Origin: Bacteroidaceae bacterium
GTDB lineage: Bacteria; Bacteroidota; Bacteroidia; Bacteroidales; Bacteroidaceae
Length of the DNA: 36,535 nucleotides
Direction of reading: 5' to 3'
Assembly: GCA_017542145.1 (NCBI GenBank)
Contig: JAFXXQ010000002.1
Location: 1-36,535 of the forward strand
Shown here: one piece after another, positions 1 to 36,535 of the stretch
Position numbering within the stretch: the first letter of the stretch is position 1
Layout: the number at the start of each line of letters is the position of its first letter
Translations under genes and position numbers: made by a program
The notes under the pieces: generated by a model
The model's database searches: none
What the model saw: only the letters and a program-made list of their open reading frames with translations
Told to the model about the DNA's origin: nothing

Positions 1-468
1 GACATCGATGCCTGTAAAGGCGCCGCCCATGAACTGCCAGCCGCTGAAATGGCCGTTATTATCCGTCGTCTCATATTTATTGCCAGAGGCGTCGTAATGG
101 AAGGCGAGGAGTCTTGAGCATCCCGCCTGGACGCCGGCGTACAAGCTGATGCGTTCTGAAACGCCCCAATGACGTTCGTAACCCAGACTGAGGTCGCAGT
201 TGCTGTATCCAGACTTGTTTAGATTGCTTGAGGAAGTCGTCTCCTTGGTCTGCCCCCAATTGAACCCTAAGCGGAGGCGCAGGGCGTCGTTGTCCGTCAG
301 GAAATAGCGTAGTCTGATGCCATTGTCAATAAGGTTAAAAACTGCGCTTTCCGAAAATGGCCTGAGGCCGATTTCCACTCCCATATCGCCCTTCTCAGGC
401 ATTATGCCTTGCGCGTTCACACTCATGACTGCCACAAGGGCTGCCATCAAAATCATTGATTTCTTCAT
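1..468 (-). CDS. Outer-membrane beta-barrel protein, C-terminus cut off by window edge
   Basis: An open frame runs from an ATG at 466-468 to the left edge without a stop, giving 156 residues. The N-terminus is a standard signal peptide (MKKSMILMAALVAVMSVNAQ, cleavage expected after the AQ). It is followed by EKGDMGVEIGLRPF and then alternating short strands rich in Gly, Tyr and Phe, such as GIRLRYFLTDNDALRLRLGF and DLSLGYERHWG. This alternating pattern is what small 8-stranded outer-membrane barrels of Bacteroidetes look like. The function is unknown, and a structural or porin-like role is only inference. It lies 37 bp downstream of the next gene on the same strand and may be co-transcribed with it. 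The start is secure because the signal peptide begins at this ATG. Confidence 0.8.
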   Translation of the reverse strand, partial: MKKSMILMAALVAVMSVNAQGIMPEKGDMGVEIGLRPFSESAVFNLIDNGIRLRYFLTDNDALRLRLGFNWGQTKETTSSSNLNKSGYSNCDLSLGYERHWGVSERISLYAGVQAGCSRLLAFHYDASGNKYETTDNNGHFSGWQFMGGAFTGIDV

Positions 469-505
469 AAATCTTTTTACTAAATAAATGGTTATAAAAT
501 GGTTT

Positions 506-1384
506 TTATCGGTTCCACGGGCTCTGATAGGTGATGTGCCCCGTAACAAACATCTTGTAGCTATCCCTATAATACCAGAACAGGTAGATGCGGGCATAGG
601 TGTAGCCGGAATAGGCGCCTCGGGCCTTGTCCCATTTGCGGCAACGGATGATATAGCCGTCGCCTGTATTCATAGGCTCTTTTTCACTCCAGCCACTCTG
701 GGGTATCTCGTTGATATTCATGACGCCTTTGGAACGGCCAACGTTGATGATGCTGGCGTCGAATTCTTCGTCGCAGATGGGGCAGAGGTTGTACTCGTCG
801 TCAATCCTTAAGCCGCTGATGCCTTTGAAGTAGAGCGTGGTCCGTCCTGCTGGAATCCCTCGCAGGCAGAGCGAGCCGCCTCCATTCTTGGGATATCGGG
901 TCAAGCCTGCAGGGTCCTGGGCATATTCGAACTGGCAGCCTGTCAGCTCGTTCCATGTCTTGATGACGATGTCCTCATCAGTCTGCTTGCCTCCTTCTCC
1001 ATCGTTGATGATGAACTGGTAGATGGTGTTTTCATTCAGATAGAGCGCATAGTTGCCGTCCGTCAGCGTCGCAAGGTCTATCTGGCATCCGTCGGCATTG
1101 GGGTAAAGCCGCGAAAAGACAATATCCTGTGTGTCGTTATTATAGAGACTGACGGTGAAGTTTATTGTCTTCCCAAGAGTGAGGATGAGCGTCTTGTCTC
1201 GGATGATGACGGAGCAGGGAGTCCTCTCTGTGGCGTATTCTTCCGACGTGATGTAGATTCGGTCAACAATGCCCGTGCCTCGGATGACCAGTTCTTCCGG
1301 GGGAGTCTTGGTTTCAAGTGCACCCTCACATCCGCTGAGTACCAGCGCCGCGAGGAGGGAGAGGGTGAGAAGTGTCTTTTTCAT
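506..1384 (-). CDS. Unknown lipoprotein sharing its N-terminus with the adjacent serpin
   Basis: This is a 292-residue protein with a lipoprotein leader (MKKTLLTLSLLAALVLSGC, lipobox LSGC, Cys19), so it should be anchored in the envelope. I do not recognise the body. It contains a stretch with several cysteines (near residues 110, 155, 174, 210-213 and 257) and ends in an aromatic strand-rich segment, GYTYARIYLFWYYRDS. Residues 1-45 closely resemble the same part of the neighbouring serpin: both have MKKTL..LSLLAAL...GC followed by PEE..IR..GIVDRI. After that the two proteins are unrelated. The gene is 47 bp downstream of the serpin on the same strand, with an A/T-rich repeat-like spacer, so an operon is likely. 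Confidence 0.8.
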   Translation of the reverse strand: MKKTLLTLSLLAALVLSGCEGALETKTPPEELVIRGTGIVDRIYITSEEYATERTPCSVIIRDKTLILTLGKTINFTVSLYNNDTQDIVFSRLYPNADGCQIDLATLTDGNYALYLNENTIYQFIINDGEGGKQTDEDIVIKTWNELTGCQFEYAQDPAGLTRYPKNGGGSLCLRGIPAGRTTLYFKGISGLRIDDEYNLCPICDEEFDASIINVGRSKGVMNINEIPQSGWSEKEPMNTGDGYIIRCRKWDKARGAYSGYTYARIYLFWYYRDSYKMFVTGHITYQSPWNR

Positions 1385-1431
1385 ATACTTCTTATTTAAT
1401 TTCTAATTTCTAATTCCTAATTTTCTATTTT

Positions 1432-2709
1432 TTAATTCTCCTCAATGCTTTCCACCTTGCCGATGAAGAGGATGTTGTGGCTTTTGTTGTCGCGCACGGC
1501 AAAGACGAAGGGATGGTCAACAAAGAAATTGATGGGCTCGGGAGGGGGGACGTTGTCTCCAGAGAGCGTTATCCAACCACCCCATTCTGTGGCAGCTGCC
1601 ATTTCTGCACCGTTTTCGTCGATGCTGACAGATACGTCCTGATTGATGAACTGGAGGCTCAGTTCGGGATTGATGCGCGTGAGCGGATGCTGCATGGCTT
1701 TCCTGATGCCAAGTTCTTGTAAGGGGTCAAGTAGCTCGTAACTCGTTTTGAACTGGAATTTGGGCAGGTGTACGATGACTTGCCCGAAATCATACGGCGT
1801 GTTCCAGTCGATTTCAGAGAGGATGTCGTTTGCCGAATAGCCTTCAAGGGGAAGGGCTATGAGCATACTGAAATTCCGATAAATATAGTCCAAAGAAAGC
1901 AGACGATAGGAGGAGGCTTCAGCGTAGTGGTAATAGGATTTATTCTGCATCATGTCGACGGTCTGCTCTTCGCCGCTGGAGAGGACGAAGGTGTCCTTCC
2001 GGGTGCTGTCCGCTTTAAAGGGGATTGCCCATTCGGCTCCAAACCAAGTGGCATTGGCGGCAACGATGCGCGTGTCTGCAGTAATCGGAAGATTCAGCTC
2101 GTGGATGTTGCCATAGGTATGGTAGTAGGCCCATTGGCAGATGGAGTCCTTTGCCTGCGTGGTTTGGGTGAAGTCAAGATGGCCTATTTCGGCATCGTAG
2201 TAGGTCTTGTTGGTATTAATGAAGTTGCGGTTGATGGGGTAGCCCTTCTGCGTCCAGGCAGCGTTGGCGAGGCAGACGTTGTTGGTGCTCTCGAGGGCAT
2301 CGCGCAGTTTGAGGTACCAGGCGTTGAGGGCATCGAGGGTGACGCCCTTGCCGGCAATGCTGTCAAGCAGTTCGGCGCAGGCTTCGTCGTCCACGCCGTT
2401 AGCCAGCATACCGAGGGCGATCTCGAGGCTGAGGGGCGAGATGCAGACGTTCTTGTTCGGCTCGGCTTCAAGGCAGAGTTTGCCAAAAAGCTTTTGGGCA
2501 AAGTCGGCACCCATTTGGGCGTAGGCTTTTTCTTCGTTGCTGGGCGTCAGCATCAGGGGCATCGAATCTTCGCGTTTGAAAATGCGGTCCACGATGCCAC
2601 CCGGGCGGATGAGGGGTTCTTCGGGTGTGTTTCCTGAGTCAAATGCATCGTTGCATCCGCAGAACATCAGCGCTGCGAGGAGGGAGAGGATGAAAAGGGT
2701 CTTTTTCAT
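1432..2709 (-). CDS. Serpin-family lipoprotein (putative surface or periplasmic protease inhibitor)
   Basis: This 425-residue protein has a lipoprotein leader ending in FCGC (Cys19, or Cys17) and a full serpin fold of about 370 residues. Serpin landmarks seen are NVCISPLSLEIALGMLANG near residue 95, LANAAWTQKG, ANATWFGAEWAIPF with KDTF and VDMMQNK, and the C-terminal block VDHPFVFAVRDNKSHNILFIGKV. The hinge of the reactive loop is ENGAEMAAAT (residues 365-374). This keeps the small-residue stretch that inhibitory serpins need for loop insertion, although P14 is Ala rather than Thr/Ser and one P12-P9 position is Met. The loop between hinge and the HPF block is about eight residues longer than in alpha-1-antitrypsin, so the P1 residue cannot be assigned; candidates lie in WGGWITLSGDN. 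The family normally traps serine or cysteine proteases. The target, perhaps a host or competitor protease, is inference. Confidence 0.93.
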   Translation of the reverse strand: MKKTLFILSLLAALMFCGCNDAFDSGNTPEEPLIRPGGIVDRIFKREDSMPLMLTPSNEEKAYAQMGADFAQKLFGKLCLEAEPNKNVCISPLSLEIALGMLANGVDDEACAELLDSIAGKGVTLDALNAWYLKLRDALESTNNVCLANAAWTQKGYPINRNFINTNKTYYDAEIGHLDFTQTTQAKDSICQWAYYHTYGNIHELNLPITADTRIVAANATWFGAEWAIPFKADSTRKDTFVLSSGEEQTVDMMQNKSYYHYAEASSYRLLSLDYIYRNFSMLIALPLEGYSANDILSEIDWNTPYDFGQVIVHLPKFQFKTSYELLDPLQELGIRKAMQHPLTRINPELSLQFINQDVSVSIDENGAEMAAATEWGGWITLSGDNVPPPEPINFFVDHPFVFAVRDNKSHNILFIGKVESIEEN

Positions 2710-2752
2710 ATTCTATCGTTTATATTTTAATCTTCAATTTTCAATCTTCAAT

Positions 2753-4294
2753 TTATATCTTGAACAGGCTAAGGTAGGGCTCGGCAAGCTTGGCGCGGAG
2801 GCGGTGCTTGTGGGAGCGGATGGTGGTGTCGGTGACGCCGGTGCAGATGGTCTGCGTGTAGGTGGAGAAGCCGAGGCGGCAGAGGAGCAGGCAGGTAAGC
2901 TCGGAGTCACTGAGCGTGGGGCTCTGCTGGCGTAGCTCGTCCACGATGGGACGGAAGATGCGGAAGAGCTCCATCTGCAAGTTGGCGGTACGCTCAGAGG
3001 GGAAGGCGTCGAAGCCGCGCGTGCGGCTCAGGTGGATGGCGCTGAGCTCGTTGTTCCACGGGCTTTGCATGAACTGATTGATGCAGGCGCCCAGCTGCTC
3101 TTCGAAGTGAAGGGTGCTATTATCGTTCTTACGGGCATGTTGTTTTAGCCACCGATACCTGAAGCAAACCAGCGCAAAGCAAAAGAGCAGCCAATACAAC
3201 AGGATGGTGTAGTGACGAGTTGTCTGCCGCCGCTCCTGACTCAGTTCGTAACGGTGCAGCACATTCGACATGCGGACACGGTCCACGCTGCCATCAATGG
3301 TCTCCTTGAGGCTGGCGTAGTATTGCATGTGGCCATAGGCGCTTTCAAACTGTCCGCTGAGTGAATCGAGGGAGGCGAGGGCGCTGGTAGCCGAGGCTTC
3401 GAGGTAGAGATTGTCAGTCTGTCCGTAGCAGCGGTTCAGATAGAGCAGGGCAGAGTCGGGTTGGCCGAGGGCTTTGTACGCCTGCCCTTTTAAATAATAA
3501 GGAAAGAGTTTGTCGTCCCCTGTACGCAGCGATTCGGCCAGCGAGGCGTAGGCGAGGGCATCGGCAGCATTTCCCTTGCGGCGCGTGATGATGGAGAGCT
3601 GCTCGGCAGCGAGGGCTGTACCGATGGGGTTGTCGATGGCACGGCTTAGCGCCAGCAGGGTGACGTAGTTGTCGTATGATGCATCCCATTCTCCATCGGC
3701 CATCTGGCACTTGGCGATACCTTCGAGCGGCATAATCATACGGAGGCTGTCACGTGTGAAGACAGCACAATCATAAGCCCGACGGTACCACTCGCGCGAT
3801 TCGGCGAAGAGGTGCTGGTTGAAGAGGTGGTCGGCGATGTTCTGCGACGCGCGGCGTTCCATGACGTGGTCGGACAGCTCGCGGAAGCCGTCGGCTGCGG
3901 GCAGGTAGGCCTCGACAGCACGGAAATCATCGCCCAAGTCGCGGCAGACAGAGCCGAGGTAGAACTGCGAAAGGGCGCGCAGCTCCTTGTCGCGGCCGCG
4001 GTGGCTATAGTAATCGACAGCCGAAAGAATGAGCGAATCGGAGGCGTGAGGGATGAGGCATTTGTCTTGGGCCTGTGTATAGAGCACGGCATAGAGGGCA
4101 GCCTCCTTTTTCGATTTACGATGGGATGAATGGCTTTGTAGCGCGACGTCCATCTGCTCCAGTTCCTCCAGGGCACGAGCGGGGTCGGTGTTGATGTATG
4201 TCCGTATCTCGTTCAGCTGACGGTGGACATCGGAAGCCGTCGCGACAGACGTCGTCAGCAACAAGGCGAAGAGGAGAAAAACGACACGTTTCAT
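2753..4294 (-). CDS. Membrane-anchored TPR regulator with C-terminal LuxR-like helix-turn-helix
   Basis: This is a 513-residue protein. A signal peptide (MKRVVFLLFALLLTTSVATA) is followed by about 320 residues of tetratricopeptide-like helical repeats, for example ALEELEQMDVAL, DDFRAVEAYLPAADGFREL and PIGTALAAEQLSII. One membrane segment follows at about residues 360-381 (YTILLYWLLFCFALVCFRY). The cytoplasmic part ends in a helix-turn-helix (DSELTCLLLCRLGFSTYTQTICTGVTDTTIRSHKHRLRAKL, written here only to locate it at about 460-505). The layout, with periplasmic TPRs, one membrane helix and a cytoplasmic DNA-binding domain, is common among Bacteroidetes one-component regulators. The ligand and target genes are unknown, and the serpin and lipoprotein genes immediately downstream (43 bp) are the obvious candidates. 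The gene has its own promoter at 4318-4348. Confidence 0.85.
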   Translation of the reverse strand: MKRVVFLLFALLLTTSVATASDVHRQLNEIRTYINTDPARALEELEQMDVALQSHSSHRKSKKEAALYAVLYTQAQDKCLIPHASDSLILSAVDYYSHRGRDKELRALSQFYLGSVCRDLGDDFRAVEAYLPAADGFRELSDHVMERRASQNIADHLFNQHLFAESREWYRRAYDCAVFTRDSLRMIMPLEGIAKCQMADGEWDASYDNYVTLLALSRAIDNPIGTALAAEQLSIITRRKGNAADALAYASLAESLRTGDDKLFPYYLKGQAYKALGQPDSALLYLNRCYGQTDNLYLEASATSALASLDSLSGQFESAYGHMQYYASLKETIDGSVDRVRMSNVLHRYELSQERRQTTRHYTILLYWLLFCFALVCFRYRWLKQHARKNDNSTLHFEEQLGACINQFMQSPWNNELSAIHLSRTRGFDAFPSERTANLQMELFRIFRPIVDELRQQSPTLSDSELTCLLLCRLGFSTYTQTICTGVTDTTIRSHKHRLRAKLAEPYLSLFKI

Positions 4295-4317
4295 GCGATT
4301 CTTTTTCTAATTCGACG

Positions 4318-4348
4318 CAAAGATAGCGCCATTCTATATGTCGTGCAA
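4318..4348 (-). promoter_or_regulatory. Bacteroidetes-type promoter for the TPR regulator gene
   Basis: On the minus strand the box TATCTTTG (4318-4325) fits the Bacteroidetes -7 consensus TAnnTTTG. A TTG (4346-4348) lies 20 nt upstream, the usual distance for the -33 element. Transcription would begin near 4311, about 17 nt before the ATG at 4294. Confidence 0.6.
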
Positions 4349-4356
4349 GCAAAATG

Positions 4357-4395
4357 CCGTTGCAAAAGCGTTGCAACGGGTGTCGCAAAAGCGTT
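4357..4395. promoter_or_regulatory. Palindrome plus direct repeat upstream of the TPR-regulator promoter (operator candidate)
   Basis: A perfect inverted repeat CCGTTGCAA-N5-TTGCAACGG covers 4357-4379. The 11-mer GCAAAAGCGTT occurs at 4362-4372 and again at 4385-4395, 23 bp apart. The block lies directly upstream of the -33 element of the regulator promoter and next to the stop codon of the NlpC/P60 gene. An operator is more likely than a terminator because no T-run follows on either side. Confidence 0.45.
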
Positions 4396-5052
4396 TTATT
4401 CGTCGCTGAAGCAAAACCAGTCAAGAGAATCCGGCGGAAAAGAGGGCAGAGTGGGGCCGTGCGGTAGTGGCTCGGAGAGCTTGAGCGAGGGCATGATAGA
4501 GGCTGCGCCGGGGGCGAAGTCGGGTAGGATGCGGCGAGCACCGAGGTAGCGGGCCTGGTAATAGGGTTCGCTAAGGTGGGAAATGATGACGCCCGTGAGG
4601 GCAGCGTGGATGAAGGAGAACGATTTGCCGCCCGGGTCGGGGCCGATGTAGATGCCGACGTGGCCGGGAGTCTGCGAGATGCGTCGTCCGCTGAACACCA
4701 CGATGTCGCCCCGCTGCAGGTGCTTAATGCCCTTTTTGACAGGGCGCCCTTGATGAGATTGCCCGTTGGAGGAGTGGCTGAGGTTATATCCGAACTGGGC
4801 ATAGACATAGGAGGTGAACCCCGAGCAGTCGAATGCCGCAGGACCGCGGGCTGCATAGCGGTAGGGCTTGCCTAAGGATTGTCGGGCAAAATCAATGATG
4901 CTGTCGGCTGTAGCTGCAGCACGGAGAGAATCCTTGTTCACCCCTATTCCCCGCAGCGACGAGCAAGCGGAAAGAGACAGCATAAATGAAAAATGAAGAA
5001 TGAAGAATGAAAAATAAATAGCTTTTTTATTGGTGCGCTGCATACGGGACAT
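4396..5052 (-). CDS. NlpC/P60 (C40) cell-wall peptidase lipoprotein
   Basis: This 218-residue protein carries an NlpC/P60 domain at about residues 48-175. Catalytic residues are visible: Cys76 in DCSGF, His131 in PGHVGIYIG and His149 in SFIHA. Such enzymes cleave D-Glu to diamino-acid bonds in peptidoglycan stem peptides; the spr/YgeL-like short form acts in the periplasm. The lipobox LSAC puts the acylated Cys at residue 30. The hydrophobic core of the signal peptide (AIYFSFFILHFSF, residues 11-23) is encoded by a copy of the dispersed A/T-rich repeat described at 4983-5093, and the start codon also lies in that repeat. The tail after the domain (about 40 residues, proline-rich) has no recognised function. 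An alternative start is Met4. The gene is 41 bp downstream of the beta-galactosidase stop. Confidence 0.9.
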   Translation of the reverse strand: MSRMQRTNKKAIYFSFFILHFSFMLSLSACSSLRGIGVNKDSLRAAATADSIIDFARQSLGKPYRYAARGPAAFDCSGFTSYVYAQFGYNLSHSSNGQSHQGRPVKKGIKHLQRGDIVVFSGRRISQTPGHVGIYIGPDPGGKSFSFIHAALTGVIISHLSEPYYQARYLGARRILPDFAPGAASIMPSLKLSEPLPHGPTLPSFPPDSLDWFCFSDE

Positions 5053-5092
5053 ATTATTCTTTATTTTTCATTCTTCATTCTTCATTCTTGTA

Positions 5093-5093
<1 letters not shown>
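4983..5093. repeat. Dispersed inverted-repeat element, copy C (overlaps the start of the NlpC/P60 gene)
   Basis: The left arm is made of AATGAAGAATGAAAAAT-type units ending in AATAAATAGCTTTT. The right arm is TTTATTTTTCATTCTTCATT units, the reverse complement of the left. The middle carries CATACGGGACAT, which corresponds to TACAGGACAT in copies A (14323-14516) and B (31213-31361). Read on the minus strand this copy supplies the start codon and signal peptide of the NlpC/P60 gene. Confidence 0.75.
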
Positions 5094-10466
<5,373 letters not shown>

Positions 10467-10524
10467 GGCGCTTCGTCTTCGGGGTTGTTGGATGCGGTTT
10501 GCAGTCGTTTTGTAATCGAATGGA

Positions 10525-10532
10525 CAAAGATA
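10525..10532 (-). promoter_or_regulatory. Promoter -7 box for the GH78/GH2 pair
   Basis: Minus-strand TATCTTTG fits TAnnTTTG exactly. Transcription would start near 10518, some 50 nt before the chosen ATG at 10466 and after the terminator at 10544-10574. No good -33 TTTG at the normal distance is seen. Confidence 0.45.
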
Positions 10533-10543
10533 GGCAGAAAAAA

Positions 10544-10574
10544 CAAAAAAAGCGCCTTTCAGGGGCGCTTTTTT
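10544..10574 (-). terminator. Rho-independent terminator, probably bidirectional
   Basis: The stem AGCGCC (10551-10556) pairs with GGCGCT (10564-10569) and is extended by an A-run on one side and a T-run on the other, so it can work in both directions. On the minus strand it lies 22 nt after the stop codon of the lipoprotein gene at 10597 and ends the sigma-factor/barrel/lipoprotein transcript. Confidence 0.85.
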
Positions 10575-10596
10575 CACGTTTATCAGAAAAAAATGA

Positions 10597-11253
10597 TTAT
10601 TTTCGCTCGAAACTCAAGTAGAGCATGACATATTGGATAAATGTACAGCCCATGCTGTCGTAGCGATGATTGTTTTGTGTATATTCGGGGTAGAGGTCAT
10701 CCAGTTCAGCATATACGCCGTTTGTCTGATAGTGGATGATAAGGCTAAAACGATCTGCATCATAGGATTGGGCATTGGCTATGTCGGATGCATAGTTAGG
10801 CCATTCAGGGATAGCATCGAACGTGATTTCGGATGTCGTTTTATTCTCTGTGTAATAGAGCGTGAGATGCAGTACACCCGTTTCTTCTGTAGGATACCAT
10901 TGAAATTCATAGGCACTCCCATGGTCCAGCAGCGGGCATGAGTATCCTTCCTGAAGGCTGATGGTGCCCCAGCCGTCGCTCTGAAAGGTCCATGTGCCTT
11001 TCATTTCCTGGGAGTTAAACCCATTTATTTCGTCGCAGACGATACCATCTGAGGCGAGAACGTTGGTTCGGGTGATTGTGTAGTAGGAGGTAAGGTTCCA
11101 TTGTCCGACGTAGGGCTCAACATACAGGCGGTAAAAGAGGGTTCTTTCGGCATTATCTTCTTCCTTTATAAACGATTCGGTATCGTTGTCAACGGAACAG
11201 GCTGTGAGCAGCACCGTCAGGGCAAGGCTGAGGAGGTAGATTGTCTTTTTCAT
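10597..11253 (-). CDS. Unknown lipoprotein, possibly lipocalin-like
   Basis: This 218-residue protein starts MKKTIYLLSLALTVLLTAC (lipobox LTAC, Cys19), so it is an envelope lipoprotein. The segment VEPYVGQWNLTSYYTITRTN followed by KGTWTFQSDGWGTISL resembles the first strands of small lipocalin-like domains of Bacteroidetes lipoproteins, but I cannot confirm the family. It follows the barrel-fusion gene by 43 bp on the same strand and precedes a clear terminator, so it is probably the last gene of the ECF sigma-factor operon. Confidence 0.75.
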   Translation of the reverse strand: MKKTIYLLSLALTVLLTACSVDNDTESFIKEEDNAERTLFYRLYVEPYVGQWNLTSYYTITRTNVLASDGIVCDEINGFNSQEMKGTWTFQSDGWGTISLQEGYSCPLLDHGSAYEFQWYPTEETGVLHLTLYYTENKTTSEITFDAIPEWPNYASDIANAQSYDADRFSLIIHYQTNGVYAELDDLYPEYTQNNHRYDSMGCTFIQYVMLYLSFERK

Positions 11254-11296
11254 GTCGTCATATTATATAAATTCCTAATTCTTATTTTTATTAATT

Positions 11297-12661
11297 CTAT
11301 AAGGTATATTGCAGGGCGAGACGCAGGGCGAGTGCCAGCGGATGACCGGTGCGCGAGGTGGTGAGTCGTGTTTCGGTGAGGTGGTAGTTGACGCTGGGCT
11401 CGAAGGCGAGGCCGAAGTGATGCCCCATGTCGTAGCGGATACCGAGCTTGCTGCCAACGGCGTATTGCCAGGGGCGCTCGTTCTCTTTCCAGGTACCCAG
11501 TTGTGCGCTGAGGCAGCGCTCGACGGAGGCTCCCGCGCTGGCGGTGAGGGAGAGGGCGCCGTGCTCAATGAGGCGCCAACCCACGTAGAGCGGCATACCC
11601 AGGTACTGGATGCGTTGTGTGCGGGTAGAGGTGGGGGTGACGACCTGCGATGTGAGGACGTTCCATGTCATGCCGCTCTCGATGACGAGGCGTTCGATTG
11701 GCTCGTAGGCGATGGTGAAGCCGAGGCTTAGCTCGGGCTTATGATTGAAGACATAGCTGCCCATGTTGTTGTAGGAGTAGCGGGGCGGTGCGGCAGCAGG
11801 GCGGTTGCTGTAGTAGAAGTTGCTGTTGGTGAATACCGGTGCGCCAGGGATGGTGCTGGTAGTGCCTCCTGCTGCGCCTCCGCCCGGGATGCCGAGGGTG
11901 AGGCTGCGGCGTTTCGTGGAGGTGCTGAGGCTGGGAGTGGCAGCGGCCACCCACGACGATTGGGCATGGGTGGTGTTGGCGGCATGGACGGCTCCCGCGC
12001 TGGCATTGGCGATGGCGTGAGCAGTTGCGTTCTCCGAGACGGCTGGGGATTCGGTGTCCTTTGCGGTGGTGGCGATAGCGGAGGGGGCTGAATGATTCGA
12101 GTATTCGGAGTCTTCTGAACTTTCCGTTGCCTGCTCTCCTTTTTGTTCAAGCGTTTTTGTGATTCGGCTGCGGTGAGAAAGGGGTTTGTCATTCGCTGCC
12201 AGCAGCGGGGGATTATTCGTCTGCCCGAACGAGTAATCCGAGGACTCCGTAAAATCCGAAATAGCCACATCCTGGGGGCTGCTCGATGATTCTTGGATTT
12301 CCGTAGAAACCTGTTTATGGGCTGCCAGAGACTCGTCGGCAGGCGCAGAGGAGGGTGTGCCGAAGGGATCAATAATGAGTACTGCCGCCAGCACGGCAGC
12401 AGCAGCGGCCACCCATGCGGCCACGCGCTTCCAGGGTACCGCTCGGGGCGAGGGGGCGACGGTACCGCCCAGCTCCTTCTCCAGCCGTTGAGCTTTGCTC
12501 TTCCGCTGTCGCGATTCGGCATAACCCAAGTAAACTTGGTTCTGCTCTTGCTGCTCCAGCCGTTCCCAACCCCCGGCAGGAGGCGTAGCCTGCGCCCCTT
12601 TCATGCGGTCACGCACGGCATCCGTCCAGTCATTCTTTTGTTTCATATCGTCATTGTCCAT
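11297..12661 (-). CDS. Membrane protein with cytoplasmic N-terminus and C-terminal outer-membrane-type beta-barrel, partner of ECF sigma factor
   Basis: This is a 454-residue protein. Residues 1-85 are charged and lack a signal peptide (WTDAVRDRMKGAQATPPAGGWERLEQQ). One hydrophobic segment lies at about 90-108 (VAAWVAAAAAVLAAVLII). Residues 110-290 are a Ser/Thr/Ala-rich linker. From about 300 to the end the sequence alternates like a small outer-membrane barrel (LSLGFTIAYEPIERLVIESGMTW, LYVGWRLI, SKLGIRYDMGHHFGLAFEPSVNY). The N-terminal half resembles the anti-sigma-like proteins that accompany ECF sigma genes in Bacteroidetes, and the operon order supports this. The gene overlaps the end of the sigma-factor gene by 11 nt; Met6 at 12646 is an alternative start. 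A direct sigma-binding role is inference. Confidence 0.8.
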   Translation of the reverse strand: MDNDDMKQKNDWTDAVRDRMKGAQATPPAGGWERLEQQEQNQVYLGYAESRQRKSKAQRLEKELGGTVAPSPRAVPWKRVAAWVAAAAAVLAAVLIIDPFGTPSSAPADESLAAHKQVSTEIQESSSSPQDVAISDFTESSDYSFGQTNNPPLLAANDKPLSHRSRITKTLEQKGEQATESSEDSEYSNHSAPSAIATTAKDTESPAVSENATAHAIANASAGAVHAANTTHAQSSWVAAATPSLSTSTKRRSLTLGIPGGGAAGGTTSTIPGAPVFTNSNFYYSNRPAAAPPRYSYNNMGSYVFNHKPELSLGFTIAYEPIERLVIESGMTWNVLTSQVVTPTSTRTQRIQYLGMPLYVGWRLIEHGALSLTASAGASVERCLSAQLGTWKENERPWQYAVGSKLGIRYDMGHHFGLAFEPSVNYHLTETRLTTSRTGHPLALALRLALQYTL

Positions 12662-13208
12662 TATCCATTATCCATTGTCTGACGCGTGCAGCCAGCAGGG
12701 CTTTGGCGCGTGCAAGCTGCGAGGCCGATGTCCGCTCCTTGATGCCCAGCAGGCGGGCAATCTCTCGGTGTGAACAGCCGTCGATGCAGTAGAGGTTGAA
12801 CACCACACGGTAGCCCTCAGGCAGTTCGCCGATGAGGCGGAAGAGGTCGTCGTCGCTGATGCGGTTGATGTCGTCCGCTGTGGGCTCGGGCACGTCTGTC
12901 GGCTCGGTTTCCATCTCGTCCAGCGGGACGACGGTGAGCGTCTGGCGTTTCCTGAGGCTGTCGATGGCCACGTTCCTCGCCACGCGCTCCATCCACACGC
13001 ACAGGCTGCCCTCGCCCTGCCAGCGGAAGCGGTTAAGCCCGCCGAAGATGTTCAGGAACGCATCGTGCAGCCAGTCCTCTGCCTGCTCCCGCTCCGAGGC
13101 ATAGCGCCGGCATATCGCCATCAGCCGCGGCGAATAGACCCTATACAACTCCGCGCGCGCGGCATTGTCGCCCTTTCTGCATTGTTCCACTAAACGCTGT
13201 TCAATCAT
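12651..13208 (-). CDS. ECF-type RNA polymerase sigma factor
   Basis: The protein has 185 residues with region 2 at about 10-85 (ARAELYRVYSPRLMAICRRY, EDWLHDAFLNIF, WMERVARNVAIDSLRKR) and region 4 at about 120-175 (LPEGYRVVFNLYCIDGCSHREIARLLGIKERTSASQLARAKALL). Such sigma factors direct RNA polymerase to a small set of envelope or stress genes. The next gene overlaps the stop codon (ATGGACAATGA), suggesting translational coupling with the barrel-fusion protein. The gene is divergent from ddh, with 193 bp between them. Confidence 0.93.
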   Translation of the reverse strand: MIEQRLVEQCRKGDNAARAELYRVYSPRLMAICRRYASEREQAEDWLHDAFLNIFGGLNRFRWQGEGSLCVWMERVARNVAIDSLRKRQTLTVVPLDEMETEPTDVPEPTADDINRISDDDLFRLIGELPEGYRVVFNLYCIDGCSHREIARLLGIKERTSASQLARAKALLAARVRQWIMDNGQ

Positions 13209-13282
13209 CCACTGCGAGGTTCAGTCCGACTAGTCTTCTCACACTCTTAAAACGTACGGATACCGAAAATACTGCATGAGAA

Positions 13283-13355
13283 GATGAAATTTTTTTTCAT
13301 CAAGTAATAAAAAATGATAAAAACGCCCATATTTCCCGACAAATGATTACTTTTG
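13283..13355 (+). promoter_or_regulatory. Divergent intergenic region: hairpin and promoter -7 box for ddh
   Basis: TACTTTTG at 13348-13355 fits TAnnTTTG and lies 47 nt before the ddh start codon. No convincing -33 box is visible. Upstream, GATGAAA-N5-TTTCATC (13283-13301) is a 7-bp inverted repeat that could be an operator or part of an A/T-rich structure shared by the two divergent genes. I found no good box for the sigma-factor gene on the other strand. Confidence 0.5.
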
Positions 13356-13401
13356 TGGCCGAAAAATAGGCAATAGTACATAAGGTAAAATCAAAAAACG
13401 T

Positions 13402-14298
13402 ATGAAAAAAATCAGAGCCGCCGTCGTCGGATACGGCAACATTGGCAAGTATGCGCTTCAGGCGCTTGAGGTATCACCCGATTTCGAAGTCGCAGGCGTT
13501 GTCCGTCGTCAGGGCGCCGTGGATCGTCCCGCCGAACTGGCAGGCATCCCCGTTGTCGATAACATAGCCGAGCTGACGGACGTCGATGTCGCCATCCTCG
13601 CCACCCCCACGCGCAAGGTTGAGGAGTACGCCCTTGAGTGCCTCGCCCTCGGCATCCATACTGTCGACAGTTTCGACATCCACACCCTCATCCCCTCGCT
13701 GCGCCAGACACTGGGCGACGCTGCCCGCAAGGCTGGACGCGTCAGCATCATCAGCGCCGGCTGGGATCCGGGTAGCGACAGCATCGTCCGCGCCCTGCTC
13801 GAGGCCATCGCTCCAAAGGGACTCACCTACACCAACTTCGGCCCCGGCATGAGCATGGGCCACAGCGTCTGCGTCCGTTCGAAGGAGGGCGTGCGCGATG
13901 CCCTCTCCATGACCATCCCTAAGGGCGAGGGCGTACACCGCCGCATGGTCTATGTCGAACTGGAGGAAGGTGCCAGCCTCGATGCTGTCGCCGCCGCCGT
14001 CAAGGCCGACCCCTACTTCGCGTCTGACGAGACACACGTCTTCGCCGTCCCCAGCGTTGATGCCCTGCGCGACATGGGCCACGGCGTCAACCTCACCCGC
14101 AAGGGCGTCAGCGGCACCACCCAGAACCAGCGTTTCCGCTTCGACATGAGCATCAACAACCCCGCCCTCACCGGTCAGGTGCTCGTCTGCGCCGCCCGTG
14201 CCGCCATGCGCCAGCAGCCCGGCGCCTACACCATGATTGAGATTCCCGTCATCGACCTACTCCCCGGCGCCCGCGAGGAGTGGCTCCATCTGGTGTAA
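13402..14298 (+). CDS. ddh: meso-Diaminopimelate D-dehydrogenase
   Basis: The protein has 298 residues. The N-terminal Rossmann segment is IRAAVVGYGNIGKYALQAL (residues 4-22), followed by EVAGVVRR. Middle motifs SAGWDPGSDSIVRALLEA and TNFGPGMSMGHSVCVRS are characteristic of meso-DAP dehydrogenase, as is the length. The enzyme reductively aminates L-2-amino-6-oxopimelate (from tetrahydrodipicolinate) with NADPH and ammonia to give meso-diaminopimelate, the lysine and peptidoglycan precursor, bypassing the succinylase steps. It acts in the cytoplasm. It stands alone: divergent from the sigma factor and separated from the response regulator by 304 bp of repeats. Confidence 0.95.
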   Translation: MKKIRAAVVGYGNIGKYALQALEVSPDFEVAGVVRRQGAVDRPAELAGIPVVDNIAELTDVDVAILATPTRKVEEYALECLALGIHTVDSFDIHTLIPSLRQTLGDAARKAGRVSIISAGWDPGSDSIVRALLEAIAPKGLTYTNFGPGMSMGHSVCVRSKEGVRDALSMTIPKGEGVHRRMVYVELEEGASLDAVAAAVKADPYFASDETHVFAVPSVDALRDMGHGVNLTRKGVSGTTQNQRFRFDMSINNPALTGQVLVCAARAAMRQQPGAYTMIEIPVIDLLPGAREEWLHLV

Positions 14299-14602
14299 TA
14301 AGGTTTAACGAACTAACTTCGTTAATGAAGAATGAAGAATAAATAGCCTTAGAGAATGAAGAATGAAAAATGAAGAATGAAGAATAAATAGCTTTGCCAG
14401 CGGAGATTCCGTCAGAGGAAAGGGATGGCTGTATACAGGACATTTTATTTTTCATTTTTCATTTTTCATTAAAAAAAGTTTTTCATTTTTCATTTTTCAT
14501 TCTTCATTTTTTATAATCCTGCCGCACGGTCGTTAAACGTTAAACATTAAACGTTAAACGAAATTCTAACCTCTAACCCCTAACCCAATTTAACCGTATG
14601 TC
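14299..14602. repeat. Repeat-filled intergenic region, with dispersed inverted-repeat element copy A at 14323-14516
   Basis: No gene is seen here. An inverted repeat TTAACGAA-N5-TTCGTTAA (14305-14325) follows the ddh stop. Copy A of the dispersed element has left-arm units AATGAAGAATGAAAAAT, a core AATAAATAGCTTTGCC followed by AGCGGAG..CCG.CAGAGGAAAGGGA and TACAGGACATTTTA, and right-arm units TTTTTCATTTTTCATT. Part of the left arm (GAATGAAGAATAAATAGC) is duplicated. GTTAAAC-type repeats (14528-14563) and CTAACCCCTAACCC follow up to the response-regulator gene. The frame on the minus strand through copy A reads MSCIQPSLSS...AGKAIYSSFFI, similar to the start of the NlpC/P60 protein, but it is probably not a gene. 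Confidence 0.8.
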
Positions 14603-15994
14603 ATGAAGAAAGGGAAGATTCTTGTGGTTGACGACAACGCTAACATCCGCAGCGCGCTCGAGCTCCTGCTGCCCGCCTACTTTGCCGAGGTGGAGCTGTT
14701 GCCATCGCCTGCCGGTCTGCTGACGGCCGTCCAGAAGTTCCGCCCTGACGCTGTACTTCTCGATATGAATTTTCATACCGACACCAACACGGGCGGCGAA
14801 GGACTCTACTGGACAGGCGAGTTGAAGAAAGCCTATCCCCATGTGCAGATTGTTCTCTTTACGGCATACGCCGACATCGCTCTGGCCGTCGAGGGCATGA
14901 AGCGCGGCGCGTTCGACTTCATCGTCAAGCCGTGGGAGAACGACAAGCTCATTCAGACCCTGCGCGACGCCTGCGAAGCCTATTCCCAGCCCCTCCCAAA
15001 AGGGGAGGGAACCATGAACGGAAGTAATCAGCCCTCCCTCCTTCAAGAGGGGACGGGCGAGGCTTCGGGCGAAGCGCCGATGTTCTGGGGCAGCAGCGCG
15101 GCAATGGCCGAGATACGCCGTACCGTGGCAAAAGTGGCACCGACGGATGCTACCATTCTCATTACGGGCGAGAACGGTACCGGTAAGGATGTGCTGGCCC
15201 GTGAAATCCATGCCCAAAGCCTGCGGTCGGCCGGGCCGATGGTGAGCGTCGATGCCGGTGCCATCCCCGAGACGCTGTTCGAGGGCGAGCTGTTTGGCCA
15301 CGTCAAGGGCGCTTTCACCGATGCACGCAGCGACCATGCAGGCAAGTTCGAGCAGGCATCCGGCGGCACGTTGTTCCTCGACGAGATAGCCAACATCCCC
15401 CTCACGCTGCAGGCCAAGCTGCTGCGCGTGCTGCAGAGCCGCACGGTGACACGCGTGGGAGCCGAGGCACCTGTCCCCGTCGATATCCGCCTCATTTGTG
15501 CTACCAATGGAAACATAGAGCAGATGGTGGGCGAGGGACGTTTCCGTGAGGACCTCTACTTCCGCATCAACACCGTCCGTCTCCATCTTCCACCGCTGCG
15601 CGAACGGCCCGACGACATCCTGCCTCTTGCCCGTCGATTCCTGAGGGTATATGCCCAGCGATACCATCGTGCCGTCACCGCCATCTCCGATGAGGCTGCC
15701 ACCGCCTTGCGCCATCATCCGTGGAACGGCAATATCCGCGAGCTGCAGAACACCATCGAAAAGGCCGTCATCCTTTCCGAAGGCAGCACGTTGCAGGTGG
15801 GCGACTTCCGCCTGCAGCGTCCCGCCACGAACGACAAAAATCCAGCGGCTGACTCGCTGACCATCAAGGAGTCTGAGGAACAGCTCATTCGCGATGCCAT
15901 CGTCCGCTTGAACGGCAATCTCTCCTTGGTAGCCAGGGAGCTGGGCATCAGCCGTCCCACTCTCTACAGCAAATTGAAAAAATACGATATATAA
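14603..15994 (+). CDS. NtrC-family sigma-54-dependent response regulator
   Basis: This is a 463-residue protein. The receiver domain (5-125) has Asp10/Asp11, phospho-acceptor Asp54 in AVLLDMNF and the Lys of FIVKPW. The AAA+ domain (about 160-400) has Walker A GENGTGKD near 188-195, GAFTDA at 236-241 (the sigma-54 contact loop, usually GAFTGA), Walker B GGTLFLDEI and an arginine-containing FREDLYFRIN block. The C-terminus is a Fis-type helix-turn-helix (LVARELGISRPTLYSKLKKY). Such proteins bind upstream sites when phosphorylated and use ATP to open sigma-54 promoters. The linker (about 129-158) is encoded by a GC-rich palindromic repeat. The kinase gene begins at the base after its stop codon. 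The sigma-54 promoter at 17241 is the likely target. Confidence 0.95.
   Translation: MKKGKILVVDDNANIRSALELLLPAYFAEVELLPSPAGLLTAVQKFRPDAVLLDMNFHTDTNTGGEGLYWTGELKKAYPHVQIVLFTAYADIALAVEGMKRGAFDFIVKPWENDKLIQTLRDACEAYSQPLPKGEGTMNGSNQPSLLQEGTGEASGEAPMFWGSSAAMAEIRRTVAKVAPTDATILITGENGTGKDVLAREIHAQSLRSAGPMVSVDAGAIPETLFEGELFGHVKGAFTDARSDHAGKFEQASGGTLFLDEIANIPLTLQAKLLRVLQSRTVTRVGAEAPVPVDIRLICATNGNIEQMVGEGRFREDLYFRINTVRLHLPPLRERPDDILPLARRFLRVYAQRYHRAVTAISDEAATALRHHPWNGNIRELQNTIEKAVILSEGSTLQVGDFRLQRPATNDKNPAADSLTIKESEEQLIRDAIVRLNGNLSLVARELGISRPTLYSKLKKYDI
14990..15056. repeat. GC-rich palindromic repeat inside the response-regulator linker
   Basis: CCCTCCC (14991-14997) pairs with GGGAGGG (15003-15009). 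A second related block starting CCCTCCCTCC and ending GAGGGGACGGG follows at 15032-15056. The encoded peptide, starting QPLPKGEG, resembles the translation of common bacterial intergenic palindromes. It lies in frame exactly between receiver and AAA+ domain. Confidence 0.65.
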
Positions 15995-16873
15995 GTGTCT
16001 CTCTGGCAAATCATACTTCTCGCCCTTGGCGTCGTCGTCATAGTGGCTGTGGTGACCGGGCTGATTGTGCACGAACGCGACCGTCGCAAGGTGGCCTATA
16101 TGCTCGACTCGCTCGAGGACGGAGAGCTGAACTTCAAGTTCGTCGGGAAAACCCGCTTCAACCGTACCCTTAACCGAATTCGTGATATCGTGGACATCTA
16201 TCACCGTCATGCCGAGCAGGACTCGTGGATAAAGCTCATCCGGGTGTTGACGCACGAAATCATGAACACCGTCAGCCCCATATCGTCGCTGAGCGAGGCG
16301 TTGAGCCGTCAGCTCGATCAGCCCGAAGCCGAGCGCGAGGTGGATGTAGAGGCCGGACTGCGCACCATCTCCTCGTCGTGCCGCGATTTGTTGCAGTTCA
16401 CCGAGACCTATCGTGAGTTGGCTGGCATGGTGCAGCCGAAGCGCAAAGCCCTTCTTGTTCGCGAGCTGCTGAACGAGGTCGTTGGCTTGACAGCCCCCCG
16501 CTGTGCCGAGTCAGGTGTTGAGTGCCACTGCTCGGTGACCGATGACGACATACTCATCTATGCCGACCGTGCCCAGTTGACGCGTGTGCTTGTCAACCTC
16601 ATCACCAATGCCCTTCAGGCCGGGGCTACGCTCATCACCCTCCATGCCGAGAACGACCAAAGTGATCAGACGCTCATCCGCGTGTCGAACAACGGCGAGC
16701 CCATCAGCACCGCCAGTCAGGAGCAAATCTTCATCCCCTTCTTCACGACCAAGAATGGTGGTTCGGGCATCGGCCTGAGCCTCTCCCGTCAGATTATTCA
16801 TGCGCACAACGGCACTCTCGACCTTGTCCGTAGCGACCCCACCGCCACAGAATTCCTCCTCACCTTCAAATAG
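15995..16873 (+). CDS. Minimal sensor histidine kinase
   Basis: This is a 292-residue kinase with a GTG start directly after the TAA of the response regulator, so the two are translationally coupled. One membrane segment lies at about 5-26 (IILLALGVVVIVAVVTGLIV). There is no periplasmic domain, and no HAMP or recognisable PAS domain. The phospho-acceptor is His87 in RVLTHEIMNTVSPISSLSEAL. The ATPase domain has the N box LVNLITNALQAG and the G box GSGIGLSLSRQI. NtrY/AtoS-type kinases paired with NtrC-type regulators usually exceed 430 residues because of the sensor part. It probably phosphorylates the preceding regulator. What it senses is unclear; the membrane or a partner protein is likely. 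Confidence 0.92.
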   Translation: MSLWQIILLALGVVVIVAVVTGLIVHERDRRKVAYMLDSLEDGELNFKFVGKTRFNRTLNRIRDIVDIYHRHAEQDSWIKLIRVLTHEIMNTVSPISSLSEALSRQLDQPEAEREVDVEAGLRTISSSCRDLLQFTETYRELAGMVQPKRKALLVRELLNEVVGLTAPRCAESGVECHCSVTDDDILIYADRAQLTRVLVNLITNALQAGATLITLHAENDQSDQTLIRVSNNGEPISTASQEQIFIPFFTTKNGGSGIGLSLSRQIIHAHNGTLDLVRSDPTATEFLLTFK

Positions 16874-16939
16874 TTCATAATTCACAAATCACAATTCATA
16901 ATACATAGTTGGCTGCGTCTCGCTGCTCCATCGGTTCTT

Positions 16940-16962
16940 AATTGCGCCGAAGGCGCCTAACC
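16940..16962. repeat. Palindromic repeat also present inside tolC
   Basis: These 23 nt (starting AATTGCGCCGAAGGCGCC) are the exact reverse complement of 18061-18083 in the tolC-like gene. They contain a GCGCC-GAA-GGCGC hairpin. They lie in the 409-bp stretch between the kinase and tolC, which otherwise holds the regulatory sites listed next and no gene. Confidence 0.8.
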
Positions 16963-17014
16963 CTAACTCAATTTCCTGTTTGTAGGCATCGTTTTTGTGT
17001 TGTTTGAGTATTTT

Positions 17015-17058
17015 TATAAACACGGGCGGCGTTTATATAAACAGGGCCCCTGTTTATA
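17015..17058. promoter_or_regulatory. Two tandem 23-bp palindromes TATAAAC-N9-GTTTATA
   Basis: The first palindrome is 17015-17037 and the second 17036-17058, so their starts are 21 bp apart, about two helical turns, and they share two bases. Both have TATAAAC / GTTTATA ends. The second is perfect through its centre (AAACAGGG-C-CCCTGTTT). They lie about 210-250 bp upstream of the predicted sigma-54 start point. A binding site for a dimeric regulator is likely; which one is unknown. Confidence 0.6.
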
Positions 17059-17119
17059 AATGATGTCCTACTTCTGCAAAATCAGGAAGTCTTTACCGCT
17101 TTTCCCTCCCGCTTTTGCT

Positions 17120-17144
17120 CCATCCAGGCACTATGCCCGGATGG
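17120..17144. promoter_or_regulatory. Inverted repeat CCATCCAGGCA-N3-TGCCCGGATGG
   Basis: Eleven-base arms with one mismatch around CTA. It lies four bases before the tandem enhancer palindromes. It has no T-run, so a regulatory or structural role is more likely than termination. Confidence 0.4.
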
Positions 17145-17147
17145 AAT

Positions 17148-17186
17148 TGTAAAGTTTCTTTACATCGACTGTAAAGTTTCTTTACA
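17148..17186. promoter_or_regulatory. Tandem enhancer-like sites TGTAAAG-N3-CTTTACA for the NtrC-type regulator
   Basis: Two identical perfect 17-bp palindromes lie at 17148-17164 and 17170-17186. Their centres are 22 bp apart, about two helical turns, so two dimers would bind on the same DNA face. They are about 110 and 90 bp upstream of the expected transcription start, the classic place for activator sites of sigma-54 promoters. That the response regulator encoded just upstream binds here is inference from position and symmetry. Confidence 0.75.
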
Positions 17187-17240
17187 CTTTTTGCTATGGC
17201 TGTTTTTCTTATGCGATAGATAACCAGTCGTTTGCGTTTG

Positions 17241-17256
17241 TGGCACGGACTTTGCT
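17241..17256 (+). promoter_or_regulatory. Sigma-54 promoter for the tolC-led export operon
   Basis: TGGCACG-N4-TTGCT matches the sigma-54 consensus TGGCACG-N4-TTGCW exactly. The GG (17242-17243) and GC (17254-17255) are separated by 10 bases as required. Transcription should start near 17267, 16 nt before the ATG at 17283. The upstream tandem palindromes and the NtrC-type gene support the call. Confidence 0.9.
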
Positions 17257-17282
17257 TTATGACAGGCAGAACAGTCAAAACA

Positions 17283-18776
17283 ATGTCACATATGATAAAC
17301 GTCAACTTCTCCTATTTTAAAAAGGTGCCCATTGTAGTGCTTATCGGGTTGTTCGGCTATGTAGGAACAGCGACTGCGGTTTCTCAAACGGCCGCAGCCG
17401 ACACTTTATCCGAGGCACCCATGTCGCTCCACGACTGCATGTCGTATGCCGTCCGTCACAGCACGAAGATGCGCACGTCTGCTGCCGACCGCAACGACGA
17501 GCGAGCACAGCGCCGTCAGGCCATCATGCAGGCCTTCACCCCCAGCGTCAGCGCCAGCACCTATGCCTATAACAACTATGGACGTAACATCGACCCTGAG
17601 ACCAACACCTATAACACCGTCACCTCGTTTCACAACGGCTACTCGGTGAGCGCCAGCCTGACGCTGTTCGACGGTTTTCAGACGCTGGACAATCTGCGCA
17701 TCGCCACCACCACTATGAAGATGGGCATCAGCCGCGACGAGCAGACGCGCGACGCCATCTGCCTGGCTACGATGGAGGCCTATTACAACGTGCTCTACTA
17801 TACCTCCCTCGCCCAAGTCCTCACCCGTCAGGTTGAGACCGCCGAGGCTATGCTGCGCAAGGCCGTGCGTGAGGAGGAGTTGGGGCAGAAAAGCCATGCC
17901 GACGTGGTGCAGATGGAGGCTGAGCTGGCTAAGAAACAATTCGACTTGACGAGCGCCACCAATCAGCATGTCGATGCCATGCTGACGCTGAAGGACGTGA
18001 TGTATTGGCCCACAGGGAAAGAATTGGAAATCAGGAATGAAAAATCGGTTTGTGGTGAGGGGTTAGGCGCCTTCGGCGCAATTGATAATTATCAATTGTC
18101 AATTATCAACCGACGCCAAGCCGAGAGCCATCAAGCTTGCTTGAATGGCCAAGGTGCGAAGGAGGAAGACAAAGTCAATTATCAATTGCTTTCATCCCTT
18201 CCTGCAGCGGTGGTTGCGCGAGGTACGCTGGAGAATGCCCGCGCGGCCCTGCACACCGCCCGTTGGGCATACGCTCCTTCGGTGGGACTCTACGGCGGAT
18301 GGTCCACCAACTATTTCACCTATCCCGGTATGGCCGGCTACATGCCCACACCCTTCCGCGAGCAGTTCCGGAACAACAGCGGCGAGTACATCCAGCTCTC
18401 CATGAGCATCCCCATCTTCGACCGCTTTTCGCGCCGCACGACTCTCCGCCTACGCCGCAATGCCGTCGAGCGGGCCGAAGCGCAGTACGAGCAGACCATG
18501 CGCGACATCGAGAACGAAGTCTCCCGTGCTGTCAACGACTGCGACGGCGCCGCTTCTGCCTACCGCCAGGCTGTTCGCCGCGCCGAGGTGGAAGAGGAGG
18601 CCTACACCCTTTCACGCCGCCAGTACGAGCAGGGACTTATTTCTCCTCTCGATTATCAGACTGCTTCGCAGGCCTACCTCAATGCCCAGGCTGAGCGGCT
18701 TGGTGCCCAGTTCAGGTATCGGCTTAAACAAAGCGTTGTTCGCTATTACAACGGCACACCTTATCTGGAACAATGA
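17283..18776 (+). CDS. TolC-family outer-membrane efflux protein
   Basis: The protein has 497 residues and forms the outer-membrane channel and periplasmic tunnel of a tripartite exporter. Family features are MSLHDCMSYAVRHSTKM, SASLTLFDGFQTLDNLRIA, the long helices around residues 130-240, and in the second half QLSMSIPIFDRFSRRTTLRLRR and YEQGLISPLDYQTASQAYL. The start at 17283 (or ATG 17292) is chosen because the longer frame from 17232 would include the sigma-54 promoter. A signal peptide follows (IVVLIGLFGYVGTATAVSQ). Residues about 244-315 are an insertion between the two helical halves. It is encoded by palindromic intergenic-type repeats, including a 23-nt exact copy of 16940-16962, and is probably a surface or periplasmic loop. 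The gene is first in the operon. Confidence 0.92.
   Translation: MSHMINVNFSYFKKVPIVVLIGLFGYVGTATAVSQTAAADTLSEAPMSLHDCMSYAVRHSTKMRTSAADRNDERAQRRQAIMQAFTPSVSASTYAYNNYGRNIDPETNTYNTVTSFHNGYSVSASLTLFDGFQTLDNLRIATTTMKMGISRDEQTRDAICLATMEAYYNVLYYTSLAQVLTRQVETAEAMLRKAVREEELGQKSHADVVQMEAELAKKQFDLTSATNQHVDAMLTLKDVMYWPTGKELEIRNEKSVCGEGLGAFGAIDNYQLSIINRRQAESHQACLNGQGAKEEDKVNYQLLSSLPAAVVARGTLENARAALHTARWAYAPSVGLYGGWSTNYFTYPGMAGYMPTPFREQFRNNSGEYIQLSMSIPIFDRFSRRTTLRLRRNAVERAEAQYEQTMRDIENEVSRAVNDCDGAASAYRQAVRRAEVEEEAYTLSRRQYEQGLISPLDYQTASQAYLNAQAERLGAQFRYRLKQSVVRYYNGTPYLEQ
18055..18190. repeat. Palindrome-rich repeat block in frame within tolC
   Basis: It contains the 23-nt block shared with 16940-16962 (here 18061-18083), a 20-bp perfect palindrome at 18079-18098 (CAATTGATAA and its complement), TCAAGC-TT-GCTTGA near 18131-18144 and another TCAATTATCAATTG at 18175-18188. 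These are sequences typical of spacers, not genes, yet the reading frame stays open. Confidence 0.7.
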
Positions 18777-18785
18777 ACAGAGTGC

Positions 18786-18866
18786 GGGTTTCAGCGTCCG
18801 CCGTGGACGCATCGGTTTTTGCCTTGGTTACGATGGGGCGGCGTGGCTGCTGAAACCCTCTTTTTT
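18786..18866 (+). terminator. Long hairpin with T-run between tolC and the adaptor gene (attenuator candidate)
   Basis: GGGTTTCAGC (18786-18795) pairs with GCTGAAACCC (18849-18858), followed by TC and six T. An inner GCGTCC-N5-GGACGC stem lies in the loop. If it works as a partial terminator it would lower expression of the adaptor, permease and ATPase genes relative to tolC. Confidence 0.5.
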
Positions 18867-18890
18867 CACAAAACTGCAACTTTTTAGGTA

Positions 18891-20177
18891 ATGAAAAACG
18901 TCTATAATAATTATACAATGGATAGAGTAATAGAAAAGAAGAAAGGCCTGAGGGCGGCCTTCACGCGCAGAGCCCTCCCTTGGTGGGGACTGAGCCTGCT
19001 GGCCGTGCTGGTCGTGTGGGCTGTGGCCCGTCCCAGCCGAAGCACCCTCAGAGTGAAGAGCGACAGCATCATCGTCGGCGACGTCAGGAGCGGCGTGTTT
19101 AACGACTACATCCGTCTGGGCGGCACCGTGCAGCCTATGACGTCCGTGCAAATCAGCCCCACCGAGGGCGGCATCGTGGAGCGTATCGTGGCCGAGGAGG
19201 GTTCGATGGTGAAGGCAGGCGACGTCATCCTCGAACTCAGCAACGAGGGGCTCGACCTGCAGATTCTCAACTCAGAGGCCGAGCTGGCCGAGAAGGAGAA
19301 TATCCTGCGCAACACGCTCATCTCCATGGAGCAGCAGCGGCTCACCGTCCGTCAGGAGCGCCTTCAACTTCAGATTGACGTGCGCCGAACGCGCCGTGCC
19401 TACGAGTCTAAGAAGCAGCTCTACGACGAGCAGCTCATCGCCCGCGAAGACTATCTGAAAGCCGAGGAGGACTACCTGCTGGCCCGCGACCGTCTGGAGC
19501 TCGTCACCGAGCGCGAGGCGCAGGACAGCCTCTACCGCAGCGTCGAGGTGGCCCGTATGCGCGAGAGCCTCGACAACATGCGCACCAACATGCTGATGAT
19601 ACGCCGCCGCAAGGAGAACCTCAACGTCAAGGCGCCCATCAGCGGCGAGATGGGCCTGCTCAGCGCCGTCCTCGGCCAGAGCATTGCCGCCGGTACGAAG
19701 GTGGGACAAATCAACGACCTGAAGAACTACAAGATTGAAGCCCAGATAGACGAGCACTACATCGACCGCGTTACCCCCGGTCTGGAGGCCACCTTCGAGC
19801 GTCAGGGCGACCACTTCTCCGCCCTCCTCGTCAAGGTCTATCCCGAGGTGCGCGAGGGCAAGTTCAAGGCCGATTTCCGCTTCAGCGGCCCGCAGCCCGA
19901 CAACATCCGCACCGGCCAGACCTACTACCTCAACGTCCAGCTTGGGGCCAGCACCGAGGCCGTCATCATCCCCAAGGGCAGCTTTTTCCAGCAGACGGGC
20001 GGCAAGTGGATCTACGTCCTCACTCCCGACGGCAGCCGCGCCGTCCGCCGCGACATACGCATCGGACGTCAGAACCCGCAGAGCTACGAGGTGCTCGATG
20101 GCCTCGCCCCCGGCGAACGCATCATCCTCTCCGGATACGACAGTTTCGGTGACAACGAAGTGCTGATAATTAAATAG
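18891..20177 (+). CDS. Periplasmic adaptor (membrane-fusion) protein, HlyD/MacA type
   Basis: This 428-residue protein has one N-terminal membrane helix (about 28-46, ALPWWGLSLLAVLVVWAVA). A lipoyl-like half motif at about 78-118 (GTVQPMTSVQISPTEGGIVERIVAEEGSMVKAGD, located by position) is followed by a long coiled coil at about 120-245 and the second lipoyl half (NVKAPISGEMG). Beta-barrel and membrane-proximal domains (GQINDLKNYKIEAQI, IRTGQTYYLNVQL, IIPKGSFFQQTGGKWIYVL) complete the adaptor fold. It would link inner-membrane FtsX/MacB-type permeases to the TolC channel. The ATG at 18891 is used; Met10 at 18918 is an alternative. The gene lies 114 bp after tolC, behind a hairpin. Confidence 0.92.
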   Translation: MKNVYNNYTMDRVIEKKKGLRAAFTRRALPWWGLSLLAVLVVWAVARPSRSTLRVKSDSIIVGDVRSGVFNDYIRLGGTVQPMTSVQISPTEGGIVERIVAEEGSMVKAGDVILELSNEGLDLQILNSEAELAEKENILRNTLISMEQQRLTVRQERLQLQIDVRRTRRAYESKKQLYDEQLIAREDYLKAEEDYLLARDRLELVTEREAQDSLYRSVEVARMRESLDNMRTNMLMIRRRKENLNVKAPISGEMGLLSAVLGQSIAAGTKVGQINDLKNYKIEAQIDEHYIDRVTPGLEATFERQGDHFSALLVKVYPEVREGKFKADFRFSGPQPDNIRTGQTYYLNVQLGASTEAVIIPKGSFFQQTGGKWIYVLTPDGSRAVRRDIRIGRQNPQSYEVLDGLAPGERIILSGYDSFGDNEVLIIK

Positions 20178-20202
20178 TTCATAATTCATAATTAATAATT
20201 AA

Positions 20203-20250
20203 TGTTTAACGTTTAATGTTGAATGGTTAATGTTTAACGAACACGTCCTC
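20203..20250. repeat. GTTTAA-type dispersed repeat
   Basis: Units such as GTTTAACGTTTAATG are followed by GTTTAACGAACACGTCCT (20232-20249). The last 18-mer is present in reverse complement at 28317-28334 and 28366-28383, also between permease genes. Confidence 0.75.
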
Positions 20251-20297
20251 TGAACACTAACCCCTAACCCAATTTCTAATTCCTAATTCCTAATTCT

Positions 20298-22643
20298 TTG
20301 AAATCCTATCTTACCTTCCTCCGCCGTAATTGGCTTTATACGCTCATCGAGATGTTCGGACTCTCCGTAGCGTTGGGGTTCGTTGTGCTGCTGGCGTCGT
20401 ATGCCCGAACCGAGTTTAGCGTCGGCCGCAGGCAGCCCCTGTCCCGTCAGCTCTATGTTCCTGGCTCGGGCACGTTCGTCGGTATGACGCTCGGCACGGC
20501 CGAAGAGCTCTATGGCGCCATCCCCGAGATAACGGGCTGGACGCGCATCGCCGAGTACAACGGCACCGACTACGACATCACTGTCAGCGGCGACTACTAC
20601 GCGGCGCAGGCCGTCACCGTCGATACCAATTTCTTCCAGTATTTCGACTACGCCCTCGAGGGCTGCGACCGCCGCCGCGTGCTGGCAAGCCCCGACGAGG
20701 TCATCCTCTCCCGTTCGTTCGCCCGCAAAGTCTTTGGGACGGACGACCCCGTCGGCAAGGTCATCGAGAGCGCCGGGGACGGGCGACTGGTGGTGACCGG
20801 CGTGGTCGAGGACTTCGGCCCCACCGACATCTTCCGTCCGGCAGACGTCTTCCTCGGCATGGACAAGGCACAGTTTCAGAAGATGGATAACTTTGGCATG
20901 GTGCAGACCTTCGTCACGCTGGCTGACGGCACCGATCCCGAGGCCCTGAACAGCAAGCTCCTCACCACCTACATGGACTACTGGAAAGACTGGTACAAGG
21001 CCGACGGCTCGGACGGCGCGTTCCTCTGGGGCTCGTCGCTGACGCGGATGGACAAACTCTACTTCTCGGCCCTTAAGGACGGAGGTAACGGGGTGCTCCG
21101 CCGTGGCGACAAGCGCACCGTCCGTGTCCTTCTGCTCGTGGCGATGGTGCTGCTGGTCTCGGCTGTGTTCAACTACATCAACCTCACCGTGGCGCAGACG
21201 GGCAAGCGGGCCAAGGAGATGGCCACGCGCCGTCTGCTGGGGCAGCAGAAGAGCGGCATCCTGATGCGCTATCTGGGCGAGTCGCTCTTCTTCACCACAC
21301 TCTGCTTCGTCCTCGGCATCGTGCTGGCGGTGGCGGCGAAGCCGCTGTTCAAGCAGTGGTTGTCGTTGGAGATAATCCTGAAGCCCGATGGCCTGATGAC
21401 CGCCGCCGCTGTTGTGCTGCTCTTGGTGGTGGCGCTCGTCTCGGGTCTGCTGCCTGCCGCCTTCGTCGCGCGTTTCCAGCCCATCCACGTGGTGAAGGGC
21501 GAGTTTCGTTTCCGTTCGAAGCTGGTGTTCAGCCGTGTGTTCATCGTCCTGCAGAACGTCATCAGCACCGTCCTTGTCGCCGTCAGCCTGACGATGGCGC
21601 TTCAGATGCACCACCTCGCCACGCTGCCCACGGGCTACCGCACGGACGGCATCCTCTCCGTGTCGGCCGCTTCCATCGGCTATACCTATGACAAGCAGTC
21701 CGTCCTTCGCGAGCGGCTGCTGGCCCTGCCGCAAGTGGAGAGCGTCGGTTTAGCGGCGCAAGTTCCTTTCCGTACCGGTTTCGACGGCGTACACGTGGAG
21801 GGTGAGAAGCAATCGTGGGTCAGGCCGTCGCATCTTGACAGCATCGCCTTCCGTATGCTCGGTTTCGAAGTGGTGGAACAATATTGCGAGCCGCTGCAGG
21901 GCCTGTTCTGGGTGACTGAGGAGGCGCGCGACCGCTATGGCATCACGCCCGACCGTCCCTGGTTTGGCACGGTGGACGGCAAGCCGGAGCGCGAGGTCTG
22001 CGGCGTCATCCGCGACTTCCGCAGCGGCACACCTATGCAAAGTCCCATGGACGACAGCCACAGCGTGGTGAAGGTGCTGGAAGAGAAACTGTGGGTCTAT
22101 AACCAACTTGTGAAGGTGCATGGCGACCGTCGCGAGGCCATCGAGGCCGTGCGCCGCGTCTGCCGCGAGGTGAACGAGGAACTGACGGGCTTGCCGAAGG
22201 AGATGGAGGTCACCTACGTCGATGACTACCTCCGCGACAGCCTGACGGGCAGCCGCCGCGCCATGTCGCTCGTGCTCCTCTTCACGGGTATTGCCCTCGT
22301 CATCTCAGCCCTTGGCCTGCTGGCCATGTCCATCTACTACACCGGTCAGCAGGCGCGGCAGATAGCGCTGCGCAAGGTGTTCGGTGCCGAGGTGGGCGCG
22401 GCGGCGTGGCAGCTGGCGCGGGGCTTTGTCGTGATGGCTGCCGTGGCCGTCGTCATCGCCATGCCGCTGGCCGTGTGGGCCATGAGGTTCTACCTTGAGG
22501 GCTTCTACAATCGTATTGCTCTGCCGTGGTGGGTCGTTCTCATAGCAGCGCTCTTCACGTTCGTCCTCAGCGCCGCCTCCGTCATCGGCCAGACCCTGCA
22601 TACGGCGCTGAAAAATCCTGTTGAAACTTTAAAAACCGAATAA
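20298..22643 (+). CDS. ABC transporter permease with two MacB/FtsX-type modules (permease 1)
   Basis: This 781-residue protein starts with TTG. The first residues (MKSYLTFLRRNWLYTLIEMFGLSVAL) line up with the start of permease 4 (MNSFFRFLKRNPLYTFINVVGLAVSL), supporting this start. Eight membrane segments are seen at about 15-38, 275-298, 325-350, 365-390, 414-436, 656-678, 708-732 and 744-768. Two extracytoplasmic MacB-like regions lie between 1 and 2 and between 5 and 6. FtsX signatures after segments 2 and 6 are KEMATRRLLGQQ and RQIALRKVFGAE. The C-terminus is NPVETLKTE. MacB-type permeases do not carry substrate through the membrane but move periplasmic cargo into a TolC channel by mechanotransmission. 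The substrate is unknown. The next gene follows after three bases. Confidence 0.9.
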   Translation: MKSYLTFLRRNWLYTLIEMFGLSVALGFVVLLASYARTEFSVGRRQPLSRQLYVPGSGTFVGMTLGTAEELYGAIPEITGWTRIAEYNGTDYDITVSGDYYAAQAVTVDTNFFQYFDYALEGCDRRRVLASPDEVILSRSFARKVFGTDDPVGKVIESAGDGRLVVTGVVEDFGPTDIFRPADVFLGMDKAQFQKMDNFGMVQTFVTLADGTDPEALNSKLLTTYMDYWKDWYKADGSDGAFLWGSSLTRMDKLYFSALKDGGNGVLRRGDKRTVRVLLLVAMVLLVSAVFNYINLTVAQTGKRAKEMATRRLLGQQKSGILMRYLGESLFFTTLCFVLGIVLAVAAKPLFKQWLSLEIILKPDGLMTAAAVVLLLVVALVSGLLPAAFVARFQPIHVVKGEFRFRSKLVFSRVFIVLQNVISTVLVAVSLTMALQMHHLATLPTGYRTDGILSVSAASIGYTYDKQSVLRERLLALPQVESVGLAAQVPFRTGFDGVHVEGEKQSWVRPSHLDSIAFRMLGFEVVEQYCEPLQGLFWVTEEARDRYGITPDRPWFGTVDGKPEREVCGVIRDFRSGTPMQSPMDDSHSVVKVLEEKLWVYNQLVKVHGDRREAIEAVRRVCREVNEELTGLPKEMEVTYVDDYLRDSLTGSRRAMSLVLLFTGIALVISALGLLAMSIYYTGQQARQIALRKVFGAEVGAAAWQLARGFVVMAAVAVVIAMPLAVWAMRFYLEGFYNRIALPWWVVLIAALFTFVLSAASVIGQTLHTALKNPVETLKTE

Positions 22644-22646
22644 GCA

Positions 22647-25082
22647 ATGACATTTTTCTCTTATCTCACCTCTGCCGTTCGCACCCTGCCGGCAAAGGGG
22701 CGGCGGAACGGCTTGAAGGTGCTGACGCTGGGCATCGGGCTCTCCGTGGGCCTCGTACTGGCCGGCGTGGTCTCATTCCGGCAGACGTTCGACAACTTCT
22801 ACACCGATGCCGACCGCATCTATTATCTTTCCGAAGCCTTTACGCAAAACGGCGAGGCGCGTGTCTTCCCTCAGACGAGCGGCGGCATCGCGCCCACCAT
22901 GGCCGCGCACTTCCCGCAGATTGAGGGGGCGACGCGCTTCCGCTGGTGGGGCGACGGCGACGCCATCCTCGTCGAGACGAAGGAGCGTGTCCATGCCAAC
23001 CTCATCTTCCTGGCCGACACGGCTTTCTTCCACATCCTCGACCGTCCCGTCGTGGCGGGCGACATTACGGAGTCACTTGCCGTGCCGGAAAATATGGTTG
23101 TCTCCATGAGCCTCGCGCGTCGTCTCTACCGTGGCACTGGCCGGGGCGACTACACCGTTGCCGAGGCTGTCGTCGGTACGAGGCTTTCCTTCGCCGGACA
23201 GGCGGGCGGTACTGTGTTCACCGTCGCGGGCGTATATGCCGACTATCCCTATAACGCCAGCTGGCGCCCCGAGGCAGTGGTGTCGCTGGGCGCAACCAAG
23301 GCCTTTACGGGTTGGGACGGCACGATGAACATGGTGGGCAACGACTCATACAGGAGCTTCATCAAACTCCATCGAGGAGCCGATGTCTGTGATATCAATG
23401 ACCACATGGAGAGCTACGTTAACGCCTACCTGCCTGTGGAGGAGGCGGAAAGACATGGCTTCACAATAAATTTCATGGCCAAGCCCTTCAAGGATTTTCA
23501 TTCTGAGGATGCCTCGGCACGCAATCTGACCCTGCTGCTGGCCTTCGTGGCTTTCGCCCTGCTGCTGACGTCGGTGCTGAACTATATGCTCATTGTGGTT
23601 TCGACGTCGGTGACGCGAAGCCGCGAGATGGCGCTGCGCAAGTGCCTGGGCAGTGGTGTGGGTGACACCTTCCGTATGATGTTTGCCGAAGCCGTCATTC
23701 ACATGTTGTTGGCGCTGGCGCTGGCAGCCATCCTTGTCTATGCGGCGCGGGGGCTGGTAGAGCAGCTGGCGGGCGTGAGCCCCATCGCACTCTTCACGGG
23801 CGAGCCGCTGAGATGGGCCGTCGGCATTGTCGTGACGGTGGTGCTGCTCAACGGTCTCGTGCCTGGCATATTGTTCAATCGCATCCCTGTGGCCGTGGCT
23901 TTCCGGGGCTATGCGCGCAGCCGCCGCACGTGGAAGCGCGGCCTGCTGGCCACCGAGTTCGCCGCCGCTGCCTTTCTTGCCGTCGTCATCACCATCGTGG
24001 CGCTCCAGTACCGTCTGATGACGCGCGCCGATGTGGGTTTCGAGTACGGCGATGTCGCCTCCATCATGATGCCGGAGGCTACGAAAGACCAGAAACTCGA
24101 ACTCATTGAGGCTGTGCGAGCCCTGCCCTGCGTGGATGACGCCGCGTTTGCCTACCAGAATCCCTTCGACGGCTGCAGCGGCGACAACGTCTCCCTGCCC
24201 GACGACCCGAAGGAACTCTTCAACATCCGCGACTTCTATTATGTAGATGAACACTACTGGAACGTCATGGGCATCGCCCTTGCCGAGGGCCGTAACTTCA
24301 ACCCTGAACTCGGCATCGACCAGGAGATTATCGTCTCGCGCTCATTTGCCGACGCCTTGCGCACGATGGTAGGGTGGGACAATGTCGTCGGTCAGCAGGT
24401 GCGCGTCACCGACCACGAGAAGACTGTCTCGACCATTGTGGGTGTCTTCGACGATATCCACACGGGGACGTTCGACAAGGAGGGCGCCGACCACCGCGAC
24501 CGTCCGATGGGTGTATTCTTCTGCAACCCTGAGAAATATACGGGCATGTATCCCTACGTCTTCGTGAAGTACCATCACTTAGACACGGAGGCGCTGGAGC
24601 AGACGCAGGCTGTCGTCGGCCGTGTGCTGACCGGCCAGTCGGCGCCGCTGGTGCCCTTTCGCCTGCAGGTGCTTGACAATTTTGCAGGCACGCTTCGTTT
24701 GCGCAATGCCATCCTCATCGGCGGCATCGTTACGCTGCTCATCGCCCTGCTGGGGCTGACGGGCTACACCATCGACGAGACGAAGCGCCGTGCCAAGGAA
24801 ATCGCCATCCGCCGCGTCTGCGGCTATCAGCTTAGCATCATCCGCCGCATGTTCCTGCGCGACATCATGCTCATCGCCCTGCCGTCGGTGGCAGTGGGCT
24901 GCCTGCTCGCCGCCGTGGTGGCCGGACGATGGGAGCAGCAGTTCACGCTCAAGGCCGGGCTGCCCGTGTGGGTGTTCGCCAGCGTCGTGGTGGCCATCCT
25001 CGTCCTCGTCGCCCTTGTCTCCGACGGCTATGTCCGCCACATCGCTTCCGTCAACCCCGCCAAAACGCTGAAAATGGAATAG
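22647..25082 (+). CDS. ABC transporter permease with two MacB/FtsX-type modules (permease 2)
   Basis: The protein has 811 residues with eight membrane segments at about 22-45, 294-318, 350-372, 390-412, 432-455, 687-709, 741-762 and 772-796. Two large extracytoplasmic regions are present. FtsX signatures are REMALRKCLGSG after segment 2 and KEIAIRRVCGYQ after segment 6; the C-terminus is NPAKTLKME. It is clearly more divergent from permeases 1 and 4 than these are from each other. Its start is only three bases after the stop of permease 1, so translation is coupled. It is placed just before the only ATPase of the cluster, with which it presumably assembles. Confidence 0.9.
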   Translation: MTFFSYLTSAVRTLPAKGRRNGLKVLTLGIGLSVGLVLAGVVSFRQTFDNFYTDADRIYYLSEAFTQNGEARVFPQTSGGIAPTMAAHFPQIEGATRFRWWGDGDAILVETKERVHANLIFLADTAFFHILDRPVVAGDITESLAVPENMVVSMSLARRLYRGTGRGDYTVAEAVVGTRLSFAGQAGGTVFTVAGVYADYPYNASWRPEAVVSLGATKAFTGWDGTMNMVGNDSYRSFIKLHRGADVCDINDHMESYVNAYLPVEEAERHGFTINFMAKPFKDFHSEDASARNLTLLLAFVAFALLLTSVLNYMLIVVSTSVTRSREMALRKCLGSGVGDTFRMMFAEAVIHMLLALALAAILVYAARGLVEQLAGVSPIALFTGEPLRWAVGIVVTVVLLNGLVPGILFNRIPVAVAFRGYARSRRTWKRGLLATEFAAAAFLAVVITIVALQYRLMTRADVGFEYGDVASIMMPEATKDQKLELIEAVRALPCVDDAAFAYQNPFDGCSGDNVSLPDDPKELFNIRDFYYVDEHYWNVMGIALAEGRNFNPELGIDQEIIVSRSFADALRTMVGWDNVVGQQVRVTDHEKTVSTIVGVFDDIHTGTFDKEGADHRDRPMGVFFCNPEKYTGMYPYVFVKYHHLDTEALEQTQAVVGRVLTGQSAPLVPFRLQVLDNFAGTLRLRNAILIGGIVTLLIALLGLTGYTIDETKRRAKEIAIRRVCGYQLSIIRRMFLRDIMLIALPSVAVGCLLAAVVAGRWEQQFTLKAGLPVWVFASVVVAILVLVALVSDGYVRHIASVNPAKTLKME

Positions 25083-25133
25083 TCATTCAGAAAATAATAA
25101 AAAACAGTATAACCTATTTAAAAACAAACAGCA

Positions 25134-25814
25134 ATGCTTAAAGTAAACAACCTTACCAAAGTCTTCCGCACGGAAGAAATCGAAACCACGGCGCTCGACG
25201 GCGTGACGTTTGAAATCAGGGACGGCGAGTTCGTCGCCATCATGGGTCCCTCGGGCTGCGGCAAATCGACGCTGCTCAACATCCTCGGTCTGCTGGACAA
25301 CCCCAGCAGCGGCACCTATGAGCTGCTCGGCACCGAGGTCGCTACGCTCCGTGAGCGCGAGCGCACCCGCTTCCGCAAAGGCAACATCGGCTTCGTGTTC
25401 CAGAGCTTCAACCTCATCGACGAGCTCAACGTCTATGAGAACATCGAACTGCCGCTCAAGTTTGTCAACATGCCCGCCGCCGAGCGCAAGGAGCGTGTGC
25501 GCGACATCATGCACCGCATGGCCATCACCCACCGCGCCAAGCACTTCCCCAACCAGCTCTCAGGCGGTCAGCAGCAGCGTGTGGCCATTGCCCGTGCCTG
25601 CGTCAGCAACCCAAAGCTCATCCTTGCCGACGAGCCTACCGGCAACCTCGACACCAAGAACGGCCGCGAGGTGATGAAGCTCCTGCAGGAGCTCAATGCC
25701 GAGGGCACCACCATCGTCATGGTCACTCACAGCCAGCGCGACGCTGCCTGCGCCCAGCGTACCATCGACCTTCTCGACGGCCGCATCGTAGGCGACGTGA
25801 GGAATAACCTGTGA
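25134..25814 (+). CDS. ABC transporter ATP-binding protein, LolD/MacB-NBD type
   Basis: This 226-residue ATPase has Walker A GPSGCGKST (38-46), Q-loop FVFQSFNLIDELNVYEN, signature LSGGQQQRVAIARA, Walker B LILADEPTGNLD and the switch His in IVMVTHS. Length and motifs fit the LolD/MacB/FtsE group, which pairs with FtsX-type permeases. It is the single ATPase among four permease genes, so it probably serves all of them. It is 51 bp after permease 2 and 19 bp before permease 3. Confidence 0.95.
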   Translation: MLKVNNLTKVFRTEEIETTALDGVTFEIRDGEFVAIMGPSGCGKSTLLNILGLLDNPSSGTYELLGTEVATLRERERTRFRKGNIGFVFQSFNLIDELNVYENIELPLKFVNMPAAERKERVRDIMHRMAITHRAKHFPNQLSGGQQQRVAIARACVSNPKLILADEPTGNLDTKNGREVMKLLQELNAEGTTIVMVTHSQRDAACAQRTIDLLDGRIVGDVRNNL

Positions 25815-25833
25815 TGCTAATAGGAAAACCATC

Positions 25834-28236
25834 ATGTTCAAATACATTCTTTCAAATTTCTTCCACACGCTGCGGCGGTACAAGGCGTCGAGCCTGCTGA
25901 ACATCGTCGGTATGGCGGTGGCGTTCGCGGCGTTCTACGTCATCGTCACGCAGGTGAGCTACGGCTTCGGCTATAACCACCGCATCCCCGGGGCCGACCG
26001 CATCTATCAGCTCAGCTACCCCAGTCCGTACAACAATGGGAAGTACAACACTTTCTTTAGCCGTCCCTTCGGCGAACGGCTCATCGCGTGCAGCCCCACC
26101 GTAGAGGCGGGCGGTATGGCCAAGTTCGGCGGCCCCACGGAGTTCTGCTACATCAAGGAGGGCGACGACGTCCGCAAATTCCCCATGAACGTCTGTGAAT
26201 TTACTTCGGGCGGCGTGCAGGCGTTCGGCTTCGAGCCCGTGCAGGGCTCGCTGGACGAGCTTGCACGTCCCGGCACCGTGGCCGTCTCGGCAGCGTTCGC
26301 CGCGAAGATGAACCTCCATCTTGGCGACCGCATCTCGCAGAACTCCGACGGCGTCAGCGATGCCTTTGAGATTGTCGCCATCTGGCGCGACTTCCCCCGG
26401 AACTCCGACCTCGGCACGCTGGAAGCGCTCTACGACATCCGCGACGAGTCGCTGGAAAACACCAGCCAATGGAACTACAACTATTGGGTGCGCCTCCGCT
26501 CGGCCGACGACCGTGCTGTCTTCGAGGAGAGCATGCGCACGGTGATGCGCGAGATGCTGATGGACGACGGCACGGAGGACGAGGACATCAACGGTCAGCT
26601 GGACAGGTTCCGCATCCATCTTGTTCCCCTGCGTGACCATTACTACGCCTCTGACTTGGAGTGGGCGGGGGTGAAGTTGGGCAACCGCACGACGGACGTC
26701 ACGCTGCTGGCTGTGGCCATCCTCATTCTGCTCATAGCCTTCATCAACTTCGTCAATTTCTTCTTTGCGCTGGTGCCGGTGCGGATGCGGGCGGTGAACA
26801 CCTACAAGGTCTATGGCGCGTCGCGCGGCTTTCTGGTGGCGAACTTCGTCTTCGAGGCCGTCGGCACGGTGGTGGTGGCGCTGGGCGTGGCGGCGCTCGT
26901 GGTGCTGGCCATCACGAAGTCGTCGTTAACTGGAATGCTGTCGGCGCCCGTAGCCTTCGGGCAGAATGTTCCCGTGGTGCTGACGACCGTCGCCGTGACT
27001 GTGGCGGCTGCCGTAGCGGGCAGTCTCTATCCGTCGTTCTACATCACGAAGTTCCAGGTGGCGATGGCGGTGAAGGGCTCGTTCGGCGGCTCGGCGGCAG
27101 GACGACGGCTCAGGAGCATACTCATGGGCGTGCAGTTCGTCATCTCCATCGGCCTCATCATCTGTGCCACGTTCATCCGTATGCAGCATGCCTACATGAT
27201 GAACTACGACATGGGCTTCGACAAGGAACACCTGCTCACGGGCTTCATGAGCGACGACCTCGGATGGTACGGACAATCGAACCACGCCTTCGAGGACAGG
27301 CTGCGCAGCAACCCCGACATCAAGGATATTGCCTGGGCCGCAGGGCCCATCGTGGGTGAGATTCGCATGGGCTGGGGACGCGCTTACAAGGGGCGCCAGA
27401 TTAACATGCAGACCTATCCCGTCTCGCCCAACTTCCTCTCGTTCATGGGCATCCCCGTGGTGGAGGGCAGGGACTTCCTGCCGTCGGACGACCAGGGGAA
27501 TGGTGTCTTCATCTTCAACGAGCAGGGGCGGAAGGAGTATGACATCGAGTTGGACGACGTCATCAACGGCCATCATGGCGACGCCCGCGTGGTAGGCATC
27601 TGTCGCGATTTCCACTACAAGCCCCTCCAGTATCGGAGCGAGCCGTTCGTCTTCTACGTCTTCGGCGAGAAGACCCGTTGGCAGAATCTGTCTCAGATCT
27701 TCATCCGTACCCGTGCGGGCGCCAACCCTGCCGAGGTGATGAAGTTCGTCCTCGACACGGCGCACGACGTCAGCCCCGCGACCGACATGGAGACGGTGAG
27801 CCTCCGTTTCTTCGACGAGGAACTGGGCCGTCAGTATCAGAAAGAGCGCGAGTTGGCGCGGCTGGTCACGCTGTTCACCCTCATTGCCATTGTGCTGTCG
27901 CTAATGGGCGTATTCGGGCTGGTGCTCTTCGAGACGCAGCGCCGCAGCAAGGAGATAGCCATCCGCCGCGTGTTGGGCTCGGAGGTGAAGGACATCCTCG
28001 CGCTGCTGAACGGGAAGTTCGTGCGCATCGTGCTGGCGAGCTTCGCCCTGGCAGCACCCGTCAGCTGGCTGCTGATGAGCCGCTATTTCAGCACCTTTGC
28101 CTACCACACGCCCGTCCGCCTGTGGGTGTTTGCAGTCGCACTGGTGGCCGTGCTCGTTGTCACCGTGGCCATTGTCACTCTGCGCAGCCTCCACGCCGCC
28201 ACCAGCAACCCTGTGGAAATGATAAAGACAGAATGA
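25834..28236 (+). CDS. ABC transporter permease with two MacB/FtsX-type modules (permease 3)
   Basis: The protein has 800 residues with eight membrane segments at about 20-45, 289-313, 338-362, 379-403, 429-451, 676-699, 733-752 and 763-785. The first FtsX signature is weak (NTYKVYGASRG); the second is canonical (KEIAIRRVLGSE). The C-terminus is NPVEMIKTE. An extracytoplasmic MacB-like domain (PGADRIYQLSYP...) and a second one after segment 5 are present. The weak first signature suggests that the first half may couple differently to the ATPase (inference). Confidence 0.9.
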   Translation: MFKYILSNFFHTLRRYKASSLLNIVGMAVAFAAFYVIVTQVSYGFGYNHRIPGADRIYQLSYPSPYNNGKYNTFFSRPFGERLIACSPTVEAGGMAKFGGPTEFCYIKEGDDVRKFPMNVCEFTSGGVQAFGFEPVQGSLDELARPGTVAVSAAFAAKMNLHLGDRISQNSDGVSDAFEIVAIWRDFPRNSDLGTLEALYDIRDESLENTSQWNYNYWVRLRSADDRAVFEESMRTVMREMLMDDGTEDEDINGQLDRFRIHLVPLRDHYYASDLEWAGVKLGNRTTDVTLLAVAILILLIAFINFVNFFFALVPVRMRAVNTYKVYGASRGFLVANFVFEAVGTVVVALGVAALVVLAITKSSLTGMLSAPVAFGQNVPVVLTTVAVTVAAAVAGSLYPSFYITKFQVAMAVKGSFGGSAAGRRLRSILMGVQFVISIGLIICATFIRMQHAYMMNYDMGFDKEHLLTGFMSDDLGWYGQSNHAFEDRLRSNPDIKDIAWAAGPIVGEIRMGWGRAYKGRQINMQTYPVSPNFLSFMGIPVVEGRDFLPSDDQGNGVFIFNEQGRKEYDIELDDVINGHHGDARVVGICRDFHYKPLQYRSEPFVFYVFGEKTRWQNLSQIFIRTRAGANPAEVMKFVLDTAHDVSPATDMETVSLRFFDEELGRQYQKERELARLVTLFTLIAIVLSLMGVFGLVLFETQRRSKEIAIRRVLGSEVKDILALLNGKFVRIVLASFALAAPVSWLLMSRYFSTFAYHTPVRLWVFAVALVAVLVVTVAIVTLRSLHAATSNPVEMIKTE

Positions 28237-28255
28237 ATAAACTGGTTTAACGGAG

Positions 28256-28398
28256 ATGGTTTAAGGTTTAACGTTTAAGGTTTAACGTTTAACGAGGCTG
28301 GCGCTGGTGAAATCGAAGGACGTGTTCGTTAAACATTAAACGCTAAACATTAAACAAGAATCCGAAGGACGTGTTCGTTAAACATTAAACATTAAACA
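28256..28398. repeat. Array of GTTTAA/TTAAAC repeats with inverted halves
   Basis: The left half has GTTTAAGGTTTAACG units and the right half has CGTTAAACATTAAAC units, which are their reverse complement. AGGACGTGTTCGTTAAAC occurs twice (28317-28334, 28366-28383) and once inverted at 20232-20249. The array fills the gap between permeases 3 and 4. Confidence 0.8.
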
Positions 28399-28405
28399 TA
28401 AGAAA

Positions 28406-30805
28406 ATGAACTCCTTTTTCCGATTCTTGAAGCGGAACCCGCTTTATACCTTCATCAATGTCGTGGGCCTGGCGGTGTCGCTGATGTTCGTCATCCTGAT
28501 TGGCGACTATACGTGGCGGCAATTCAGCATCGACGGCTGGCACAAGAAGCGCGACCGCATCGTACTGCTTGGTCACGGCGGCACGTTCTTCTCGTGGCCC
28601 GGCGCCACCCGCCAGCTGGGCGAACGCTACCCCGAGATTGAAAAGACCTGCTGCGTGATGACGAACAGCGGCTCCATCCGCAGCGAGAACGGCTCGGTGA
28701 GCTACGACGAAGGCGACCCCATCCTGCTGGCCGACGCGACGTTTTTCGACCTCTTCGACTTCCGCCTTGTGCAGGGCGACCGTGCTACGGCGCTTGATGC
28801 GCCGGACAAATGTGTCATCACCGAATCGCTGGCGCAGACGCTCTTTTCCGACAGGAATCCCATCGGCGAGGCGCTGCGCATCGTCGGCAATCAAGCCATT
28901 CACATCGGCAACGAGAACCCCTACGACTCCACCCTCGTTTATACCGTTTCGGCTGTGGCACGCGACTTCGACAAGACCGTGCTGCCCAACGACGTGAAGG
29001 TCATTGCTTCAATGGAGCGCCATCCGCAGGTAATGGGCTACACCGTCGGCAACAACGTCTATGTCATGAGCGGGCACGGCGCCACCAAGTCGTTCCTGCT
29101 GCTGCGCGAGGGCGCCGACCTGACGCCGCAGCTGCCGTCCATCAGCGAATGGATGCGCCAGAACGTGCCAGCGTTGCGATGGTTCGGTGAGGAGGAAGCC
29201 GAGGCAACCCTGACGCCGCTGACGAAGCTGATGTTCGCCCCGCAGAACGATGGGCGCGGCATGCTCAGCGGCGACCGCGGGCGGCTCACAATCCTGCTCT
29301 CGGCCATCCTCGCCATCCTGCTCTTCGCCATCATCAACTACGTGAACCTCACCGTTGCCAACACGGGGCTTCGCTCGCATGAGATGGCCACGCGCCGCCT
29401 CCTCGGCAATACTGCCGGCGACATCGCCCTGAAGCTGATGGGCGAATCGACGCTGATGGTGCTCGTCTCGTTCCTGCTCGGCTTAGGGCTGGCCTTCCTT
29501 GTGCAGGACGACATGGCCACGCTGTTCCGTGGGAAGATAGCCCTGCAGAACGACGTCTCGGCGGGAACCATAAGTGTTTGTGCCGCATTTATTCTCGTGA
29601 CGGGACTACTCTCCGGCATCATTCCCGCCATGCAGCTGGCGAAGTACAAGCCCATCGACGTGGTGAAGGGCACATTCCGCTACCGCTCGAAGATGGTGCT
29701 GAGCCGCGTCTTCATCATCGTGCAGAATGTGGTGACGGTGGTCATGCTTGTCGCCATGCTCACCATTCGTCTTCAGCTCAGCCACCTTGTGAACGCACCG
29801 TTGGGCTTCAACACCAAGGACATCTATTTTGTAGCACCGGACAACCCCGACGTCCTCCGCAGCGAATTAGAGGCTCTGCCCTTCGTAGAGCGTATCGGAA
29901 CGTTCAGCGGTTCCGGACTTGTGGGGCAGCCCAGCAGCATGACCTCGCGGAGACTGAACGATGGCGAGCCGCAGATGTTCTATCTGACGAAGATGGACCG
30001 TGCGGCAATGGATATCTACGGTCTGAAGGTGCTGGCCGACTATGGGAATGTCGAAGGCGCCTACTATGTGAACCAGGAGGCCATGCGCCGCCTCGGCCTG
30101 ACGGATGCCGACCGTGAAATCGTGTGGGGCGACGAGAGCGACCTTATAGCAGGCGTGGTGGCCGACTTCCACTCGGTCAACATCCTTGCTGACGTCCGCC
30201 CCTATCTCATCAGTCTGGTCGAGACTGACGAAGCCGGTACTCCGATGCTCAACAAAGGGTTCTACAAGCCCTATTTCATCGTCAAGACGGACGGCTCGTC
30301 CGGCGTCATGGAGCGGCTGCGGAATGTCGTCGAAGAGGTCGATGGCTCGACGGCCAAGCTGGACTGGAAGGTGCAGAGCCTCGAGGCCTTTGTGGCTGAG
30401 ACCTTCGACGAGCAGCAGAACACGCTGCGCATCGTGTCGCTGTTCACGCTGGTGGCAGTTGTCATTGCCGTGCTGGGCTTCACGGGGCTGTCGTTCTTCT
30501 TCATCCGCCAGCGGCGGAAGGAGATAGGCGTGCGCCGCGTCATGGGCAGCACCGAGGGTGAGGTGGCCGTGCTGATGCTGCGCCGCTTTTGTGCTCCGTT
30601 GGTGGCTTCGTTCGTCGTGGCCGTGCCCGTAGCGTGGCACGTCATGCGCAGCTGGCTCGACGGCTTCGCCTACCGCACCGCGCTCTCGTGGTGGATTTTC
30701 GCTGCCGCCTGCGGCATGGCGCTTCTCTTCGCCGTGCTCTCCATCATCGTACAGATTCTCCGCGCCACCCGCATCAACCCCGCCGTGACGCTCCGCCAGG
30801 AATGA
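28406..30805 (+). CDS. ABC transporter permease with two MacB/FtsX-type modules (permease 4)
   Basis: The protein has 799 residues with eight membrane segments at about 14-38, 294-318, 348-370, 386-410, 434-458, 675-700, 728-750 and 761-786. FtsX signatures are HEMATRRLLGNT and KEIGVRRVMGST. It resembles permease 1 in both halves (for example INYVNLTVANTG here and FNYINLTVAQTG there; PIDVVKGTFRYRSKMVLSRVFIIVQNV here and PIHVVKGEFRFRSKLVFSRVFIVLQNV there, at equivalent positions), so the two are recent paralogues. The C-terminus is NPAVTLRQE. It is the last gene of the export operon, followed by a terminator candidate. Confidence 0.9.
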   Translation: MNSFFRFLKRNPLYTFINVVGLAVSLMFVILIGDYTWRQFSIDGWHKKRDRIVLLGHGGTFFSWPGATRQLGERYPEIEKTCCVMTNSGSIRSENGSVSYDEGDPILLADATFFDLFDFRLVQGDRATALDAPDKCVITESLAQTLFSDRNPIGEALRIVGNQAIHIGNENPYDSTLVYTVSAVARDFDKTVLPNDVKVIASMERHPQVMGYTVGNNVYVMSGHGATKSFLLLREGADLTPQLPSISEWMRQNVPALRWFGEEEAEATLTPLTKLMFAPQNDGRGMLSGDRGRLTILLSAILAILLFAIINYVNLTVANTGLRSHEMATRRLLGNTAGDIALKLMGESTLMVLVSFLLGLGLAFLVQDDMATLFRGKIALQNDVSAGTISVCAAFILVTGLLSGIIPAMQLAKYKPIDVVKGTFRYRSKMVLSRVFIIVQNVVTVVMLVAMLTIRLQLSHLVNAPLGFNTKDIYFVAPDNPDVLRSELEALPFVERIGTFSGSGLVGQPSSMTSRRLNDGEPQMFYLTKMDRAAMDIYGLKVLADYGNVEGAYYVNQEAMRRLGLTDADREIVWGDESDLIAGVVADFHSVNILADVRPYLISLVETDEAGTPMLNKGFYKPYFIVKTDGSSGVMERLRNVVEEVDGSTAKLDWKVQSLEAFVAETFDEQQNTLRIVSLFTLVAVVIAVLGFTGLSFFFIRQRRKEIGVRRVMGSTEGEVAVLMLRRFCAPLVASFVVAVPVAWHVMRSWLDGFAYRTALSWWIFAAACGMALLFAVLSIIVQILRATRINPAVTLRQE

Positions 30806-30876
30806 TGAAGATAGAAAAGTAGTGCATCTGCTATACAGCGAAATCATACTATCCTTTTTAATTGTGTGTGATGCAC

Positions 30877-30936
30877 CTGAGATTCCCGCCGCCTGCGAAG
30901 GTCGCGGGAATCGTGCTTCCGAAGCTTCAGTTTTTT
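30877..30936 (+). terminator. Candidate terminator of the export operon
   Basis: GATTCCCGC (30881-30889) pairs with GCGGGAATC (30904-30912). CTGA/TCAG bases enclose a second short GCTT/AAGC stem, and six T follow at 30931-30936. The T-run is 18 nt after the main stem, which weakens the call. Confidence 0.4.
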
Positions 30937-30996
30937 GTGCAATAAATACACCGTATTGCATAAAAAAGCATGTTTTTGTGCAATAGACATTGAAAA

Positions 30997-31110
30997 TTGA
31001 AGAAAAAGCGGGGAACGTGCGACAAGTTGTTCATCGTAACGAACAACGATGAGCGTGTGATAGAGAAAGACGGTTATACGATAAACGTTGTTCCGTTTAT
31101 GAAGTTCTGA
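30997..31110 (+). CDS. Possible small protein of 37 residues
   Basis: In the 598-bp gap 30806-31403, one short frame looks protein-like: from a TTG at 30997, KKKRGTCDKLFIVTNNDERV continues to INVVPFMKF and a stop at 31108-31110. The residue mix and codon use fit a real protein, but there is no ATG. It ends two bases before the palindromic element at 31112. It may be a genuine small gene, the tail of a decayed gene carried with the HU/VapE module, or chance. I do not recognise the family with certainty. Confidence 0.3.
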   Translation: MKKKRGTCDKLFIVTNNDERVIEKDGYTINVVPFMKF

Positions 31111-31111
31111 C

Positions 31112-31196
31112 CGTTTTGTGACGGGTTGCGAAGGGGCGTTTCCTATAGGAAAGTGGCGTTTGCTGCGCGGTTTGGTTTTCAACCCGTCACAAAACG
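31112..31196 (+). repeat. 85-bp palindromic element with 17-bp perfect terminal inverted repeats (left flank of HU/VapE module)
   Basis: CGTTTTGTGACGGGTTG at 31112-31128 is the exact complement of 31180-31196. The interior contains AAGTGGCGTTTGCTGCGCGG (31151-31170). This interior block returns in reverse complement at 33681-33700 within the second element at 33659-33735. The size, inverted ends and dispersed copies are MITE-like, but no target-site duplication is obvious. It could also be a strong RNA hairpin. Confidence 0.75.
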
Positions 31197-31212
31197 CGGG
31201 GGGAGGGATTCG

Positions 31213-31361
31213 TTTTTTAATGAAAAATGAAGAATGAAAAATGAAGAATAAATAGCTTTGCCAGCGGAGGAACCGGCAGAGGAAAGGGAACTTTTCATAC
31301 AGGACATTTTATTTTTCATTCTTCATTTTTCATTCTTCATTTTTCATTCTTCATTAAAAAA
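31213..31361. repeat. Dispersed inverted-repeat element, copy B
   Basis: TTTTTTAATGAAAAATGAAG at the left end is mirrored by CTTCATTAAAAAA at the right. The core matches copy A: AATAAATAGCTTTGCCAGCG, then CAGAGGAAAGGGA, then TACAGGACATTTTATTTTTC. It lies between the first palindromic element and the 3-prime end of the HU-like gene. AATTTTCAATCTT-type repeats follow to 31397. Confidence 0.8.
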
Positions 31362-31403
31362 ACCTTCATTCTTTAATCTTCAATTTTCAATCTTTTTGAG
31401 TGT

Positions 31404-32081
31404 TCACCTGCCGAAGTGGCCCGGGACGGGGGTGTAGAAGCGGGTGCTGCGGGCACCACGCGAGCGGAGGGCACCTTCGGCTACTAGCGTTTGCAGCCAG
31501 GCGAGGGCTTGGTTGCGCGAGATGTCGAAGTGGGTCTCGAACTCGCGGCGTATCAGCCAGTCTTGCCTGCCGAAGTGCTCTGTCAGGAATTCATCGACTT
31601 CCTCCCGCTCTAACGGCCTGTCGGCCCGCACGCCGCTGCTGACAAAGGTGGCGTTGTTCAGCTTCTTGCGCAGCTTGCTGTCGGGGGTGAAGATGATGCG
31701 CCCTATGCGGATGTCCGTCGAGGCTATCCGCTCGTCGAGCACCTTCGGGTGGCGTTTGCGCCCGTCGTCGTACGTCTTTTTCAGGGCGAGCGACAGGTTG
31801 AACGTGCCGATGCCATCTACCTTGAGCCTGTCCCCGCTGAGCAACGTCTCGCCGAGCACTTGCGACAGAGCCGTGAGCACGCCCTTGATGTCGGGCTCCT
31901 TCACGGTACAGCGCTCGGCTATGGTCTTTGCCAACTCGTCGGTGGTGACGGTTGCCTGGTTGTAGGGCATGATGCGGACGGGCATGCGCCCCTCGGGAAT
32001 GTCCTCGTTGTTGAGCGGAGCACGCAGGACGGTCTGGTAGAGGATTTTGCCCTTTGTCTTGGTCTGTGATGAGGCTTTCAT
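31404..32081 (-). CDS. HU-like DNA-binding protein with C-terminal winged-helix domain (HU-HIG type)
   Basis: The protein has 225 residues. Residues about 15-130 form an HU-like domain with Bacteroidetes features: TTDELAKTIAERCTVKEPDIKGVLTALSQVL, then GDRLKVDGIGTFNLSL and IRIGRIIFTPDSKLRKKL. Residues about 165-225 look like a winged helix (REFETHFDISRNQALAWLQTLVAEGAL followed by SRGARSTRFY). HU domains fused to winged helices are a known Bacteroidetes group; a role in DNA architecture or control of mobile DNA is inference. The gene is divergent from the VapE-type ATPase gene, with a shared 274-bp control region. Confidence 0.87.
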   Translation of the reverse strand: MKASSQTKTKGKILYQTVLRAPLNNEDIPEGRMPVRIMPYNQATVTTDELAKTIAERCTVKEPDIKGVLTALSQVLGETLLSGDRLKVDGIGTFNLSLALKKTYDDGRKRHPKVLDERIASTDIRIGRIIFTPDSKLRKKLNNATFVSSGVRADRPLEREEVDEFLTEHFGRQDWLIRREFETHFDISRNQALAWLQTLVAEGALRSRGARSTRFYTPVPGHFGR

Positions 32082-32150
32082 GTGGTTTAAGGGTTTTTAT
32101 GGGTTGAGAATAGGATTCCGTGTGGCCTGTTTCGTCTTTTCTCATTGTCT

Positions 32151-32226
32151 AAAGCCGTTGGGAAACGTTTCCTAACCCGTTGGGACAAGTTACCCAACCG
32201 CTTGGGATGGCTTTCCCAACGGCTTT
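32151..32226. repeat. Iteron-like CCGTTGGGA cluster within a 15-bp inverted repeat
   Basis: AAAGCCGTTGGGAAA (32151-32165) is perfectly complementary to 32212-32226. Inside, CCGTTGGGA occurs at 32155-32163 and 32177-32185, and as CCGCTTGGGA at 32198-32207: three direct copies about 22 bp apart. Inverted copies lie at 32192-32200 (one mismatch) and 32214-32222. It sits in the predicted 5-prime leader of the HU-like gene and upstream of the VapE-type gene, so it may be a protein-binding array, an origin-like site or a leader hairpin. Confidence 0.65.
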
Positions 32227-32248
32227 GGAAGAATGGATTTTGACGGCG

Positions 32249-32280
32249 CAAAGGTAACGATTCCTTTTGAAAGGTGCAAA
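32249..32280 (-). promoter_or_regulatory. Promoter of the HU-like gene
   Basis: Minus-strand TACCTTTG (32249-32256) fits TAnnTTTG and a TTTG (32277-32280) lies 20 nt upstream, so both Bacteroidetes boxes are present at normal spacing. Transcription from about 32242 gives a 160-nt leader that includes the whole CCGTTGGGA array. Confidence 0.7.
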
Positions 32281-32326
32281 CATTACGGTCAAATACTTTT
32301 GTTAATTTTTCGGCATTTCGATGTAT

Positions 32327-32334
32327 TATCTTTG
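32327..32334 (+). promoter_or_regulatory. Promoter -7 box of the VapE-type gene
   Basis: TATCTTTG fits TAnnTTTG. The start would be near 32341, 15 nt before the ATG at 32356. A second possible box, TACTTTTG, is at 32294-32301. The -33 spacing is not good for either. The promoter overlaps the divergent HU-like control region. Confidence 0.5.
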
Positions 32335-32355
32335 CAGCGAAATTCTGTTTTCGAT

Positions 32356-33654
32356 ATGGTTTCATGTAATTGTTTTCTCGGAAAGCTGGGCCGGTGGCTT
32401 GGTGCTCCGAAGCGTCAGGAGGCGACGCCGAACAGCCTCAGCGTGAAGAACAATAATGGTAAGGACAACGCCCCGGGCGTCTCGCCGCTGGTGCAGGCAG
32501 AGTGGTACATCTACAGCCGCTACAAGGTGCGGCTGAACGTGCTGACGGGGCTGCCCGAGATATGCCGCCGCCGCATGGTGGGGCGCGAGGGTATGGAGGT
32601 GGCCGAGGACGACTGGAAGCCCGTCACTCGCCAGGACCGCAACCAGCTGCTGATGGAGCTGGCGGAGCAGGGCATCGGCGTCATGACGCTGGCGGCCCTT
32701 GATGCCGTCATCAACAACCGCTCCGTCGAGGCGTTCCACCCCGTGCGCAGCTGGATGGAGGCGTTGCCCGAATGGGACGGCACGCCCCGCGTGGAGCCGC
32801 TGATGGGGCGCGTGACGGAGGACGACTATGAACGCCGTTTGCTCGTCAGGGCTTTCGTGGCGATGGCTGTGCAGATGGCTGGCTGCCGTCAGAATGGCTA
32901 TGGCAACAGCCTCTGTCCCATCCTCATCAGCCAGCGGCATGGCTGGGGCAAGTCGCAGTTTGTGAAGCGCCTGCTGCCCGAGGAGCTTCGTCCTTACTTT
33001 ACCGACTCGTTCAACCCCGCCGAGGAAGACCAATGCCTGCGCCGCATGGCTACGCGGGCGCTCATCTGTCTGGACGAGTTCGACCGCTTCGTGGGCAAGC
33101 GGCTGACGACGTTGAAAAACTTCATCCAGATGTCGTCCGTTGATCTGAAGCAGCTCTATCAGGGACGCTACGAGGTGAAAGAGCGTCTGGCGAGCTTCTG
33201 GGGCACGAGCAACCAGCGCTATGTGCTGATGGACGAGACGGGCAGCCGGCGCTACCTGCCCGTCGTGGTGTCGCGTCCCATCGGGAACGGGGAACTTGAC
33301 TACGGGCAGCTCTATGCCGAGGCGCTGGCTGCGTACCGCTCCAATCCCGACATGGTGTGGCTGACGGACGAGGAGAATGCGCAGCTGGAGGCGCACAACC
33401 GTCCCTTCTGTGCTCCGCTGGCGCTCAGGGATTTGTTCAACGCCCGTTTCGAGGTGCTGCCCGACGCGAAGGCAAGTGACGAGGGGCTGCTGACGGCTGC
33501 GGATGTCTATAACCACCTGGTGGGCGTCAATCCTGATTTGCTGAGCCGCTTCTCGGAAGGCCGTTTCGGCGAAGTCCTGCGCAGCCTCGGGGCCGTGCAG
33601 CTGCGCAGTCATAAGGTGCGGCTGTACAACATCCGCTCCCGCGAAGTAGAATAA
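32356..33654 (+). CDS. VapE/VirE-family P-loop ATPase (phage/mobile-element primase-helicase type)
   Basis: The protein has 432 residues from ATG 32356. The longer frame from 32233 would start before the promoter. Family features are HPVRSWMEALPEWDGTPRV, Walker A in QRHGWGKSQFVKRLLP (about 192-205), Walker B ALICLDEFDRF (about 235-245), SSVDLKQLYQGRYEVKERLASFWGTSN and DETGSRRYLPVVV. These match the virulence-associated E superfamily of AAA/helicase-like ATPases found in phages, satellites and Bacteroidetes islands. The N-terminal primase-like or VirE-N domain seen in larger relatives is missing or reduced to about 90 residues. The C-terminal 60 residues may be a small winged helix (GRFGEVLRSLGAVQLRSHKVRLYNI). 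Replication or mobile-element control is inferred. Confidence 0.88.
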   Translation: MVSCNCFLGKLGRWLGAPKRQEATPNSLSVKNNNGKDNAPGVSPLVQAEWYIYSRYKVRLNVLTGLPEICRRRMVGREGMEVAEDDWKPVTRQDRNQLLMELAEQGIGVMTLAALDAVINNRSVEAFHPVRSWMEALPEWDGTPRVEPLMGRVTEDDYERRLLVRAFVAMAVQMAGCRQNGYGNSLCPILISQRHGWGKSQFVKRLLPEELRPYFTDSFNPAEEDQCLRRMATRALICLDEFDRFVGKRLTTLKNFIQMSSVDLKQLYQGRYEVKERLASFWGTSNQRYVLMDETGSRRYLPVVVSRPIGNGELDYGQLYAEALAAYRSNPDMVWLTDEENAQLEAHNRPFCAPLALRDLFNARFEVLPDAKASDEGLLTAADVYNHLVGVNPDLLSRFSEGRFGEVLRSLGAVQLRSHKVRLYNIRSREVE

Positions 33655-33658
33655 AAAG

Positions 33659-33735
33659 TAGTGACGGGTTGAAAAGGAAACCGCGCAGCAAACGCCACTT
33701 CTAACGTTAAATGGGCACTTTTCAACCCGTCACTA
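33659..33735 (-). repeat. 77-bp palindromic element with 18-bp perfect terminal inverted repeats (right flank of HU/VapE module)
   Basis: TAGTGACGGGTTGAAAAG at 33659-33676 is the exact complement of 33718-33735. The interior CCGCGCAGCAAACGCCACTT (33681-33700) is the reverse complement of 31151-31170, so this copy is inverted relative to the left element. It begins seven bases after the VapE-type stop codon. The remaining gap to 33789 shows no other structure I can name. Confidence 0.75.
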
Positions 33736-33789
33736 TCAGCTTTTGAGGGATAGGACAAGAAGAAATGATGTTCACCCAAATGGAATATA

Positions 33790-33933
33790 TTATATGGGAA
33801 TGTCGTATTCAAAGAAGAAGTCTAGCCAACCTGTGTTTTCTGCATAAAGATGTTGTTTGCCCTTGCACACAAATCCAAGCCGTTCATACAACCTATGCAC
33901 AGGCGTATTGGTAGCAGTCCGATAAATTGGAAT
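33790..33933 (-). pseudogene. C-terminal fragment of a GNAT acetyltransferase
   Basis: Immediately after the stop of the next GNAT gene, the same frame continues for 47 codons as IPIYRTATNTPVHRLYERLG, then FVCKGKQHLYAENTGWLDFF, then FEYDIPI and a stop at 33790-33792. ATNTPVHRLYERLGF is the typical acetyl-CoA-binding end (NxxxxxLYxxxGF) of a GNAT protein. There is no start codon or N-terminal part, so this is the remnant of a second acetyltransferase whose 5-prime part was lost or replaced by the intact gene. The region is visibly more A/T-rich than the export operon. Confidence 0.7.
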
Positions 33934-34434
33934 TTACTTCAATAAACCATAAATGAGTATATCGTAAAAGATACCTTCTTTAATCACAGCCTTGCGCATG
34001 ACACCTTCTTGTTTAAAACCATTCTTTTGTAAAATACGCTGAGATGCTATATTGGGATGAAAGACATTTGCCGTAATTCGATTGAGACCAAGTTCCTTAA
34101 TTGCAATCTCACACACTTGTCCCACTGCCTGACTCATCAGACCACGATTCCAATAGTCTCTCAACAGCATGTAGCCCAATTCGCCGTCAAGCCTATATAT
34201 GTCAGCTTTTCGTTCAATGGAAACACTACCAACAATCTTCCCATCCACGACCATTGCTCGGAAAGTTCCGCCAATGCCTTCGCTTTTGGCAACCATATTC
34301 AGCCACCAATTAGCATCATCTTCAGTATATGGATTCGGCAATCTGTCAGACAAGTATGACCTATCAACGGCATTGCATAAATCCTTCAGTTCTTTATAGT
34401 CGGCCAAAGACCATTTCCGCAAATCTCCTTTCAT
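33934..34434 (-). CDS. GNAT acetyltransferase, RimJ/RimL-like
   Basis: The protein has 166 residues. GNAT features are GTFRAMVVDGKIVGSVSIE (strand before motif A), GELGYMLLRDYWNRGLMSQAVGQV (motif A, with the acetyl-CoA pyrophosphate loop), AIKELGLNRITANVFHPNIASQRILQKNGFKQEG (motif B) and a short C-terminal strand. RimJ/RimL relatives acetylate protein N-termini or, in other subgroups, small molecules; the substrate cannot be read from sequence. The base composition is A/T-rich compared with the rest, suggesting recent acquisition. It is 16 bp downstream of the ElaA-like gene on the same strand. Confidence 0.88.
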   Translation of the reverse strand: MKGDLRKWSLADYKELKDLCNAVDRSYLSDRLPNPYTEDDANWWLNMVAKSEGIGGTFRAMVVDGKIVGSVSIERKADIYRLDGELGYMLLRDYWNRGLMSQAVGQVCEIAIKELGLNRITANVFHPNIASQRILQKNGFKQEGVMRKAVIKEGIFYDILIYGLLK

Positions 34435-34450
34435 ACCTCTAAATTCCGAT

Positions 34451-34912
34451 TTATCTGTCAGTCGTTCTTATCCAAGTCATTTTGATGTGAGGGATGCCGT
34501 CGAGCATGAAGGTGCCTGAAGACTGCTTGAAGCCTACGCTTTCATAGAACCCTCGTGCATATTCCTGGGCCTCAATATCGATGTGCTTTGCGTCGAAGTG
34601 TTCGATGGCCGCAGCGATGGCATCGAGCATAATCTGCCGGCCATAGCCCTTGGCGCGTTCGGTCGTTATGACCCGGCCAATGGAGATCTCCTTCATGTGA
34701 GTTCCGGCCGGACACACACGAGCCAACGCCACCACCTTGTTACCGACGGTCAGCCAAAGGTGGATGGACTGCTGATCGTCGCCGTCCAGATCCTGATAGA
34801 CACAGTCCTGCTCCACGACGAATACCTCGCTGCGCACTCTTAGGAGTTCGTAGAGCTCGTCCACGGTCAGTTCCTGAAACGTTTTCTTATGTAACACCAG
34901 TTCGTTCATCAT
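34451..34912 (-). CDS. elaA: GNAT acetyltransferase, ElaA-like
   Basis: This 153-residue protein starts with FQELTVDELYELLRVRSEVFVVEQDCVYQDLDG, the hallmark start of the ElaA subfamily (L...R..VFVVEQ.C.Y.E.D). It continues with the acetyl-CoA loop ISIGRVITTERAKGYGRQIM and a C-terminal ARGFYESVGFKQSSG. The cellular substrate of ElaA is not established, and the symbol is given by family resemblance only. The first ATG (34910-34912) and the next codon are both ATG, so the start could be one residue later. The 144 bp upstream, to 35057, show no convincing gene. Confidence 0.85.
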   Translation of the reverse strand: MMNELVLHKKTFQELTVDELYELLRVRSEVFVVEQDCVYQDLDGDDQQSIHLWLTVGNKVVALARVCPAGTHMKEISIGRVITTERAKGYGRQIMLDAIAAAIEHFDAKHIDIEAQEYARGFYESVGFKQSSGTFMLDGIPHIKMTWIRTTDR

Positions 34913-35056
34913 TCATATCTATGGAGTGGCTGCGCGAGAAAGCGTACAAGTCAATACAGATTTCACTGAATCATTCTACTCTGTCCCTTGTCCATCATCA
35001 TACCGATCAGCCTGATTCCTTTCCGAAGGACACTCCAAAGCTTGCTTCATGGGATT

Positions 35057-35857
35057 CTACAATATAATACGTTCTAAATCATCCGGCACGAAGACGTGAC
35101 CGCCGAATGCCGTGCTTGCCTCTGCCGTGTATCTCTCTTTGCGCGTCTCGAGAGTCCTGTCCTCGGTGTGGTAGAGAATGAGATTTCTGGCGTGCAGCGT
35201 CGCGGCCAGTCGGGCAGAGTCGAGCACGGTGCTGTGGTGCTTCTCGTAGGGCTGGAACCGCTCGCGGTCTTCGTAGAGGCAGAACGCCTCGCTCATCAGC
35301 CAGTCGGCGTCCAGGGCATACTGCTCGCACAGTGGGTTGTAAGGCTCGTCGCCCAGGCAGCAGAGCCGCTGACCGTCGGGCAGCAGGGCTGTGAATCCAA
35401 ACTGGCGCTCCTTGGTGGAATGGATGTCGAAGCACTGCAGGCGCAGGTTGCCCACCTCGAATCGTTCTCCGTCCTCCAGCTCATGCATCACGACGATGCT
35501 CCCGATACCTTCAGCCTCCTTTGGCGGAAGGATTTCCTTGCAGAGGTCTGTCAGCAGGCGAAGCACCTTCCGGTGGCTCCATACATGCAACGAATGACGA
35601 AACTGCAGGGCCATGCGCATCATCCACACGCAGCCCAGCAGATGGTCGGTGTGGGCATGGGTCACGAAGAGGTCGTGGATATCCTCGCACAGCATACCGG
35701 CCAGCTCCAACTGCGTGAGCACACCGTTGCCTCCGCCGGCATCCACCATCAGCACCGTCCCGCCACTGCTGTGCAGCGTGAAGCACGTGTTGTAGCATCG
35801 GGTGGCAAGTGCATTGCCTGTACCGAGCATGGTGATGTAGTCGTTCTTGTTTTGCAT
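35057..35857 (-). CDS. MBL-fold metal-dependent hydrolase (RNase Z-like group)
   Basis: This 266-residue protein has the metallo-beta-lactamase motif THAHTDHLLG (His67, His69, Asp71, His72). The first strand ends ITMLGTGNALATR, further ligands are likely in LGDEPYNP and LILYHTEDR, and there is a long helix with HSTVLDSARLAATL. No exosite or tRNA-binding extension is seen, so it may be a phosphodiesterase or other hydrolase rather than the tRNA 3-prime endonuclease. No signal peptide is present, so it is cytoplasmic. It lies 144 bp upstream of the ElaA-like gene and 21 bp downstream of the hexapeptide transferase, on the same strand. Confidence 0.85.
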   Translation of the reverse strand: MQNKNDYITMLGTGNALATRCYNTCFTLHSSGGTVLMVDAGGGNGVLTQLELAGMLCEDIHDLFVTHAHTDHLLGCVWMMRMALQFRHSLHVWSHRKVLRLLTDLCKEILPPKEAEGIGSIVVMHELEDGERFEVGNLRLQCFDIHSTKERQFGFTALLPDGQRLCCLGDEPYNPLCEQYALDADWLMSEAFCLYEDRERFQPYEKHHSTVLDSARLAATLHARNLILYHTEDRTLETRKERYTAEASTAFGGHVFVPDDLERIIL

Positions 35858-35878
35858 CTCAATGTACAGTTCTTATAT

Positions 35879-36367
35879 TCATAACTTGCGGATAACCCGG
35901 CAAGGATTGCCAACAGCTATTGAATCAGAAGGGATATCTTTCACCACTACGCTGCCTGCTCCAATGATGCAACGGTCACCGATGGTCACTCCCGGGCAAA
36001 CTGTAACACCGCCTCCTAACCAGCAGTCTTCTCCAATGTTTATCGGAGAGCATCGCTCTATAGGTTTGCGACGCTCTACGTAGTCAGTAGGATGGTTCGG
36101 AGTCAAGAATTGGCAATTCGGGCCAACCTGAGTATTGGAACCAATGGTGATTATGCCACCATCGAGCATCGTGCCATTGTAGTTGATGAACACGTTCTCA
36201 CCTAATTTTATGCCATGCCCGTGATCGCAATGGAATGGTGGTGAGACGGTGGATGACTCGGGAATACCAGGAATCAGGTCTTCTATCGTCTTCCTGTAGT
36301 CTTCATCTTCGGTAGTCATAGTCTGCAGTTTTGCACAAATATGTTTGGCCCTATAGTAACTTGACAA
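35879..36367 (-). CDS. Hexapeptide-repeat acetyltransferase, maltose/galactoside acetyltransferase type, N-terminally short
   Basis: The protein has 162 residues from a TTG start, or 146 from ATG 36319. The left-handed beta-helix repeats run from about residue 45 (PPFHCDHGHGIKLGENVFINYN, DGGIITIGSNTQVGPNCQFLT), with the catalytic His in NHPTD and the C-terminal [24 protein letters not shown] and GNPCRVIRK. Full-length LacA/Maa/NodL proteins have about 185-200 residues and begin with an acidic helical MAC-type segment. Here the first 20-25 residues are missing and no ATG precedes the truncated part, which abuts a second copy of the gene end. Activity is uncertain. The enzymes acetylate sugars using acetyl-CoA. 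Confidence 0.7.
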   Translation of the reverse strand: MSSYYRAKHICAKLQTMTTEDEDYRKTIEDLIPGIPESSTVSPPFHCDHGHGIKLGENVFINYNGTMLDGGIITIGSNTQVGPNCQFLTPNHPTDYVERRKPIERCSPINIGEDCWLGGGVTVCPGVTIGDRCIIGAGSVVVKDIPSDSIAVGNPCRVIRKL

Positions 36368-36413
36368 GCATTCCTCGCTTGCGGATAACCCTACAGGGAT
36401 TGCCTACAGCCAT

Positions 36414-36535
36414 TCAATCAGAAGGGATATCCTTCACCACCACACTGCCAGCACCGATGATGCAACGGTCACCGATGGTCACTCCCGGGCAAACTGTAAC
36501 ACCGCCTCCTAACCAGCAGTCTTCTCCAATGTTTA
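36414..36535 (-). pseudogene. Second copy of the hexapeptide acetyltransferase gene, cut by window edge and ended early by a nonsense codon
   Basis: The frame entering from the right edge reads [20 protein letters not shown] and ends KDIPSD followed by TGA at 36414-36416. The intact copy has KDIPSDSIAVG here, so TCA ATA has become TGA ATG. The lost tail (MAVGNPCRVIRK) is still readable down to 36378. Positions 36457-36535 are identical to 35964-36042 over 79 nt, while the last 50 bp before the stop differ at several sites. The copy appears to be a tandem duplicate. Confidence 0.75.

Follow-up and report, generated by a model that had tools for sequence, protein, structure and literature searches.

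The HU-HIG and VapE genes and their flanking palindromes

The window, i.e. the whole stretch of 36,535 nucleotides of Bacteroidaceae DNA that was analysed, holds a compact unit in which two divergent genes are enclosed by a pair of palindromic elements. The first gene (31404..32081, reverse strand) codes for a 225 aa protein with an HU-HIG DNA-binding domain, as recovered with the PF18291 profile (E = 4.6e-18; 65.9 bits, above the curated cut-off of 26.2); HU-HIG proteins were reportedly described by Burroughs and colleagues. Its structure model has a mean pLDDT of 52 and is confident in the C-terminal part only, and the secondary structure of this predicted model points to a C-terminal winged helix at residues ~159-220. 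The second gene (32356..33654, forward strand) codes for a predicted VapE-type AAA+ helicase of 432 aa (PF05272, E = 2e-31; 109.6 bits, above the curated cut-off of 25). Its frame is open from 32233, and 32356 is the more likely start of the two since two of the three closest relatives begin there. The PF18291 and PF05272 matches bear out an earlier note on this DNA, which had read the divergent pair between the palindromes as an HU-like protein with a winged helix and a VapE-like ATPase.

The VapE protein has a set of conserved residues that we take to be the Walker A and Walker B motifs, sensor-1 and an arginine-finger-like position. Its predicted fold and its sequence relationship match PriRep1, a self-loading helicase of staphylococci; the SaPI5 primase-helicase is also among the fold matches, and no nuclease was seen in VapE by fold comparison. 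The two genes are the sole ones between the two palindromes, with no integrase, recombinase or capsid gene among them. In the gap between them lies the iteron-like array that the earlier note had pointed out, composed of palindromic units with a 22-bp period (32148..32229).

The left terminal palindrome (31112..31196, forward orientation; 85 bp) has perfect terminal repeats of 17 bp around a 51-nt interior, and the right one (33659..33735, reverse orientation; 77 bp), which is inverted with respect to the left, has perfect terminal repeats of 18 bp, both as the earlier note had described them. The opposite orientation of their shared interior also stands, but its length is 40 nt at 95% identity (31151-31190 against 33661-33700) rather than 20 nt. 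Both palindromes fold as DNA hairpins far more stably than shuffled sequences (z of -5.5 and -7.6; 0 of 200 shuffles as good), and the inverted-repeat score of the unit is 34, against a best of 15 in 62 same-sized control windows drawn from bases 1-29,500; chance hairpins are ruled out by these two comparisons. At the right end, homology with the related unit in genome G017 extends ~24 bp beyond the palindrome. A known structured-RNA family was rejected, Rfam giving 0 matches within the window at gathering thresholds, and so was a tRNA as a target, none being found in the window.

Dispersed copies of the window-type ends

Within a sample of 19 same-genus genomes (drafts, 62-93% complete), palindromes of the window type are present in five. 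Copies in the window's own genome lie on contigs C42, C12, C36, C46 and C21, and the sampled palindromes are intergenic. Of the eight proteins encoded beside four of these own-genome copies, six match ordinary families (RuvB, a sigma factor, a methionine sulfoxide reductase/creatininase, a zinc finger, MlaE and an ABC transporter) and two match none; no transposase is among them.

The genus-wide search returned 69 window-type matches, 32 of them in 16 inward-facing pairs and 37 unpaired. Twelve of the pairs are 206-421 bp in length and the other four (G000, G016, G017 and G003), measuring 2.3-2.6 kb from start to start, are HU-VapE units. In four sampled window-type stretches the longest stop-to-stop frames are of 63-113 aa. 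Of the 19 genomes, the only ones with a VapE at least 78% identical to that of the window are G000, G001, G003, G016 and G017, the same five that carry the ends; the copy in G001 is split in two pieces near a contig end. This co-occurrence is in part a matter of shared ancestry, since four of the genomes (G000, G001, G016 and G017) have common loci at 92-98% identity.

Such a distribution recalls the systems of REPINs and RAYTs (REP-associated tyrosine transposases), in which small palindromes between genes form inverted pairs and also flank a gene unit. The likeness extends to the short length, the intergenic dispersal, the inverted pairing and the enclosure of a gene unit by the same palindromes. 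The differences are that here a helicase and an HU-HIG protein are enclosed instead of a Y1 HUH transposase, and that a central array of 21-22-bp period is present. The Y1 transposase (PF01797) was not found in G000, G001, G016 or G017 (drafts 84-89% complete) and had a single match in G003; a RAYT-like Y1 enzyme was accordingly rejected as the mover.

Diverged end types around other VapE genes

Elsewhere in the genus are VapE relatives of 36-47% identity that are also bracketed by inverted ends, the sequence of which is different. We compiled 22 VapE loci, two of which are cut off by contig ends, with the window and L100 representing one site. Inverted ends were found at 15 of the 20 testable loci and not at the other five (L039, L115, L117, L118 and L119). 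An HU-HIG protein of 206-249 aa is encoded divergently upstream of VapE in 18 of the 22 loci, and L108 and L110 have VapE alone, without HU-HIG. At L034, the VapE of which belongs to another class, strong inverted flanks (score 54) were also recovered; three others scored 10-11.

A second end family was recovered with one search pattern in ten of the 19 genomes, the reversed pattern giving 0 matches in the same set. All ten carry VapE at E-values below 1e-60. The nine genomes without this family comprise the five with window-type ends, G009 with a VapE fragment (1e-65), and G008, G013 and G015 with nothing below 1e-60. For six genomes the listing is complete; of their 135 ends of this family, 120 form 60 inward-facing pairs and 15 are single. 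Fifty-six of the 60 pairs enclose 37-547 bp, whereas the four longer ones (G002:C6, G006:C11, G007:C144 and G010:C7) each have a VapE inside. In all long pairs that were examined, VapE, with or without HU-HIG, is the sole gene family between the ends.

A third end type, that of L104, a unit in G016 with a VapE of 47% identity, occurs in 11 of the 19 genomes, including G008 and G013, which lack a VapE of the family. Among 34 VapE loci compared, that of G016 itself is the only one of the L104 kind, the others being at most 47% identical to it. Co-occurrence fails for this type because its ends are found where its VapE is not; ends co-occur with the cognate VapE subfamily for two of the three types tested, and L104-type copies without their VapE would be relics or elements moved in trans.

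The main rival to a self-copied element is the following: the ends would be MITEs, REP/REPIN-like in nature and moved by an unrelated host transposase, with the HU-VapE pair as a passenger trapped between two of them. The commonness of gene-less, unpaired ends (37 of 69 of the window type) and the L104-type ends without their VapE are both as this reading would have it. On the other hand, VapE proteins of one family are found inside several end types that differ from each other, and every one of the four long second-family pairs encloses a VapE; we consider that these two facts weaken the passenger reading. It is further opposed by the lack of a transposase among the eight proteins beside the own-genome copies and by the failure to find Y1, the one transposase family searched, in four of the five window-type genomes. 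Overall, we regard it as rather unlikely. The related concern, raised in the earlier note, that the palindromes could be widespread hairpins with no relation to the gene pair turned out to be half true: the elements are indeed widespread and more than half of the window-type ends are unpaired, but pairing takes in 32 of these 69 and the great majority of the second family.

Across 121 genomes drawn from the wider bacterial family (those of the genus included), VapE relatives with E-values up to 1e-40 were found in 22, some in many copies. As a separate observation, 20 out-of-genus VapE loci included five with inverted flanks scoring at least 25, all of them in G080, and two with HU-HIG.

A 21-22-bp repeat array in units and gene-less elements

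The interiors of three chosen sets were compared for periodicity, namely 16 short elements of the second and third end types (20 were fetched and four, being too short, left out), six window-type pairs and 15 HU-VapE gaps. A period of 21-22 bp was found in 35 of these 37 (22 bp in 29, 21 bp in six), and the arrays surpassed all 60 shuffles in 36 of 37, against 6 of 40 and 0 of 20 in controls; those in the gaps of L113 and L117 lie only narrowly above their shuffles. The 22-bp period is present in the window's gap and in 13 of the 14 other HU-VapE gaps tested. The repeat units are themselves palindromic, with a mean of 5.7 of 7 pairs compared to 4.7 when shuffled, and at least six pairs in 23 of 37 compared to 11%. 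The window-type short elements have units that are barely palindromic, unlike the other units as a set, and the unit of the window's array differs from that of its own short elements. The unit CACCGCGGTG is common to the VapE units L105-L108 and the short elements L145, L146 and L148, with a variant in L139.

Among further loci, significant arrays were recovered for 5 of 11 with a VapE of the family, 3 of 8 with other VapE proteins and 13 of 20 with out-of-genus VapE proteins, the period being 21-22 bp in three, three and five of these, respectively. The array is thus shared with other VapE classes (a 21-22-bp period in 3 of 8) and does not set this VapE family apart.

MITEs share with the short elements described here their small size, lack of coding capacity, terminal inverted repeats and high copy number (as in the 56 second-family pairs of 37-547 bp), and they usually derive from an insertion-sequence parent, a generality that favours the passenger reading. 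A precedent close in organization is offered by the BrickBuilt MITEs of Porphyromonas gingivalis, intergenic elements that code for nothing and, like the present ones, have terminal inverted repeats around an array of ~22-23 bp. They carry 23-nt repeats and ends matching IS5-family insertion sequences (PMC4596501). The only gene-bearing parents seen here are VapE units, as in the four long pairs of the second family, which sets these elements apart from BrickBuilt. Moreover, arrays of the same period are held in common by VapE units and gene-less elements, which again speaks against the genes being passengers.

Differences in placement between related genomes

Beside the left end of the window's unit lies what is left of an AAA_14/DUF4143 ATPase gene, its final 31 codons (31015..31110, forward strand); in the relative G001 this gene is a full frame of 414 aa. 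The G017 unit adjoins a fused methylase/EcoO109I-type restriction gene and occupies a place different from that of the window's. G001 shares the right palindrome found at the right flank of this G017 unit, and the interior that goes with it there lacks VapE. At one site, G001 has the full pair of palindromes and G017 the right one only, with the difference beginning at the palindromes, and G003 precisely lacks a 75-bp element of the L104 type that both G001 and G017 carry. The units of G002 (L105) and G014 (L106) are 95.5-96.6% identical, with no flank match longer than 250 bp among the matches listed; on the right their homology stops no more than 10 bp from the end motif, and on the left it breaks off 34 and 209 bp before the ends are reached. 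In G006, HU and VapE stretches that are 93.6-95% identical lie on two contigs.

These placements bear on a second alternative, a fixed chromosomal system in which binding of HU-HIG and VapE to the scattered palindromes would serve chromosome organisation or regulation, the elements spreading by no other route than recombination between repeats. HU proteins belong to the nucleoid and the sampled palindromes are intergenic, as such a role would have it, and the solo/pair difference noted above could stem from slippage between short GTGACGGGT repeats. The occurrence of the complete unit at different sites in related genomes and the near-identical gene pairs on two contigs of one genome argue against it, and we judge this alternative improbable.

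The earlier note had proposed a search for empty sites and target duplications. No clean empty site for a whole unit, with both flanks adjoining and free of the element, was found at 22 joined-flank sites, with 40 candidates scored per genome among the matches listed; most of the flanks do not appear for the relatives among those matches. At orthologous loci (G006/G014, G006/G002 and two for a G002 site) the relatives hold other, unmatched intergenic sequence. Inspection of 20 sites by eye gave no consistent target-site duplication. The idea of an insertion hotspot at this locus is hinted at by the truncated ATPase gene on the left and by a few other intergenic sites that carry different repeats in different genomes.

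Relation to satellites, replicons and defence systems

Given its fold relationship to PriRep1 and the SaPI5 primase-helicase, the VapE unit could alternatively be a decayed phage satellite or plasmid replicon, i.e. a VapE with iterons left over from a PICI-like island or an iteron plasmid. Like an iteron replicon, it has regularly spaced repeats beside an initiator/helicase gene, and we take the 22-bp arrays to resemble plasmid iterons. Distant VapE relatives were detected in 461 of 50,697 phage and 85 of 72,556 plasmid records, all of them, however, less than 60% identical. PriRep1 and the SaPI- and SCC-type helicases belong to large islands that also carry integrases or recombinases, whereas the helicase described here is housed in a unit of 2.6 kb with a hairpin at either end, and the window's element has no integrase or recombinase, unlike PICI, SCC and other integrative islands, and no capsid gene. 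The compactness of the two-gene unit, the several diverged types of its ends and the many gene-less relatives likewise make an origin by decay a poor prospect. AAV-like Rep proteins with hairpin terminal repeats provide an analogy only: AAV Rep carries an HUH nuclease domain, and VapE has no nuclease that could be seen.

The earlier note's other suggestion, a defence system, found no support: PADLOC assigned 0 families to either HU-HIG or VapE, ruling out a known anti-phage defence system. No description of an HU-HIG/VapE mobile element is among the top-ranked open-licence papers. In outline the arrangement resembles both REPIN/RAYT systems and minisatellite-bearing MITEs, with the distinction that its gene codes for a replication-type helicase.

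Proposed mechanism and implications

Comparison of related genomes makes mobility of the element family well supported. The earlier note had envisaged a minimal unit that replicates or transposes with no known transposase or integrase, and this is strongly upheld by the inverted ends, the dispersed gene-less elements with their arrays and the differing sites. On balance, we favour the proposal that the HU-HIG/VapE pair with its ends and array is the gene-bearing member of a group of dispersed elements that would be copied by their own VapE, with no transposase of their own. Because the same unit occurs at different places in related genomes and no recognisable transposase accompanies it, it probably represents a novel type of mobile DNA, for which we predict copying by the helicase that it encodes.

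The ordered ends, the gene-less elements, the co-occurrence for two end types and the difference in place are observed. The binding, copying and joining that we infer would run as follows. VapE may bind the 22-bp array via a C-terminal winged helix of its own, melt the DNA there and then load itself as a helicase, with HU-HIG potentially bending the array or the ends. Unwinding would expose single strands, in which the ends could fold onto themselves and set the limits of the copy. Host replication or repair enzymes would then place this copy at intergenic sites; the joining is assigned to them because the unit encodes no nuclease. The short elements would be origin-plus-ends derivatives moved in trans.

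DNA transposons are sorted into classes according to the enzyme that cuts and joins them. There is close to an even chance that the elements described here constitute a new class, with a self-loading replicative helicase of the VapE/PriRep1 type, a built-in palindromic 22-bp origin array at which copying would start, a hairpin-delimited copy and host-mediated joining, without transposase, recombinase or HUH nuclease, that drives its gene-less derivatives through whole genomes. A replicative-type helicase as the one constant gene of a mobile family would add a new principle of DNA mobility. If true, this would suggest a function for the VapE and HU-HIG proteins of Bacteroidales and explain a part of the intergenic repeats in these genomes, and it would present a compact copying system of two ends, one array and one or two genes that is directly testable.

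HU-HIG and VapE genes beyond the window unit

HU-HIG matches lie at 22 places in the genome to which the window belongs, 21 of them exceeding the family cut-off, and some of these genes form tandem pairs adjoining VapE genes of other classes (contigs C45 and C46). On contig C49 of the same genome, a VapE of another class with 27% identity to that of the window (locus L034) has a tandem array of the 11-bp unit ACACCTACCTG upstream and its inverted counterpart downstream. The out-of-genus genome G080 alone yields eight VapE matches: on its contig C17, one VapE gene (locus L219) has an element of ~370 bp on either side, which is found in both orientations relative to itself and occurs again adjoining another VapE gene (locus L223). 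The HU-VapE unit of genome G017 is adjoined by a 642-aa single frame in which a C5 methylase is fused to an EcoO109I-type endonuclease (positions 2916-4844 of locus L101, contig C1).

Repeat arrays in and beside the elements

Several different window-type short elements (among L050, L054, L058 and L066) have array units in common, for example GTTTGATTCT and AACGCACTACGT; unlike those of the second family, these units show barely any palindromy. Intergenic tandem arrays of GCGTGACATTT units, a repeat type distinct from the element arrays, adjoin elements at two loci (L154, G006:C48; L238, G002:C29). In the window itself, repeated runs of AATGAAGAATGAAAAATG / TTCATTCTTCATTTTTCATT occupy 31213-31361, between the left end (31112-31196) and the HU-HIG gene (31404-32081, minus strand). 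The sequences of locus L039 and the window part at one such run, as if recombination had taken place there.
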